From positions 3,069,836 through 3,133,835 of the forward strand of contig CP024912.1 of assembly GCA_002813895.1 (NCBI GenBank): a DNA stretch of 64,000 nt, in the 5' to 3' direction. The notes beneath the pieces are model-generated. The model ran no database searches and was not told the DNA's origin. It saw only the letters and a program-made list of their open reading frames with translations. This DNA comes from Cyanobacterium sp. HL-69 (GTDB taxonomy: Bacteria; Cyanobacteriota; Cyanobacteriia; Cyanobacteriales; Cyanobacteriaceae). Shown in pieces: positions 1 through 64,000 of the stretch (within the stretch, counting starts at the first letter, position 1; each line of letters starts with the position of its first letter). The position numbers were made by a program, and so were the translations under genes.

Positions 1-492
1 CATGATGGGGTTTTCAATGCCCCAATTGATACCTAAGGCTGGATCATTAAATTTTAAGGTGCGATCGCACTCAGGACTATAATATTCATCAACTTTGTAT
101 TGAACTTCCGCATCATCGGTTAAAGTCAGAAAGCCATGGGCAAATCCTTTGGGAATGAGTAACTGTTTTTTATTTTCCGCCGACAACTCCACCGATACCC
201 ATTTTTGAAAAGTAGGTGAACCCTTGCGTAAATCAACAGCCACATCAAGGATACTTCCCCTAGTACATCTAACCAATTTTGTTTGTGCTTTAGGTTCAAC
301 TTGAAAATGTAAACCCCTTAAAATTCTTTTTTGTAAAGATAAAGAATGATTATCCTGAACAAATTTAATATTAATCCCTTTTTCTCGTAATCGTTTATCA
401 ACATAGGTTTCCATAAACCATCCTCGATTATCCGAGAATAACTTCGGTTCTAAAATTAAAACCCCATCAATAGCTGTTTTACTAATTTGCAC
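1..492 (-). CDS. rfbC: dTDP-4-dehydrorhamnose 3,5-epimerase (partial, C-terminus outside window)
   Basis: Epimerises C3 and C5 of dTDP-4-keto-6-deoxyglucose in dTDP-L-rhamnose synthesis (cytoplasmic, cupin fold). 164 codons are visible of a family length near 185, so only the C-terminal end is missing. Seen: RGWFMETY at about residues 23-30, the LRGLHFQ segment with the candidate catalytic His62, and PKGFAHGF. The start is a GTG at 492: an in-frame TGA lies three codons upstream and an AGGAG sits at suitable spacing. It begins 16 bp after the rfbA stop, so the two are probably co-transcribed. Not in doubt apart from the truncation by the window edge. Confidence 0.93.
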   Translation of the reverse strand, partial: MQISKTAIDGVLILEPKLFSDNRGWFMETYVDKRLREKGINIKFVQDNHSLSLQKRILRGLHFQVEPKAQTKLVRCTRGSILDVAVDLRKGSPTFQKWVSVELSAENKKQLLIPKGFAHGFLTLTDDAEVQYKVDEYYSPECDRTLKFNDPALGINWGIENPIM

Positions 493-508
493 AATTGCTC
501 ACTCCTCG

Positions 509-1393
509 CTAATAAATAATTTGACCCTCTGCTACCTTCTGTAAATGTTGACCATAAGGAGATTTACCATATTTGATTGCTGATTTTAATAGAGTATTTC
601 GATCAATCCAACCATAATAATAGCCAATTTCTTCGGGGGCAGATATTTTGATACTTTGTCTTTTTTCAATGGTTTCGACAAAATTTGTTGCTTCCACTAA
701 ACTATCCATCGTACCAGTATCAAACCAAGCGTATCCTCTTCCTAATAATTCTACATTTAAACTTTGTAGCTCAAGATACATATTATTTAGGTCTGTAATT
801 TCTAGCTCTCCTCTGGGGGAAGGCTTAATTTGCTGGGCAAAATCTACTACTCTATTATCATAAAAATAAAGCCCCGTAACACAGTAGTTTGATTTAGGAT
901 TTTTTGGTTTCTCTTCGATAGATATAACTTTAAAATTTTGATCAAATTCTACTACCCCAAAACGCTCTGGATCATTGACATAATATCCGAAGATAGTTGC
1001 CTGACCATTTTCTACATTTTTCTTAGCTTTTTTTAATATTTTTGTTAAACCGTTACCATAATAAATATTATCCCCCAAAATCATGGCCACATTATCTTTT
1101 TCAATAAAATCTTTGGCAATTATAAAAGCCTGTGCTAAACCGTCAGGAGAAGGTTGTGGTGCATAGGATAGATTTATTCCAAATTGACTACCATCCCCCA
1201 ACAGCTTTTGAAAATTGGGTAAATCTCTGGGGGTAGAAATAATTAATATATCCTTAATTTTACCCAACATCAATATTGATAAAGGATAATAAATCATGGG
1301 TTTGTCATATACTGGCAAAAGTTGTTTACTTGTGACCATGGTTAGAGGGTAAAGCCTAGTACCAGAGCCACCAGCTAAAATGATTCCTTTCAT
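509..1393 (-). CDS. rfbA: Glucose-1-phosphate thymidylyltransferase
   Basis: Joins glucose-1-phosphate and dTTP to dTDP-glucose, the first step of dTDP-rhamnose synthesis for surface polysaccharide. The 294-residue length is normal. The nucleotidyltransferase signature [11 protein letters not shown] is at residues 8-18, followed by [18 protein letters not shown] near 22-39 and ILGDNIYYG near 105. It starts with ATG (MKGIILAGG). Upstream gene of an rfbA-rfbC pair; rfbB and rfbD are not in the window and may lie beyond its left end. Confidence 0.95.
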
Positions 1394-1831
1394 ATCGTCA
1401 TGTCATAAATTTATTGTTATGTTAACCAATACTAAGACTTTCCTCTTCAGTATTTTGTGGGGTTAAGGTATATCAAGGCTTAGGGGGGTTAGGAGCAATC
1501 AACTTTTTTATTGTTTTGTGAATGGGAAAAGTGGGTAAATCATGTATAACATTTTTTTGGCGATCGCCCTTATAATAAAATTTTGTAAAGATTTAATATT
1601 GTGAAGGGGAGTTTTTAATTCAACCCATGGAGAAATCAGCAGTCAAATTAAAATAAAAGGGTGAGAAAATTCCCACCCTATATATAGTTAGAAATTACCG
1701 ACTAAGGCTTCCTTACACCGATCGCAAATTAGGGGTTCATCAACAAAAGTGTTGATTATCAAACAATTATAGTTTTTAGGTACTCTATAAGTTTATAATT
1801 ACAGTCAAACTCAGTATAACCAAACTTTATT
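1394..1831. other. Intergenic region between rfbA and the methyltransferase gene
   Basis: 438 bp between two divergent genes, so it must hold both promoters. A HIP1 site lies near 1559. The half from 1656 onward starts with a 93-bp copy of the ileS 3' end (listed separately). The last ~80 bp before the methyltransferase ATG are unique AT-rich sequence. No RNA gene or other ORF is recognisable. Confidence 0.6.
1656..1748 (-). repeat. Duplicated ileS 3' end (copy A), left flank of the restriction-modification pair
   Basis: Read on the minus strand it encodes TFVDEPLICDRCKEALVGNF followed by TAA, i.e. the last 20 codons of IleS with conservative changes, then the same 20-bp terminator hairpin (1659-1678). 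It matches 3926-4019 at close to 90% by eye and lies in the same orientation. No reading frame upstream of it continues IleS, so this is a remnant and not a gene. Confidence 0.9.
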
Positions 1832-3115
1832 ATGAGTGCAAAAAAAAGAATCTTATCTTTATTTTCAGGTTGTGGAGGAATGGATTTAGGAATGGAGGGA
1901 AATTTTTGGATTCATGAAGATTTTATTAATGAAAAAATACATTCTAATTGGATTATTGATCGAAATCAACATTTAATTAAACTAGCCAAAACATCTTTTG
2001 AAACAGTTTTTGGCAATGATATTGAAATCAGTGCAAGAAATGCCTGGTTATCTTACTTTAAGAGAAATATTTTTTACCAGCAAAGTGTCGTTGATTTGGT
2101 AGAAAAATATAGTAAAGGAGAATTTACCTTTCCTCAAAATATAGATATAGTAACGGGAGGTTTTCCCTGCCAAGATTTTAGCATTGCTGGAAAAAGAAAA
2201 GGTCTAAATTCCCACAAAAGTCATGACGGTAATTATTTAGATGAAAAAAGTCATAATCATCTAAAAAATAGAGGAATGCTTTATTACTGGATGAAAAAAG
2301 TCATTGAAATTACTCAACCCAAAATATTTATTGCTGAAAATGTAAAAGGCTTAAACTCTTTATCTGAGGTTAAGAGTCAGATAGAGTCTGATTTTAAAGC
2401 AATTAATAATCAAGGTTATATCATTTTTTGCAAATTACTGTATGCTCCAGATTATGGTATTCCTCAAACTAGAGAAAGATTATTTTTTATTGGTATTAAT
2501 AAACAATACCTTAGTAAAAGATTGCTTAAACTTTCTAACATTAAAGACTTTATTAATCCTTTTCCAGAAATAACTCATTGCGATCCACAAAATAGTATTA
2601 TTCATAATAATATTTTAAAACCTTATTCTACAGTTAGATCTGCGTTAAGTGGATTACTAGAGCCAGAGTTAGAAACAAAAGATCAAGCTCAAATGAAATT
2701 CTCTCGAGCTAAATTTTATGGAAAAACTCAAGGACAAATAGAGGTAAATTTAGATGGATTAAGTCCTACAATTAGAGCAGAGCATCATGGAAATATTGAA
2801 TTTAGAAGACTCTCTGTAGAGTTAGGGGGGCGTTATCATGATGAAATAAACTCGGGAAAAAAAATGAGACGTTTAACAGTTAGAGAATGTGCAAGAATAC
2901 AAACTTTTCCCGATAACTATCAGTTTGTGAGAGATAGTAAAATATTAAAAACTGATTTACCTGTTTCTGCGAGTAAGGCTTATAAATTGATAGGTAATGC
3001 CGTACCTCCATTATTGAGTTATCATATCGCTATGAAATTAGAATCTATTTGGGACAATTTGTTTGATGATAATTATTTAGATAACCGAGAGCAACAAAAG
3101 TTAGGTATTTTTTAA
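1832..3115 (+). CDS. DNA (cytosine-5-)-methyltransferase of a type II restriction-modification system
   Basis: Transfers methyl from SAM to C5 of cytosine in a specific site, protecting DNA from the partner nuclease. The conserved motifs appear in order: FSGCGG (I, residues 11-16), PCQ (IV, 112-114, Cys113 the nucleophile), ENV (VI, 169-171), QTRERLFFIG (VIII, near 212), RRLTVRECARIQTFP (IX) and KLIGNAVPP (X). Length 427 is typical. The target recognition part is expected between motifs VIII and IX, but the site cannot be read from sequence. It converges on the presumed endonuclease gene, the stop codons being one base apart. Codon use is more AT-rich than the neighbours, suggesting acquisition. 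Confidence 0.95.
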   Translation: MSAKKRILSLFSGCGGMDLGMEGNFWIHEDFINEKIHSNWIIDRNQHLIKLAKTSFETVFGNDIEISARNAWLSYFKRNIFYQQSVVDLVEKYSKGEFTFPQNIDIVTGGFPCQDFSIAGKRKGLNSHKSHDGNYLDEKSHNHLKNRGMLYYWMKKVIEITQPKIFIAENVKGLNSLSEVKSQIESDFKAINNQGYIIFCKLLYAPDYGIPQTRERLFFIGINKQYLSKRLLKLSNIKDFINPFPEITHCDPQNSIIHNNILKPYSTVRSALSGLLEPELETKDQAQMKFSRAKFYGKTQGQIEVNLDGLSPTIRAEHHGNIEFRRLSVELGGRYHDEINSGKKMRRLTVRECARIQTFPDNYQFVRDSKILKTDLPVSASKAYKLIGNAVPPLLSYHIAMKLESIWDNLFDDNYLDNREQQKLGIF

Positions 3116-3116
3116 A

Positions 3117-3893
3117 TCAATTATTTTCTATGTTTTTGATTTTTGCTATTAATCTATTTTTATCAATAGATAGTTTGTCCATAATCTCCTCTAAAATTTC
3201 TGGATTATGTAAGAGATATTTAATGATCTCAATAACTAAATCATCTTGCCAAGAACTTTTATTAATTTTATTGTTAATGATTCTATTCACTGCTACTTGA
3301 GCATACCTTTTAATCCATTCTTTATCTTTTTCTACAACTTTATCATCAGGATTATCTTCTATTTTTTGAAAACCACTCCATGCTAATCTAGGTCGAGGAG
3401 TTCTATCTTGAAAAAGATCATTTTCAGTAATTTTTAGACCTTTATAGTATCTTCCATATCTAATATCAAATTGTCGATTATTGTTTTTTCTTAAAACAAA
3501 AATAACCCAAATATTTATATCGAGTTTTCCAATGGTGGATCCTGGTATGATGACATCATTAGCCTTTTCTGTATAACCACTCTTTAGTTCTATTTTTCTC
3601 TTTATGGTAATTTTACTATCTAAGATAGTAAAAAATATTTTTAAATCAGGTGATTGAACTTCAACGGTAATTTTATTTTTAAATAATGGGTATAAACTGA
3701 TAATTTCTTGAAAAATATTTTTAGCTTTTTGCCCTGCTAAATAAGAAAAATCTGTATCTGTATTTGCTTCCCCTTCTGCCCATTTACATCGTTGCAATTC
3801 TTCTTGAGAGTTTTGTAATTTGCTTGCAATTTGTCTTGTTAATTTGGGCATTAAATCTTGATCTATAAAATCTTCGTAATCTTTTTTCTTCAT
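3117..3893 (-). CDS. Probable type II restriction endonuclease (PD-(D/E)xK type)
   Basis: 258 residues; I do not recognise a named family. The sequence offers a plausible PD-(D/E)xK centre: Pro82-Asp83, then Glu102-Leu-Lys104 about 19 residues later at the end of a predicted strand. It lies tail-to-tail with a complete m5C methyltransferase, and both sit between duplicated ileS ends, so it is most likely the cognate restriction enzyme. It would cut DNA unmethylated at the shared site. It starts with ATG (MKKKDYEDF). Inference from context plus motif; no biochemical specificity can be given. Confidence 0.72.
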   Translation of the reverse strand: MKKKDYEDFIDQDLMPKLTRQIASKLQNSQEELQRCKWAEGEANTDTDFSYLAGQKAKNIFQEIISLYPLFKNKITVEVQSPDLKIFFTILDSKITIKRKIELKSGYTEKANDVIIPGSTIGKLDINIWVIFVLRKNNNRQFDIRYGRYYKGLKITENDLFQDRTPRPRLAWSGFQKIEDNPDDKVVEKDKEWIKRYAQVAVNRIINNKINKSSWQDDLVIEIIKYLLHNPEILEEIMDKLSIDKNRLIAKIKNIENN

Positions 3894-3919
3894 TTAGTAT
3901 TTATAAAAATATTTTAATA

Positions 3920-3948
3920 AAAATTAAAGGGTGAGAAAATTCCCACCC
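3920..3948 (-). terminator. Rho-independent terminator of ileS
   Basis: Hairpin GGGTGAGAAAATTCCCACCC (3929-3948; 5-bp stem, one mismatch, 3 more pairs), followed in the minus direction by a T-rich tract. It is 10 bp after the ileS stop. Confidence 0.75.
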
Positions 3949-4019
3949 CATAATGTAATTAAAAATTACCAGCTAAGGCTTCCTTACACCGATCGCAAAT
4001 TAGGGGTTCATCAACAAAA
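3926..4019 (-). repeat. ileS 3' end (copy B, in the intact gene), right flank of the restriction-modification pair
   Basis: Matches 1656-1748 with one indel and about ten substitutions. It covers the last 20 codons of ileS, the stop and the terminator hairpin. The two copies are direct repeats flanking the 2-kb restriction-modification cassette. Confidence 0.9.
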
Positions 4020-6877
4020 CTACCTACAGCATTAGAATAATTCCAACACCGATCGCACTTACGCCCTTCTGCATTAACTACTGCTACCTTAAGAGTAGTA
4101 TCCGTTAAAGTGATTTCCCCTCGATATTCACTCTCATCCAACGCAGACTCATCATCCACTAACTCCACCTGAGATACTAACAAGAGATAACGCAACTCAT
4201 CCACCCTGTTACCATCATTAAGCGCATCATCAGGATTTAGACTTGCCAAAGTGTCGGCTAACTTACCAGTGGTGTCATATACCAACACCTTCGCCTCTAA
4301 AGAAGCACCGATGAGCTTTTGGTTACGGGCATCATCTAAAATCTTATTAACTCCCGTGCGAATATGGCGTAATTCCTGCCATTTTTGGGCAAATTCAGGG
4401 CTTTGCACCCATTCAGGTTTTAAATTAACCCAACCCGCCTCAAACACGGAATTACAAGGTTTCTCATAGGGTAAGTTTTGCCAAATATCCTCCGCCATGT
4501 GACATAGTACAGGAGCGATCGCCCTTACCAGATTTTCTAGTATAATAGCCATAACAGTTTGACAACTGCGACGACGAGCAGAATTAGGGTCAGAAATATA
4601 AAGCCTATCTTTCGCAATATCCAGATAGAAATTAGAAAGATCAACTACACAGAAATTTTGCACCTTCTGGAAGAACTTGAAAAATTGGAAACTCTCGTAA
4701 GCCTCAGTAATTTCCGTAAAAACCTGATGGGTTTCATGCAAAATGTACTTGTCCAACTCAGGTAAATCAGCATAACTCACCGCATTTTGAGTAGGATCAA
4801 AATCATGTAAACTACCGATTAAAAATCGAGCCGTATTACGAATCTTACGATAAACATCCGCCAACTGCTTGATGATACTATCCCCAATGCGCACATCCCC
4901 AGAATAGTCCGTAGAAGATACCCAAAGCCTCAACACATCAGCACCGTAAGGAGGTTGTTGTTTTTGATTTTTACCCCCATTAATGATTAAATTAGGATCA
5001 ACCACATTACCGATAGACTTACTCATCTTCATGCCCTTTTCATCCAACACAAAACCATGGGTTAACACAGTCTTATAAGGCGCATGACCATTTACCGCTA
5101 CACTGGTTAAAAGACTAGACTGGAACCAGCCTCGATGTTGATCAGATCCCTCCAAATATAGATCCACAGGGTATTTCAATTCCTCCCGTTGATTTGCCAC
5201 CGCCGCCCAAGACGAACCAGAGTCAAACCAAACATCCATGGTATCCATACCCTTACGGTAGGTTTTACCATCGTTGCGGTAACTTTCAGGCAATAACTCC
5301 TCCACCGACATCAACCACCAAGCATCAGAACCCTTTTCCTTGATAATATCTCTCACATGGTTAACAGTCTCCTCATTTAACAAAGGCTCATTAGTTTTCT
5401 CATCATAAAACACAGGAATCGGTAAACCCCAACTACGTTGACGGGAGATACACCAATCGCTTCTCTCACTTACCATAGGAGTAATTCTATTTTCCCCCTG
5501 CGCAGGAATCCAGTTAACCTCTTTGATAGCCTTTAATGCTTCCTCTCTGAAACCATCCACCGAAGCAAACCATTGCTCCGTTGCCCTAAAAATGGTCGGC
5601 TTTTTGGTACGCCAATCATAGGGATACTTGTGTTCGTAGGCTTCCTCTTTTAATAAGCTACCTTTACCCGTTAAAGCATCAATAATGGCTCGGTTGGCAT
5701 CTTTTAAGACATTTAAGCTCTGAAATTCCCCTGCTTCCTCCGTAAGATTCCCTTTATCATCCACAGGAGAAAGAATTGGTAAATTATACTTCTGCCCTGT
5801 CATATAGTCTTCTTGTCCATGACCAGGAGCAGTATGTACTAATCCTGTACCAGATTCTGTAGTGATATAGTCACCACCGATAACGACGGGGCTTTCTCTG
5901 TCAAAGAGGGGATGTTGGTAAGTGGATAATTCTAAATCTGCACCTTTGATGGTGGTTTTAACTTCTAATTTAACACCGAAGGTATTACCAAGGCTTTCTA
6001 CTAAATCTTGAGCAACAATGAGGAATTGCCCCCCCCTTATTAAGGGGGGTTGGGGGGAATCATTTTCCGCAATTACCTCCACCACAGCATAATCTAACCT
6101 GCTATTAACCGCTACTGCCAAGTTACCAGGAATTGTCCAAGGGGTAGTCGTCCAGATAGCAACACCCAAATTAGGCATATATTTCTCTAAACTAGAGGCT
6201 TTATCACTCAACTTAGTGATAGTGAAACTAGCATAGATACTGCGAGAAACGTGTCCTTGAGGATATTCTAATTCTGCTTCAGCGAGGGCGGTTTGAGAAC
6301 TAGGACTCCAATGAACAGGTTTTAAACCACGGTAAATATAACCATTGATGGCCATTTTGCCAAATACTTCCATTTGGGCTGCTTCATATTCAGGTTTGAG
6401 GGTGAGGTAAGGGTTTTCCCAGTCTCCCCAGATGCCATAGCGTTTAAATCCTTCGGCTTGTTTTTTTTGGGTTTTGATGGCAAAGTCACGGGCTTTATAC
6501 CTTAGTTTAATGGGGGTTAACTCAGCCCTTTTTTCTTTTTCGATGCTTTGTAATACTTTTAATTCGATGGGTAAACCGTGGCAATCCCAACCAGGCACAT
6601 AACGAACTTTATGCCCTTGTAATAGTTTATATTTATTGATAATATCTTTTAGAACTTTGTTTAAGGCATGACCCATGTGTAAGTCACCGTTGGCATAAGG
6701 GGGGCCGTCATGGAGGACAAATAATTCTTTGGGGTTATTTTCGGCTAGATTTTCATATATTTTATTTTCTGCCCAAAATTTTTGCAATTCTGGCTCTTTT
6801 TGTACCGCATTAGCTCTCATATTAAAGCTAGTTTGGGGCAAATTTACGGTATCTTTATAATTTTTAGGTTCACTCAT
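3959..6877 (-). CDS. ileS: Isoleucyl-tRNA synthetase
   Basis: Charges tRNA-Ile; class I synthetase of 972 residues. Seen: the HIGH-type motif HMGH (67-70), KMSKS (617-621) and a C-terminal zinc knuckle with CDRCWNY and CDRCKEA. Odd: about 12 extra residues, SPQPPLIRGG and neighbours (about 272-284, in the editing-domain region), are encoded by a perfect palindromic repeat at 6029-6057 that also occurs between genes elsewhere in the window. The ATG start gives MSEPKNYKDT. Its 3' end is duplicated beyond the adjoining restriction-modification pair. Confidence 0.97.
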   Translation of the reverse strand: MSEPKNYKDTVNLPQTSFNMRANAVQKEPELQKFWAENKIYENLAENNPKELFVLHDGPPYANGDLHMGHALNKVLKDIINKYKLLQGHKVRYVPGWDCHGLPIELKVLQSIEKEKRAELTPIKLRYKARDFAIKTQKKQAEGFKRYGIWGDWENPYLTLKPEYEAAQMEVFGKMAINGYIYRGLKPVHWSPSSQTALAEAELEYPQGHVSRSIYASFTITKLSDKASSLEKYMPNLGVAIWTTTPWTIPGNLAVAVNSRLDYAVVEVIAENDSPQPPLIRGGQFLIVAQDLVESLGNTFGVKLEVKTTIKGADLELSTYQHPLFDRESPVVIGGDYITTESGTGLVHTAPGHGQEDYMTGQKYNLPILSPVDDKGNLTEEAGEFQSLNVLKDANRAIIDALTGKGSLLKEEAYEHKYPYDWRTKKPTIFRATEQWFASVDGFREEALKAIKEVNWIPAQGENRITPMVSERSDWCISRQRSWGLPIPVFYDEKTNEPLLNEETVNHVRDIIKEKGSDAWWLMSVEELLPESYRNDGKTYRKGMDTMDVWFDSGSSWAAVANQREELKYPVDLYLEGSDQHRGWFQSSLLTSVAVNGHAPYKTVLTHGFVLDEKGMKMSKSIGNVVDPNLIINGGKNQKQQPPYGADVLRLWVSSTDYSGDVRIGDSIIKQLADVYRKIRNTARFLIGSLHDFDPTQNAVSYADLPELDKYILHETHQVFTEITEAYESFQFFKFFQKVQNFCVVDLSNFYLDIAKDRLYISDPNSARRRSCQTVMAIILENLVRAIAPVLCHMAEDIWQNLPYEKPCNSVFEAGWVNLKPEWVQSPEFAQKWQELRHIRTGVNKILDDARNQKLIGASLEAKVLVYDTTGKLADTLASLNPDDALNDGNRVDELRYLLLVSQVELVDDESALDESEYRGEITLTDTTLKVAVVNAEGRKCDRCWNYSNAVGSFVDEPLICDRCKEALAGNF
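6029..6057. repeat. Palindromic repeat inserted in frame within ileS
   Basis: Core CCCCCCTTATTAAGGGGGG with a TTGGGGGG tail. Translated on the minus strand it gives SPQPPLIRGG. Related copies are at 15537-15565 and 17883-17911, both intergenic. Confidence 0.8.
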
Positions 6878-7000
6878 GGATAAGAGAGATTAATTAATAT
6901 AACTTTTTACATTCTGCTATTGTATTGCGAATAGGTGTTGTATCTCAATGTCAAAATTGACGAAGAAAGACTTAATCGAATTATTTTTAACTATAAAAAA

Positions 7001-7017
7001 AGAGGGATAATCCCTCT
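7001..7017 (-). terminator. Terminator of ycf34
   Basis: AGAGGGAT-A-ATCCCTCT perfect inverted repeat followed on the minus strand by seven T residues. It lies 33 bp beyond the ycf34 stop. Confidence 0.85.
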
Positions 7018-7049
7018 GTGATGAAAAAATTAATCAGCTTTGCTGTTAT

Positions 7050-7298
7050 CTAAGTGGGAATTGCTTCTCCGGGGCGTAGTTTTGCCCATTTATTTTTTTC
7101 CTCTGTAAAGCTATCACAACCGACAACATCCCACTCAGTTTCTATATAGTCTTCACGGGTGCGAATATTGACGTTTATGGAAGGATTTTCTGGCTCAAAA
7201 CTAGGATTGTTTGTTAAATGGGGTTGCTCATGTTGAGTTTCTACGGCATGATAAGTATTGCAACGATCAACGTAGTAACAGTTTACACAGATACACAT
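7050..7298 (-). CDS. ycf34: Ycf34 family iron-sulfur protein
   Basis: 82 residues, conserved in cyanobacteria and some algal plastids; the family is reported to bind an Fe-S cluster and influence photosynthetic electron transport. The N-terminal cysteines Cys2, Cys4, Cys7 and Cys13 (MCICVNC...DRC) are the likely ligands, and the C-terminal EWDVVGCDSF...KWAKLRPGE block is the family hallmark. Monocistronic: it has its own terminator and is divergent from the CCA-adding enzyme gene 67 bp away. Confidence 0.9.
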   Translation of the reverse strand: MCICVNCYYVDRCNTYHAVETQHEQPHLTNNPSFEPENPSINVNIRTREDYIETEWDVVGCDSFTEEKNKWAKLRPGEAIPT

Positions 7299-7365
7299 AG
7301 GCTTTTTCTCCGACTGTCTCTACTTCCTAATCTAGCTTAATTTTAATAAGGTTGGTTATTTATTA

Positions 7366-8589
7366 ATGTTTATTGCGGATTTTTTAAGACAAGTATTGCC
7401 TTTTGATTTGGATTTGTTGCCCCCTGATGCTTTTTTGGTGGGGGGAGTGGTTAGGGATGCTTTATTGCACAGGAGAAGGGATTATATTGATTTAGATTTT
7501 GTTTTACCCCATGGGGCTATTCAAACGGCGAAGTTTATTGCTAATAAGTATGGCGCTGGGTTTGTGGTGTTGGATGCGGGGCGGGAGATTGCTAGGGTGG
7601 TTTTTCCTTCGGCAACGGTGGATTTTGCTAGACAGGAGGGGGATTGTTTGGTGGATGATTTATATCGTCGTGATTTTTGTCTAAATGCGATCGCCCTTAA
7701 CCTATATACTGAGGAAATAGTAGATCCCTTAGAAGGTCAAAAAGATTTAGAGAAAGGTATCATCAGAATGGTATCACCAAAAAACCTTGAAGATGACCCC
7801 CTCAGAATTTTAAGGGCTTATCGTCAAGCCTCCCAATTAGGTTTTAAAATTACCCCTGATACCCGTAAAACTTTGCAAAAATTAGCCCCTCTTCTGTCTC
7901 GGGTAGCGGCGGAAAGGGTAAAGAGTGAATTAGACTATCTCTTACAATCGAAGAATGGTTGTCATTGGTTACAATTGGCTTATGAAGATAATATATTATC
8001 CCATTGGTTAGCAAATATTACCTCAGAAAGTATTGTTAATTTATTGAAAATAGATCTAATTTTAAGTAATCTTGCACAAAAATATACCCCATTTCAAAAT
8101 CTATCTTCAGAGTTTTTAGGATTAGCAAAATTATCTTGTTTAACTTCTAATGTTCCTGAATTAGTTCAAGAGGAATTAATTAATTTAAAGTGTTCTAAAA
8201 ATGAGATTAAAACGGTAACTACTATTATTAAATATCTTCCTAAGTTACTTAATTTTAATTTTAATACTACCCTTAGAGAACAGTATTTTTTCTTTCTTCA
8301 TGTTGGTGATACTTTTCCTTTAATAGCTTTTAGGGCAATAGCTTCTAACCCTGAAAATAAATCGACAATATATCAATTAACAGAGCGTTATTTCAACCAA
8401 AATGATTTAGTAGCCCATCCTCAATCATTGATTACAGGAAATGATCTTATAAATGAACTAAATTTTAAACCAAGTCCATTAATAAAAGAAATATTAATAG
8501 AAGTACAAATTGCCCATTTAGAAAACAAAATTAATAATAAACAAGAAGCCCTTATTTTTGCTCAAAAATATTGTAATGAAAATCTCTAA
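7366..8589 (+). CDS. cca: CCA tRNA nucleotidyltransferase / poly(A) polymerase family
   Basis: Class II nucleotidyltransferase, 407 residues, that adds or repairs the 3' CCA of tRNAs; a poly(A) polymerase role is possible, as the two activities share one fold. Seen: GGVVRD at 26-31, the metal-binding DLD at 42-44, RRDFCLNAIAL near 103-113 and LRILRAYRQASQLGF (neck helix). No HD domain is evident. The ATG start (MFIADFLRQ) has no strong Shine-Dalgarno. The 3' half is noticeably more AT-rich than the 5' half. Confidence 0.85.
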   Translation: MFIADFLRQVLPFDLDLLPPDAFLVGGVVRDALLHRRRDYIDLDFVLPHGAIQTAKFIANKYGAGFVVLDAGREIARVVFPSATVDFARQEGDCLVDDLYRRDFCLNAIALNLYTEEIVDPLEGQKDLEKGIIRMVSPKNLEDDPLRILRAYRQASQLGFKITPDTRKTLQKLAPLLSRVAAERVKSELDYLLQSKNGCHWLQLAYEDNILSHWLANITSESIVNLLKIDLILSNLAQKYTPFQNLSSEFLGLAKLSCLTSNVPELVQEELINLKCSKNEIKTVTTIIKYLPKLLNFNFNTTLREQYFFFLHVGDTFPLIAFRAIASNPENKSTIYQLTERYFNQNDLVAHPQSLITGNDLINELNFKPSPLIKEILIEVQIAHLENKINNKQEALIFAQKYCNENL

Positions 8590-8618
8590 TTATTTACCCA
8601 TATTAGTCATATATCTAA

Positions 8619-8638
8619 CAAGGGGCTTAAGCCCCTTG
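8619..8638. repeat. Dispersed palindrome, probable terminator after cca
   Basis: CAAGGGGCTTAAGCCCCTTG is a perfect 20-bp palindrome 30 bp past the cca stop. Close relatives are at 11772-11791, 13272-13290, 24353-24371 and 54757-54775. Confidence 0.75.
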
Positions 8639-8770
8639 CCTTGTCATCACTCCCTCTTTCTTGTCTCTTATTCATCTGATTAATTCATCTTTTCATGAAG
8701 CCTTGCGTAGTGATTATTGATTTTGTGAAACCAAATAAAGGACAATAGAAAAATATTAAATCTTAAAAAA

Positions 8771-9586
8771 ATGATACCTATGAAGTCAAAAAAAATAGAT
8801 AATTTACCTTTAAAAGCTATTTTAGAAGATACCCTAACTATTTTCTGGGCTGAATGGTTAGATTTACGGGCAAGAATGGCTCAAATTGCCTCTACGGGGT
8901 TAATTTCACCGTTAATATATGTCCTTGCTTTTGGCTTGGGTTTGGGCAATACCATTGATAGGGTTAGCACTCCTGCGGTGGGGGATAATTATTTAGAGTT
9001 TATTTTGCCTGGGATGGTGGCGCTATCTTCCATGACGATTAGTTTTGGGGGGACTACTTTTTCCATATGTGGCGATCGCCTTTTTAGCAAAACTTTTGAC
9101 GAGTTGTTATTATTACCAGTACATCCCCTTGCTTTACATTTAGGAAAAGTGTTGGCAGGAATTGTGAGGGGGTTAATGACGGCATTTTCTGTGATACTGG
9201 TGGCAATTCTGTTTACAGGGAAGGTTTTCAGTTTTATTAATCCCCTGTTTATTTTAGTTGTAATCCTCAATTGTGCTGTTTTTGCTGGAATTGGGGTAAT
9301 TATCGGTTTAAGGGTCAAATCCCTTGAATCTGTGGGGCTTTACAACAACTTTTTGATCGTGCCGATGTCCTTTTTAGGAGGTACCTTTTTCTCCCCAGAA
9401 AGCCTACCGATGGTTTTAAAGGTGATTGTTTATTTACTACCCCTAACCTACACTACCACTGCTTTAAGAGCGGCGGCTTATCAACCCATCAGCGTTTTTC
9501 CTTGGTATAGTATTCCTATACTATTAGTAATTGCGATCGCACTGGCTTTTGTGGGTGCTTATCAATTTTCCCATCAACAAGAATAA
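8771..9586 (+). CDS. ABC-2 type transporter permease
   Basis: 271-residue integral membrane protein with about six hydrophobic segments after a polar N-terminus. Seen: FILPGMVALSSM and a late LGGTFFSPESLP-type loop, both typical of NodJ/ABC-2 permeases that export polysaccharides, lipids or drugs. No ATPase gene is adjacent, so its partner must be elsewhere and the substrate is unknown. Start may be ATG 8771 or ATG 8780 (MKSKKIDNL). Confidence 0.85.
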   Translation: MIPMKSKKIDNLPLKAILEDTLTIFWAEWLDLRARMAQIASTGLISPLIYVLAFGLGLGNTIDRVSTPAVGDNYLEFILPGMVALSSMTISFGGTTFSICGDRLFSKTFDELLLLPVHPLALHLGKVLAGIVRGLMTAFSVILVAILFTGKVFSFINPLFILVVILNCAVFAGIGVIIGLRVKSLESVGLYNNFLIVPMSFLGGTFFSPESLPMVLKVIVYLLPLTYTTTALRAAAYQPISVFPWYSIPILLVIAIALAFVGAYQFSHQQE

Positions 9587-9587
9587 C

Positions 9588-9635
9588 TAGAGATTAGGTA
9601 GTAGGATTTAGGGGTTAGGTATTAGGTTTAATACG
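9588..9635. repeat. Short tandem degenerate repeat (TTAGG-rich)
   Basis: Runs of ATTAGGTAGTAGGATTTAGG-like units between convergent genes, resembling the short tandemly repeated heptamer tracts common in cyanobacterial intergenic DNA. Confidence 0.5.
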
Positions 9636-9664
9636 CACCGCCGTAAAAGCTGAAGCCTTAGCGG

Positions 9665-10399
9665 TTAAAAATGATTTTTAAAAAGTAAAGTACCTTTACC
9701 CTGTTGCATGGGTAAGGTATTGATGATATTTTCTTGGGCGCAATATTCCAAATCATCCACGAGATTAAGTCTCACTAATCTTTGTCCATGACTGGCGAGG
9801 GAGAATAATTTTACTAAATCATGTTGCCATTGTTGATAAAGTGCGATCGCACTAATAACCTCATCATTACCAATCATATCTATATCATAGTTGGAAATGA
9901 GCCTGGAGGCGATCTCTCCTGCGCAGATAGTATCCTCAAGGGAATAACCCCCCTCCCAACCTGAGCCCACCAACCAGACATTTTCGGGTTTTGTTTGCTC
10001 CAAAAAATCAACTACCGCCCCAAAATTAATCATCGCCCCAGTGACTACCACCTCAGCATTTTGCACCCTCTGCAAAGCCCTAGTGCCATTAGTTGTGCTA
10101 ATAAACAACTGCTTATCCTTTACCACTTCAGGGGTACAATCAAGGGGAGAATTACCCATATCACAAGACTCAACCTTTTTTCCTCCTCTTTCCCCTAATC
10201 TTAACCTTTTCTCAGAAGACAAAGACTCACTCTGTGCTAATAATAAATCAATATCACTAAAAGCCCTTACCGACTCCGCCCCTGCATCTATCGCCGTCGC
10301 CATGGTAGTAGTGGCACGAAGTACATCAATAACCACAGCGCAATCAGGCACTTGATTTTCAGGAGTTGACTCAGGAGTATGATAAACAGAAATTTTCAC
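9665..10399 (-). CDS. comB: 2-phosphosulfolactate phosphatase family protein
   Basis: 244 residues of the ComB family, Mg-dependent acid phosphatases first described in coenzyme M synthesis. Seen: VIDVLRATTTMATAIDAGAE near residues 23-42, RLGERGGKKVESCDMGNSP, FISTTNGTRAL and GSGWEGGYSLEDTICAG. Cyanobacteria make no coenzyme M, so the physiological substrate here is unclear. It is convergent with the ABC permease gene and has its own ATG start (MKISVYHTPE). Confidence 0.85.
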   Translation of the reverse strand: MKISVYHTPESTPENQVPDCAVVIDVLRATTTMATAIDAGAESVRAFSDIDLLLAQSESLSSEKRLRLGERGGKKVESCDMGNSPLDCTPEVVKDKQLFISTTNGTRALQRVQNAEVVVTGAMINFGAVVDFLEQTKPENVWLVGSGWEGGYSLEDTICAGEIASRLISNYDIDMIGNDEVISAIALYQQWQHDLVKLFSLASHGQRLVRLNLVDDLEYCAQENIINTLPMQQGKGTLLFKNHF

Positions 10400-10476
10400 G
10401 ATGATTATTTTACCTATGCTTTCACAATCAGCAATTATATATCACCGAGGGAATCTCCGTTAGTTTAACCATTGGT

Positions 10477-10502
10477 GAGGGATAAAAAAGAATCTATCCC
10501 TC
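10477..10502 (-). terminator. Hairpin after the DUF3318 gene
   Basis: GAGGGATA/TATCCCTC 8-bp inverted repeat with a 10-nt loop, 9 bp beyond the stop. It lacks a T tract after the stem, so it is either a weak terminator or a 3'-end stabiliser. Confidence 0.5.
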
Positions 10503-10510
10503 AATCCTAA

Positions 10511-11209
10511 TTAAATATTGCGCATTCTAGCACTACTACGAGAGCGAGGAGAAGGGGGAGTTTGTAAAGGTTGATTGCCCGTATTTTGTGCTTCCCGTTG
10601 TTTAGCCTTTGTGGCACTACGACGCAACGCCTGTAAACGCTCTTCATATTTCTTCCGTTGATTGCGTTTAGGAGTTTGCTCAATTAAAGTTTTAAGGGCG
10701 CTACCTAAACTCTGATAAGCATTTTTCAAAGAATAACCGAAACGGGTAGCCAAAATAATTGCTTTCTCATCGGCTTCCATAGCATCCTTGAGATTCTTTT
10801 CACCATTATTTTTTTGCCAAAGACGATAACCAGAAATACCACACAAAGATAAAGCTAACAATAACAATAAACCATCTTGTACCCAAAGCTCTCCCACAGC
10901 ACCCCCTAAACCAATGGCAAGGGCAGCCATTTCCCATCCTTCCTTGGGAATAGTATCATTCTGAATTCTAGCAACTTCATGCCAAAACATCAGATTTCGT
11001 TGGTCAATAGCTAAGTTTTCCCATTTTGCTAAGTCGATTTGAATTTCTACCTCATCTTTGCCTAACTCTTCACTGCGGATTAGGGGAGGATTAACTTCAG
11101 TGGAAGATTCTACCATTACCCAACTTTGCAATTCTGGGGGTAACAGGGTTTTTAATCTTCTTAATTCATTCATTTCTGCTCTGGCGGAGGATGTTGTATA
11201 AGAAGTCAT
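10511..11209 (-). CDS. DUF3318 family cyanobacterial membrane protein
   Basis: 232 residues. The N-terminal soluble part (MNELRRLKTLLPPELQSWV...) precedes two hydrophobic stretches near residues 95-125, then a basic C-terminal tail rich in Arg, Ser and Pro. The layout matches the cyanobacterial DUF3318 family of unknown function. The HEVARI motif at about 77-82 is noticeable but no catalytic set is complete. It starts with ATG and is divergent from the next gene. Confidence 0.75.
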   Translation of the reverse strand: MTSYTTSSARAEMNELRRLKTLLPPELQSWVMVESSTEVNPPLIRSEELGKDEVEIQIDLAKWENLAIDQRNLMFWHEVARIQNDTIPKEGWEMAALAIGLGGAVGELWVQDGLLLLLALSLCGISGYRLWQKNNGEKNLKDAMEADEKAIILATRFGYSLKNAYQSLGSALKTLIEQTPKRNQRKKYEERLQALRRSATKAKQREAQNTGNQPLQTPPSPRSRSSARMRNI

Positions 11210-11302
11210 ATAATTATTTTACTTAACTATTATCTATAATTTTGATCTTGTTGATCTTATTCTATGGTAATCTAATCTTAATTTGAGTTGCTAAATTCTA
11301 AC

Positions 11303-11701
11303 ATGGAACGTGGTTTGTTTTGGTTGCCGTTATTAATACTCTTTTTTTGGTTAGCATGGAGCGGTAAAAATGAATACCAAAAGTTAGAAAATTATAAAGT
11401 TTGGGCAGAAAATTTTGATAAGTCTAAATATGATATTTACTCGGTATTAGGAAAAAAAGGAAATATCATTACTTGGGGCAAACCGACGGCAAAGGGAATT
11501 ATCAATGAGAGTCAGTTTTGTTTAGATGACATTCAAGAAATTAATCTATTGAGCAAAGATAAAGTCGTCTCAGAAGCAGATTTATCAGAAAAAGAAGAAG
11601 CAAATTTACAGTTTATTACTAAGGAAAATAACTCTATTATTATTCCTTTTACTCAAGGTACATTGGCAGGAAAATGGTATCAATATTTGAAACGATTTTA
11701 A
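11303..11701 (+). CDS. Hypothetical protein with N-terminal membrane anchor
   Basis: 132 residues from ATG 11303 (MERGLFWLPLLIL); an in-frame TTG at 11288 is a weaker alternative. Residues 5-20 are hydrophobic and form a signal anchor. The rest is a polar domain with an internal IITWGKPTAKGII segment and a C-terminal GTLAGKWYQYLKRF. I do not recognise the family. Its divergent neighbour is the DUF3318 gene. Confidence 0.65.
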   Translation: MERGLFWLPLLILFFWLAWSGKNEYQKLENYKVWAENFDKSKYDIYSVLGKKGNIITWGKPTAKGIINESQFCLDDIQEINLLSKDKVVSEADLSEKEEANLQFITKENNSIIIPFTQGTLAGKWYQYLKRF

Positions 11702-12428
11702 AGATTGTAAATAGGCGTAAATAGCTTTGTTAAATCAATTATAGCTTTTATTTTATTAAGACTATTATGAACAAGGGGTTTAAACCCCTTGCCTAAATCG
11801 ATTTAATTATGCCCACTTACTTAATCTAGCTTACTTTTATCGAGCGATTACCTATCTGTAAAAAAGAATTTAGTAATAACACAAATAATATTTTGTTACT
11901 TTTACAATTAATTTGATTGAGGTTTATTAAACTATTGCCATAGCAAAATGTGATATTATTATGGAGACTTGATAAAACTCTTTACTTAGAAAATAAAAGA
12001 AAAACTTGGTTTGTTTGTGTGTTATATTTCTAATAAATAGATAAAAAATATACTTTTCTACACAATTCTGACTTAAACTTCTCATAAATTTTTCTTTTGG
12101 TTGGAAGAAGATAAAATCTTAATTCAATAGTTTTTTTATCAATAATCAATGATTCTAAAATTTATTTCTAGTGGGGAAATTCTGCAAACAGAAAGACTGT
12201 CTCATTACCTTTCGTCTTGGGTAAAAGTAATTCGTTATGTTGAGAGGCTAAAATTATTGTAAATTAATATTATGATTATTAAAAAGCCACTCTGGACACA
12301 TAACCTAGAGACACAAACAAATAATTTTAAGGTTTCCCGGTTAATTTTATTGATTTTTTGAGGAAATCTTTTCCATGAACAGATATTTATAAGAGTACAC
12401 TATATTAGGGATCGAGGAGTTTTGTAAA
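11702..12428. other. Long intergenic region upstream of rpaB
   Basis: 727 bp with no convincing ORF. It holds the palindrome at 11772-11791 and then AT-rich DNA, with a somewhat GC-richer patch around 12170-12250. AGGAG sits about 10 bases before the rpaB start. The length suggests a long rpaB leader or an unrecognised RNA; nothing matching 6S, SRP or RNase P RNA was seen. Confidence 0.5.
11772..11791. repeat. Dispersed palindrome, probable terminator
   Basis: CAAGGGGTTTAAACCCCTTG, a perfect 20-bp palindrome about 70 bp after the preceding ORF; same family as 8619-8638. Confidence 0.7.
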
Positions 12429-13175
12429 TTGGATACACAAAAAGAAAGAATTTTAGTTGTTGATGATGAGGCTAGTATTAGACGGATTCTGGAGACTCGT
12501 TTATCAATGATTGGTTATGATGTGGTAACGGCTGCGGATGGAGAAGATGCGATCGCCACTTTCCACGAAACCCAACCAGACTTGGTGGTATTAGACGTGA
12601 TGATGCCCAAGTTAGATGGTTATGGGGTATGTCAAGAACTACGCAAAGAATCGGACATTCCCATTATCATGTTAACAGCTTTAGGAGATGTGGCTGACCG
12701 TATCACAGGACTAGAATTGGGTGCGGATGATTATGTGGTAAAACCTTTCTCTCCCAAGGAATTAGAAGCAAGAATTCGCTCTGTATTGAGACGGGTAGAT
12801 AAGGATGGAGTAGCTGGTATCCCTAGCTCTGGGGTTATTTCGGTCAATTCTATTCGCATTGATACAAATAAAAGACAGGTTTATAAAGGAGATCAAAGAA
12901 TTCGCCTCACGGGAATGGAATTTAGTCTATTAGAGTTGCTAGTGAGTAAGTCTGGAGAGCCTTTTTCTCGTTCCGAAATTCTCCAAGAGGTATGGGGTTA
13001 TACTCCTGAGCGCCATGTAGATACTAGGGTGGTAGATGTCCATGTTTCTCGTTTACGGGCTAAACTAGAGGAGGATCCTAGTAATCCTGAATTGATTTTA
13101 ACTGCTAGAGGTACAGGATATTTATTTCAACGTATTTTAGAACCGGGAGAAAAAAGAGCTTCTAGTGGTAGTTGA
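12429..13175 (+). CDS. rpaB: OmpR-family response regulator RpaB
   Basis: Essential cyanobacterial regulator that binds HLR1 elements and adjusts photosystem and high-light genes; partner of the kinase Hik33/NblS (established knowledge). 248 residues: receiver domain with acidic pair Asp12-Asp13, phosphoacceptor Asp56 (VVLDVMMP) and the VVKPFSPKE lysine, then a winged-helix DNA-binding domain with SRSEILQEVWGY and RVVDVHVSRLRAKLE. The start is TTG at 12429 (LDTQKERILVVDDEAS), with AGGAG about 10 bases upstream; no ATG exists at a comparable position. Its likely target psaD is in this window. Confidence 0.93.
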   Translation: MDTQKERILVVDDEASIRRILETRLSMIGYDVVTAADGEDAIATFHETQPDLVVLDVMMPKLDGYGVCQELRKESDIPIIMLTALGDVADRITGLELGADDYVVKPFSPKELEARIRSVLRRVDKDGVAGIPSSGVISVNSIRIDTNKRQVYKGDQRIRLTGMEFSLLELLVSKSGEPFSRSEILQEVWGYTPERHVDTRVVDVHVSRLRAKLEEDPSNPELILTARGTGYLFQRILEPGEKRASSGS

Positions 13176-13271
13176 TAATTAGTTATCTTCTTTTGAAAGG
13201 TTATTACACCAATTCTATTTTATTTACGGAATATTAGAAAGTAGCAAAAAAACAGTTCTATTAGTAATTAA

Positions 13272-13290
13272 TGAGGGGTGTAAAACCCTT
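13272..13290. repeat. Imperfect palindrome downstream of rpaB
   Basis: AGGGGTGTAAAACCCTT-type imperfect inverted repeat, a degenerate member of the dispersed palindrome family and a possible rpaB terminator. Confidence 0.45.
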
Positions 13291-13385
13291 CACTATAGAT
13301 ATATTTTAATTTAAAAATTAAAGTCAAGTATAGGCGTTATTATTTGTCTTCCTGCTTATTTACTGCCCCTACTTTTCAATGATTA

Positions 13386-13500
13386 ATACCAAATCCGTGA
13401 ATCAAAATATACCTTAGTTCAATTCATTGAACGATAAACTGTTAGCCTTGTAATTTATTGCAAGGCGGGGATGGCATACTCTACCATTCGGATTTGGTAT
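13386..13500. repeat. MITE-like or cloverleaf repeat with 12-bp terminal inverted repeats
   Basis: Ends are ATACCAAATCCG and CGGATTTGGTAT, perfect inverted repeats. Inside are two hairpins: GTTCAATTCATTGAAC (13417-13432) and GCCTTG...CAAGGC (13445-13466, stem extendable to about 10 bp). The ~115-bp unit can fold into a three-stem structure. TA-rich flanks suggest a non-autonomous element of IS630/Tc1 type, but no transposase is in the window. Confidence 0.7.
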
Positions 13501-13568
13501 AATTTGTTATCCATGCCTTAGCTCTGTAATAATGCAACGGAGTAATGGAAATATTTTCATAAAAAATA

Positions 13569-14225
13569 ATGCCAGAAAAAATCAAATCTTCTGAAAATAG
13601 TCTTTTAAAAAATTTACCCTTAATTGCTGGTATATTGGGGGGAACTTTGTTAATGATAAATCGCTTAGTTACTCCCACTTTATTAGATTCTCAGGCTCGT
13701 TCTGATGCTTTGGGTATTATTCTATGTGCTATGTTATTATTAACCAGTATTTTAGCTAGGCAAATTCAACCAGAACCTCCTCAAAGTGTAGTATTACAAG
13801 GAGAAGAAGGCTTTGAGTTAATAGATGATCTACCTGATAAAATAAAGACAGAATTGGCTTGGGCTAGTCACTTAATTCTTACTAACACGGTTAGTAAATC
13901 AGTGCTTATTTATTATCAAGAAAAAATTCTTTTAAGAAGAGGTATTCTAGGTACAGAAAAGGAAATAAAAGTTGGGCAAATTGTAGATAGGGTTATCAAA
14001 ACACAAAAGCCTGTTTATCTGGTGGATTTAAAACACTATCCTGGTAAGGTTGAGTTTGATTATTTTCCCGAAAATATACAGGGTTTGATTTGTTTACCGT
14101 TGAATGATGGGGGAGTCATGATGGTAGCCACAAATATTCCCCGTAGTTATACAAAACAAAATGAAAATTGGATCAATGGTATTGGGGCCAAAATTGCCCT
14201 TACGTTAAAGGAAGAATATGCCTAA
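13569..14225 (+). CDS. Cofactor assembly of complex C subunit B (CCB-type) protein
   Basis: 218 residues resembling the cyanobacterial CCB2/CCB4 (DUF2930) group, thylakoid proteins needed to attach haem c(n) to cytochrome b6 of the b6f complex. Two hydrophobic segments (about 15-35 and 45-63, ending SILARQIQPEPPQ) precede a soluble domain with ELAWASHLILTNT and a GAF-like end (GLICLPLNDGGVMMVATN). It starts with ATG (MPEKIKSSE). Assignment rests on layout and recall of the family; the paralogue cannot be fixed. Confidence 0.7.
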   Translation: MPEKIKSSENSLLKNLPLIAGILGGTLLMINRLVTPTLLDSQARSDALGIILCAMLLLTSILARQIQPEPPQSVVLQGEEGFELIDDLPDKIKTELAWASHLILTNTVSKSVLIYYQEKILLRRGILGTEKEIKVGQIVDRVIKTQKPVYLVDLKHYPGKVEFDYFPENIQGLICLPLNDGGVMMVATNIPRSYTKQNENWINGIGAKIALTLKEEYA

Positions 14226-14249
14226 ATGTTGTTTTTGTGGTGATGGGTG

Positions 14250-14771
14250 TCAAAGTATAAATAAAGAGGCGATCGCCCCTAGGGATATAATTAAACTAAG
14301 TAAAAGAAACTGATTATCCTTGGTGTTAACTGTACTCAAATCTACCAACTCTATTTGTCTTTTTGGCTCAATTTTGCGAGGGCTACTAGCACGACGATTG
14401 ACAGGTAAACTAGATTTAGCATTGAGATCTGGAATTTCCGTCATCCATTCCTTGGGGCGTTGCAATTCAGGGGCTTTGAGAATGTATAGCAAACGTTGAG
14501 CCTGAGTTTTGGTGTCTGTATAGGGATGGGCGCATAAACTTTGGCAAAGGGCGATCGCACTTTCACCCTCCCCCATGGCCTGATAGGCATTTACTAACCA
14601 CATCTGCACTTCTCCTCCCAAACCACTATTAAGGGATACCAACTTACAAGCATCCTCCAAATATCCAACACTCTGGCGATACTGCCCAGACTCAAAAGCC
14701 GATTTGCCCTGACTATATCTTTTGGTAAATTCTTCCTGTGCAAAAGAGTTCACAATGGTTAATTGATTCAA
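14250..14771 (-). CDS. TPR-like, C-terminally membrane-anchored protein
   Basis: 173 residues. The N-terminal half reads as two tetratricopeptide-like units (RYSQGKSAFESGQYRQSVGYLEDA near 19-42, and VQMWLVNAYQAMGEGESAIALCQSL). A linker rich in Arg, Pro and Lys follows, and the last ~20 residues (FLLLSLIISLGAIASLFIL) form a single tail anchor facing the cytoplasm. Probably a scaffold at the membrane; the partner is unknown. It converges with the CCB gene, 24 bp apart. Confidence 0.65.
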   Translation of the reverse strand: MNQLTIVNSFAQEEFTKRYSQGKSAFESGQYRQSVGYLEDACKLVSLNSGLGGEVQMWLVNAYQAMGEGESAIALCQSLCAHPYTDTKTQAQRLLYILKAPELQRPKEWMTEIPDLNAKSSLPVNRRASSPRKIEPKRQIELVDLSTVNTKDNQFLLLSLIISLGAIASLFIL

Positions 14772-14849
14772 AAACTACATTAATCACCCCAATAATGAAA
14801 ATTTAGGGTGTATAGTTGATTGTACACTTTTGATTGATTGATTTGACAA

Positions 14850-15290
14850 TCAATTATTACCAAATTCCTCTCTCAAAGAATCATCATTATCATCAGCAAT
14901 ACTGGCTACTAAAGTAATTATACGAGAAATCTCACTAGGATAAAGATCAGCAATAGTACGTTGGGCAGAAACCACTATCTGATTATCAAAAATACTAAAG
15001 CAAGTCTCAAAAGTACCACTCCAGTTTGTTTCTAATAACCTTTTCATCAATTCAGGTTCATTTTTGGCAGGTAAAGGTAAAACCACTGACCAAACCGTTA
15101 ACAAATCATCTTCACTTTCCCCCGTCAGTTGTACAAATACCTCCACGCTACCATACTGAAATTTCCACAGATAACCCTCATCATTTTTCAGCACCATAGC
15201 GCTGTCATTTTCTTCTAGGCTATAAATAACTGTCTCGATTTCATCCTTATGATTAACCTTATAATCATCCATAATTAAATTGTCTTCCAT
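14850..15290 (-). CDS. YbjN-like domain protein
   Basis: 146 residues from ATG 15290 (MEDNLIMDD). The frame stays open to a GTG at 15353, but the ATG is preferred because the extension is unlike the family. It has the small alpha/beta look of YbjN/type III chaperone-like proteins: WKFQYGSVEVFVQL, LTVWSVVLPLP, then ETCFSIFDNQIVVSAQRTI. Acidic overall. In other bacteria this family includes sensory-transduction-like proteins without a defined activity. Co-directional with the TPR gene (78 bp gap). Confidence 0.6.
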   Translation of the reverse strand: MEDNLIMDDYKVNHKDEIETVIYSLEENDSAMVLKNDEGYLWKFQYGSVEVFVQLTGESEDDLLTVWSVVLPLPAKNEPELMKRLLETNWSGTFETCFSIFDNQIVVSAQRTIADLYPSEISRIITLVASIADDNDDSLREEFGNN

Positions 15291-15644
15291 AATAAATTTT
15301 TTTCTTATTAACGTTACTCTACTGATGAAGGCTAATTTCTGATTTAGCACCACTCAAATATTAAACCAAATTGACAATTATTTGACAATCTTGTACGTCA
15401 TAACACAGAATAGGGATTATTAAAACCATTGATAATTAAGACCAAAGTATTATTTATAAATACTTTCTGCGAAACTTAGGTTATGATCAGTGCTTTATTT
15501 TATATAGCAATTATCATGGTTACGGAGTACAAGATAATCCCCCTAAATCCCCCTTAATAAGGGGGACTTGAGAATAATGAATGTATCTCATAATTATAAA
15601 AAACGCTATATTACTTTTTAAGTTAATTATTATATTTTAAATTT
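15291..15644. other. Intergenic region with a palindromic repeat
   Basis: 354 bp between divergent genes. It contains the CCCCC-TTAATAAG-GGGG type palindrome (listed separately) and AT-rich promoter DNA; nothing else recognised. Confidence 0.5.
15537..15565. repeat. Dispersed palindromic repeat (CCCCCTTAATAAGGGGG type)
   Basis: Unit ATCCCCCTAAATCCCCC, then TTAATAAGGGGG. Same core as the copy inside ileS (6029-6057) and the copy beside purB (17883-17911). Confidence 0.75.
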
Positions 15645-16490
15645 GTGCCACATCTAAATATTTCTACCTTAAAAGGGGCTTTATGGGGGGCTTTAGCAGG
15701 AGATTTTTTTGCGCGTTATCCCCACCAAGATTTATATTTAAATTATGATTTAGAATCTTTTTCTCCTTATTTAGAAGTTATTTTTATAGGCTTTGAAAGG
15801 ATTATTAAAGATAATTCTTTTAATGTAGAAACATGGATTAAAGAGATAAAAAATAACAATTATTACATTCAAGGTTTGATCATAGCTGATAATGAACAGA
15901 ATATAGTAATTCCCTTAGAAATAGCTCTTTTACCTCTAGTTTTATCCTGTTATGAAAGCAAGAATAAATTAGAACATCATCTCGATCAGTTAGATTTATC
16001 TTTAAATATTAATAATAACAATCGAGAAAACATTTTTAACTTACACTTAATTATTAACTGCATCCTTACCCATAACAACAATAATATTACTCAAGTATTT
16101 GATTTAAATAGTAGTAAAAAAATAGAAAAAGTAAAACAATTTATTAATCAGAAAAAAAATATTAACGAGCTAGAAAAAGAATTTAACCAGCACTATCATC
16201 AACAAGAAATTAGTCTTTATCAAGGAATATATAGCTTTTTATCCCTATCTAATTATGTCGAACTGTCACTACTCAGAAGCACTAACTTTAAAAATCAAAA
16301 GTCCTCTACATCAATTCTGACGGGATTTTTATTAGGCTTACATAACGGTTATCATGCCCTTCCTTTCTCTTTGAAAAAATACTTTCAACTAATACCCATC
16401 GTCAAAGAGAAAAATATAGACTTACTAAGTCAACAATTTATCGATAATTGGCAGGGAAAATATACAAAAAATCCCCTCTCTAAGTTTTGA
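15645..16490 (+). CDS. Degenerate ADP-ribosylglycohydrolase-like protein
   Basis: 281 residues from GTG 15645 (VPHLNISTLKGALWGALAGD). The N-terminal GALWGALAGDFF and the C-terminal SILTGFLLGLHNGYHALP match the two ends of the ADP-ribosylglycohydrolase fold. The aspartates that coordinate the metals (the GDxDTxA-type segment before that C-terminal helix) are replaced by NQKSSTS, and the paired acidic residues after the first motif are absent. It is therefore probably not an active hydrolase of the usual kind. The middle is Asn-rich and low in complexity. Single gene convergent with psaD. Confidence 0.55.
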   Translation: MPHLNISTLKGALWGALAGDFFARYPHQDLYLNYDLESFSPYLEVIFIGFERIIKDNSFNVETWIKEIKNNNYYIQGLIIADNEQNIVIPLEIALLPLVLSCYESKNKLEHHLDQLDLSLNINNNNRENIFNLHLIINCILTHNNNNITQVFDLNSSKKIEKVKQFINQKKNINELEKEFNQHYHQQEISLYQGIYSFLSLSNYVELSLLRSTNFKNQKSSTSILTGFLLGLHNGYHALPFSLKKYFQLIPIVKEKNIDLLSQQFIDNWQGKYTKNPLSKF

Positions 16491-16528
16491 GAAGGGAATA
16501 TTATTATGGCAGTTTTTAATGTTGATGA

Positions 16529-16963
16529 TTAAACATCATAAGGGTTTTTGCCAGAAAACTTGAGGGTGACAGGCTCAGGATTTCTGCCGATATTTCTATC
16601 TTTTTTGCCGTGGAATTCACGCCCTTCGTTCACTTTTTCAGGGAATACACCATCAGCGGGGTGGAGATATTGAACTTCACCGTTAGGATATACACGGTAA
16701 ACTTTATAATCTTCCATTTTGGGCTTAAATTTGGTGCGTAATTGAGTACCTAAAGCCAAACATTGCTCTTTACGGGCAAAGTAGTATAGGTTTTCACCTT
16801 CATTCATGATTGCAGCGCCACCAGTAGGCATTTCAAATACTTGCTCTTTGCTGCTAGTCCAGGTGATGGCGTATTTTTCTTCTCTGTCAGCTGCAGAGAG
16901 TAAACCGCCCGTACTTCCGCCAAATTTAGGCATTTGACCTGTTAATTGGATTTTTTCGCTCAT
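16529..16963 (-). CDS. psaD: Photosystem I subunit II (PsaD)
   Basis: Stromal-side PSI subunit that docks ferredoxin and stabilises PsaC. 144 residues with the family blocks [18 protein letters not shown] (8-25), [39 protein letters not shown] and a basic C-terminus ([17 protein letters not shown]). It starts with ATG. Four 10-bp-phased TGTTAC-like repeats lie 78-117 bases upstream and are candidate RpaB sites. Confidence 0.98.
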
Positions 16964-17040
16964 AGAGATATTGCTTTTATAGAAATCACATTTACTATCT
17001 AGGCAATGCTATCACTGACTTAACCCCTATTTACTATGTC

Positions 17041-17080
17041 TGTTATGAACTGTAACAGTTTGTTACCTTTTGTTATTTAA
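17041..17080. promoter_or_regulatory. Four phased HLR1-like repeats upstream of psaD
   Basis: Consecutive 10-bp units begin TGTTAT, TGTAAC, TGTTAC, TGTTAT. HLR1, the RpaB site, is a pair of (G/T)TTACA hexamers 10 bp apart, so adjoining pairs here give three overlapping HLR1-like sites. They lie 78-117 bp before the psaD start codon, a place where RpaB is known to act on PSI genes in related cyanobacteria. Confidence 0.7.
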
Positions 17081-17116
17081 TGGGGAACGGGGAATGGGCA
17101 ATGGGCAATGGTCAAA
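17081..17116. repeat. Tandem GGGCAAT-type heptamer tract
   Basis: TGGGGAACGGGGAATGGGCA followed by another ATGGGCAATGG unit: imperfect 7-bp repeats between psaD and hisH, like the short tandemly repeated repetitive sequences of cyanobacteria. Confidence 0.55.
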
Positions 17117-17144
17117 CTTCATTCTTACTCAAGGATGGGGAACT

Positions 17145-17771
17145 TTAATATTTATTATTAATGAGGTTAACAAAGTTGGAGAGGATTTTTAAGCCGTAAT
17201 CGGAGGATTTTTCGGGGTGGAATTGCACTGCCATAAGGTTTTTATGGGCGATCGCACTTGTAACTTTTTGACTACCATGGGTAACTTCCCCTGCAATTAT
17301 GCTTTTATTGGTAGGATCGACATAAAATGAATGCACAAAGTAAAGATAGGTTTCAGGGGGCAACCCAGCCCACAGAGGGTGATTAGGTTGAGTTTTTTCC
17401 ATAGTATTCCATCCCATGTGCGGAATGGTTAAATTAGGCTCTGATTGTAAACGACGCACCTTACCTTTTATTACTCCTAATCCTTGCTCTTTACCTTCTT
17501 CCGAGGATTCAAAAAGGATTTGTAACCCTAAACAGATACCTAAAAATGGTGTTCCCGAGGCGATCGCACTTTTAAGAGGTTCAACTAAATTACGTTCCTT
17601 TAAATGTTGCATAGCAGGATCAAATGAGCCAACTCCCGGCAACACAATCGCCTTTGCTTGGGCTATTACATCCGCAGAATAGGTTATTTCGGGAATCGCC
17701 CCCGCCTTTTCCAAACCCTTGCATACCGAGTGCAAGTTACCCATATCATAGTCAATTACAGCAATTTTCAT
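17145..17771 (-). CDS. hisH: Imidazole glycerol phosphate synthase, glutaminase subunit
   Basis: Releases ammonia from glutamine for HisF in histidine biosynthesis. 208 residues of class I glutamine amidotransferase: GVGSFDPAM near 47, nucleophile Cys80 in GICLGLQ, HMGWN, VHSFYV and the His-Glu pair in AVQFHPEKS. It starts with ATG (MKIAVIDYDMGN). hisF is not adjacent, which is usual for cyanobacteria with scattered his genes. Confidence 0.96.
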   Translation of the reverse strand: MKIAVIDYDMGNLHSVCKGLEKAGAIPEITYSADVIAQAKAIVLPGVGSFDPAMQHLKERNLVEPLKSAIASGTPFLGICLGLQILFESSEEGKEQGLGVIKGKVRRLQSEPNLTIPHMGWNTMEKTQPNHPLWAGLPPETYLYFVHSFYVDPTNKSIIAGEVTHGSQKVTSAIAHKNLMAVQFHPEKSSDYGLKILSNFVNLINNKY

Positions 17772-17882
17772 AGTTTTATAGAAAAGTGATTTTTTATATT
17801 TAATGGGTGGTTACAATATCTTACTTATCTCCCCCAAACTTGGAGGTAGGAGGGTTTAGTTTCTAAATCTTCTGTATTTATT

Positions 17883-17911
17883 CCCCCCTTATTAAGGGGG
17901 GCTAGGGGGGA
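17883..17911. repeat. Dispersed palindromic repeat beside purB
   Basis: CCCCCTTATTAAGGGGGG followed by CTAGGGGGGAT, directly after the purB stop. Same family as the copies at 6029 and 15537; here it could act as the purB terminator. Confidence 0.75.
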
Positions 17912-17913
17912 TC

Positions 17914-19209
17914 TTAAATACCTAGTCTTTCATACACTTGGTCAAGATTTTTCAAGTGCTGATTAGGATCAAAACAAGTCTTCAAATCATCCGCCGATAA
18001 ATGCTTCTGAATATCAGGACTAGATTCGATTAACTTACGGAAATTGCCATCTTGGGTATTCCATGCTTGGTGAGCACACCCTTGTACAATGCGATAGGCC
18101 TCTTCTCTACTCATACCTTTTTCCACCAAAGCCAGTAAAACTTTTTGGCTGAAAATTACCCCACCATATACATTCATATTACGGAGCATATTTTTAGGAT
18201 ATACCAACAAGTTTTGCACTAAATTAGTGGTTTCCTTGAGCATAAAATGGATCAAAATGCAAGTATCAGGTAAGATAACCCTTTCCACAGAACTATGGGA
18301 AATGTCTCTTTCATGCCAGAGAGCAACGTTTTCAAGGGCTGCCACCGCATGACCACGGATAATTCTCGCCATCCCCGTAATACGCTCACTACGAATAGGG
18401 TTACGTTTATGAGGCATGGCAGAAGAGCCTTTTTGTCCTTTAGAGAAGTATTCTTCTACCTCCAAAACGTCCGTGCGTTGCATATTACGAATTTCCACAG
18501 AAAATCTTTCTAGGGAAGCCGCTACGAGGGCAATTTGTTGTACAAATTCGGCGTGTATATCTCTGGAAATTACCTGAGTTGATGCGGTATCAGGCTTGAG
18601 TCCTAAAAGATTACAGGCGATCGCCTCTACCCTAGGTTCAATGTTTGCATAGGTACCCACCGCCCCAGAAATTTGACCTACTGCCACATCCTGACGTAAT
18701 TTTACTAAACGGTCACGGTTACGGCGCATTTCTGCCAACCAACCAGCTAACTTAAAACCGAAGGTGATAGGTTCGGCATGGATACCATGGGAACGTCCTA
18801 CCATGACAGTATAACGGTGTTGCTGTGCCTGATAGCGAATTGCTTGAATTGTATCCTCCACCGCCTCTAAAATGAGATCAAGACTAGCAACCATCTGCAA
18901 CGCCAAAGCAGTATCAAGCATATCAGAACTGGTCATACCCAAATGGATATAACGGCCCACATCTCCCACATACTCATTAACATTGGTCAGAAAAGCGATG
19001 ACATCGTGGCGCACTTCCGCTTCAATTTCCAACACCCTGTTAACGTCAAAAGCTGCCTTTGCTTTGATTTCTTCCACTGCTTCTTTGGGAATGTTGCCCA
19101 ACTCTGCTTGAGCTTCACATACCGCAATTTCCACTTGCAACCATGTTTTCAGTCGATAGTTATCAGTCCAAATTTCGCCCATTTCGGGCAATGTATAGCG
19201 TTCAATCAC
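17914..19209 (-). CDS. purB: Adenylosuccinate lyase
   Basis: Cleaves SAICAR and adenylosuccinate in purine synthesis. 431 residues of the fumarase/aspartase superfamily: signature GSSAMPHKRNP near 262-272, HLGMTSSDMLDTA near 88-100, and GRSHGIHAEP with a catalytic His. Length and ATG start (MIERYTLPEMG) are normal. Single gene between hisH and pyrD, all transcribed leftward. Confidence 0.97.
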   Translation of the reverse strand: MIERYTLPEMGEIWTDNYRLKTWLQVEIAVCEAQAELGNIPKEAVEEIKAKAAFDVNRVLEIEAEVRHDVIAFLTNVNEYVGDVGRYIHLGMTSSDMLDTALALQMVASLDLILEAVEDTIQAIRYQAQQHRYTVMVGRSHGIHAEPITFGFKLAGWLAEMRRNRDRLVKLRQDVAVGQISGAVGTYANIEPRVEAIACNLLGLKPDTASTQVISRDIHAEFVQQIALVAASLERFSVEIRNMQRTDVLEVEEYFSKGQKGSSAMPHKRNPIRSERITGMARIIRGHAVAALENVALWHERDISHSSVERVILPDTCILIHFMLKETTNLVQNLLVYPKNMLRNMNVYGGVIFSQKVLLALVEKGMSREEAYRIVQGCAHQAWNTQDGNFRKLIESSPDIQKHLSADDLKTCFDPNQHLKNLDQVYERLGI

Positions 19210-19324
19210 TGCAATTCTTTGTTTCTCTGCAAATACGACTGTTATATTTTACCTTAAGTTGGACAACTCCAAAAGAATGGACAATGGAAGATGATCAGTT
19301 ATAGTCAAGTTTGTATTGACATTA

Positions 19325-20455
19325 TCAATTATCTATCCCCACCGCTTCACTAATATTACTTAAACCTTTTCCCTGTAACCTTGTTTGTAGCCCTGTCATA
19401 ATATCTTTCACTGCCCAAGGCCCTTCATATACCCAACCGCTATACATTTGTAAAAGAGTTGCCCCTGCGGTAATTTTATCCCAAGCGTCCTGAGCGTTGA
19501 AGATACCACCCACCCCGATGATGGGTAACTGTCCTTGAGTTTCTTTGTAAATAAAACGTATTACTTCGGTGGAGCGTTGTTTGAGGGGTAAACCACTGAT
19601 TCCCCCTGCTTCATCTATTAATAGATTACCTGTCTCTTTGAGGATTTTGGTGGTTAGTTGCTCTTTTTTGATGGTGGTATTAGTGGCAACGATACCCGAT
19701 AAATTGTAGTTTCTCGATAGGTCTAAAATAGCCCTAATATCGTCCCAGCTTAAGTCAGGGGCAATTTTAATTAAAATTGGTTTTTCCCCTTGATTTGCTT
19801 CTTGTAGGGTTCTTAAAATGGGTTCTAATTGTTCTCCCCCCTGAAGCGATCGCAACCCAGGGGTATTGGGAGAACTAACATTTATCACAAAATAGTCGGC
19901 ATAGGGGCGTAAAGCCTCAAAACTGCCCAAATAATCCTGATGGGCTTCTTCTAGGGAGGTTATCTTTGATTTACATAGATTTATGCCTATAGGAATGGTT
20001 CTAGGACTTCTCTCCCATGTTTCTTTTAGTCTAAGGGCGATCGCCTCTGCCCCTTCATTATTCGCCCCCATCCTATTCAAAATAGCTTTATCCCCCTCAA
20101 TGCGGAACATTCTTGGTAAAGGATTACCATATTGCCCATGGAGAGTTACTGCCCCCAATTCCGCAAAACTAAAGCCAAAATTAGCCCAAATCCCAGCCCC
20201 CACCCCATTCTTATCAAAGCCAGGAGCAAGTCCTATGGGATGGTCAAAATCTAGCCCCCAGAGGGATTGTTTAAGGGAGGGTATATCTACACAAAAAGAC
20301 TTTTCAAGCTCTTTGATTGTCCATTTTCCCCAATACTTATGCCGATGGTAGTCAATTTTCGCCAAAATATCCAAACTTTGTAGATGGGCTTTTTCAGGAT
20401 TACCTTTCAAAGAAGCGAAAAATAAGGGATAAAGAGGGCGAAACACATTAAGCAT
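19325..20455 (-). CDS. pyrD: Dihydroorotate dehydrogenase (quinone), class 2
   Basis: Oxidises dihydroorotate to orotate with quinone as acceptor; FMN enzyme of pyrimidine synthesis at the membrane. 376 residues with the N-terminal amphipathic extension of class 2 enzymes ([24 protein letters not shown]). Also seen: [12 protein letters not shown] near 92, [12 protein letters not shown] (class 2 Ser), IVATNTT and [11 protein letters not shown] for FMN phosphate. It starts with ATG. Confidence 0.95.
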
Positions 20456-20951
20456 AGTTCAGAGCTTTTAAAAAAGACAATCTTGAAGAATATTGATCGT
20501 AGTTCATTTTACCCTGATTTTCATCATCACTTTTACACTAAATCAAAAAATGAGAAAATTTATCTCACCAAGTAACTTTTTCTCAGTAAACTAAGTAAAT
20601 CACATCATATCAATATTCTTTATTGTATAAAAATATGTCTTATTCTATAACTGTTTGATTACATGGTTATAGATAAATATATATTCAATGTAAAAAGAAG
20701 TCTTTTTATCTTGATCCCTGTTTGTTTTCCTCCATAACAAGAAAAACGCAAAATTATTAAATATACAGCATTTAGAAATGTTTGTAAATATGTCTTTGTA
20801 TGAAGCAATAGTTAAGACAATATAAAAAATAAATACTTATAAATATAGTCGATTTCCTCATTCTGTCTAGCTTATAAGCAAAAAAGCCTTGATCCCAGAT
20901 AGTTAATAATAAAAAGAGAAGGTTTTAATAAAAAAAATATAGAGAAAGAAA
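20456..20951. other. Intergenic region between divergent pyrD and a small Cys-rich gene
   Basis: 496 bp of very AT-rich DNA. Two short inverted repeats are visible: TGAGAAAATTTATCTCA (20549-20565) and TAAAAAGAAGTCTTTTTA (20691-20708). No ORF or known RNA was recognised. Confidence 0.5.
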
Positions 20952-21248
20952 ATGATACCCAACAATAATAAATGCGCGTCAGCCTGTCGATATTGTCGCT
21001 TTTACCATCCAGAGGGTAGGAGAGGTGGAATGTGTGAACAATTAAATGTTTCAGTACAAGGTGCATGGAAATCTTGTAGTTTAGCAGTTTTGGCTTTCGG
21101 AGAGTCTTGGGAAACCATGCCAGAAATTGTTTTACTAGAAAAATCCTTTTCCCTCGGATGTGCTACCCCTAATATCGAAGTAAATACTCCCAAAATCACC
21201 CAATACTTACCGGAAAGTACTCCTGTCAAAGTAGAAGCTACTCTGTAA
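20952..21248 (+). CDS. Conserved Cys-rich small protein
   Basis: 98 residues starting MIPNNNKCASACRYCRF. Four cysteines (Cys12, Cys15, Cys28, Cys42, plus Cys8) in a C-x2-C-x12-C-x13-C arrangement suggest a zinc or Fe-S site. The block CRYCRFYHPEGRRGGMCEQL is the kind seen in conserved cyanobacterial proteins of unknown function. The rest has no motif I recognise. Monocistronic, convergent with the rpoZ operon. Confidence 0.7.
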   Translation: MIPNNNKCASACRYCRFYHPEGRRGGMCEQLNVSVQGAWKSCSLAVLAFGESWETMPEIVLLEKSFSLGCATPNIEVNTPKITQYLPESTPVKVEATL

Positions 21249-21428
21249 TTTATCAAAATTTAGTAGGTTTATCTCGATTCCTATGTTTTTTGGTATCTAA
21301 CTTTTTCCATAGTATATGGTCGCACCATTAAAATAACACCATAATTAAAACATCTTTAACAATTTATTTTCACCTTTGGGGAAACAAAATATACTTTATA
21401 TAACTAACCATCGCAACAAGTTAATCAT

Positions 21429-21536
21429 TCATAAATCATTCATATTGTTTACCCCACTAAATAGCATTATCAAACCGCCTATCACGATTAATAAAGCGAT
21501 AATTCCTAGTACAGCGTCTAATTTACTGGTATCCAT
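21429..21536 (-). CDS. Small single-span membrane peptide (35 residues) in the rpoZ operon
   Basis: Begins MDTSKLDAVLGIIALLIVIG, continues as one hydrophobic helix to about residue 27, and ends with a short polar tail (SGVNNMNDL) and TGA. Its ATG lies 9 bases after the stop of the upstream operon gene, so it is probably read on the same mRNA. The Shine-Dalgarno is weak. It resembles small thylakoid subunits in size and layout but matches none I know (not PsbI, PetN, PsbM or Ycf12). Confidence 0.55.
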   Translation of the reverse strand: MDTSKLDAVLGIIALLIVIGGLIMLFSGVNNMNDL

Positions 21537-21545
21537 TTTTAAATC

Positions 21546-22202
21546 TTAAGGCATTAATAAATTTGCACCCCCCCTGCGAGGTAGTGTCGAGGGGGTATTG
21601 TTGTTGTCGGAGGGAGGATTTTCTATGGGGGGAGAATCCGTTATTTCTTCTGATGGTGAAGTGGGAGGTTGATAGACACTAACCAACAGATCTACTAATT
21701 GATTTCTTTGGTTTCTTGTTAAACTTTTTATTAATTCTCTGTCTTCCGTAAAAGGATTTTCGGTTAGGGTACTAAAACCTGGATACCTTTCTTGTGTCAT
21801 GGTTTCGTTGTAGCCTAGGTAATCAGCGAGGGTTAGTTTCCAGTCGAGGCGAAAAACTACGGGGCGAGATTTTATGTACTCGTGATACCTAATAAAGCGA
21901 CTTATTAGGGTATGTTGAGGCATTACTTCTCCCGTATTACTAGATATGTATTGATTATTTTTAGGTATTTCTGGCATTTGCTCATATATTTGTTGAGCAA
22001 TGGTTTCGGGGGTGAATCTTTGGGCAAATGCGGGGGCATTCCATGACAAACTCGCCGATGGTTGCTCGATGATTTTTTCTCCATGAACAAAATGCACCCC
22101 AAAAAAAGTTATAAGTGCGATCGCACCATAACCAAACACATTAAAAGAAGTACCGCAAAAAAGACGGTACCACCGAGAAAAATTCTTTAATAACCTAGTC
22201 AT
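21546..22202 (-). CDS. Hypothetical membrane-anchored protein, translationally coupled to rpoZ
   Basis: 218 residues from ATG 22202 ([11 protein letters not shown]), which overlaps the rpoZ stop by 8 bases (ATGACTAG). A longer frame to 22244 would overlap rpoZ further and is less likely. One membrane segment is near residues 22-40 ([19 protein letters not shown]), followed by an exported domain and a Pro/Ser/Asn-rich tail ending [15 protein letters not shown]. No recognised domain. It sits between rpoZ and the 35-residue peptide gene. Confidence 0.65.
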
Positions 22203-22419
22203 CACTAATAATTTCAGGTTGAGTAAGCTCATCAGACATTTCAATAATAGCCCTTAAAACAGGCTTCATGATTTCTTCAACATTATCAAAATCTTCATAA
22301 CGTCTTTGTTTAGCCCTTTTTGCAACCTGCACCGTAATCTTGTAACGATTGGAAGCCGCCTCCATTAACTCGTCACTACGAAACATAACTTGTCCAGATT
22401 CAAAGTTGTTTTTTAACAT
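22195..22419 (-). CDS. rpoZ: RNA polymerase omega subunit
   Basis: 74-residue accessory subunit that helps assemble RNA polymerase and favours the primary sigma factor in cyanobacteria. Recognised by [28 protein letters not shown] in part and the cyanobacterial ending [25 protein letters not shown] start. First gene of a three-gene unit with overlapping or close junctions. Confidence 0.92.
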
Positions 22420-22511
22420 TCTTTGCTTTTATAGTTTTTGTGAAGAAAACGCACCAACAATCATTCTATCAAGTTTTGGGAAACCACACCATATTAAGCT
22501 CCCATAAACAC

Positions 22512-22546
22512 AAAAAAGCCCGTTACATAGCAATGATGATAACGGG
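22512..22546 (-). terminator. Terminator of psbI
   Basis: CCCGTTA (22519-22525) pairs with TAACGGG (22540-22546); on the minus strand the stem is followed by GC and six T residues. It lies 33 bases after the psbI stop and separates psbI from rpoZ. Confidence 0.8.
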
Positions 22547-22578
22547 TAAATTAAGTCTATTATTGTATTATAGTAATA

Positions 22579-22695
22579 TTATTCCGCATCTTTGCGTCCA
22601 GGGTTACGCGCAGGGTCTCCAGAGAGGAAGCCAAAAATAAACATTAAAATGAAAGAAGCAACCACTATATTGACAACAATTTTTAAAGTTAACAT
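22579..22695 (-). CDS. psbI: Photosystem II reaction centre protein I (PsbI)
   Basis: 38-residue thylakoid peptide beside D1 in PSII. The sequence begins [12 protein letters not shown], has one membrane helix, and ends with the diagnostic [23 protein letters not shown] stands at good spacing before the ATG. Too short for a usual ORF cut-off; a 66-codon frame on the opposite strand covers the same DNA. It follows an orphan response-regulator gene by 38 bases on the same strand and has its own terminator. Confidence 0.95.
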
Positions 22696-22733
22696 TTTAT
22701 TTTCTCCTAATTATTAACAGACATTACTATATT

Positions 22734-23483
22734 TTACACCTCTTTCAGATTTTCTTGAACTCCAAACCAATATCCTTTTCCATAAATCGTATGAATCAAA
22801 GCTTTTTCCCCCTTCATTTCAATCTTTCTGCGTAACAGTCTGATTACCGCAGCCACCACATTACTACTTGGCGCTTGCTCCTCCGACCAAAGATGATGAT
22901 ATATTTGTTCTTGGGTAACTAACTGATTCGAGTGCAACAAAAAAAATTCTAATAGTCGAATTTCCTTCTCCGAAAGTTTAAGTAACCTCCCCTGACGGTA
23001 AGCCAGTTTACTATCCATATCCAACTCCAAATCATCCATGGTTAATAACTTTTTATCCCTCTCCTCTCGAAGAATCTCAACCTTTGGACTACCCCTTCTC
23101 AATAAAGCCCTTACCCTAGCCAATAATTCTCTCAATTCAAAAGGTTTCATCAAATAATCATCCGCCCCAGCATCCAATCCCAAAACCCTATCATCCAAAG
23201 TATCCTTAGCCGTCAAAAACAACACAGGAGTATCAGCCTCAGTTTTAGCTAGACTATCATTTGTACCTTTGAAACCACGCAAAGACTCACAAATACTTAA
23301 TCCCGTCCTATAAGGCAACATCCAGTCCAGAATTAAAAGATCAAAAGAATCTTCCAAAACAAAACTCCATCCTTGCTCACCATCATAGGCAATTTCCACC
23401 TGATAACCTTCTTTTTTTAATACATGGGCAAGACTATCAGCCAGTTGCCTTTCATCTTCCACTAACAATATTTTAATTGACAT
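22734..23483 (-). CDS. Orphan OmpR/PhoB-family response regulator
   Basis: 249 residues from ATG 23483 (MSIKILLVEDERQ); the frame extends upstream to 23525 but the receiver domain begins here. Phosphoacceptor Asp53 (LLILDWMLP), the LTAKD switch Thr and the MKPFELREL lysine are present. The winged-helix output domain ends IHTIYGKGYWFGV. It resembles the RppA/NrsR class of cyanobacterial regulators. No histidine kinase is adjacent. psbI follows 38 bases downstream on the same strand, so joint transcription is possible. Confidence 0.85.
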   Translation of the reverse strand: MSIKILLVEDERQLADSLAHVLKKEGYQVEIAYDGEQGWSFVLEDSFDLLILDWMLPYRTGLSICESLRGFKGTNDSLAKTEADTPVLFLTAKDTLDDRVLGLDAGADDYLMKPFELRELLARVRALLRRGSPKVEILREERDKKLLTMDDLELDMDSKLAYRQGRLLKLSEKEIRLLEFFLLHSNQLVTQEQIYHHLWSEEQAPSSNVVAAVIRLLRRKIEMKGEKALIHTIYGKGYWFGVQENLKEV

Positions 23484-23733
23484 AAAAGTTCGGCTACTTA
23501 TCAATGATATACACAGAATTATCAATATTAATCATTAATTTAGCAGTTTTAGAGTTTAATGATTTTTGCCTTCTGCAAAACCAACATCGAATCATTTAAC
23601 CACAAGGAAGTTCAATAAATTTTTGCCCAGAAAATAATCCATAAGGTTTAGAATGTGTAGAGACAAAATTAACTAATCATGGTATCGTTTATGGTACAAA
23701 TAAAAATCAATCAAAATCCTAGTAAAACCAATT

Positions 23734-24312
23734 ATGTCTCCTTCCCAATTTGGGCAATATGACGACAAAGAAATTGTTATCATTCATGATGATGAAGAAA
23801 GGTTTCTTGAATGTTATGTTGAAAACGAAATTAACTATCAAGGTAACAAATATCTGTTACTAATGCCCGTTGATAGCACTATTATTATCTTAACTGATGA
23901 TGTGGTTGATGAGGATGATCCTGATTCTACCGAAACTGTCATTGTGGAGGATGATGATGAAATCGATGCTATTTTCGATGATGCCAAGGCTGTGTTAGGG
24001 GAGTTGAATTTATCCTTAAAACGTTCGGGAATTAGCCTTACCGCTAGTGGAGAATTACCCCCCGAAGAGGATGATGACATCATTAGTTTGGAATTAGATG
24101 ATGAGGAAGAAGGGCTAGAGGTAGAGGAATTACAGTTTTTAGCTAGTTTTTATAGCTTAGAACAACGATACGATATTTGTACTCCCCTTGCTCCTATTCT
24201 CTTGATTGGCGAACAAAAATCCTCTAGCAAAGTAACGTTGTTTAATCCAGACAAGCCGGAGTTGCAAGGAATTGTCGGGGAGTTACTTTTAGACTTTAAT
24301 GATGATGATTAG
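23734..24312 (+). CDS. DUF3727 (DUF1292-like) acidic protein
   Basis: 192 residues, strongly acidic with several Asp/Glu runs (about 66-82 and 111-130). The first part (IVIIHDDEERFLECYVENEINYQGNKYLLLMPVD) looks like the small beta-barrel DUF1292 unit and the end (FNPDKPELQGIVGELLLDFNDDD) completes the cyanobacterial and plastid DUF3727 layout. Function unknown. Divergent from the response-regulator gene. Confidence 0.75.
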   Translation: MSPSQFGQYDDKEIVIIHDDEERFLECYVENEINYQGNKYLLLMPVDSTIIILTDDVVDEDDPDSTETVIVEDDDEIDAIFDDAKAVLGELNLSLKRSGISLTASGELPPEEDDDIISLELDDEEEGLEVEELQFLASFYSLEQRYDICTPLAPILLIGEQKSSSKVTLFNPDKPELQGIVGELLLDFNDDD

Positions 24313-24352
24313 TTTTTGATATTTACAGAAAGTATTAAATTCAATATTTGAT

Positions 24353-24371
24353 AAGGGGGATTACACCCCCT
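24353..24371. repeat. Palindrome after the DUF3727 gene
   Basis: AAGGGGGATTACACCCCCT, a 6-bp stem with a short loop, 40 bp after the stop; likely terminator of the same family as 8619-8638. Confidence 0.5.
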
Positions 24372-24539
24372 GCTTTGAAACCCATCAAAACTATTTTTTA
24401 GCCATTAGCTAATGTAGCTGTATTTTGAGTTAATTTTAATGGAGTTAGGATAATCTAAAAATAATAACAATTAGTAATCTTACATCAGGGAATGTGAGTT
24501 ATTTTTTAGATAGAAAAGTAATCAAATTTTATTGACGGT

Positions 24540-25067
24540 TTAGCTTTTACTTTCTTCCACTTTTATTTTTTTAATCTCAGAATAAAAAGAGGTTTCAATG
24601 ACTTGATTTTTACTTTTTACGACAGTATTTCTCATTCGTAAGTTATCATTTGCAAACCAAATTCTTTCTTCTACATATTGATTGTCTGCAGTGATAGTTA
24701 AAGTTAAAGAGTCATCATCGGCGATGGTATATTGTCCTTCTAATACGTGTTTATTATCAACTAAACGCCAAATTTTACCGTTTTTTAGGTCGTTGTCTTG
24801 ATGGTGAATAATCATGGTGCTATTACCAGTTTTTTTGGGTTTTCCCCAGTCGGGGGAGTTATCCCAATAGGAAGTGATGATAATATTATTTTCTGGGTTT
24901 ATGTCATTTTGTTGATAAATAGCTTTTGCTTGGTCGCTATTTTGTTCTAATAAGTTGATGTTTAAGTTAGCTTTGCTGTTATCTACAGCTTCTTTGTTTA
25001 TATTGTAGGTGGTACGTTGAGAAAACCAACTCCCTGCAGTTTTCTCTATAAAGGTATTTATATCCAT
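24540..25067 (-). CDS. Phycobiliprotein chromophore lyase, CpcS/CpeS family
   Basis: 175-residue lipocalin-fold lyase that attaches phycocyanobilin to a cysteine (typically Cys-84) of phycobiliproteins. Seen: the family opening MDINTFIEKTAGSWFSQRT, a central WRLVDNKHVLEGQYTIADD-like strand pair, the EERIWFANDNLRMRNTVV block and SFYSEIKKI at the end. The acidic middle resembles CpcU as much as CpcS, and I cannot choose. It starts with ATG; single gene. Confidence 0.85.
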   Translation of the reverse strand: MDINTFIEKTAGSWFSQRTTYNINKEAVDNSKANLNINLLEQNSDQAKAIYQQNDINPENNIIITSYWDNSPDWGKPKKTGNSTMIIHHQDNDLKNGKIWRLVDNKHVLEGQYTIADDDSLTLTITADNQYVEERIWFANDNLRMRNTVVKSKNQVIETSFYSEIKKIKVEESKS

Positions 25068-25256
25068 TAATCTTATATTTAGTTATTTTTTATAATAAAT
25101 CGATCGCCCCTAACTGTAAATGTAGTTATTGGCAAAATTAATTATAGCGCCCTGAGATCAATGGACAATGAAAATTAAGGTGTTCGGTATCAAGTTTTAT
25201 GAAGATGAATATCAATTACTATTTCTTTGCTTTAATTATCCATTCTCAATTATTAA

Positions 25257-26339
25257 TTATTGAATATATCCCTCTATCAAAAAATCATCATCAAATCTTT
25301 GCAAGGTAATATTTTGTAATGATAAAGCATCCTTCATGGCAGTGATGCCCAAATCACCTAAGGGGTTAAAGCCCTGTTGCCCACCAATGATTTTTGGTGC
25401 CATAAAAGCCAATACCTTTTGTATATTACCAGATGCGATCGCCCTTGCCCCCAAATTACCACCACATTCCCAAAAAACAGCATTAAAACCACGACTATAT
25501 AAATCATCCATCACCACCGTAGGACAAAGATTGTCAAACTCCAACACCTCCACCCCCTGTGACAATAAATGTGCCTTGAGGGCAGAATCAGAGGCTTGAG
25601 GAAGAGTATAAACCACCGTCGGTGCCATTGCCGTATCCCATAAATTACAATCAAAAGGTAAATCAAAACTAGCTGACATCACCATCCGCATAGGATTGTG
25701 AGTAGTGACACCATGAGTAGTCAAACGAGGATTATCCTTTCTGACAGTATTTCCTCCCACCACCACCGCATCGCAACTAGAGCGCAGAAAATGTACATAA
25801 TCCCTAGATTTTTGGCTCGTAATCCACTTACTATCCCCCGTCGCCGTAGCAATTTTCCCATCCATGGTCATAGCATACTTTAAAATACCAAAGGGGCGCT
25901 TATGAATTACTCGATGAATAAAAGCCTCATTTAATTGTCGACAGGCTTCTTCCTCCACCCCCACTTTTACATCTATACCAGCAGACACCAAACGCTTTAT
26001 ACCACCCCCTGCAACCCTTTCATCGGGATCCACCATGCCCACCACCACCTGACTAATTCCTGCCTGAATGATAGCCTCTGTGCAAGGGGGAGTTTTTCCG
26101 TAATGATTACAGGGTTCAAGGTTAACGTAAATAGTCGCCCCCATAGCATCCTCTCCAGCCTCCTTTAGGGCAAAAACTTCGGCATGGGGTAATCCCGCCT
26201 GAGGATGGAAGCCCCTGCCCACAATCTGACCATTTTTAACCACCACTGCACCCACCAAAGGATTAGGAGAGGTTTTTCCCAGTGCTTTTTTTGCTAAGGT
26301 TAAGCACTCATGGATCATTTGTTGATCAAAGTTATTCAT
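25257..26339 (-). CDS. ribD: Bifunctional riboflavin biosynthesis protein RibD
   Basis: Deaminates and then reduces the GTP cyclohydrolase II product in riboflavin synthesis. 360 residues: N-terminal zinc deaminase with His52-Ala-Glu54 and Cys77/Cys86 (LEPCNHYGKTPPC), then the reductase domain (FGILKYAMTMDGKIAT near 150-165, SRDYVHFLRSSCDAVVVGGNT, ECGGNLG). It starts with ATG. Complete and normal length. Confidence 0.95.
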   Translation of the reverse strand: MNNFDQQMIHECLTLAKKALGKTSPNPLVGAVVVKNGQIVGRGFHPQAGLPHAEVFALKEAGEDAMGATIYVNLEPCNHYGKTPPCTEAIIQAGISQVVVGMVDPDERVAGGGIKRLVSAGIDVKVGVEEEACRQLNEAFIHRVIHKRPFGILKYAMTMDGKIATATGDSKWITSQKSRDYVHFLRSSCDAVVVGGNTVRKDNPRLTTHGVTTHNPMRMVMSASFDLPFDCNLWDTAMAPTVVYTLPQASDSALKAHLLSQGVEVLEFDNLCPTVVMDDLYSRGFNAVFWECGGNLGARAIASGNIQKVLAFMAPKIIGGQQGFNPLGDLGITAMKDALSLQNITLQRFDDDFLIEGYIQ

Positions 26340-26637
26340 AACTCAATGATAGAGAGGATAAATCAAACATTAAAAACTCTGTAACCCTGATGTAACATAA
26401 ACTGTAGTGATTTTCAAAAAAAAGTTTTACAAAACTTTCCCTTATGCCTTATGATTGATAAGTGGTCAACTTTACTATTATGCCGTAACTAATCCATGAA
26501 AGACAAGGTCGGTAATAGTAAAAGGCGAGTTTATTATGCGAAAAACTCAAAAAAATGACCAAGATTTACGCACTATTATGTATAATTTTAAATCCCTAGA
26601 TCTTATTAACTAATCTAGTATAGATAATTATTGTCTT
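26340..26637. promoter_or_regulatory. Leader/promoter region of the sigma factor gene with an inverted repeat and short ORF
   Basis: TTTACTATTA (26471-26480) and TAATAGTAAA (26513-26522) are perfect inverted arms, extendable by CCG/CGG with a 2-base bulge, around a 24-base loop. A weak promoter (TTGATA 26455, TATTAT 26476) overlaps the left arm. An ATG at 26536 opens a 25-codon frame (MRKTQKNDQD...) ending at 26613, 24 bases before the sigma factor start. Confidence 0.45.
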
Positions 26638-27594
26638 ATGCAACCTTTACCCAAAAATATTGATACAATCCGTGTTTATTTGAAAGAAATTGGTCGAATT
26701 CCTCTATTAACTCAAGAGGAAGAGATTATTTATGCTAAACATATTCAAGAGCTAGTCAGCCTTGAGAAAAAGAAAGAAACCCTTGCTAAAAAACTTGAAA
26801 AAGAACCTACTTTAGAAGAATGGGCAAAGGCTGCCAAAATTTCTGAAAAAAATTTAAATATTAAAATTACTCAGGGCGAAAAAGCTAAACGTCGCATGGT
26901 GGAAGCCAACTTGCGTTTAGTAGTATCCATCGCCAAAAAATACCTCAAACGTAATTTAGATCTCCTTGATTTAATCCAAGAAGGCACCATTGGGATGCAA
27001 AGGGGTGTGGAAAAATTTGACCCCACCAAAGGTTATCGTTTCTCTACCTATGCTTATTGGTGGATTCGTCAAGCTATTACAAGGGCGATCGCAGAGAAAA
27101 GTAGAGCAATCCGCTTACCTTTACATATTACTGAAAAATTAAACAAAATTCGCCAAACTCAAAGAAGATTATCAGAAGAAAAAGGTCGTCCTGCAACCAT
27201 TGCCGAATTAGCCCAAGAGCTAGACTTAAGCCCCGAACAAGTTAGGGAATATCTTGGCAAAGCCCGTCAACCCCTCTCCCTCGATCTCAAAGTAGGAGAC
27301 AATAACGACACTGAGTTAGGAGAATTATTAGAAGATAAAGGACAATCTCCCGAAGACTTCACCGACTATTCTTGTCTTCAATTTGACCTCAAAAAAATGA
27401 TGTCCGAATTAACCCAACAACAACAAGACGTAATTAGATTACGTTATGGGTTAGAAGACGGCAAACCTCTTACCCTTTCAAAAATCGGTGACATTCTCAG
27501 CATCTCCCGCGAAAGAGTTAGGCAAATCGAAAGAGAAGCCCTCACCAAGTTGAGAAAGCGCAAAGAAGTAATTCAAGAATATATCGCTAGTTAA
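26638..27594 (+). CDS. RpoD-like group 2 sigma factor
   Basis: 318 residues; non-essential primary-like sigma of the SigB-E set that redirects RNA polymerase under stress or light shifts. Region 1.2 ([21 protein letters not shown], 9-29), region 2 with the core [20 protein letters not shown] and the -10-recognising [14 protein letters not shown], region 3, and region 4 ending [21 protein letters not shown] are all intact. There is no long region 1.1, consistent with group 2. It resembles SigD most, but I leave the letter open. Confidence 0.9.
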
Positions 27595-27605
27595 ATATTT
27601 TTTTG

Positions 27606-27629
27606 ACCTCCACATTGGGGGTTTTTTTT
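27606..27629 (+). terminator. Terminator of the sigma factor gene
   Basis: ACCTCC/GGGGGT stem with a 5-base loop followed by eight T residues, 12 bases after the stop. Confidence 0.85.
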
Positions 27630-27669
27630 GTAGCAAAGAATACCTTTACAAAATCTGCCCCATAAAAAT

Positions 27670-29607
27670 CTAATCTTTAGACTCAGGACGCTTAAATTGA
27701 GAAGCCGCAGGAAACGGAAGCACAGGCTCATTCTCTAAAGCCATATTCATAAATTGTCGCCATACAGGGGCTGCTGTTCCTCCTCCTGTGACTCCTCGCC
27801 CTAGGGTACGGTTAAAGTCATCATTGCCAATCCAAACCGCCACGGATAATTGGGGTACATAACCCACAAACCAAACATCTCGCTCTCCGCTAGTGGTACC
27901 CGTTTTACCCGCCGCTGGTCTGCCAATATTGGCCGCCGGGGCTGTTCCCCCCGGACGCAGTACATTTTGTAATATAGTGGTGAGGGATGCCGTTGACCAT
28001 TCGTCCAAGACTAATTGGGGTTTGGGGGTATTATCAATAATAACATTGCCATTATTATCGGTAACTTGTAAAATCATGGTGGTATCAGACTTCCAGCCAT
28101 TGTTGGCAAAGGTTGCATAGGCACTCGCCATTTCCATGGGGGTAATACCAATGGGGCCAAGGGGAAGGGACACCACGGGCTGTAAAGGGCTTTCTATACC
28201 CAAAGTTCGAGTCAAATCAATGACTCTATCAAGACCTATTTCTTGACCTACAACCACCGCTGGAATATTTAAAGAAACAGTGAGGGCTTGGTTAATGCTA
28301 ACATCGCCCCCTCCCATGTCACCGCCATAGTTTTCGGGGCGATAAATCCCAGAGCCATCTCGAAAGCCTTTGGAGTAGTTAGCCACGCTACTGCTAGGAG
28401 TATATTTGCCACTGGCAAAGGCTTCATAAAATACGAAAGGTTTAAAAGCTGAACCGGGTTGACGACGAGAGTGTAACACTCGGTTAAATTGGCTGGTTTC
28501 GTAGTCGATGCCCCCCACCACAGCTTTAACGAAATGGGTACGAGGATCGATCGCCACTAGAGCCATTTGATCCGCTTGAACCCCTGAACGACGTAAGTTT
28601 TGGTGGGCGTTACGGACAATTTCTTCTGCCCGAATTTGCATATTATAATCAAGGGTTGTTTGCACATTCAAACCCCCCCGAATCAACATATCACTACCAA
28701 AACGATTAATAATATCTTCCCGCACAGCATCAGTAACGAAAGGAAGTCGGCTTCTTTGCCATGCTTGAGGTTTTCCCACTCCTAGGGGTTCTACCTTAGC
28801 CGCTTGGGCTTCTTCTTCCGTAATCCAATCTAAGTCCACCAGGCGATCGAGAACTAACGCTTGTCTTCTTTTAGCTATTTCATAGTTAGCAAAGGGACTA
28901 AAGGCTTCAGGAGCCTGAATAATACCCGCCATCATGGCAGATTCTGCCAAATTTAACTCGGAAGCAGGTTTATTAAAATAACTTTTGGCGGCGGTTTGTA
29001 CCCCATAATTATTATGACCCCAATAGATATTATTAAGGTACATATCAAGAATTTCATCTTTACTAAAAACCTGCTCGATACGCAGGGCCAAAATCGCTTC
29101 TGCTAATTTCCGAGAATAACTTCTTTGGTGAGAAAGAAACATATTTTTGGCCAACTGCATAGTGAGGGTAGAAGCCCCCTCTACAACTCCTCCGCTACGA
29201 TAGTTAACCAAAATCGCCCTTGCCACACTGGTAGGATTAATGCCCTCATGGTAATAAAAATTGCTGTCTTCAATGGCCAGTACAGCCCTTTTTAACTCAG
29301 GGGAAATTTCATTTAACTCCACCGTCTGCCGATGTTCCTCAGAATGAAAACTAGCCAGTAAAACTCCCTTTACATCATATACATAACTGGTTTGGGCAGG
29401 AACATGACCCCTTAAAACCCTCACATCAGGTAAATTCCGAAAACTAATCGCCAACCCCGCCAACCCCCCTGCCACCACAGAGGTAGTCAACAAAGTTAAA
29501 CTGAGGAAAGTTCCCCCCGCAACCTTGGTGACACCCAACACAAACTCCTTGGCTGCGTTTATTTTTGGTCGTTTAGTTTTTAGTTTAAAAGTAGTAGAAG
29601 ATGACAC
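27670..29607 (-). CDS. Class A penicillin-binding protein (PBP1A-like)
   Basis: Bifunctional peptidoglycan glycosyltransferase/transpeptidase, 645 residues, anchored by one N-terminal helix (VAGGTFLSLTLLTTSVVAGGLAG in part). The GT51 domain shows AIEDSNFYYHEG with the catalytic Glu and GASTLTMQLAKN. The transpeptidase domain shows the active-site serine in QPGSAFKPF (near residue 386), SLN, and KTGTTSGERD (near 567). The C-terminus is short, without extra domains. Divergent from ndhC. Confidence 0.93.
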   Translation of the reverse strand: MSSSTTFKLKTKRPKINAAKEFVLGVTKVAGGTFLSLTLLTTSVVAGGLAGLAISFRNLPDVRVLRGHVPAQTSYVYDVKGVLLASFHSEEHRQTVELNEISPELKRAVLAIEDSNFYYHEGINPTSVARAILVNYRSGGVVEGASTLTMQLAKNMFLSHQRSYSRKLAEAILALRIEQVFSKDEILDMYLNNIYWGHNNYGVQTAAKSYFNKPASELNLAESAMMAGIIQAPEAFSPFANYEIAKRRQALVLDRLVDLDWITEEEAQAAKVEPLGVGKPQAWQRSRLPFVTDAVREDIINRFGSDMLIRGGLNVQTTLDYNMQIRAEEIVRNAHQNLRRSGVQADQMALVAIDPRTHFVKAVVGGIDYETSQFNRVLHSRRQPGSAFKPFVFYEAFASGKYTPSSSVANYSKGFRDGSGIYRPENYGGDMGGGDVSINQALTVSLNIPAVVVGQEIGLDRVIDLTRTLGIESPLQPVVSLPLGPIGITPMEMASAYATFANNGWKSDTTMILQVTDNNGNVIIDNTPKPQLVLDEWSTASLTTILQNVLRPGGTAPAANIGRPAAGKTGTTSGERDVWFVGYVPQLSVAVWIGNDDFNRTLGRGVTGGGTAAPVWRQFMNMALENEPVLPFPAASQFKRPESKD

Positions 29608-29811
29608 GGTGATTTATATATAGCGATAGGACAGGTTTTTAATAAAGCTGGGTCAAAAAAAGCATTAGAACAGCCATGGATAAATATTGGCAATGAATAA
29701 CATTAAAAATAACTGCGCATGATTCTAACACAAACACTTTATAATGTATCAAGATATGACTTGACATTTAATTACAATTATTTTAAAGCAAAATTTAGTC
29801 TAACTTAACTC

Positions 29812-30174
29812 ATGTTTGTTCTTAGCGGTTACGAATATTTTCTCGGATTTTTACTTGTCAGTAGTTTAGTGCCTATTTTAGCCTTAACTGCTTCAAAATT
29901 ACTTAGACCTAGAACTGGGGGACCAGAAAGACGCACCACCTATGAATCGGGAATGGAACCCATTGGGGGCGCTTGGATTCAATTTAATATCCGTTATTAT
30001 ATGTTCGCCCTTGTGTTTGTGGTGTTCGATGTGGAAACTGTTTTCCTCTACCCTTGGGCTGTGGCTTTTAATACCCTCGGATTACTTGCCTTTGTAGAAG
30101 CTCTTATTTTCATCTCTATTTTGGTCGTTGCTCTCGTCTATGCTTGGCGTAAGGGTGCTTTAGAATGGTCTTAA
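29812..30174 (+). CDS. ndhC: NDH-1 subunit 3 (NdhC)
   Basis: 120-residue membrane subunit of the cyanobacterial NDH-1 complex (respiration and cyclic electron flow). Three hydrophobic helices surround the loop [20 protein letters not shown], and [15 protein letters not shown] is the NuoA/NdhC hallmark. First gene of the conserved ndhC-ndhK-ndhJ cluster, separated from ndhK by about 150 bp. Confidence 0.97.
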
Positions 30175-30326
30175 GTAATGGATAATTATTTTTCATGATC
30201 CACACCATTATCAAAGATTCAGTCAAGATAAAATGCTTTTAACTACTCTGTACGAGCATAAGAAGTTCAAGAGTACGGTTAAAATTGAGATGGAAGCAAA
30301 GACAGCTATTAAAATAAAAAATTATT

Positions 30327-31067
30327 ATGAACAATTCAACTCCTGATTTAGCAACTTTGGAACAAACAGCCAAAGACAAAATTCTTAATCCCATTGCCAG
30401 AAGTCAGGTTACTCAAGATTTATCAGAAAACGTCATCTTAACCACCGTTGATGATTTGCATAACTGGGCTAGGCTATCTAGTTTATGGCCAATGCTTTAC
30501 GGTACTGCCTGTTGTTTCATCGAATTTGCGGCTTTGATCGGTTCTCGCTTCGATTTTGATAGATTTGGTTTAGTACCACGTTCTAGCCCCCGTCAGGCTG
30601 ATTTAATTATCACTGCTGGTACTGTCACCATGAAGATGGCTCCTGCGTTGGTTAGATTGTATGAAGAAATGCCTGAGCCTAAATACGTTATTGCCATGGG
30701 TGCTTGTACCATTACTGGGGGTATGTTTAGCAGTGATTCTACCACCGCTGTGCGTGGGGTTGATAAATTAATCCCTGTGGATGTTTATATTCCTGGTTGC
30801 CCTCCTCGCCCTGAAGCGATTTTTGATGCCATTATCAAGTTAAGGAAAAAGGTGGCAAATGAATCTATCCAAGAGAGGGGTACTGTACAAAGTCAGACTA
30901 ATCGTTACTATAGTACAACCCATAATCTAAAGATGGTTAAACCCATTTTAGATGGTAAATATCTTCGCAATGAGTTGTTGAAAAATCCCCCTGCAGAATT
31001 GGCGGCGGCTATGGGTATGCCCGTAAATTCAGCATTAGAAACCAGTAAAGAAAATGAGGAGGCTTAA
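30327..31067 (+). CDS. ndhK: NDH-1 subunit K (NdhK)
   Basis: 246-residue peripheral-arm subunit carrying the N2 [4Fe-4S] cluster. Ligand cysteines Cys62, Cys63, Cys127 and Cys158 are in [17 protein letters not shown] and PGCPPRPEA. It starts with ATG ([11 protein letters not shown]) and ends six bases before ndhJ. Confidence 0.97.
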
Positions 31068-31073
31068 GAGTAA

Positions 31074-31604
31074 ATGAGTGAAGAAAATCAAGAAAGTGTA
31101 GAAACCACTGAAAATGCTGAAATTGTTGAGGCTGGAGTGGCTTCTAAGTGGTTGACGGAGAATGGTTTTGATCATCAATCTTTGGAAAAAGATCATTCTG
31201 GTATTGAGTTAATCCAAGTTGAGCCTGAATATTTGTTACCTATTTGCACGGCTTTATATGCCTATGGTTTTAATTATCTTCAATGTCAGGGGGCTTATGA
31301 TTTAGGGCCTGGTAAGGAGTTGGTTAGTTTTTATCACCTGACAAGGGTTAGTGATAATGCGGATACTCCTCAAGAGGTTAGAATTAAGGTTTTCTTAAAT
31401 CGTGAAGAGCCTAAAGTTCCTTCTGTGTATTGGATTTGGAGAGCGGCAGACTGGCAAGAAAGGGAGAGTTATGATATGTATGGCATTATCTATGAGGGTC
31501 ATCCTAATCTTAAACGTATTTTGATGAATGAGGATTGGGTAGGTTGGCCTTTACGGAAGGATTATATTTCTCCTGATTTTTATGAGCTTCAGGATGCTTA
31601 TTAA
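31074..31604 (+). CDS. ndhJ: NDH-1 subunit J (NdhJ)
   Basis: 176-residue NuoC/30-kDa type subunit. Seen: the signature [20 protein letters not shown] (family pattern around DWxERExYDxxGI) and [22 protein letters not shown]. The N-terminal ~20 residues are acidic. Starts 6 bp after ndhK, in the standard cyanobacterial cluster. Confidence 0.96.
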
Positions 31605-31750
31605 CACCTTTGTTATTAATCAATTTTTGGGCGATTTTTTTGCGTTTTTATGGGACGCAGGGCGATCGCCCTTTTCTATGGCTTTATAATAATGAATAGG
31701 ATAATTTATTTTATCTCTAGTAATCCCGAGTAAATTAAGATCGTGATCAA

Positions 31751-32140
31751 TTAATTTATTCTCATGACGAAAACTAAAGTAGGGGCGAGGAATAAAAAAC
31801 CCATACCAATTGCTAAAAAACCTCCTCGATAGATATTGAAGTCATATCCAATGCGTTTCCATGAATAGTGAAAAACATATCTACCCAGTAAAATATCAAA
31901 ACTGAGCATTAAAAATAACCATAATAAACCAATTAATAAACTATCAATAATAGTAGCGGGTTTTATCCAAGGAATAGCGAACCAACTAATTAAAAATATC
32001 AAACAACAACCGCTAATTATACCGAGTTTCTTTGCTAAAGGTTCTCCTATTTTTCGGCTCACAAATTTAATTCTGATAATGCCCTGTATTGTTTCGGCTA
32101 AAGCTATTAATAACCATACAATGAGGGCTTTTATGATCAT
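31751..32140 (-). CDS. Hypothetical four-helix membrane protein
   Basis: 129 residues with hydrophobic segments at about 3-20, 42-60, 65-85 and 106-126. A conserved-looking stretch ETIQGIIRIKFVSRKIG lies after the first helix. No family recognised. Its ATG overlaps the stop of the chelatase gene by one base, so the two are translationally coupled. A link to sirohaem or cobalamin chemistry is only a guess from position. Confidence 0.6.
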   Translation of the reverse strand: MIIKALIVWLLIALAETIQGIIRIKFVSRKIGEPLAKKLGIISGCCLIFLISWFAIPWIKPATIIDSLLIGLLWLFLMLSFDILLGRYVFHYSWKRIGYDFNIYRGGFLAIGMGFLFLAPTLVFVMRIN

Positions 32141-32868
32141 TATTTGAGGAGATTTTCTACTATTATATCGGCCAATTCAGAGGTAGCTCCTAAAGGGTCT
32201 ATAATCTGTATATTAACATTATCATACTGGGTTTTTATCTCTTCGGCTCTAAGGACGATCGCCTTTAAAATTTTACCAGGGAATAAAAAATAAGGAAGCA
32301 TAGCGATATTTTTAGTACCTGATTCAAGTAAATCGATGATAGTTTGATCATAAAAAGGATTCATTGACCAAAAAGTAAGTTTTGCGGAGGTTTTTTGTGC
32401 TAATAATTGAGCTTCTTTTTTTCCTTTTTCTAGTCTTGTGCCGTGGCTTATTAATAATCGAGCATGATTAGGATATTTTTGATATTTTTGTTCTAACAAG
32501 TCTGTTACTGAATCTTCTGAGCCTAAATGGGGTAATATTTTTATATCTATACCAATCTTAGAAGTATTTTTAAGGGCGATCGCACTTTCTTCGGGTATAT
32601 CTTCCATTACATGGGTGCCTGAAAAAAGGAATAGAGGTAATATTTTGATTTGTTTATATCCTTTCTCATGGCAAAAGTGGGCAAATTTTGTTATTTTTTC
32701 CCCCAAAGATTGTTGAGAAAGTTCGAGATATGCAGTTTCCAAATGGCTTTTTATGGCTTTTTTTTCCAATGCTTGACGAGTTAAATTAGCGAGGGTATCA
32801 AGATAAATTTGATATTGGGAATTTCTACTACCATGCACTACCAAAAGATAGCCTGTGTCATTATTCAT
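32140..32868 (-). CDS. Sirohydrochlorin chelatase, CbiX family (tandem domain)
   Basis: 242 residues containing two CbiX-type halves. The first has HGSR with His12 and THVMEDIPEE with His86 as metal-handling histidines; the second begins LLISHGTRLEKGK near 139. Inserts Fe2+ (sirohaem) or Co2+ (cobalamin) into sirohydrochlorin; sequence alone does not decide which. It overlaps the next membrane-protein gene by one base. Confidence 0.85.
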   Translation of the reverse strand: MNNDTGYLLVVHGSRNSQYQIYLDTLANLTRQALEKKAIKSHLETAYLELSQQSLGEKITKFAHFCHEKGYKQIKILPLFLFSGTHVMEDIPEESAIALKNTSKIGIDIKILPHLGSEDSVTDLLEQKYQKYPNHARLLISHGTRLEKGKKEAQLLAQKTSAKLTFWSMNPFYDQTIIDLLESGTKNIAMLPYFLFPGKILKAIVLRAEEIKTQYDNVNIQIIDPLGATSELADIIVENLLK

Positions 32869-33040
32869 TGATATTTAGAGTTTAATAAAAAAGTGCTTTA
32901 ATTCAGGAGATCAGTGAAAAATAGTAACAATAAAGGGATTGATTGAATAATTTAGTAGTATTTCATACCATCATTAAACAACACCAAAATTTTATTATCA
33001 ATTACCTCTTTTAAATAATCTTTTACCTTGTCATAAGCCG

Positions 33041-34687
33041 TTAAATAGGACAACTTAAATCCCCTGCTTTTTGAGAAAAACGAAGATTCTCCGCATAATC
33101 CACAGGGCAATCAATGACAGCGGGAACATTTTGGGCGAGGGCTTCTTTGAGGGTAGGAATCAAATCTTCACTGGAAGTAACTCGATAACCTTTTAAACCC
33201 ATGCTTTCGGCAAACTTGACAAAGTCTGGATTAGTAAAATTCACAAAACTAGATGAGCCAAATTGATTATTTTGTTTCCAGCCGATTAAGCCGTAGGCGT
33301 TGTCATTGAAGATAAGAGTAACAAAGGGAGTTTTTATTCTCACGGCAGTTTCTAATTCTTGGCAATTCATCATAAATCCTCCATCCCCCGTTACTGCCAC
33401 TACTTTTTTATCGGGGTGGACTAATTTGGCAGCCAATGCCCCCGGAATAGCGATACCCATGGCAGCGAAACCATTAGAAATAATGCAGGTGTTGGGTGCT
33501 TCTGCGTGGTAATGCCTAGCCATCCACATTTTATGGGCGCCTACATCACTAATAACTATATCTTCTGAACCCATTACCTGTCTTAAATCGTAGATTATTT
33601 TTTGGGGTTTGATGGGAAAGCCTTCATCATGGGCATATTGTTCGTAGTCTTCTCGAATATCGTTCCTTAGGGTCGCAGAAAAAGGAATTGATTTACCAGT
33701 GCGATCGCACCTTTTGCCAATTTCATCAAGGGCATCGGCAATATCACCCACTACCTCCACTTCAGGGATATAACTACTATCAATTTCCGCCGAATGGGTG
33801 CCAATATGCACAATGGGAGTAGTGCCGTCAGGATTCCATTTTTTCGGGGAATACTCAATTAAATCATACCCCACCGCAATAATAAGATCTGCCTGTTCAA
33901 ATCCACAGGTAATAAAATCCCGTTGCTGTAAACCCACCGTCCACAAAGAGAGAGGATGAATATAAGGAATAGCCCCCTTACCCATAAAAGTATTCGCCAC
34001 AGGGATATTTAAACGGGTAGCAAACTCCGTCAACGATTCCGTTGCCCTTGCCCGAATAGTGCCATTTCCTGCCAAAATTAAAGGATTTTTTGCCCGTGCG
34101 ATCGCCAAAGCAGCCCCATTGAGACTACGGTGAGACGCATAAATTTTCTCTTTTTGGTCAATTCTGAGGGGCTTTCCATCAGCTACCATAGCCGCAATAT
34201 TTTCAGGTAAATCGATGTGTACAGCCCCTGGCTTTTCCTTCTGTGCCACCTTAAAAGCCTTGCGCACCACCTCTGGAGTAATGCCTGGGCGCACAATTTG
34301 TTTATTCCACTTTGTCACAGGGGCAAACATCGCCACCAAATCCAGATACTGGTGAGACTCAATGTGCATCCTATCCGTGCCTACCTGCCCCGTAATGGCT
34401 ACCAACGGCGCCCCATCAAGGTTGGCATCAGCTACCCCCGTCATGAGATTAGTAGCCCCTGGCCCCAAAGTAGATAAACACACCCCCGCCTTACCCGTTA
34501 AACGTCCATAAACATCCGCCATAAAGGCTGCCCCCTGTTCATGACGAACAGTGATAAACTGGATAGTAGAGCTTTTTAGTGCTTCGAGGATATGTAAATT
34601 TTCTTCCCCCGGTAAACCAAAAATGTACTCTACCCCTTCATTTTCTAAACATTTAATTAATAATTCTGCCGTGTTTAGTTGAGACAT
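33041..34687 (-). CDS. Acetolactate synthase large subunit-type ThDP enzyme
   Basis: 548 residues. ThDP-dependent enzyme that condenses pyruvate to acetolactate. Seen: FGLPGEEN near 23-30, the ThDP-activating Glu50 (VRHEQGAAFMADVYGR), GPGATNLMTGVADAN, and the ThDP/Mg motif GDGGFMMNCQE with NDNAYGLI. It is closest to the AlsS/IlvG (catabolic-looking) group, and no small regulatory subunit is adjacent. Whether it serves branched-chain synthesis or overflow is open. Confidence 0.87.
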   Translation of the reverse strand: MSQLNTAELLIKCLENEGVEYIFGLPGEENLHILEALKSSTIQFITVRHEQGAAFMADVYGRLTGKAGVCLSTLGPGATNLMTGVADANLDGAPLVAITGQVGTDRMHIESHQYLDLVAMFAPVTKWNKQIVRPGITPEVVRKAFKVAQKEKPGAVHIDLPENIAAMVADGKPLRIDQKEKIYASHRSLNGAALAIARAKNPLILAGNGTIRARATESLTEFATRLNIPVANTFMGKGAIPYIHPLSLWTVGLQQRDFITCGFEQADLIIAVGYDLIEYSPKKWNPDGTTPIVHIGTHSAEIDSSYIPEVEVVGDIADALDEIGKRCDRTGKSIPFSATLRNDIREDYEQYAHDEGFPIKPQKIIYDLRQVMGSEDIVISDVGAHKMWMARHYHAEAPNTCIISNGFAAMGIAIPGALAAKLVHPDKKVVAVTGDGGFMMNCQELETAVRIKTPFVTLIFNDNAYGLIGWKQNNQFGSSSFVNFTNPDFVKFAESMGLKGYRVTSSEDLIPTLKEALAQNVPAVIDCPVDYAENLRFSQKAGDLSCPI

Positions 34688-34800
34688 ATCTACTCCTCAC
34701 ATTTTTATGTTTAATTTGTTCCCCGTGCCTCAGAAAAAGCTATCCTAAAGGTAACTGAATATATAATCTTTTCTATTAATCCTTAATCTTAATAATTAGA

Positions 34801-35421
34801 GTGAATTTGAGTAATCCCCCTTTATCTAATCCTAATCAATTTTTACCCGATTTAGATGGCTTTTCTTATAATCCGATTCCCACCCCTAGCCATCCTAAAC
34901 AATATCGGGCTATAGGAATAATACAAGGAAAATACACTCCTCTCGAAGGAAAACTAACTAAAGGGGTGATGGAAACAAGGGATGGACAAAAATGTGATAG
35001 CGTAATTTTATCAAGGGCTATTGGCTCTATAAAAAATTATGTTGATGTTAATGTATCTCAAAATTGGATTGTTTATCCCCACAAAATTCGTAATAGTGAC
35101 CAACTTTACTTACAGATAGTAGGTATTTCTCCCTGCGAAGACTTAAGCCACATTGTATCAGAAAAAAGCCTAAAAAAAGATTATTTTTCTATTCGGGGAG
35201 AAATTTTATATTTCAATAGAAAAGCAGAAAAAGTTATTGTAAAAATACGTTTTAATAGAAAAATTAAAGGCAAAAAATCAAGATTTTTTAAATTAGAATT
35301 AAAAGGTACTATTGAGAACAACTCTATTCACCACTTTTATAGCCTTGATACTATTTTAGAAGACAATAAATTAGTAATAAAAAAATATATAGATCTAGGT
35401 TTAATTGCCGTTAATATATAA
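34801..35421 (+). CDS. Conserved hypothetical protein
   Basis: 206 residues from GTG 34801 (VNLSNPPLSNPNQFLPDL). The part RAIGIIQGKYTPLEGKLTKGVMETRDG followed by strands (NWIVYPHKIRNSDQLYLQIVGI) and the basic middle KVIVKIRFNRKIKGKKSRFFK reads as a beta-rich fold, perhaps OB-like. I do not recognise the family. It ends 11 bp before the GST gene and is probably co-transcribed with it. Confidence 0.65.
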   Translation: MNLSNPPLSNPNQFLPDLDGFSYNPIPTPSHPKQYRAIGIIQGKYTPLEGKLTKGVMETRDGQKCDSVILSRAIGSIKNYVDVNVSQNWIVYPHKIRNSDQLYLQIVGISPCEDLSHIVSEKSLKKDYFSIRGEILYFNRKAEKVIVKIRFNRKIKGKKSRFFKLELKGTIENNSIHHFYSLDTILEDNKLVIKKYIDLGLIAVNI

Positions 35422-35432
35422 AATATAAATGT

Positions 35433-36377
35433 ATGTTAAATCAAAAATGGTTAATTCAAATTGCCCAAACAACGTGGAAAACTATGTGGCAATTAATGAT
35501 GTCCAACTTAGCCCCTAGTGACAATGGCAACTATCAACGCCCTTCAAGCACCTACCGTAATATAATTAATGAAAATGGCGATTATCAACCAGAAAAATAT
35601 CGCTATACTATCTACGCTGGTTTAAGTTGTCCTTGGGCTCATCGTACCCTCATGGTTAGAAAATTAAAAGGTTTAGAAGAAGTAATTGACTTAGTAATTG
35701 TTACCCCTTCTCCAGCAGATGGAGGATGGATAATTCCCCAAGGTTCAGAAAATTGTTATACCCTAAAGCAACTGTATTCCAAGGCTAATCCTAGTTATCA
35801 AGGACGCTGTACAGTACCCATTTTATGGGATAAAAAAACTAAAACTATTGTTAATAATGAAAGTTCAGAAATAATTGTTTTACTTAATAATTGTTTTAAT
35901 CAATTTGCTTCTTACCCAGAATTAAATTTATATCCTGATGAATTAGGCGAAATAATAAATAATTGGAACAAAAAAATATATCACTATGTTAATAATGGAG
36001 TTTATCGTTGTGGTTTTGCTCAAACTCAACAAGCTTATGAAGATGCTTGTTACGGATTATTCAACCTCTTAGATGAAATAGAAATAGTATTAAAGAATAA
36101 TCGCTATTTATGCGGAGATGGATTAACCCTTGCTGATATTCGCTTATTTACTACTTTGATACGTTTTGATTTGGTTTATTTTGGTTTATTTAAATGTAAT
36201 ATTAAGAGGATTGCTGACTATCCAAATCTTTCTCATTATTGTAGGGAAATATATAACCTAGAAGGGGTTCGGAAAACTTGCAATTTTGAAGTGATAAAAC
36301 AAGACTATTATGGTAATCTTTTCCCCCTCAACCCAGGGGGAATAATCCCATTAGGTGTACCAAATTATCAAGATTAA
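35433..36377 (+). CDS. Xi-class glutathione S-transferase (glutathionyl-hydroquinone reductase)
   Basis: 314 residues. Reduces glutathionylated hydroquinones through a catalytic cysteine: Cys66 in the diagnostic YAGLSCPWAHRTLMVRKLKG. TVPILWDKKTKTIVNNESSEII (GSH site) and the C-terminal LADIRLFTTLIRFDLVYFGLFKCN helix complete the ECM4/YqjG pattern. Starts with ATG 11 bp after the preceding ORF. Likely a role in quinone or oxidative-stress metabolism. Confidence 0.9.
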   Translation: MLNQKWLIQIAQTTWKTMWQLMMSNLAPSDNGNYQRPSSTYRNIINENGDYQPEKYRYTIYAGLSCPWAHRTLMVRKLKGLEEVIDLVIVTPSPADGGWIIPQGSENCYTLKQLYSKANPSYQGRCTVPILWDKKTKTIVNNESSEIIVLLNNCFNQFASYPELNLYPDELGEIINNWNKKIYHYVNNGVYRCGFAQTQQAYEDACYGLFNLLDEIEIVLKNNRYLCGDGLTLADIRLFTTLIRFDLVYFGLFKCNIKRIADYPNLSHYCREIYNLEGVRKTCNFEVIKQDYYGNLFPLNPGGIIPLGVPNYQD

Positions 36378-36488
36378 GATGTAGCAATTACTATGCTCAC
36401 CAAATACAAAGTAATTCGCCTAACTCCCCCACAAATTCGGGAAACTTGGAAATAATAAGCATTCTTCATCACTACGATAAATGCTACA

Positions 36489-36854
36489 TTAATTATCAGA
36501 AAAAAAACTACTGACAATTAATTGAGTTTTCTTTTCTATTTCATCCCAATTTAATTCTCCAGAGTCATTTACTAACATGGAATCAATTTCGACGGGTTCA
36601 TTTTTTTCTGTGGTAAACTCTTTAAAACAAACTTGAAAACAGATAAACCAAACATTAGTTTCTTTTACTATATCTCGTTTTTTTTGAGTTAAAATATGAC
36701 TGGGAAAGGGTTCATTAATTTCCTTATAGGTTACATCCCAATTATTTATCTCTGCTTGTTTTCTAATGTTATCTACTACTCTGATATAGACAGGTTGCAT
36801 TAGTAGATTTGCTTTTTCATAGTCAAGATTTGTTTTAAATTGTGGTGATTTCAT
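36489..36854 (-). CDS. Hypothetical protein
   Basis: 121 residues, soluble, no recognised motif; the N-terminal half is helical (YEKANLLMQPVYIRVVDNIRKQAEINNWDV) and the middle has NVWFICFQVCFKEF. Its first 20 bases overlap the end of the next upstream gene, indicating one operon with that gene and the SemiSWEET gene. Confidence 0.6.
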   Translation of the reverse strand: MKSPQFKTNLDYEKANLLMQPVYIRVVDNIRKQAEINNWDVTYKEINEPFPSHILTQKKRDIVKETNVWFICFQVCFKEFTTEKNEPVEIDSMLVNDSGELNWDEIEKKTQLIVSSFFSDN

Positions 36855-37170
36855 GGTTAGATATTATCGAAATGTTTGCTTTGCGGGTAATAGTATAAAT
36901 TATTCTCGCAATTACAATAATTTTTTGAATTTTTTGATAGTTATACTTCCACTGTTGATATTTTAATTTAGATTTTTTTACTTCTAAGCCTACGGTTAAA
37001 ATTGACAGAGAAATTTGTTTTAATACCAGATTTAACTCTGGTTCTATTCCTTCTAATAATTGATTGATTTCTTTTAGTTTACTATTAATTTTTATTATTT
37101 TTATAAATATTAAAATAAGGGCGATCGCCATTAAAACATTTATAGAACAAACTGTAATAATAAGAATCAT
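36835..37170 (-). CDS. Hypothetical membrane-anchored protein
   Basis: 111 residues: an N-terminal hydrophobic helix (about 2-24), a helical stretch ELNLVLKQISLSILTVGLEVKKSK and a basic region ending in a second moderately hydrophobic stretch. No family recognised. It lies four bases after the SemiSWEET gene and overlaps the following ORF by 20 bases. Confidence 0.6.
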   Translation of the reverse strand: MILIITVCSINVLMAIALILIFIKIIKINSKLKEINQLLEGIEPELNLVLKQISLSILTVGLEVKKSKLKYQQWKYNYQKIQKIIVIARIIYTITRKANISIISNHEITTI

Positions 37171-37174
37171 TAAA

Positions 37175-37429
37175 TTACTTAAATTTCAGTTTAAAAAACA
37201 GAATACTACCTGCCAAAATTAAAGTCACTAAATTAGTTAACAATACAGGAATATCTTTAACAAAGAAACCATAAATAATCCAAAGAATTACCCCAATACA
37301 AAAACAAAGAAACATGGCTAAAGAAATATCTTTCGCTGATTTTGAACGCCAAGTTTTGAGGGCTTGGGGAAGAAAAGAAATAGTGGTTAAAGTACCAGCC
37401 ATCAAACCAACCATTGTAATAATATCCAT
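37175..37429 (-). CDS. SemiSWEET-type sugar transporter
   Basis: 84-residue, three-helix half-transporter that dimerises to move sugars such as sucrose. The PQ-loop proline is in TISFLPQALKTWRSKSAKDIS (17-37 in part), followed by LAMFLCFCIGVILWIIYGF with the conserved Trp and Gly and a third helix LLTNLVTLILAGSILFF. Head of a three-gene leftward unit. Confidence 0.88.
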   Translation of the reverse strand: MDIITMVGLMAGTLTTISFLPQALKTWRSKSAKDISLAMFLCFCIGVILWIIYGFFVKDIPVLLTNLVTLILAGSILFFKLKFK

Positions 37430-37574
37430 AAATAAGGTATAGAAGGAGTATTTAGTTAAGTTATCATATCATTGCTTAAAATCTTTAATAATCAAGAAAA
37501 TCAAATAGTTAAAATTTTCCCTGTAATCAACCCTTTAATATTAAAGAATATTATCAATTATCCACTATCAATTA

Positions 37575-40500
37575 TTAATTATTAACCCCTCCGCCCCCTG
37601 GAGTTTCAATGACAAAGACATCATTAACATTCATTTGCACTTCCGCTGTTGCCCCCAAAGTTTCAACCTCTCCACTCTCTCTTATCACATAATTCTTACC
37701 CACCATACCCTTACCACCACCATTTAAACCCGATGGAGGTATTAAACGATGACTCGATAAAATACCCGCCGTCATTGACTCCAAAAAGCGAATTTGACGG
37801 ATTACCCCATCACCCCCTCGAAAATCGCCCTTACCACCGCTACCCTTGCGGATGGAGAAAGAATCTAAACGCACGGGAAAACGCCACTCCAACACTTCAG
37901 GATCTGTTAATCTGGAGTTAGTCATATGGGTTTGAATGGCATCTGTACCATGGTAATTATACCCTGCCCCTGAACCTCCACAAATGGTTTCATAGTATTG
38001 ATATTTGTCATTGCCAAAAGTAAGATTATTCATAGTGCCTTGGGAGTTTGCCATGACACCCAAAGCGCCATAGAGACAATTAGTTATTTGTTGGGAGGTT
38101 TCCACATTTCCTGCTACCACGGCGCATGGATATTGAGGATTTAAAAAACAGTTGGAAGGGATGATAATTGTTAGGGGCTTGAGACATCCTGAATTGAGGG
38201 GAATATCTTTATCAACAAGGGTACGAAATACATATAAAACCACTGCCTTACATACGGACATGGGGGCGTTAAAATTATTGTCTAGGGGCGCTGATGTGCC
38301 TGTAAAATCGATGGTGGCTTGATCTTTATTCTCATCAATGGTTACTTTTATACTAATGGTTGCCCCATTATCTAGGTGGCTAGTGCATTGACCATTTTTT
38401 AGTAATTTGATGACATCTTTTACGCACTCTTCGGCATTTTCTTTGGCAAAATTCATATACTGCTTTACTGTTTCTAAACCATAATAATCCGCTAGTTTTG
38501 TTAATTCTTGTAAGCCCTTTTCATTAGCAGCAATTTGTGCTTGTAAATCCGCTAAATTTTGCTGGTAATTACGTACAGGATATTTATGATTGGTAAGTAG
38601 TTTTAATAGTTCTTTTTTCCTTAATTTTCCTGCTTCTACTAAACAAAAATTATCGATTAAAATGCCTTCTTCTTCAATAGTTTTACTCATGGGAGGCATG
38701 GAACCTGGAGTGATTCCCCCGATGTCGCTATGGTGTCCCCTAGAAGCTACAAAAAAGTCTGGTTTTTCTGAGTTAATAAATACGGGAGTAATGGCGGTAA
38801 TATCAGGTAAATGGGTTCCACCATTATAGGGATTATTTGTAATATAAACATCTCCTTTTTTTAGTTGGCTTCCCTTACTATTAATTAGGGCTTTTACTGT
38901 TTCCCCCATAGAACCGAGATGCACAGGAATATGGGGAGCATTAGCGACTAATTGTCCTTTTTTGTCAAAAATTGCACAGGAAAAATCGAGTCTTTCTTTT
39001 ATGTTGACAGAATAGCTAGTTTTTTGTAATGTTATACCCATTTCTTCGGCGATAAAGCGAAAAAGATTGTTAAAAATTTCTAGTAAGATTAAATCTTTTT
39101 CAACTGCTTTTTTCTCGGAAGATAAGTTATTATTTTTTACTTGATTATTGACTGTTGTGATAATTAAATTGTTATCTTGATTAATTTCTCCTTGCCAACC
39201 TAATTCGATTACATTTGTGCCCGTGGATTCGATAATTAATGCTGGACCTATAATAGGTTGATGATGGGGAATTTCTTGCCGTTGAAAAACAGGGGTATTA
39301 TGCCATTGATTTTTGCTGTAAAGTTGTACATGGGTAATGGGAGTTACTTGTTTTACTGTTTTTTGTTCTATTTCTGGTAATGTATCTCCATAGGTAGGGT
39401 TAATTAATTCGAGAGAAATTTGTTGAACTGTCAGGGGTTTGTTGTCTAAGATAAAGCCGTAAAGTTTTTTATGAGCTTGGTTAAATTGTTGGATAATTTC
39501 TGAGTAGTTATGATAGTGTATTTCGAGGGGTGAATCTGTGCCTTGATATTTGAGATATATTTTTTGTTTATAGGTAATTTTTTCGGGTTCAATTTTGTTT
39601 ACTTGATGAGATAATTCGGTGAGAGTTTCTTGTTTAAGTTGCTCAAAATCTTGGTTTAATGAGCTTATTAGGGAAGGGGTAAAGGTTTTTTCTTGGCTTT
39701 TTTCTTTGATGATGCGAATGTCTGCTAAGCCAATTCCATAAGCAGATAAAACTCCAGCGAGAGGATGAATAATGATATTTTTGATACCCAAGGATTCAGC
39801 GATTAAACAGGCGTGTTGTCCCCCTGCCCCCCCAAAACAACAGAGGGTATATTCACTGATGTTATAGCCTTTTTGTAGGGATACTTTTTTGAGGGCGATC
39901 GCCATTTTTTCTACTGCTATTTGTAGGAACCCTGAGGCAATTGTTTCAATAGAAATGGGATTATCTAATTGATTTTGTAGATCAATAAACTTCTGTTTAA
40001 CTACTTCTATATTTAAGGGTGATTTACCATCCATAGCAAAAATTTGTGGGAAAAATTGAGGTTGTATTTTACCTAAAAATAAATTACAATCAGTTATGGT
40101 TAAATCTCCCCCCTTGCCGTAACAAGCAGGCCCTGGATTTGCCCCTGCTGACTCTGGCCCCACTCGATAATTTAACCCGTCAAAGGTACAAATAGAGCTT
40201 CCTCCAGCGGCTACTGTGTCGATGGCCATCATGGGGGTGCGTAGTCTTACCCCTGCAATTTCGGTGTCTAGGGTGCGCTCGTATTCCCCGTTAAAATGGG
40301 CGACATCGGTGGAAGTACCTCCCATGTCAAAGGTGACAATCTTCTTAATTCCTGCTTTTTGACAAGTTTTCACGGCGCCCACAATCCCCCCCGCAGGGCC
40401 TGATAATATGCTATCTTTACCTTGAAATTGAGATGCGCTGACTAACCCCCCATTGGACTGCATAAACATTAGTTTGGGTAAGGTGTCTTTTTGTCCCCGG

Positions 40501-41207
40501 GTTACCATTTCCTGTTGCACTTGCTCCACATAACGGCGTAAGATGGGGGATAAATAGGCATCGACGACGGTAGTATCTCCTCTACTGATTAATTTCATCA
40601 GGGGGCTAACTTCATGGGAGAGGGAAATCTGCGTAAATCCGAGGTTACGGGCGATCGCCCCTATACGTTTTTCATGGTCTGGGTAACGATAACCATGGAG
40701 TAAAACAACGGCACAGCACCTAATTCCTTGATTATATACCCGTTTTAGATCTTGAATAACTTTTTTCTTGTCAAGGGGTCTTAACTCATCACCATGAGCC
40801 GAATAACGGGCTGAGACTTCGATGACTTCCTCATATACCATAGAAGGTAAAACAATTTCATGGGCAAAAATATTAGGGCGATGTTGATAACCAATGCGCA
40901 AAGCATCTCGAAAGCCCTCATTAGTAACTAAAACTACCCTTTCCCCTTTTCTTTCTAACAAGGCATTGGTGGCTACCGTCGTTCCCATTTTCACCACTTC
41001 AATGTTTTCTAAGGATATGGGTTGCCCTTCGGATAAACCCATCAAAACTCTAATCCCCTCCACGGCAGCATCAGAATATTGACTGGGATTTTCTGACAAT
41101 AATTTATGGGTGATTAGCTTTTTTTCTGGATTTAGGGCAATAACATCGGTAAAAGTACCACCCCTATCAATCCAAAACTGCCATTTATTATTATGTGCGA
41201 TCGCCAT
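37575..41207 (-). CDS. 5-oxoprolinase (HyuA-HyuB fusion)
   Basis: ATP-dependent ring opening of 5-oxoproline to glutamate in glutathione turnover. 1210 residues. The N-terminal HyuA half has [11 protein letters not shown] (13-23), [15 protein letters not shown] and [14 protein letters not shown]. The HyuB half from about residue 710 has [35 protein letters not shown] and a Gly-rich end (ETPGGGGV). The fused single-chain form is the common one. It starts with ATG; single gene. Confidence 0.94.
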
Positions 41208-41253
41208 TTTCCTCTTTACTTCTCCACAGTAAAAATCTTGCTATAAACAGTAT

Positions 41254-41298
41254 AAAAGGCGATCGCACTCTATATCTATACTCTCAACAAAGCTGCGA
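41254..41298. repeat. Short repeat R1 left of the first TA pair
   Basis: GGCGATCGCACTC...TATACTCTCAACAAA; contains a HIP1 site and a 6-base extra TATATC relative to R2 and R3. Confidence 0.75.
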
Positions 41299-41342
41299 TA
41301 TTTGATTATAATGCTATCTAGTGTAGATAACATCGCAAAAAT

Positions 41343-41570
41343 ATGACTGTTTATAATGAAATATTAAATCAAATTCAAACTCTTAGTATTACTGACCAAA
41401 ATCGACTTTTTCAAGAATTAAAAAAACGTTTTGATAATTTAGATGATGATTTTACAGATGAAGATTTGGCTGAGTCTGAGTCTGAGTGGCAAAATTATCT
41501 TAAAGGTACTGATCAAGGAAAATCTCTCCAGAGTCTTGAATTAGAATTATTTGGAGGAGAAGTTGAATAG
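41343..41570 (+). CDS. Putative antitoxin of a RelE/ParE-type module
   Basis: 75 residues, acidic (IFDNLDDDFTDEDLAESESEW-like middle), no clear DNA-binding fold visible to me. Called from position: its last 8 bases overlap the start of a RelE/ParE-like toxin, the standard toxin-antitoxin order. The N-terminal VYNEILNQIQTLSITDQNRLFQEL is helical. Sits between repeat copies R1 and R2. Confidence 0.7.
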   Translation: MTVYNEILNQIQTLSITDQNRLFQELKKRFDNLDDDFTDEDLAESESEWQNYLKGTDQGKSLQSLELELFGGEVE

Positions 41571-41820
41571 CTGGAATTTAATTATTCTTAAAAAACCAGA
41601 AAAATATTTACAAAAATTATCTCTTCCTGAGCAAAAACGAATTATTCAAAGTTTAAAATTGTTGATTCAAGATAAAACTTTAGTTGATATTAAACCATTA
41701 AAGGGACGTTCAGAATGGCGTTTAAGAGTTGGTGATTTTCGCATTTTATATCGAGAAGATAGAGAAAATAAAACTTACGTTGTCACGAAAATTAAATCTC
41801 GTGGTGATGTTTATAAATAA
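41563..41820 (+). CDS. RelE/ParE superfamily toxin
   Basis: 85 residues from TTG 41563 (LNSWNLIILKKPEKYLQ), with GGAGG five bases upstream; the frame is open from a TTG at 41551. Ends with the family core PLKGRSEWRLRVGDFRILYREDRE (in part) and VVTKIKSRGDVYK, giving the basic residues of the RelE ribosome-dependent RNase or ParE fold. Overlaps the antitoxin stop by 8 bases, a sign of coupling. Confidence 0.85.
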   Translation: MNSWNLIILKKPEKYLQKLSLPEQKRIIQSLKLLIQDKTLVDIKPLKGRSEWRLRVGDFRILYREDRENKTYVVTKIKSRGDVYK

Positions 41821-41825
41821 AATAA

Positions 41826-41853
41826 GGCGATCGCACTCTATACTCTCAACAAA
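41826..41853. repeat. Short repeat R2 between the two TA pairs
   Basis: 28 bases, GGCGATCGCACTC...CTCTCAACAAA, directly after the toxin stop. Confidence 0.8.
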
Positions 41854-41951
41854 GGGGAGATCGCTATTTTACAAGTAGATCTAAAAAAATAGTTATTTAC
41901 TATAATGAATGTCAGATTCCTAAAAATAATCAATCATTCAAATAAAATAAG

Positions 41952-42149
41952 ATGAAAGTTAAAGCAATCATTCATACAGCACAAGAAGGCGGATATTGGG
42001 CAGAAGTTCCAATTTTTCACGGATGCTATACACAAGGTGAAACTATTGAGGAAGTTTTAGAAAATCTTCAAGAAGTTATCAGTTTATATGCAGAGGATGA
42101 ACCAGAAAATCTTAGCCCCTCAGATAAAGTTGTAGAATTAACTGTATGA
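41952..42149 (+). CDS. hicB: HicB-family antitoxin
   Basis: 65 residues with the HicB partial RNase H fold: KVKAIIHTAQEGGYWAEVPIFHGCYTQG pattern (2-29 region) and TIEEVLENLQEVISLY. No C-terminal DNA-binding domain, so autoregulation, if present, is unusual. Its stop overlaps the hicA ATG by four bases. Gene order is antitoxin first, opposite to the E. coli hicAB order. Confidence 0.88.
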   Translation: MKVKAIIHTAQEGGYWAEVPIFHGCYTQGETIEEVLENLQEVISLYAEDEPENLSPSDKVVELTV

Positions 42150-42349
42150 AATCAATATCAGGGAAAAAATTAGCAAAAATCTTGGAGAAAAAGGGATGGC
42201 GTTTAGTTCGGGTTAAAGGTAGTCATTATCGGTATCAAAAAGATAATCAAAGTATTTCTATCCCTATTCATGGTAATCAAGATTTAAAAATTGGCTTATT
42301 AAAAACTGTTATGAAACAAGCAAATTTAACTGATTCTGACTTAATTTGA
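42146..42349 (+). CDS. hicA: HicA-family mRNA interferase toxin
   Basis: 67-residue double-stranded-RNA-binding-like fold that cleaves mRNA. The catalytic His27 lies in VRVKGSHYRYQK, and VPIPIHGN-type segment SIPIHGNQDLKIGLLK follows. Four-base ATGA overlap with hicB. Flanked by repeats R2 and R3. Confidence 0.9.
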   Translation: MKSISGKKLAKILEKKGWRLVRVKGSHYRYQKDNQSISIPIHGNQDLKIGLLKTVMKQANLTDSDLI

Positions 42350-42381
42350 ACTTTTATTGAAACAAAATCGCATCTTAACCA

Positions 42382-42406
42382 GATCGCACTCTATACTCTC
42401 AACAAA
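42382..42406. repeat. Short repeat R3 right of the second TA pair
   Basis: 25 bases, GATCGCACTC...CTCTCAACAAA, 33 bases after hicA; followed by a HIP1 site. Confidence 0.8.
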
Positions 42407-42517
42407 AATGCGATCGCACCCGTAAAAATAATTAACAGTTAAAATTAGAAGTATATGAGTGGCTTGATTTAATATTTGGGTAATATTACTTCATGTAGAT
42501 AGTAAAAATTAATCATT

Positions 42518-43036
42518 ATGAATCAAGTATTAACGTTATCCCAAGCAAATTTAAAAATGGCTTTATGGCAAATAAAAGCTGATGCAGTTAATGATACGGA
42601 TTTATACGTTAAGGTTTCTAACCTTGGTTTTTCTGATGATATAGCCCTCAGATTACATGAACTGATAAAAAAAGTTCAAAAAATTGGTAATAAAGTATTT
42701 TCTATAGGCAAAATTATATTAATTAAAATAATCGAATTTATTAAATTGCATCCCCATTTAGCCGTTGGTGTAGCATTAGGAATCGCTGTCGGTATTTTAG
42801 TTAATTCAATTCCATTTTTTGGTTCATTTTTAGCTCCTTTAGCTATGATACTAGGCGTTGGTCTTGGTGCGATCGCAGGTCATCGACTAGATAAAAAACA
42901 CAAAGGTGAAGACGTTTACGGATTAAACACTATCGAAATAACTCAAGAAGTCATTGAAATTTGTAAAGAGTTTTTTGCTTTAGTAATAGAAGTATGTCGT
43001 TTAATCTTTAGAGAAACACCAGAAATAAACGTATAA
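42518..43036 (+). CDS. Hypothetical glycine-zipper membrane protein
   Basis: 172 residues. A soluble N-terminal ~60 residues is followed by hydrophobic hairpin(s) at about 79-122 (HPHLAVGVALGIAVGILVN...LAMILGVGLGAIAGHRL), rich in GxxxG spacing, then an amphipathic C-terminal helix. No family recognised. Followed 45 bp later by another glycine-rich membrane protein, in an island of toxin-antitoxin and xis genes; a two-component membrane module is possible. Confidence 0.6.
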   Translation: MNQVLTLSQANLKMALWQIKADAVNDTDLYVKVSNLGFSDDIALRLHELIKKVQKIGNKVFSIGKIILIKIIEFIKLHPHLAVGVALGIAVGILVNSIPFFGSFLAPLAMILGVGLGAIAGHRLDKKHKGEDVYGLNTIEITQEVIEICKEFFALVIEVCRLIFRETPEINV

Positions 43037-43080
43037 TCTATTTTTTTCTTCACTCATCTTAAATATAGGGTTTTATCACG

Positions 43081-43632
43081 ATGTCAGAAGCTCAAATGCC
43101 AAATAAAAAAGAATTACTAAAGGCATTAAAAAAATTAGAAAAAAACCCAAAGGATAGCATTACTATACTGGGTGAAATAGGAATAACCGTTCTCGGTGCT
43201 GGTGTAGTTGGTTTCGCTGTGGCTTCCATGGGAGTTGCATCTTCTATACCCATCATTACAGCTGTTACGGGGATTGTATTAGTACAAGCGACTCCTATTG
43301 GTTGGGTTGCAACGGCTGCAGTAGCGGGGGGAACTGTTGCTTATGGGTTAACACAAGCTGTTAAACATGGTTCTAAAATGGAGGCAAAGAAAGCACAATT
43401 AAGAATAGATATAGAAAAACGTCTGGAAGATATTGAACAAAAAGAAAAAATATCCAAGGAAAAACCAAACACAAAAGACTTGAGTAGTTTTTATAACGTA
43501 TTATATAGAGCTTTAGAGAATGATCTTATCAACAAAAAAGATGCCTTTGATTTATTGCAGGCTATTGCTAATAAAAAAATGCTTTTAAGTGAGGCTTATA
43601 AATTAATCAATAATATATTAAATGATGGTTGA
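43081..43632 (+). CDS. Hypothetical glycine-rich membrane protein
   Basis: 183 residues. A polar helical N-terminus with a Lys-rich stretch precedes a hydrophobic region at about 32-83 (GITVLGAGVVGFAVASMGVA, then ATPIGWVATAAVAGGTVAYG). A coiled-coil-like charged segment (KMEAKKAQLRIDIEKRLEDI) and a soluble end follow. Unrecognised; reads as partner of the preceding gene. Confidence 0.6.
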   Translation: MSEAQMPNKKELLKALKKLEKNPKDSITILGEIGITVLGAGVVGFAVASMGVASSIPIITAVTGIVLVQATPIGWVATAAVAGGTVAYGLTQAVKHGSKMEAKKAQLRIDIEKRLEDIEQKEKISKEKPNTKDLSSFYNVLYRALENDLINKKDAFDLLQAIANKKMLLSEAYKLINNILNDG

Positions 43633-43646
43633 ATTATTCATACGTT

Positions 43647-43898
43647 TTAAATATCATCCCTTAAAGTCTGTAACTCATCAGAAATTAAATTTTGCCACTC
43701 CTCATCACAATGGGAATGTACATGAATCGAACTCGCTAATAAATTAGCTAGAATTTCTCCCTTTTGAGTATCACTCAAATCTGATAATTGTAATTGATTA
43801 ATTAAAGAAATCATATTTTGACATTCTTTTTTTAATTCCATAATCAGAATATTTAAAGTAGAGTTTTTAACGTTAATTTTTCTATCAGTTACTTGCAT
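43647..43898 (-). CDS. Hypothetical small protein
   Basis: 83 residues, mainly helical (LIMELKKECQNMISLINQLQLSDLSDTQKGEILANLL), with HVHSHCDEEW near residues 60-69. No family recognised. Ends 14 bp from the convergent membrane-protein gene. Confidence 0.5.
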   Translation of the reverse strand: MQVTDRKINVKNSTLNILIMELKKECQNMISLINQLQLSDLSDTQKGEILANLLASSIHVHSHCDEEWQNLISDELQTLRDDI

Positions 43899-43995
43899 TA
43901 TTTTTTCCCTAACCTTTTTAATGCTTATTCAATTCCTTTTTCAAATGCTTTTACCAATGTTTCATTAATCCTTGATCAAAATAATCTTTATCTAA

Positions 43996-44094
43996 TTATA
44001 GGTTGATTTTTTCTTTGTGTTCATCGATTCTAGCGTTTAAAGATGAAATTGCTTTTTTAAAATGACTTTTTTCGATAAACTCAGGCGAAAGATC
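43996..44094 (-). pseudogene. Possible gene remnant after xisI
   Basis: Read in the frame next to the xisI stop, the DNA encodes YDLSPEFIEKSHFKKAISSL... to a TAA at 43996-43998, without its own start. It may be a C-terminal fragment of a lost gene. Parent family not recognised. Confidence 0.3.
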
Positions 44095-44419
44095 ATACAG
44101 GCGTACTTAAAATGTCTTTATTTTTTTCTATTTGTGTGACTATATCTTTATCATCAATTCCCTCTTGAACGAGAATATTTGTTAATCCTTCCTCAAAATT
44201 ATCATCTTCTATCACAATTTTATCGTCTATTAAACGAGCGTGAAATAGAATTTGATCTCGCCAAGATTCTTTTTGCCAACCTGTCATAATAATCAAAAAA
44301 TGTCCTGTATCTCGATCGCACACAGAACTAATTGTCAAATTTTGTAATCGAGGTTGAATAGTAGATTGTTGTCTTAAAACTTCAGTTAAAATATCAGCGT
44401 ATTTTATTGATTTATCCAT
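44093..44419 (-). CDS. xisI: XisI-like protein (fdxN element excision controlling factor family)
   Basis: 108 residues: KYADILTEVLRQQSTIQPR, then LIIMTGWQKESWRDQILFHARLIDDKIVIEDDNFEEGLTNIL pattern (in parts), as in XisI. The usual C-terminal PPxxRxxTxxA segment is absent and replaced by VTQIEKNKDILSTPV, suggesting a variant or decayed end. Overlaps xisH by 16 bases. In Anabaena XisI supports fdxN excision; here no such element is seen. Confidence 0.8.
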   Translation of the reverse strand: MDKSIKYADILTEVLRQQSTIQPRLQNLTISSVCDRDTGHFLIIMTGWQKESWRDQILFHARLIDDKIVIEDDNFEEGLTNILVQEGIDDKDIVTQIEKNKDILSTPV

Positions 44420-44823
44420 TGTAAAATATCCTCATTTTGTGAATCAAAAATAATTAAATTTATTTTATTTCGTTTAATAGCTAATTTGAAAATCGGTTTT
44501 TGAAAGTGTTTTAAGTATACAGATTGGCTAATTGCTAGAAAAAGTATTCTTTCAGGTTCTTGTTCTTCTAAAGCCCATTGATAAAACTGAATTTGTCCGA
44601 TAGTTTTTTCTAACTCACTAATCACTGAACGAGAATCAAAATCTTTAACTTCAACAGCAATCTTTTGATTATTTTTTTCTGCTGTAAAAAATTTTTCTGC
44701 ACCTAAATCAGCTTTAAGTAAGGTATTTTCTAGTATTAAAATTAAAGGATCATCCGTAATGCTCCAACCATCTTTTTCTAAAGCATGACACAAGGATAAA
44801 TGTAAACTATCTCTTTTTGACAT
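44404..44823 (-). CDS. xisH: XisH-like protein (PD-(D/E)xK nuclease fold)
   Basis: 139 residues, XisH family: MSKRDSLHLSLCHALEKDGW, then Asp39 (LKADLGAE) and Glu58-Val-Lys60 (KIAVEVKDF), a complete PD-(D/E)xK-type centre, and IGQIQFYQWALEEQEPERILFLAIS. In Anabaena required with XisI for DNA excision in heterocysts; in many non-heterocystous cyanobacteria it occurs as a stand-alone pair of unknown role. Starts with ATG. Confidence 0.9.
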   Translation of the reverse strand: MSKRDSLHLSLCHALEKDGWSITDDPLILILENTLLKADLGAEKFFTAEKNNQKIAVEVKDFDSRSVISELEKTIGQIQFYQWALEEQEPERILFLAISQSVYLKHFQKPIFKLAIKRNKINLIIFDSQNEDILQWINQ

Positions 44824-44850
44824 TATTTTTTATCAAAATAAATCCTAAAA

Positions 44851-44867
44851 GGTGGGCAATGCCCACC
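44851..44867. terminator. Palindrome after acnB
   Basis: GGTGGGCAATGCCCACC, perfect with a one-base centre, eight bases after the acnB stop and followed by four T residues on the minus strand. Confidence 0.65.
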
Positions 44868-44874
44868 CTACAAA

Positions 44875-47478
44875 TTATACAGGCATACCTAAAATGTCCT
44901 CAATTTTCGGCATATCTTCTAAAGCAATAACGCGCCCTTCGTCTTCAAAACCATCAATTTCATTGAAGTTCAAATAGCGGTATAAATCATCCTTGAATGG
45001 ATCAATTTTCTCAGAAACGATCGCACTGTACTCCTCCACAGTGGGAATCTTGCCGAGTAAAGCACATACCGCCGCCAACTCCGCACTACCGAGATAAACC
45101 CGAGCGCCCTTACCCATACGATTATTAAAATTACGAGTAGAAGTAGAAAACACCGTCGCATTATCTTCCACACGGGCTTGATTACCCATACATAGAGAAC
45201 AACCCGGCATTTCCGTACGAGCACCAGCTGCCGCAAACACACCGTAAACCCCCTCATTGCGCAACTGTTGTTCATCCATACGGGTAGGAGGACATATCCA
45301 TAAACGCCCTTTCACAGTACCTGCACCCTCAAGGATTTTCGCCGCTGCTCGGTAATGTCCTATATTGGTCATACAAGAACCGATAAACACCTCATCCACC
45401 TTATCCCCTGCGCACTCACTCATGAGCTTAACATTATCAGGGTCATTGGGGGCGGCTACAATAGGCTCTTTAATTTCATCAAGATTAACAACGATAGTAT
45501 CAGCATATTCCGCATCAGGATCTCCCGACATCAAAGAAGGATTTGCCAACCATTCCTCCATCTTGGCAATACGGCGTAACATAGTACGTGGATCTTGATA
45601 ACCACGGGCAATCATATTTTTTAATAAACTAACATTAGAGCGCAGATATTCTGCCACAGTCTCCTCACTTAGTTTAATTGTACTACCAGAACAAGAACGC
45701 TCGGCGGTGGCATCGGTTAACTCGAAAGCCTGTTCTACTTTCAAATCGGGTAAACCTTCCATCTCCATGATACGACCATTGAAGACATTGATTTTATCCC
45801 CTTTACCAGCGGTTAACTTACCTTCTTGCATAGCTACCCAAGGAATGGCATTAACGATGTCCCTTAAAGTAACACCTGGTTGTAATTCTCCCGTAAACTT
45901 GACCAATACCGACTCAGGCATATCCAAAGGCATAGCACCCAAAGCCGCCGCAAAAGCGACTAAACCAGAACCTGCGGGGAAAGAAATGCCCAAGGGGAAA
46001 CGGGTGTGAGAATCGCCCCCAGTACCCACGGTATCGGGTAATAACATACGGTTTAACCAAGAGTGAATGATGCCATCCCCCGGTTTGAGAGCTACACCGC
46101 CACGGGTAGCGAAAAAGTCTGGTAAATCTTTATGAGTTTTGATGTCCACGGGTTTAGGGTAGGCGGCGGTATGGCAGAAGGTTTGTAAAGTCAAGTCTGC
46201 GTTGAAGCCTAAACAAGCCAATTCTTTTAATTCATCCCGTGTCATGGGGCCTGTGGTATCCTGAGAACCTACGGTAGTCATAATGGGTTCACAAGAGGTA
46301 CCGGGGCGGATGCCTTCTACGCCACAGGCTTTGCCAACCATTTTCTGCGCGAGGGTGAACCCTTTACCACTATCTTCGGGGGGGGTAGGACGTACAAACA
46401 GGGTACTAGGTTCTAATCCTAATGCCTGACGGGTTTTATCGGTCAAAGCCCTACCAATGAGTAAGGGAATACGTCCCCCTGCTCTCACTTCGTCTAAAAT
46501 GGTTTCGGGCTTCATGGTGAAGGTGGTGAGGGTTTCACCGTTTTCATTGGTGATTTTTCCTTCGTAGGGGTAAATGGTGATGACATCCCCTGTGTTGAAT
46601 TGGTTAACGTCACATTCGATGGGCAATGCCCCAGAGTCTTCGGCGGTGTTGAAGAAAATAGGGGCGATTTTACCTCCAAGGATATAACCCCCTGCTTTTT
46701 TGTTGGGTACGAAGGGTATTTCGTCCCCTAGGTGCCACAATACGGAGTTGATGGCGGATTTACGGGATGAACCTGTACCGACTACGTCACCGACATAGGC
46801 TACGGGATGTCCTTTTTCTTTGAGTTTGGCAATGGTTTCTAATCCCTCTGGCATCCTTGATTCGAGCATAGCCAAGGCATGAAGGGGAATATCTGGGCGA
46901 GTGGTGGCATGGGGGGCAGGGGATAAGTCATCGGTGTTGGTTTCACCCGGCACTTTAAAGACTGTTACGGTAATGGTTTCGGGTACTTTGGGTTTACTGA
47001 TAAACCATGATGCTTCTGCCCATGCGTCAATTACTTGTTTAGCGTAGGGGTTGGTTTCTGACAGTTCTAATACGTCGTTGAAGGCATCGAATACCAACAG
47101 GGTTTTACTAAGGGCGATCGCAGCTTCGGAGGCGATGTCACTGTCAGGGGATTTAAGTAAACTAACAAGGGATTGCACGTTATAACCGCCCATCATAGTA
47201 CCTAATAGGCTTACGGCTCCTTGTTTGGAGATGATTGGGGAGGTTAATTCACCCTTGGCGATCGCCGTTAAAAATCCAGCTTTGACATAGGATGCTTCGT
47301 CAACTCCGGGGGGGATGCGATCGCGCAGTAACATCATTAATTCTTCTTTCAATTCCTCGGGAGGATTTTGCAACATTTCGCATAGGTGCGATGTTTGTTC
47401 GGCGGTGAGGGGTAAGGGAGGAATGCCTTGTTTTGCTCTTTCTTCTGCGTGTTGATGATATTCTTCTAACCAAGTCAT
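44875..47478 (-). CDS. acnB: Aconitate hydratase B
   Basis: Converts citrate to isocitrate in the TCA path; also 2-methylisocitrate dehydratase in other bacteria. 867 residues with the N-terminal HEAT-like domain ([17 protein letters not shown]...), swivel domain ([21 protein letters not shown]) and cluster-binding domains with [13 protein letters not shown] and [12 protein letters not shown]. Start ATG. Near gltA but separated by a nuclease-type gene; cyanobacteria use the AcnB form. Confidence 0.97.
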
Positions 47479-47662
47479 AGTATTTATGCTTATTTTTTTC
47501 TATAATTTACTATTTTAAGCATATCAAGGTCATGGACTCTGATTTTGTATTTAATGTATCGAGTTGATTGAAGCTATTGGTTTGAATTTTGGAAAAACTA
47601 GATGGACTAAAGCATTTACAATGGAAAAGTTATAAAAACTTGTTAAGATATTAATCTATAAT

Positions 47663-49432
47663 ATGGCAACGATTGAGTCACAAGATTTAAGTATTAGTAA
47701 ACTATTTAATGACTTTTATATTGTACCTAGCTATCAAAGAGAATATGTATGGACTAAATCAGAAGTAGAAGATTTTTTTAAAGATATTTATGATGAATTT
47801 AACACAAATGAAAATAGTAAAAATTCTGAATATTTTATTGGTAGTATTATTGTCTGTTCGACATCTAACGGTTTATATGAGGTTATTGATGGGCAACAAA
47901 GAATTACAACATCTTATCTATTACTTTGTGCAATTAAATTTTATTTAAAAACATTTAATCAAGATATAGATAAATTAAATAGTCAAATTTCTGCTACTGA
48001 CATTGATGAAGATGGAAACAATATTTTCCGCTATAGGGTTACGTTACAATATGAGGATAGTAGAGGAATTCTAGAGAAAATTGCACAACAGCGGGATTTT
48101 AGTGAAATTATAGAAACATCTTCTACACAAAATATTAAAAATGCTTATCTAAAGTTAATTTCATTACTAAAAGAAGAGTTTGATAGCTTAGAAACAAAAG
48201 ATAGAACTGCACACCTTAGAAAATTTTATGCTTACTTTACGGGAAAAGTATTACTGGTACGAGTCAAAACTGCAACACTTGCAGACGCTTTACGAGTATT
48301 TGCAACCATTAATTATAGAGGTGTTAATTTAGACTCTATAGATTTAATTAAAAATTTAATGTTTATGGAGGCAAAAAAACAAGAGTATGAAATAATAAAA
48401 AAAGAGTGGAAAAGAATGAATGACATTCTTTTTAAAGCGAAAGAAAATCCTATTAGATTTATTCGTTATTATTTAATAGCATACTATATAGAGTCAAATA
48501 CCATCAAAGAAAAAGAATTATATGACTGGTTTTTAAATTCCAAAAATAAAGCAATTTATCAAAACGGTGCTGTTAGTTTTGTTAAAAATTTATTGTCAAC
48601 TAGCGAATTTTATCTGAATTTACTGAATTGCAAAAATATAGATAATACCTACAACAAGTATATTGATAATCTCCGATGTTTAAGTGATAAAGCTAGAACA
48701 CCATTTATGGTTCTATTATCTGCTCGACATTTGACAGTAGATCTTTTTATGGAGCTTTCTCGACATATAGAAAATTTATTTTTCATTTATTTGATTACTA
48801 AAGAATCTACAAGAAATTTTGAGAATATCTTTTGTAGTTGGTGTATAAAACTAAGAAAAGTTAAAACAGAATCAGATTTTTATAGCTTTTTAAATGAAAA
48901 TATTATTAGTCATAAAAATAAATTTAAACAAAGGTTTGAATCATCTTTTTTAAATCTATCATCGGATATTCCGAAAACCCAACTGAAATACATATTAGCT
49001 AAGTTGACTAAGTATATTGACGAAGTAGCTTATGGAGAAAATATGAATAATTCACTTGATACATATATTAATCGTAATGTAGAAATAGAACATATACTAC
49101 CCCAAAAACCTTCTGAAAGTTTTCTCAATGTATTTTCACAGGAATATGATATAGAAAGTTATATCAATAAATTAGGTAATATTACTTTATTAGAAAAACC
49201 TTTAAATAGTTCTATTTCTAATAAATCTTTTTATGAAAAAAAAGAAGCCTATATGCAATCAAAGTTTTTACTAACAAAAACTATAGCAACTAAACCTAAG
49301 ATAGGTAAAAATACGGCTATAGATAGAGCAGTTGCTAATTTATCAACTTTTGAAGAATGGAATGCTGAATCTATCGACAAAAGACAATTAATGTTAACGG
49401 ATATAGCGAAAACTATCTGGGATATTTCTTAA
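47663..49432 (+). CDS. DUF262/DUF1524 protein (GmrSD-like nuclease)
   Basis: 589 residues in the layout of GmrS-GmrD fusions: N-terminal DUF262 with PSYQREYVW (22-30) and the NTP-binding DGQQR (76-80), a helical middle, and a C-terminal HNH-type DUF1524 with IEHILPQKP (475-483) and LGNITLLEKPLNSSISNKSF. Such proteins restrict modified phage DNA (type IV) or partner other defence systems. It stands alone and is very AT-rich compared with its TCA neighbours, suggesting transfer. Confidence 0.88.
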   Translation: MATIESQDLSISKLFNDFYIVPSYQREYVWTKSEVEDFFKDIYDEFNTNENSKNSEYFIGSIIVCSTSNGLYEVIDGQQRITTSYLLLCAIKFYLKTFNQDIDKLNSQISATDIDEDGNNIFRYRVTLQYEDSRGILEKIAQQRDFSEIIETSSTQNIKNAYLKLISLLKEEFDSLETKDRTAHLRKFYAYFTGKVLLVRVKTATLADALRVFATINYRGVNLDSIDLIKNLMFMEAKKQEYEIIKKEWKRMNDILFKAKENPIRFIRYYLIAYYIESNTIKEKELYDWFLNSKNKAIYQNGAVSFVKNLLSTSEFYLNLLNCKNIDNTYNKYIDNLRCLSDKARTPFMVLLSARHLTVDLFMELSRHIENLFFIYLITKESTRNFENIFCSWCIKLRKVKTESDFYSFLNENIISHKNKFKQRFESSFLNLSSDIPKTQLKYILAKLTKYIDEVAYGENMNNSLDTYINRNVEIEHILPQKPSESFLNVFSQEYDIESYINKLGNITLLEKPLNSSISNKSFYEKKEAYMQSKFLLTKTIATKPKIGKNTAIDRAVANLSTFEEWNAESIDKRQLMLTDIAKTIWDIS

Positions 49433-49725
49433 AACACCTTTAGTATAGTCTTCTACGAGAACGGTTGACAATACAATAAATCCTTTAAAATGTTCTATTT
49501 TCTCGTTTGTAGTGATGGCTTTAGCCGTCATTAATAAGCTTCAAAGAGCTATTGAATTTTTGTCAGAATTAACAGCGCAATAGGTGTTTTAAGGTGCGAT
49601 CGCCCTTAGCCTTTTCCCCAGAGGAATCTTATTAGAAAAACTTGACACTTTGAAAATGATTATGTTAAATTATTATCAATTAAACATTAACGTTTAACCG
49701 TTCAGGAAGAAAGGAGGTGATGCCC
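49433..49725. other. Intergenic region with hairpin and promoter of a small transcription unit
   Basis: Holds a hairpin TGATGGCTTTAGCCGTCA at 49513-49530 (possible terminator or common repeat), a HIP1 site near 49597, and the promoter and leader of the short ORF at 49726 (listed separately). Confidence 0.5.
49642..49697 (+). promoter_or_regulatory. Probable promoter and operator of the 23-codon ORF
   Basis: TTGACA at 49642-49647, 17-base spacer, TTAAAT at 49665-49670. The spacer and -10 carry an AT-rich imperfect dyad (AAATGATTATG...TTATTATC), Fur-box-like by eye only. Just after the likely start point is TTAAAC-ATTAAC-GTTTAA (49680-49697). Confidence 0.5.
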
Positions 49726-49797
49726 ATGGTTGATAGTAGTAAAACTTTGGGTTCCCTAGCTGGACAAAGTGAACTGAGTTCTGGAGCTATTCTTTAA
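49726..49797 (+). CDS. Small ORF with strong Shine-Dalgarno (23 residues)
   Basis: ATG at 49726 follows AAAGGAGGTG (49711-49720), the strongest Shine-Dalgarno noticed in the window. The peptide starts MVDSSKTLG and ends SELSSGAIL; it is soluble, Ser/Gly-rich and without Cys. A promoter lies upstream and a terminator downstream, so this is a complete small transcription unit. No family recognised; it could be a small regulatory protein, a leader, or part of an sRNA. Confidence 0.55.
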   Translation: MVDSSKTLGSLAGQSELSSGAIL

Positions 49798-49894
49798 ATC
49801 ATAATTCTGATTTGGTCATTGGTACGTTCTGAGAGTTATTTAAAAGTTTCATCCAGCAGTTACACCTAAACCTTTTAGGGAATCCTTAAAAAAA

Positions 49895-49922
49895 AGCCCT
49901 TGGAATGTCCAAGGGTTTTTTT
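49895..49922. terminator. Bidirectional terminator between the small ORF and gltA
   Basis: CCCTTGGA-ATG-TCCAAGGG stem with A residues on the left side and seven T residues on the right; works for the rightward small unit and for gltA from the other side. Confidence 0.9.
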
Positions 49923-49931
49923 ATGTTTCAA

Positions 49932-51074
49932 TTAACGATTTTCTATGGGAATATAAATCCCATCTTTCTCACCCACATAAATCTGAGTAGGTCTAAAAAT
50001 ACGGTTAACCGCTAATTGCTCTCTCCAGTGAGCCAACCAACCTGCCACACGGGATATGGCAAACATAGGAGTAAATAAATCAGGCTTAATGCCTAACTTG
50101 CGATACACCAAACCAGAATAAAAGTCCACATTGGCATAAATTCCTTTATGACCTAATTTTTCAGCGACAACTTTTTCTACCTCCAAAGCAATATCATAAT
50201 ATTCATCATGACCCGTAAGCTCAAAAAGTCTCTCTGCTAACTGTTGTAGAATTCTAGCACGGGGATCTTTCACCTTATACACCCGATGACCAAAACCCAT
50301 AATTTTTTTCTTATTCTCAACACAATCCTCAATATAAGGACGGACATTTTCCATAGAGCCAATTTCCTCCAACATTGTCAAAACTTCCTCATTCGCCCCC
50401 CCATGAAGAGGCCCTGCCAAAGTACCCACCGCCGATGCCACCACCGCATAAGGATCCGTTAAAGTAGAAGATGTTACCATAGCCGAAAAAGTAGAAGCAT
50501 TCATGGTATGCTCTGCATGAAGCATTAAGCAAACATCAAAAATACGTGCTTCCAAAGGTTCAGGCTCTTTTTCCGTGAGCATATACAAGAAATTAGCAGA
50601 ATAATTCAGATCATCATTAGGCTTAACAGAATCATTGCCCTCACGCATCTGGGAAAAAGCAGCCACCATGGTAGGAATTTTAGCAATAATTCTCACCACC
50701 GCATCCCTAATGTACTCCTCCTTATCCAAAGCACGACGAGAATAAAACAAACCTAAAGCCGCTGCTGAAGTTTGCAAAGCATCCATGGGATGACCACTTT
50801 CAGGAAAACACTTCATCATATCCCGAATATGATACTTAATTCGTCTATGGTTATTTATATCAACCTGAAAACTGTCCAACTCTTCCTTACTAGGTAATCG
50901 GCCCCAAATTAATAAAAATGCAGTTTCCAAAAAGGTACTTTTTGTGGCTAATTCCTCAATATTTATACCTCTATATTTTAATATACCTTCCTTCCCATCC
51001 ACATAACTAATGCTAGATTTGGCGACGGGGACTCCTTCTAAACCTGGTTTGTACTCACAAGCTGGTTGTGCCAT
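49932..51074 (-). CDS. gltA: Citrate synthase
   Basis: Condenses acetyl-CoA and oxaloacetate; TCA entry. 380 residues: LKYRGINIEELA near 33, LHAEHTMNASTFSAMVTSST (catalytic His pair), GTLAGPLHGGANEEV and MGFGHRVYKVKDPRA with catalytic His, plus the Asp-containing DFYSGLVYRKLGI. Short form lacking the NADH-binding domain, as in cyanobacteria. ATG start. Confidence 0.97.
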   Translation of the reverse strand: MAQPACEYKPGLEGVPVAKSSISYVDGKEGILKYRGINIEELATKSTFLETAFLLIWGRLPSKEELDSFQVDINNHRRIKYHIRDMMKCFPESGHPMDALQTSAAALGLFYSRRALDKEEYIRDAVVRIIAKIPTMVAAFSQMREGNDSVKPNDDLNYSANFLYMLTEKEPEPLEARIFDVCLMLHAEHTMNASTFSAMVTSSTLTDPYAVVASAVGTLAGPLHGGANEEVLTMLEEIGSMENVRPYIEDCVENKKKIMGFGHRVYKVKDPRARILQQLAERLFELTGHDEYYDIALEVEKVVAEKLGHKGIYANVDFYSGLVYRKLGIKPDLFTPMFAISRVAGWLAHWREQLAVNRIFRPTQIYVGEKDGIYIPIENR

Positions 51075-51207
51075 TTTTATACCTTACACAAATAAATATA
51101 TTGAATGAAAATAGATGATTTTAAGTTTCTCATAAGTCATCAGAGATACTAAACAGGTGTTAAAGTATCAGGGACTCTTGTTAAATTCCATTGTTAACCC
51201 TCATCTG

Positions 51208-51714
51208 TCAACTGTCAATTGGTGTTAACAACCACTTAGGAGAGGTAAGTAAAAATAGTTCACTATTACCAATGGGATTACCCATATCCAAAATGTTAAT
51301 GCCAATTATTCCTGCTTTTTTTAAGGTTATCTTTCCGTTATTACCACCCCATATTAATATTTCTGCCCAGTTAGCCAAATCAGGTTGATGACCGACCAAA
51401 ATTAAATTATCTTCTTCAGTATAATCCGAGTTTTGTAACCAGTGAATCCATGATTGAATATCACCATTAGGAAGCAAAGCGGTATTTTCTTCCATGGTAG
51501 GAGCAAGGTTATAATCTAAAAGGATTTGAGCGCTTTGTTTTGCCCGAACATAGGGACTGAAAAGAATGAGATTACACAGGGTTTCTATGGCTTTAAATTT
51601 TTGAGCCACCTGATTAGTTTTAGCTATTCCTTTGGGAGTTAATGCCCTTTGGGGGTTATCTTCTCCTCCCACTCTTTCTTGGGCGATGCCGTGACGAATT
51701 AAATAGATTTTCAT
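51208..51714 (-). CDS. sixA: Phosphohistidine phosphatase SixA
   Basis: 168 residues from ATG 51714 (MKIYLIRHGIAQER); the frame continues to 51735 but this start fits the family. Histidine phosphatase fold with RHG (His8) and GHQPDLANW near 115, as in SixA, which removes phosphate from His of histidine-phosphotransfer domains. Target here unknown. Leftward, 133 bp upstream of gltA. Confidence 0.9.
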   Translation of the reverse strand: MKIYLIRHGIAQERVGGEDNPQRALTPKGIAKTNQVAQKFKAIETLCNLILFSPYVRAKQSAQILLDYNLAPTMEENTALLPNGDIQSWIHWLQNSDYTEEDNLILVGHQPDLANWAEILIWGGNNGKITLKKAGIIGINILDMGNPIGNSELFLLTSPKWLLTPIDS

Positions 51715-51920
51715 AAAGATTAGGGCTAGTAACAATAGGCAATGAGACTTTAATTGATTTTGTTTTGCTCATTGTAGCCCTTCATTTTCCTATTTTTTAT
51801 CATTATTCAAGCACTTTTTTATCACAGTCTATATAGTAATTAACCTACATAGGTTATTTTCCTCAAAATGATATGATTAAGAAATATATAAATGAGTGGA
51901 AAGAATTATAAAAATAGAGT

Positions 51921-54740
51921 ATGTTTAAAAAAATATTTGGCGATCCCAACACAAGGAAATTAAAGAAGTTACAACCTCTGATTGCCGAGATTAACTTATT
52001 AGAGGAAGATTTTAAAAATTTATCAGACGATGAAATGAGGGCAAAAACAGCTTCTTTTAAGGAGATGTTTGCTAAAACCAAAACCAAAGAAGAAAGAGAC
52101 GATTTGCTAGACGAAATTTTGGTGGAGGCTTTTGCCCTAGTAAGGGAAGCTGGAATAAGAGTTTTAGGTATGCGCCATTATGATGTCCAACTTTTGGGGG
52201 GCATTGTATTACATACGGGGCAAATTGCAGAGATGAAAACAGGGGAAGGTAAAACCCTTGTGGCGACTCTACCTGCATATCTTAACGGTTTGACGGGGAA
52301 AGGGGTTCATGTGGTGACGGTAAACGATTATTTGGCTCGTCGTGATGCAGAGTGGATGGGGCAAATTCATCGCTTTTTGGGTTTAGAGGTGGGTTTGATT
52401 CAAGGGGGTATGACTTCGGTAGAGCGTCGTAAGAACTATTTGGCAGATATTACCTATGCCACTAATAGTGAGTTAGGTTTCGATTATTTGCGGGACAATA
52501 TGGCGACTTCCATTGAGGAAGTGGTACAACGATCGCCCCATTACTGTATCATTGACGAAGTTGACTCTATCTTGGTGGATGAAGCCCGTACACCGCTAAT
52601 TATTTCGGGACAAGTCGATCGCCCCATAGAAAAATATCAAATGGCGGCTCAAATCGCCCAAATGCTCACCAAACAAGAGGAAGAAGGTGATGGTGGACAT
52701 TATGAAGTGGATGAAAAAGCCCGTAATGTTTTATTAACCGATGAAGGTTTTGCTAAGGCGGAAGAGCTTTTAGGGGTCACAGACTTGTATGATCAGGAAA
52801 ACCCCTGGGCTCACTATGTTTTCAATGCCATTAAAGCCAAGGAATTATTCACCCGTGATGTTAACTACATGATTCGTAATGATGAGGTGGTAATCGTGGA
52901 TGAATTTACGGGGCGGGTATTGGCTGGAAGACGATGGAGCGATGGTTTGCACCAAGCCATGGAAGCCAAGGAAGGGGTTGAAATTCAACGGGAAACCCAA
53001 ACTCTTGCCAGTATTACTTACCAAAATTTCTTCCTTCTATACGAAAAGTTATCAGGGATGACGGGTACCGCCAAAACCGAGGAAACAGAATTTGAGAAAG
53101 TTTACAACTTACAAGTAACCATCGCCCCTACCAATAGACCAAATGACCGTAACGATTTACCCGATGTAGTATATAAAACCGAGGAGGCTAAATGGAAAGC
53201 GGTGGCGGAAGAATGCGCCGAAATGCACGAAACGGGGCGCCCTGTATTGGTTGGTACTACCAGCGTAGAAAAATCTGAATTATTATCGGCCCTGTTGGCA
53301 GAGAAAAAGATTCCCCATAACCTCCTCAATGCCCGTCCTGAAAACGTGGAAAGGGAGTCGGAAATTGTGGCTCAGGCAGGGAGAAAAGGCGCTGTAACCA
53401 TTGCCACCAACATGGCAGGCCGTGGTACGGACATCATCCTTGGCGGTAACTCTGACTATATGGCAAGGCTGAAAATTCGGGAATATTTTATGCCCCAGGT
53501 GGTGCGTCCAGAGGATGATCAATTAAAATTTAGTGTTGCTGGTATTGATACGGGCAAAAAAGCTAAAGGACAAGGGTTTAATAGTAATGGCAGTGGTAAA
53601 AAACCCAAAACGTGGAAAGCCACTTCCGATATTTTTCCCTGTGAATTATCCCCTGAAACGGAAGCTCATTTAAAAGAAGCGGTGAAGTTAGCCGTTGATA
53701 ATTACGGTTTCCAAAGTTTATCAGAGTTAGATGCCGATGAAAAAATTGCGATCGCAGCGGAAAAAGCCCCCATCGAAGATCCCGTCTTGATCAAACTTCG
53801 GGAAGCCTACAAACGCATCCATGGGGAATATGAAGCCCTCACTTCCAAAGAACATGATTTGGTAATTGAAGCAGGGGGTTTACACGTAATTGGTACAGAA
53901 AGACACGAATCTCGCCGTATCGACAACCAATTGAGAGGTAGAGCCGGAAGACAAGGGGATCCTGGTTCTACTCGCTTCTTTTTGAGCCTAGAAGATAATC
54001 TATTGCGGATTTTTGGGGGCGATCGCGTGGCTGGACTCATGAACGCCTTTAGGGTAGAAGAAGATATGCCCATCGAGTCTGGAATGTTAACCCGCTCCCT
54101 CGAAGGCGCTCAGAAAAAAGTAGAAACCTTCTACTACGATGCCCGTAAAAGCGTCTTTGAATATGACGAAGTCATGAACAACCAGAGACGAGCCATTTAT
54201 GCTGAACGTCGTCGAGTATTGCAAGGAGAAGATTTGAAAGATCAGGTCATCCAGTATGCCGAAAAAACCATGGATGAAATCGTAGATGCCTACGTTAATC
54301 CAGAGTTACCCCCCGATGAATGGAACCTGGAGGCGCTCGTGGATAAAGCCAAAGAATTTATTTATCTGCTCCAAGATGTCACCGTCAAAGACTTAGAAGA
54401 CATGACTGCCAACGAAATGAAAACCTTTTTAAGGGAAGAAGTCCACAAAGCCTATGACTTAAAAGAACATCAAATCGAACAACTCCAACCAGGCCTCATG
54501 CGTCAAGCCGAGCGCTTCTTTATCCTCCAACAAATCGACACCCTCTGGCGTGAACATTTACAAAACATGGACGGATTACGCGAAGCCGTTGGTTTAAGGG
54601 GTTATGGACAAAAAGATCCCCTCATTGAATACAAACAAGAGGGTTACGAAATGTTCTTGGAAATGATGATTGATATTCGTCGTAACGTCGTTTATTCTCT
54701 TTTCCAATTCCAACCCCAAGCCCAACCCCAAGCTGTATAA
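51921..54740 (+). CDS. secA: Preprotein translocase ATPase SecA
   Basis: Motor that drives export through SecYEG to periplasm and thylakoid lumen. 939 residues: Walker A MKTGEGKT near 105-112, DEVD (212-215), [19 protein letters not shown] motif VI region, and a C-terminus without the zinc-binding CxCxS tail, as usual in cyanobacteria. A cyanobacteria-style insert ([19 protein letters not shown]) sits in NBD2. ATG start. Confidence 0.97.
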
Positions 54741-54756
54741 TCTCAGTTTCCCCTAG

Positions 54757-54780
54757 CAAGGGGGTTAAACCCCTTGTTTT
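54757..54780 (+). terminator. Terminator of secA (dispersed palindrome family)
   Basis: CAAGGGG-GTTAAA-CCCCTTG followed by TTTTG, 17 bases after the secA stop; same palindrome family as 8619-8638 and 11772-11791. Confidence 0.8.
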
Positions 54781-54858
54781 GTATTACTTATGGTAAGGAC
54801 TTTATATATTATGTCCTTATCGTATTATTCTATTTAAAAGATAAAAAGACGATTTAAA

Positions 54859-55968
54859 ATGTCCGCCCAAAAAACGATCTGCATTACCCTCGGTACAAGG
54901 CCAGAAGCCATCAAACTAGCTCCCGTTATTCAAACCTTTCAACAAGCCTCTGACTTTGACACCAAAGTAATTTTAACAGGGCAACATCGGGAAATGGTTG
55001 CTCAGGTAATGGACATTTTTGGCTTGAGTGCCGATGAAGACTTGGATATAATGCAACCCAATCAAACCCTCAGCGACATCACCTATCGCAGTTTGCAGGG
55101 GTTAGAAAAGATCTTTAAAAAAATACAACCTCAATTAGTCATCGCCCAAGGGGACACTACCACCGCTTTTGCAGCTGCCCTCGCTTCATTTTATCAACAA
55201 ATACCCGTAGGTCATGTGGAGGCCGGATTACGCACCAATAATATTTATAATCCCTTCCCTGAAGAAGCCAACCGTCGTCTAATTTCCCAAATTACTCAAC
55301 TCCATTTTGCCCCCACTACCCTAGCAGTGGAAAATCTTGAAAATTCAGGGGTAACAGGGGAAATTCACCATACAGGTAACACGGTTATTGATGCTTTGTT
55401 ATCCGTGGCTGACAAAAATCCTCCCTGTGATGTGGAGGGGTTAAATTGGGATAAATATCGGGTTTTGTTAACTACAGTCCATCGCCGAGAAAATTGGGGC
55501 GAACCTTTGCAGGACATTATTAAGGGAATGCAGTTAATTTTAGATCAATTTCCTGATGTTGCCATACTCCTTCCCTTGCACCGCAATCCAACTGTGAGAA
55601 ATCCTCTCAAAGAGGCTTTTGATAACCATGAAAGGGTATTTTTAACCGAACCCTTGGACTATCAAGAATTAGTAGGAGCAATTAAGCGTTGTTTTTTCCT
55701 TTTAACTGATTCTGGCGGTTTACAAGAAGAAGCTCCCAGTTTAGGAAAACCTGTCTTAGTTTTACGGGAAACGACGGAAAGACCAGAAGCTGTCACCGCA
55801 GGAACAGCTAAACTGATCGGCACAAATTCAGATACAATTTTTAAATCAGCCCAAGCATTATTAACTAATAAAAACAGTTATGAAGAAATGGCGGGGGCAA
55901 TTAATCCTTTTGGGGATGGTAAAGCGGGCGATCGCATCTTAAAAATTACCAGAAATTATTTAAGTTAA
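54859..55968 (+). CDS. wecB: UDP-N-acetylglucosamine 2-epimerase
   Basis: Makes UDP-ManNAc for surface polysaccharide. 369 residues of the non-hydrolysing class: LGTRPEAIKLAPVI (11-24), DTTTAFAAALASFY, HVEAGLRT, TVHRRENWGE, and TDSGGLQEEAPSLGKPVLVLRETTERPE (in parts). Start ATG; single gene. Confidence 0.95.
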   Translation: MSAQKTICITLGTRPEAIKLAPVIQTFQQASDFDTKVILTGQHREMVAQVMDIFGLSADEDLDIMQPNQTLSDITYRSLQGLEKIFKKIQPQLVIAQGDTTTAFAAALASFYQQIPVGHVEAGLRTNNIYNPFPEEANRRLISQITQLHFAPTTLAVENLENSGVTGEIHHTGNTVIDALLSVADKNPPCDVEGLNWDKYRVLLTTVHRRENWGEPLQDIIKGMQLILDQFPDVAILLPLHRNPTVRNPLKEAFDNHERVFLTEPLDYQELVGAIKRCFFLLTDSGGLQEEAPSLGKPVLVLRETTERPEAVTAGTAKLIGTNSDTIFKSAQALLTNKNSYEEMAGAINPFGDGKAGDRILKITRNYLS

Positions 55969-55987
55969 AAAGGAGCTATTTGCTCCT
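55966..55987 (-). terminator. Hairpin between wecB and the serpin gene
   Basis: AGGAGC-TATTT-GCTCCT (55971-55987), followed by five T residues on the minus strand, so it best serves the serpin gene; may also end wecB. Confidence 0.65.
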
Positions 55988-56005
55988 ATTAATTAATAAC
56001 AAAAA

Positions 56006-57280
56006 CTACAAACTATTAACCGTTCCCATAAACAAAATAGTGTCAGTTGTTTCATCCTGAATTGCATAAAAGAAAGGACGATTTACTGACATTTCAAAAG
56101 GAGGATCTACGGGAAGAGAAGTAACTCGAACACCAATAGAAGTAACTGCTGCTGCCTCCGTACCCTCCTCATTTACATCAATAAAAGTCTTATGTTTTAC
56201 CTGATCAATGGAGACAGGTTCATCAGTTAAATTGGTAAAATCAGCCTCATTAGTAAAAGCCTTAGAAAGACCTAACTTTTGAAGTACATCATTCAATGAA
56301 ATATCATATTCCACGGTAAATCTTGGCAAACGAATAGTCCCTTCCCGACGGTTTAAACTAGCAGTCCACTCCTGCCATGTATCCGCATTTAATTCTCCCA
56401 TCACAGCATTTAAACTAGATTCTTCTTGGGGTAAAACCACATACATCGCCAAATCCTCCGATTCACCATAAGGTAAACGAATAATTTGTAAATCATCATT
56501 TTCTACATAAGCAAAATTCCCCTCTCGACTCATGAGAGGATGCTGAATAACCTCCCCATTAGATTGGGTAAAATCCATCTCTTGGGTTAATTCAGGATCA
56601 AATGCTTGTTGCCATTCTCCGTTAAAATAAATGGCATTAATAAGAAATAAAACATCTTCAGGGGAGATAGATTCAATAATACTGGTAATCTTCTCTTCCG
56701 TAGCGTCACTAACCCAATTGTTGATAGTATCTACCGCATCAGGGCTATCAAAATCTAGGGCTGAAACTTCACTCTCATAATATTCCCTATTTTGGCTCAA
56801 AAAGTCTGGCTTAACAGGAAAACCCTCTCGAATCCAAAGAGAATTATTAATAGAAAGGGTGCTTTCTTTTTGATTTTGCAATAGTGTTTGTAAAATTTTA
56901 TATTGCTGATTAATTTCAGGGAGGCTAATTTCTTGCAACTCTAAAACCTGTTTAATTTCTTCCCTAGTATCACCATCTGCACCATTATTTAACAAATTTA
57001 AAGCAATGGAAATACTGGGAGCAGAAATAAAAACATTTTCTGTCTCATCTTCTTCTCGAATGGCAGAAAACAACTTGAAAGCAAAATTACGATTAGCATT
57101 GACAATTTTTTCATCTAACTGCTTAGTTTCAGATTCGGTTATACTGGAATCATCTCTTTCTGCATAGACAGCGTTATTAGTGGTAAAAATTTTATCTAAA
57201 TTAGGATTAATTGCCACAAAACTAGCGGTTAATAGTAAAAAAGTTGCTAGTAATATTTTGCCTTGATTATTGTTTAGCAT
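56006..57280 (-). CDS. Serpin family protease inhibitor (exported)
   Basis: 424 residues. Hydrophobic signal near 8-25 (ILLATFLLLTASFVAINP) and a likely exported body. Serpin landmarks: NAIYFNGEWQQAFDP, MYVVLPQEE, the hinge EEGTEAAAVTSIG (371-383) and the C-terminal NRPFFYAIQDETTDTILFMGTV. The Ala-rich hinge indicates an inhibitory serpin. Counting from the hinge places P1-P1' at Thr-Ser (about 387-388), but loop length varies. Target protease unknown. Confidence 0.93.
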   Translation of the reverse strand: MLNNNQGKILLATFLLLTASFVAINPNLDKIFTTNNAVYAERDDSSITESETKQLDEKIVNANRNFAFKLFSAIREEDETENVFISAPSISIALNLLNNGADGDTREEIKQVLELQEISLPEINQQYKILQTLLQNQKESTLSINNSLWIREGFPVKPDFLSQNREYYESEVSALDFDSPDAVDTINNWVSDATEEKITSIIESISPEDVLFLINAIYFNGEWQQAFDPELTQEMDFTQSNGEVIQHPLMSREGNFAYVENDDLQIIRLPYGESEDLAMYVVLPQEESSLNAVMGELNADTWQEWTASLNRREGTIRLPRFTVEYDISLNDVLQKLGLSKAFTNEADFTNLTDEPVSIDQVKHKTFIDVNEEGTEAAAVTSIGVRVTSLPVDPPFEMSVNRPFFYAIQDETTDTILFMGTVNSL

Positions 57281-57447
57281 AGTCTTTTTTTTGTTAATTA
57301 TTATTCATAATAATAGTTAATACCCTAACATCAAAATAGTTTTGATAAAACCATAAAATCGTACAATATTCACTATTACTAAGACTCATTAAGTATAAAT
57401 TTAGTTCCCAACAATTTAACTTTTTGTTATAATTATTGGTTGGATAT

Positions 57448-57534
57448 GGAGAGGTGGCAGAGCGGTTGAATGCGGCAGTCTCGAAAATTGTTAAGGGGTA
57501 ATACCCTTCGGGGGTTCGAATCCCCCCCTCTCCG
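57448..57534 (+). tRNA. trnS-CGA: tRNA-Ser (anticodon CGA)
   Basis: 87-nt class II tRNA. Acceptor stem GGAGAGG/CCTCTCC, anticodon loop CTCGAAA with CGA at 57482-57484, a long variable arm (TTAAGGGGTAATACCCTT region) and T loop GGTTCGAATCC. Discriminator G; CCA is not encoded. Confidence 0.96.
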
Positions 57535-57626
57535 TTTATCAGTCCGACATTTTAGTTTTAGTCGGGTGCGAGTAAATTAGTTATGATGAGTATATATTGG
57601 ATCGAATTTTATTAAAGGAGATATTT

Positions 57627-57863
57627 ATGGCTTTAGCTTTGACCAATGACAATGTAGAACAGGTTTTGGATGATTTACGCCCTTATTTAATGGCGGATGG
57701 TGGTAATGTCGAATTAGTCGAAATTGATGGTCCTACGGTAAAACTAAGATTACAAGGGGCTTGTGGCTCTTGTCCTAGTTCTGCTATGACTTTAAGAATG
57801 GGCATCGAGCGTCGTTTAAGGGAATATATCCCCGAAATTGCAGAAGTAGAACAGGTTATATAG
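57627..57863 (+). CDS. NifU-like iron-sulfur scaffold protein (NfuA type)
   Basis: 78 residues from ATG 57627 with AAAGGAG six bases upstream; the frame is open to 57597 but this start is clear. The NifU C-terminal domain: [19 protein letters not shown] and the cluster-binding Cys46-x2-Cys49 (GACGSCPSS). Supplies [4Fe-4S] clusters, in cyanobacteria mainly for photosystem I and other targets. Monocistronic with its own terminator. Confidence 0.93.
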
Positions 57864-57872
57864 CATTTCTAA

Positions 57873-57908
57873 TACCCTCATCCCCAAAAAGGCGAGGGTA
57901 TTTTTTTT
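57873..57908 (+). terminator. Terminator of the nfu gene
   Basis: TACCCTC/GAGGGTA stem followed by eight T residues, ten bases after the stop. Confidence 0.9.
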
Positions 57909-57964
57909 GATGGCAAATTAATTTTTAGGAGTTGTGGTTAAAAGCCAATGGGTGTCTTAACTTG

Positions 57965-59185
57965 CTATTTGAGCAAGAAACGCCAACTATCGGCTTCAAA
58001 AGGTTTACCTTTTAACATTCTATTCCAATAAATCCAAGGTAAGGCATATTTTTTGACCATCCACATACTAGCTCTTTCTTTGGTAGGATCGAGGGGAAAA
58101 CTAGGGGTAGGCTCTTTGGTGTAGTCAAATTCTGCCATGATGGTTTTACCGTACCCAGTAATGAGGGGGCAACAGGCATAACCTGCATATTTATCAGCGG
58201 GATTTTGTTTTGCCATTAATGATAGAAGGTTATTGACCACGACAGGGGCTTCTTTACGAATGGCGGCGGCGGTTTTGGAGGTGGGAATGGAGGAAGCGTC
58301 TCCGAGGGCAAATATGTTGGGATATTTATGGTGTTGACAGGTGTATTGATCTACATCGACCCATCCACCGTCATTGGCGATCGCACTGGAAGCTATAAAA
58401 TCAGGAGCTTTCATAGCAGGAGATACATGGATCATATCATATTTAATAGTGACATTTTCGCCCCCATTAACAGCAAAAACAGCCTCTTTGGTATCGGGTT
58501 TTAATTCGATGAGATTATGACCATATTTAACATCAATATTCTTGCGTTCGACAATTTCTTCTAAGGGTTTACAGTAGGCGGGGATACCAAACATTTTTCC
58601 TGTGGCATTGGCATAAATAATTTTTGTTTTATTCCTAACCCCATTTTTGGCAAAGGTTTCTTCTGCCATGTACATAATTTTTTGAGGTGCCCCCGGACAT
58701 TTAATTGCTCCGGCAGGAAAGGTAAAAATCGCCGTACCACCTTTAAAATTATTAATGGTTTCCCAAGTGTAATTAACTACTTCTTTGACATAGTTGGAGG
58801 TGACATCATTTTTGCCCACAGTATCCCTAAAACGAGCAATACTATCCCATTTTATTTGCACTCCTGGGCATACTACCAAATAATCATAGCTAAAAACCTG
58901 ACCAGTTTTGGTGGTTACTTGATTGTTTTCAGGGTCAACATTTTCAGCAAAATCTTTTATCCAAGTTACTCCACGGGGAATTAACTTATCCTCATGTTTG
59001 ACGGTGTCTTCAAATTCATATTCTCCACCGCCTACCAATGTCCATGCGGGTTGATAGTAATGATTTTCCGATGGTTCAAGGACAGCAATATTAAGACTAT
59101 TATTTTTCCTCATCAGTTGAGATGCAACGGTAATTCCTGCGGCACCTCCGCCAATGATTAATATTTGAAAAGACTTGTTACTCAT
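57965..59185 (-). CDS. Sulfide:quinone oxidoreductase-like flavoprotein (type II group)
   Basis: 406 residues. FAD fold IIGGGAAG (10-17), a second GALGDASS-like FALGDASSIPTSKTAAAIRKEAP, and cysteines Cys106 (VCPGV), Cys163 (IKCPGAPQK) and Cys338-Cys339. Cys163 and the later pair correspond in position to the sulfide-reacting cysteines of SQR type II (mitochondrial-like). It probably feeds electrons from sulfide or persulfide into the quinone pool; detoxification is more likely than energy gain. ATG start, own unit. Confidence 0.82.
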   Translation of the reverse strand: MSNKSFQILIIGGGAAGITVASQLMRKNNSLNIAVLEPSENHYYQPAWTLVGGGEYEFEDTVKHEDKLIPRGVTWIKDFAENVDPENNQVTTKTGQVFSYDYLVVCPGVQIKWDSIARFRDTVGKNDVTSNYVKEVVNYTWETINNFKGGTAIFTFPAGAIKCPGAPQKIMYMAEETFAKNGVRNKTKIIYANATGKMFGIPAYCKPLEEIVERKNIDVKYGHNLIELKPDTKEAVFAVNGGENVTIKYDMIHVSPAMKAPDFIASSAIANDGGWVDVDQYTCQHHKYPNIFALGDASSIPTSKTAAAIRKEAPVVVNNLLSLMAKQNPADKYAGYACCPLITGYGKTIMAEFDYTKEPTPSFPLDPTKERASMWMVKKYALPWIYWNRMLKGKPFEADSWRFLLK

Positions 59186-59413
59186 AAAAAATAAAAAAGT
59201 TGCCGAAGCAACAGGCTAGTTAATCATATTTACTTTCTTTTAGTGTAAAAGATCCCCCCAAATAGGTGGTTATTTCTTCATATTTCTTTGAGATTTAATG
59301 ATCAAAACATGGATAAAACCATGAATGATTAATGGTTTTTATTGTCAAAAAAATGCTCAAAGACAATAGACTAGGATAGGAAAACACTGGATTAGTCACT
59401 ATAAAAATTTTTT

Positions 59414-61610
59414 ATGAATGTTAACGAGCAAAAAAACTCTGGTTTAAGTGCCTTTGGTGGTGTTTATACCCCTTCTATCTTGACCATTTTGGGGGTAATT
59501 ATGTATCTCCGCTTTGGTTGGGTGGTGGGCAATGTGGGCTTGTTGGGTACGTTTTTAATTGTCATCCTTTCAAGTCTGATTACCTTTTTAACGGCTTTTT
59601 CGGTATGTGCGATCGCCACTGACCGAGTAGTGAGGGCAGGGGGTGCATACTATATGATTAGTCGCTCTTTGGGCATTGAAACAGGGGGGGCGGTAGGTAT
59701 TCCTTTATATCTGGCTCAGGCGTTATCTGTCGCCCTCTATACCCTTGGTTTTGCTGAAAGTGTGGTGCAAATTTTTCCTGCTTGGTCAGATTATCAACTG
59801 TATATCGCTTTGGCTATCACCATTGGCGTGGGTATCTTAGCCCTCACCAGTGCTGAAATTGCTATCAAGGCTCAATATTTTATTATGGTGGCGATCGCCC
59901 TTTCCTTGCTATCCTTCTTTTTTGGGCAACCCGTAGAAGAAACTCAACTGGAATGGTGGAGAAGCACAGATCAATCTTTTTGGCAAGTATTTGCGGTGTT
60001 TTTTCCTGCCGTGACGGGCATCATGGCGGGGGTTAATATGTCAGGGGATTTATAAAGATCCTACCAAAGCCTTACCCATTGGCACTTTAGCCGCTGTGGG
60101 TACTGGTTTTCTTATTTATATGATTATTCCCATTTTCCTAGGCTTGAGGGCTAATGCTCAAACTTTAATTGATGAACCCTTTATCATGGCAAGGATGTCT
60201 TTTTGGGGAGGGGCGATCGCCCTTGGAGTATGGGGAACGACACTCAGTAGTGCCATTGGTAGCATTTTGGGCGCACCGAGGGTGTTACAAGCTCTCGTCA
60301 GAGATAATATTTTTCCTAAATCCCTCAGTTTTTTGGGGCAAGGGGCAGGAAAAAATGATGAACCAAGATTAGGTACAGCGGTAACTTTAGGCATTGCCGT
60401 AGCGGCGGTATGCTTGGGTGATTTAAACTTGATTGCCCCTATCCTCACCATGTTTTTTCTTACCACCTATTTAGTCTTGAATGCCTCCGCAGGTATTGAA
60501 AGTTTTCTTGATTCCCCCTCCTTTCGCCCCACCTTCAAAATCCATTGGAGTTTGTCGGTGATGGGTGCTTTGGGTTGTTTAGGGGTGATGTTTCTCATAA
60601 ATGCGATCGCCACTATTTTCGCCGCCATCATCGTTTTAGGCATTTACCTATATCTGCAACGACAAGAATTAGAAGTAACATGGGGAGACAGCCGTAGGGG
60701 AATGTGGATGGCACTTGTACGCACAGGGATTTATCAAGTAGAAGAAGAAATTGCCGATCCCAAAAATTGGCGCCCCCATATCCTTACCTTCTTCCATTCC
60801 CCCCAAAAAAATTGGTCATTAGTCAAACTAGCCGATAGTTTTAACCATAAAGGCTTCTTAACCGTTGCCAGTGTGATTCCCCAAAGGAGAGACTATCAAA
60901 GTAAGCAAAACTTGGAAAATACAGTCAAAGAGTATTTAACCAAAAATCAAGTACAAGGATTAGTCAAAATTATTCGCTCTGATGACACCTTTGGGGTAAT
61001 TCCTCAATTAGTAGAAAGCTACGGTATCGGTGCTTTAATTCCTAATACAATCATCCTTGGCAGTAGCACCGCTTGGTTAAAAGAAGATTGGGAAACCCAT
61101 CAACAATATAGTCAGATGGTAACTCAAATCCATGAGCTAAAAAGAAATATTCTTATCTTGAAACAAAACCCCCAACAGCAATTGAAACAATATCGTCGCA
61201 TTGATGTGTGGTGGGGAGGAATTCAAGCTAATGGTAGTCTGATGATTTTACTTGCCTACCTACTCAAAAATGACTGGGATTGGTCACGGGCAAACATTTA
61301 CCTCAAATTAGTCGTCCGTAATCCTAATGCCTTAAAATCAACCAAAAATAACATTAAAGCACTTATTGAAAAACTAAATATAGAATTAATCCCCGAAATT
61401 ATTGTTAGTGATGAAAGCTCCTTTGAGACTATTTTAAAAGAAAACTCTCAAGGTGCTGATTTAATATTTTTAGGATTAGCCTCTCCCGCTGAAAATTTTG
61501 CTCAATATTATCATAGTTGGTTGAAAAGAACGGAAAATCTACCTACCATTGCCTTTGTCATGGCGGCTAATGATTTTCCCTTTGAGGAGGTTTTACAAAA
61601 AGAAGGATGA
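59414..61610 (+). pseudogene. SLC12-like cation-chloride cotransporter, interrupted by a 1-base insertion
   Basis: Two frames, 59414-60055 and 60054-61610, together make one ~730-residue protein. The first ends MSGDL-stop; an extra T at 60053 (or the preceding TTAT) breaks the MSGDLKDPTKALPIG motif that the next frame continues with KDPTKALPIGT. Twelve-helix APC-type permease: GGVYTPSILTILGVIMYLRFGW (N-terminus, in part), GGAYYMISRSLG, then a soluble C-terminal domain. Without the T it would be intact, so either a recent mutation, a sequencing error, or less likely recoding. Confidence 0.85.
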
Positions 61611-61737
61611 TTAAGCTCACCTTAATTTTTGATTCTCCATCTAAACTAGAAATTTTAAATTAATTAATGCTGACAACTGATTAGACTTTTGAATATCGAG
61701 GTATGTTAAAAATAAATTGATTGTTACCGAAAAATAA

Positions 61738-62862
61738 ATGATAGATAATTGCTCTCAAGTGACCATTGGCGAAACACTCACAGATTGGCAAATCAGAGGT
61801 TTAGAATTAGTGTCATGGTTTCGGGGTAGAGATGTAGTTTTTGCCATTGACTTAACCGAAAGCGTTAGCCTTGATGATGAGGGAAGACTGCGCCTGAGAC
61901 AGATTATTGATGATAGCCTAAATGCGGGAGACACCGTTTATATCGTGCCTTTTTCCTCAGAGGTTAATTCCAACGATGATAGTAACCCTTTCACCCCGTC
62001 GGCAGCCATTCAGGTTCGTAATCGTCAAGAAAGCATCGAAGAGATTTTGAACAGAATTCCCCTTCAAGCTGACTTAAATGAAAGCAATACCGACATACAA
62101 AAAGCTGAACATTTTATTTATCCAAGCCTCGCTCAAATCAATCAAAATCGACTATGTGAAAAAGAAGCCATCAAACATCAATCAGTAGTATGGTTAACCG
62201 ACGCACCATTAAAAACTTCCCCCGGTATTACCTCTGATGTGTGGGTAGAAACCCCTTTTAACAGCCCTTATCGTGATGCCACCACCCCTGAAAGCATCAA
62301 CCGTCAAAGTTGGTTAGATAATCTTCCCCTTAGCAGTAACAGTCGTAATATAGGGAATTATCAATTAACCGTGGTGGATATTCAGCCTGTCGCACAAGAA
62401 TTTTGTACCCCCGCCCCAGGTGGAAAACAAACCTGTTTAGTAAATCCTTATCTTTTTAATCAGTTATGGCTACCTTTTAGTATTCTTTTACTTTTTCTTG
62501 TGGGGTTTATGGGCGCTGGGCTTTACGGCGTTAAAACTTATTTAGACTTAAAAAAAGTTTGGAGATTAGAAATTACATTGGATAATGACGAATACAATAG
62601 CCAAGTTATTTATCTTAAAAATAACCAAACTCGATCCATTGGTGAAGATATACAATGTGCGGGGGGAGAAGTTAGAGGATATTTGAAAAGAAAAGGAACA
62701 AAATTAATTATCCAATCCCAACCTCATAGCCTTCCTCTTGAATACCGCCATAAAGAAATCACTGAAAAAATAGTGGTACCCATCAAACAAAATCGGTCAA
62801 TATCTTTAAATCTTCCTGATGAAAGACAAGATTTAAGTATTAATATCAAAATAAGTAATTAG
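61738..62862 (+). CDS. vWA-domain membrane protein
   Basis: 374 residues from ATG 61738, directly after an in-frame TAA. The N-terminal von Willebrand A fold has VVFAIDLTES with a MIDAS-like Asp38-x-Thr40-x-Ser42 and a distal VVWLTDAP. One membrane helix at about 242-266 (LPFSILLLFLVGFMGAGLYG) separates it from a beta-rich C-terminal domain. No signal peptide. Followed 101 bp later, same strand, by a tubulin-like gene; likely one operon. Function unknown. Confidence 0.8.
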   Translation: MIDNCSQVTIGETLTDWQIRGLELVSWFRGRDVVFAIDLTESVSLDDEGRLRLRQIIDDSLNAGDTVYIVPFSSEVNSNDDSNPFTPSAAIQVRNRQESIEEILNRIPLQADLNESNTDIQKAEHFIYPSLAQINQNRLCEKEAIKHQSVVWLTDAPLKTSPGITSDVWVETPFNSPYRDATTPESINRQSWLDNLPLSSNSRNIGNYQLTVVDIQPVAQEFCTPAPGGKQTCLVNPYLFNQLWLPFSILLLFLVGFMGAGLYGVKTYLDLKKVWRLEITLDNDEYNSQVIYLKNNQTRSIGEDIQCAGGEVRGYLKRKGTKLIIQSQPHSLPLEYRHKEITEKIVVPIKQNRSISLNLPDERQDLSINIKISN

Positions 62863-62963
62863 AATCAAATTAGTTTAATCATTAAAAAAATTAGAGTTTT
62901 ACCGAAATTGCTAGTTTTATTGTTACTGAATTATTAATTATTCGCTATATCTTTTTTGTTGTT

Positions 62964-64000
62964 ATGCCAGAAATTCAAAAAATTAAACGTACCATTTGTA
63001 TTGGCTTAGGTGGTACAGGAAAAGAAATTTTAATGCAAATTAGACGCTTAATCGTCGATCGCCACGAAAAACTAGAACATTTACCCATTGTTAGCTTTCT
63101 TCACATTGACACCAACAAAGACGAACACAAAACCACAGGATTAAAAAGTGGTGACAGCCATAGAGGGGAAAACCTTTTATTTAAACCCTCGGAAGTAATT
63201 ACCGCTTCTATGAATCGGCAACACATCAATGATTTAACTCAAAGCCTAGACAGAAGTAGAAATAATCAAGAATCATCCCCCTACGATCATATTGGTGAAT
63301 GGTTTGACCCTAAATTACTAAAGAGTTTACAACCCATTGAAAGTGGAGCCAGTGCCATTCGCCCTGTTGGCAGACTAGGATTTTTCCACAACCATAATGA
63401 TATTCGACAAAAGATCGAAAATGCTGATAACCGCACCAACGGACATTCAGAAACTTTGATGAAAAAAAATATTGCCGTAGAACAGGGGTTAAATATTATT
63501 GTTGTGGGTTCTCTGTGTGGTGGTACAGGAAGCGGTACATTCATTGATATGGCTTATACCCTGAGAAGAATGTATCATAACCAAGCGGGAACAGATTTTA
63601 TTGGTTATTTTGTCATCGCCCCCGAACTATATGGCAATAACAACATCTGTCAAGCCAACACCTATGCGGCCCTAAAGGAATTGGATTACTACAGTTCCGA
63701 AAAAAATAGGTTTCAATGTGATTACGATGTTCAAGGTCTTTTTTCTGTCAATGAATCCCGTTCACCTTTTGATTTTTGCTATCTTGTGGGCAATCGAACT
63801 TTTAATAGTCACAAAATATCTAGCAAAGAAAATTTATCATATCTTATTGCCCATCGTATTTTTGCTGAGTTTGCCGAAGAAAATGCCATCAGTAACCGAT
63901 TTAAGGGCATTAGAAATAATAATCAAATTCCCATGCAACTGTGCGATCGTCATTCTCGCCCCAATGTACAAAGATATATTACCTTTGGTCTAGCTAAAAT
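62964..64000 (+). CDS. Tubulin/FtsZ superfamily protein (Tubulin_2-like; partial, C-terminus outside window)
   Basis: The frame is open from ATG 62964 to the end of the window (345 codons). Seen: ICIGLGGTGKE (11-21, first phosphate-binding loop) and LCGGTGSGTF (184-193), the tubulin signature motif GGTGSGT at 186-192. Long inserts between the two (about 60-165) make it unlike FtsZ, and it fits the large tubulin-like family found beside vWA proteins in bacteria. It probably binds GTP and may polymerise. Start chosen as first ATG; AT-rich upstream without clear Shine-Dalgarno. Confidence 0.88.
   Translation, partial: MPEIQKIKRTICIGLGGTGKEILMQIRRLIVDRHEKLEHLPIVSFLHIDTNKDEHKTTGLKSGDSHRGENLLFKPSEVITASMNRQHINDLTQSLDRSRNNQESSPYDHIGEWFDPKLLKSLQPIESGASAIRPVGRLGFFHNHNDIRQKIENADNRTNGHSETLMKKNIAVEQGLNIIVVGSLCGGTGSGTFIDMAYTLRRMYHNQAGTDFIGYFVIAPELYGNNNICQANTYAALKELDYYSSEKNRFQCDYDVQGLFSVNESRSPFDFCYLVGNRTFNSHKISSKENLSYLIAHRIFAEFAEENAISNRFKGIRNNNQIPMQLCDRHSRPNVQRYITFGLAK

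What the first reader, a model, noticed from the sequence alone, without database searches (positions are those of the whole stretch)
62964..64000. vWA protein plus divergent tubulin-like GTPase: a candidate membrane-remodelling or conflict system
A gene with the tubulin GGTGSGT signature and a second GLGGTGKE loop follows a vWA protein that has a MIDAS-like DLTES and one membrane helix. Makarova and Koonin have described FtsZ-like families with vWA neighbours and proposed membrane remodelling. Here the operon continues beyond the window, so further members (ATPases, other membrane proteins) are expected. The biology is uncharacterised.
Basis: partly seen in the sequence, partly recalled or inferred. 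Interest (0 to 1): 0.75.

Follow-up and report, generated by a model that had tools for sequence, protein, structure and literature searches.

The report
Tubulin operon with Zorya-type motor genes
A patchily distributed, mobile-looking four-gene operon of cyanobacteria encodes a tubulin-like GTPase, a membrane-anchored vWA protein and two proteins resembling the ion-driven membrane motor of the Zorya anti-phage system, so a bacterial tubulin relative may work together with a rotary-type motor in the cell envelope.

Summary
The gene at 62964 is a strong Tubulin_2 / FtsZl1 protein (PF13809, E 9e-104), and a single-pass vWA protein precedes it. Reading past the window gives the rest of the operon: vWA, tubulin, a ZorA-like (MotA/ExbB/TolQ-type, 3 TM, coiled-coil tail) protein and a ZorB-like (MotB-type, OmpA domain) protein. 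No ATPase is present. Of 80 named cyanobacterial loci, 70 carry all four genes. Deinococcus plasmids have tubulin, ZorA-like and ZorB-like genes in the same order. ZorB keeps the ion-pathway Asp and the peptidoglycan-binding residues. A structure model of a relative matches the whole tubulin/CetZ fold (Z 24.5), interrupted by a long helical insertion. The vWA protein ends in an FHA fold. In this genome the operon is a clean 7-kb insertion beside hrcA, absent from that site in two congeners, one of which carries it elsewhere. Makarova and Koonin described vWA/FtsZl1/OmpA operons in 2010; the literature I could search does not name the motor partner. Function is unproven. I favour an accessory, motor-coupled envelope-sensing or phage-response machine. 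Against that, flanks are not enriched in defence genes, and the same ZorAB family also occurs alone beside housekeeping genes. New variant of a known kind.

The parts
61738..62862 (+). vWA-TM-FHA protein, 374 aa (P0001): N-terminal vWA with MIDAS DLTES / TDIQ / TDAP, one membrane helix (aa 247-265), C-terminal FHA fold
   Evidence: ORF; conserved in 15- and 40-member alignments; MIDAS counts; VWA_2 in 5/15 relatives; AlphaFold model of a Nostoc relative, pLDDT 87, FHA part Z 11.2 over 99 residues; TM and positive-inside charge
62964..64000 (+). N-terminal 345 aa of the Tubulin_2/FtsZl1 protein (P0002, 1047 aa). The gene ends 2107 bases beyond the window (L002:4800-7943). The operon continues outside the window with a ZorA-like gene (L002:8020-9678, 552 aa, P0003) and a ZorB-like gene (L002:9687-10433, 248 aa, P0004); L002 position x corresponds to window position x + 58164.
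   Evidence: PF13809 E 8.9e-104; T1 GLGGTG and T4 GGTGSG; model of a Nostoc relative matches CetZ 3zid_B Z 24.5, 299 aligned, 3.7 A. Downstream genes: PADLOC ZorA1 E 2.2e-11 and ZorB1 E 1.1e-7, OmpA E 7.7e-4, ZorB 8vvn_B D24 aligned with D21, motif counts

Best explanation
The four genes encode one accessory machine: a ZorAB/MotAB-type ion-driven membrane motor working with a large tubulin-fold GTPase and a membrane-anchored vWA-FHA protein. Shown by sequence or model: operon structure, conserved linkage, tubulin fold, ZorA/ZorB-type motor proteins with intact ion-pathway Asp and peptidoglycan-binding residues, vWA MIDAS, FHA fold, and the same operon at different chromosomal sites in close relatives. 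Inferred: ZorB grips peptidoglycan; when the envelope is disturbed (phage entry or wall damage) ions flow past ZorB Asp21 and turn or shift the ZorA ring; the ZorA tail passes this to the tubulin protein in the cytoplasm, whose GTP-dependent assembly is the output; the vWA-FHA protein tethers or gates the complex at the membrane. The leading inferred role is Zorya-like sensing of an attack on the envelope, with the tubulin protein in the place held by ZorC/D or ZorE in Zorya.
For: All four genes in 70 of 80 named cyanobacterial loci, with different flanks. Within the order, ZorB in 20 of 21 genomes with this tubulin against 11 of 39 without, Fisher p 3.5e-7, counted. The tubulin-ZorA-ZorB order recurs in four Deinococcus plasmids; ZorA/ZorB profiles match in the one tested, and the cyanobacterial ZorA profile finds the Deinococcus proteins independently. 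Motor residues: (T/S)DLM(S/A)N 64/70, GHTD 70/70; D21 aligns with ZorB D24, essential for defence (PMC11890865). ZorA is longer beside the tubulin (median 554 against 409 aa, p 1.8e-4). Tubulin fold. Relocation and empty sites in congeners. Thermales relatives lie beside BrxL, and one beside HmaC/DUF1156 genes.
Against: Proteins flanking the cyanobacterial operon match PADLOC models no more often than control proteins (81 families each, 128 against 144 proteins). The same ZorAB family occurs without the tubulin in 11 of 39 genomes, often beside phoH or hisS, and linked and unlinked ZorB sequences interleave in a weakly supported tree, so a housekeeping envelope role is open. No Zorya C/D/E-type gene is in the operon. 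No physical contact between ZorA and the tubulin protein was tested. One relative, Geminocystis GBBB08, has the tubulin gene alone.
Confidence: 0.5

Rival explanations
1. Membrane- or wall-remodelling machine (the 2010 proposal, updated): the tubulin protein forms a scaffold under the inner membrane and the ZorAB-like motor applies force to peptidoglycan, much as TolQR/Pal couples ion flow to the envelope. It serves growth, cell shape or vesicle formation, not defence.
For: FtsZl1 with vWA and OmpA proteins was predicted to remodel membranes. The same ZorAB family occurs alone beside phoH and hisS. Flanks are not enriched for defence genes. TolQR and MotAB are envelope motors of the same 5:2 kind (PMC12204202).
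Against: Patchy presence even within one genus, relocation as a cassette, and broken copies in several genomes point to a dispensable accessory function. The best profile matches are ZorA/ZorB, with no NCBIfam TolQ/ExbB/MotA match for the A subunit.
Confidence: 0.33
2. Conflict system unrelated in mechanism to Zorya: GTP-driven tubulin polymers trap or signal on an invader, with the vWA protein as adaptor, as proposed for tubulin/vWA/GTPase systems in Firmicutes and Actinobacteria. The motor genes merely supply a membrane anchor.
For: Kaur et al. 2020 place tubulin and vWA proteins in GAP1-N2 GTPase conflict systems (PMC7159879). Thermales relatives lie beside BrxL, and in Meiothermus beside HmaC and DUF1156.
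Against: No TRAFAC GTPase, FNIII or HSP70 partner in this operon. The ion-pathway Asp and peptidoglycan-binding residues are kept in nearly all ZorB copies, which a bare anchor would not need.
Confidence: 0.12
3. Adjacency without function: the ZorAB pair and the vWA-tubulin pair are neighbours by descent only.
For: ZorAB occurs alone and one tubulin gene occurs alone.
Against: Same four genes in 70 of 80 loci with changing flanks, exact co-mobilisation in two congeners, and recurrence in Deinococcus.
Confidence: 0.05

Closest known systems
FtsZl1 / Tubulin_2 (PF13809) vWA operons, Makarova and Koonin 2010 (PMC2875224)
   Same: Same tubulin family, a vWA neighbour, and an OmpA-domain protein; cyanobacteria were in their set.
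   Different: That paper does not mention MotA or ExbB and discusses its OmpA proteins as outer-membrane barrels. Here the OmpA protein is a MotB/ZorB-type inner-membrane subunit paired with a ZorA-like protein. They could not align elements beyond H5 or the C-terminal domain; the model here matches CetZ/tubulin across both parts around a long helical insertion.
Zorya anti-phage system (ZorAB; PMC11890865)
   Same: ZorA-like subunit with 3 TM and a long tail; ZorB-like subunit with the ion-pathway Asp and a peptidoglycan-binding domain.
   Different: No ZorC/D or ZorE partner in the operon; a tubulin-fold GTPase and a vWA-FHA protein instead. Anti-phage activity is untested.
Tubulin/vWA/GTPase conflict systems (GAP1-N2), Kaur et al. 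2020 (PMC7159879)
   Same: Tubulin with a helical extension plus membrane vWA proteins.
   Different: Those occur in Firmicutes and Actinobacteria with TRAFAC GTPases and FNIII proteins; MotA is not mentioned in the paper.
TolQR, ExbBD and vWA force-transducer motors (PMC12204202)
   Same: Pentamer:dimer ion-driven motors; some have vWA partners.
   Different: No tubulin is mentioned there. The A subunit here has no TolQ/ExbB profile match.

Membership tests
Tubulin_2 / FtsZl1 (PF13809) | Match to the Pfam model over its cut-off | tested here: met
   348 bits against a cut-off of 27, aa 11-366
Tubulin_2 / FtsZl1 (PF13809) | T1 and T4 nucleotide loops | tested here: met
   GLGGTG 68/72, GGTGSG 71/72
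Tubulin_2 / FtsZl1 (PF13809) | Long helical/coiled-coil middle and vWA neighbour | tested here: met
   Helices about 386-760 in the model; vWA gene upstream
Tubulin/FtsZ superfamily | Tubulin fold | tested here: met
   CetZ 3zid_B Z 24.5, 299 aligned, 3.7 A; tubulins Z about 22-23; model is of a Nostoc relative
Tubulin/FtsZ superfamily | T7 catalytic residues and GTP-dependent polymerisation | tested here: inconclusive
   RDNF motif kept in 55/72 but its placement at T7 is not established; polymerisation cannot be tested here
Zorya | ZorA: MotA/ExbB/TolQ core with 3 TM and a long cytoplasmic tail | tested here: met
   PADLOC ZorA1 E 2.2e-11; 3 TM; conserved core and variable tail
Zorya | ZorB: TM Asp and peptidoglycan-binding OmpA domain | tested here: met
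   PADLOC ZorB1 E 1.1e-7; D21 aligned with ZorB D24; motif counts
Zorya | Cytoplasmic partners ZorC+ZorD (type I) or ZorE (type II) | tested here: not met
   Tubulin and vWA proteins have no PADLOC match, the operon has no other gene, and ZorC/D/E are not among the 25 commonest flank matches shown
Zorya | Anti-phage activity | not testable with these tools
   Needs infection assays
vWA domain | MIDAS residues | tested here: met
   D-x-T-x-S variant 69/73, TDIQ 65/73, TDAP 71/73
vWA domain | vWA fold | tested here: inconclusive
   VWA_2 in 5/15 relatives; weak Foldseek match to the CLCA1 VWA domain, E 0.08; not modelled alone
FHA domain | FHA fold | tested here: met
   Z 11.2, 99 aligned, 2.5 A, best chain an engineered FHA, next Rad53
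FHA domain | Canonical phosphothreonine-binding residues (GR...SxxH) | tested here: not met
   0/73
TolQR / ExbBD | Match to TolQ/ExbB family models | tested here: not met
   No such Pfam or NCBIfam match for P0003 at E 0.1
GAP1-N2 GTPase conflict systems | TRAFAC GTPase and FNIII partners | tested here: not met
   The operon holds four genes, none a P-loop GTPase; next genes are an SLC12-like transporter and hrcA

The most novel reading that the evidence does not exclude
A tubulin-family polymer coupled to an ion-driven rotary-type motor: the ZorA tail drives or triggers assembly of the tubulin protein, making a Zorya-like immune system whose effector is a cytoskeletal GTPase.
Probability: 0.3. 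Interest if true: 0.9.

Novelty: new variant of a known kind. Interest (0 to 1): 0.68.

Why it matters
FtsZl1/Tubulin_2 proteins have had no assigned mechanism since 2010. A conserved ZorAB-type motor partner gives them one that can be tested: ion flow across the membrane coupled to a tubulin-fold GTPase. It also suggests that Zorya-type motors may be general envelope motors with interchangeable cytoplasmic outputs, and that the unusual tubulin keeps both tubulin domains around a long helical insertion.

Tried and rejected
Defence islands in cyanobacteria: PADLOC scan of 128 flank proteins against 144 control proteins gave no enrichment. Mobile-element ends: I saw no transposase within the inserted stretch and no target-site duplication at the junctions in this genome, and no insertion mechanism was found. 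Carriage by phages: one distant hit in a short unannotated record and none in the viral contigs. Solved-structure search by sequence found no relatives of the tubulin or vWA alignments, only coiled-coil chance matches for the former; ZorA hits were mostly coiled coils, with ZorA 8vvn_C at E 0.028. Ordinary TolQR/ExbBD membership of the A subunit rejected on profiles. The MIDAS form DxSxS is the minority form (5/73). Full-length prediction of the window's own tubulin was not tried, as only its first third lies in the window; a Nostoc relative was modelled instead.

Full report
Observation. The ORF at 62964 runs off the window; taking the genome further (window = G000:C1:3069836-3133835; stretch L002) gives a complete 1047-aa protein. 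Pfam PF13809 Tubulin_2 matches aa 11-366 at E 8.9e-104. The upstream gene, 61738-62862, encodes a 374-aa protein with a D-x-T-x-S MIDAS and one membrane helix. It is outside the coordinates given in the finding but is the protein meant.

The rest of the operon. After the tubulin gene, on the same strand with gaps of 76 and 8 bases, come a 552-aa and a 248-aa gene, then hrcA on the other strand. The 552-aa protein matches PADLOC ZorA models (best E 2.2e-11, best stretch aa 108-251, the TM2-TM3 core and the start of the tail) and no Pfam or NCBIfam TolQ, ExbB or MotA model at E 0.1. The 248-aa protein matches ZorB (E 1.1e-7), MotB and OmpA models. Hydropathy gives three TM segments in the first and one in the second, with charges consistent with a cytoplasmic ZorA tail and a periplasmic OmpA domain. 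No ATPase is present.

Conservation. In a sample of 60 genomes of the order, 28 have a homologue, in two groups: one full-length group, mostly at 37-43% identity, and a second similar only in the N-terminal part. Gene order in fetched loci shows vWA-tubulin-ZorA-ZorB with changing flanks in the first group; the second group has a different vWA protein and a different third gene and no ZorAB. A profile search of named genomes returned 80 cyanobacterial loci, 70 with all four genes, many of the rest cut by contig ends. In a few of the 70 the genes are separated by inserted genes or the ZorB gene lies apart (for example L104, L109, L112). ZorB was found in 20 of 21 order genomes with group-one tubulin and in 11 of 39 without (counted; Fisher p 3.5e-7).

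Outside cyanobacteria. Plasmid records show tubulin, ZorA-like and ZorB-like genes in the same order in four Deinococcus species (one with an insertion sequence between). PADLOC models confirm ZorA (E 1e-8) and ZorB (E 9e-6) in one of them, and the cyanobacterial ZorA profile finds the protein in all four. Because I searched a plasmid collection, the fact that these copies are on plasmids is not evidence of mobility. In three Thermales plasmids a vWA-tubulin pair is followed by a 677-686-aa protein of unknown family and a BrxL gene, and in Meiothermus it is preceded by HmaC/DUF1156-type defence genes. These lack a recognisable ZorAB.

Motor residues. Over 70 ZorB copies the membrane motif (T/S)DLM(S/A)N is kept in 64, GHTD in 70 and the SNxDL...R(A/S) signature in 69. 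The best solved match is the ZorB chain 8vvn_B; its D24 aligns with D21 here. That residue is needed for Zorya defence (D24 type I, D21 type II; PMC11890865). ZorA keeps GLxGTxxG(I/V) in 67/72 and EDYLDN in 68/72. ZorA beside the tubulin is longer (median 554 aa) than ZorA of stand-alone pairs (409 aa; p 1.8e-4; sequences are not independent).

Structures. A model of the Nostoc relative's tubulin protein (40 sequences, pLDDT 84) matches CetZ 3zid_B at Z 24.5 over 299 residues (3.7 A), spanning model residues 17-854, and tubulins at Z 22-23. The long helical stretch between about 386 and 760 is far more than those chains can hold, so the coiled coil appears to be an insertion within a two-domain tubulin fold. 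The 2010 paper could not identify elements past H5 or relate the C-terminal domain; this is a model, not a solved structure, and the T7 site was not placed. The vWA relative's model (pLDDT 87) has an FHA fold at 274-379 (Z 11.2, 99 residues, 2.5 A) without the canonical phosphothreonine residues (0/73). Its vWA part was matched only weakly. Charges flanking the helix put FHA inside in 40/40 relatives, which would place vWA outside; with no signal peptide visible this stays open.

Mobility. In this genome the operon interrupts a stretch that is continuous in two congeners: homology stops at L002:3449 and resumes at 10476, on the two sides of the operon. One of the two (G183, tubulin 88% identical) has the operon 1.4 Mb away from hrcA with no flank homology, the matching block running from the vWA start to the ZorB stop; the other (G184) has no match. 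Damaged copies occur in several genomes. No insertion mechanism was identified.

What it does. The architecture of a motor, a tubulin-fold GTPase and a membrane vWA-FHA protein is well supported as a genetic unit. That the parts touch, that ions flow, that the tubulin protein polymerises, and what the output does are inferences. I favour a Zorya-like envelope-sensing machine because of the motor's profile affinity, patchy and mobile-looking distribution, and the defence setting of Thermales relatives. I give substantial weight to a remodelling or envelope role because flanks are not enriched for defence genes and the same ZorAB family stands alone beside phoH and hisS in other cyanobacteria.

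Prior work. Makarova and Koonin 2010 defined FtsZl1 with vWA, GTPase and OmpA partners and proposed membrane remodelling. Kaur et al. 2020 placed tubulin and vWA proteins in GTPase conflict systems. In the papers I could search on Zorya, MotAB evolution and vWA force transducers I found no report of a tubulin beside such motors. The library lacks most subscription papers and the Nature Zorya paper was not held, so absence there is not proof of novelty.

Noticed in passing
window 59414-61610: An SLC12-like cation-chloride transporter gene is split into two frames (213 and 504 aa); the corresponding gene is a single frame of 743 and 734 codons in two congeners.
   Followed up: partly
L173, L176, L178: Thermales plasmids carry vWA - tubulin-like - 677-686-aa protein of no known family - BrxL; in Meiothermus directly after HmaC/DUF1156-type defence genes.
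   Followed up: partly
L230:1772-9900: In G007 a short (502 aa) tubulin-like gene and a lipoprotein with a DGSGS vWA motif lie close to a divergently oriented ZorA-ZorB pair.
   Followed up: no
L232, L233, L235, L236, L237, L239, L240, L243, L244: Stand-alone ZorA-ZorB pairs of the same family, several beside phoH or hisS, mostly with shorter ZorA tails.
   Followed up: partly
L063 / L197: Geminocystis GBBB08 carries the tubulin gene without vWA, ZorA or ZorB nearby.
   Followed up: no
L174: An Azospirillum plasmid has a tubulin-like gene among several caspase-family and OmpA-family genes.
   Followed up: no
L199: G187 has two tandem divergent tubulin-like genes (27% identical to this one) besides a broken copy of the operon tubulin.
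   Followed up: no
L002:11654-15901: Next to hrcA lies a 1415-aa protein with an apparent filamentous-haemagglutinin-type N-terminus, a PEPDPEPI repeat and a possible CHAT-type C-terminus (by eye).
   Followed up: no
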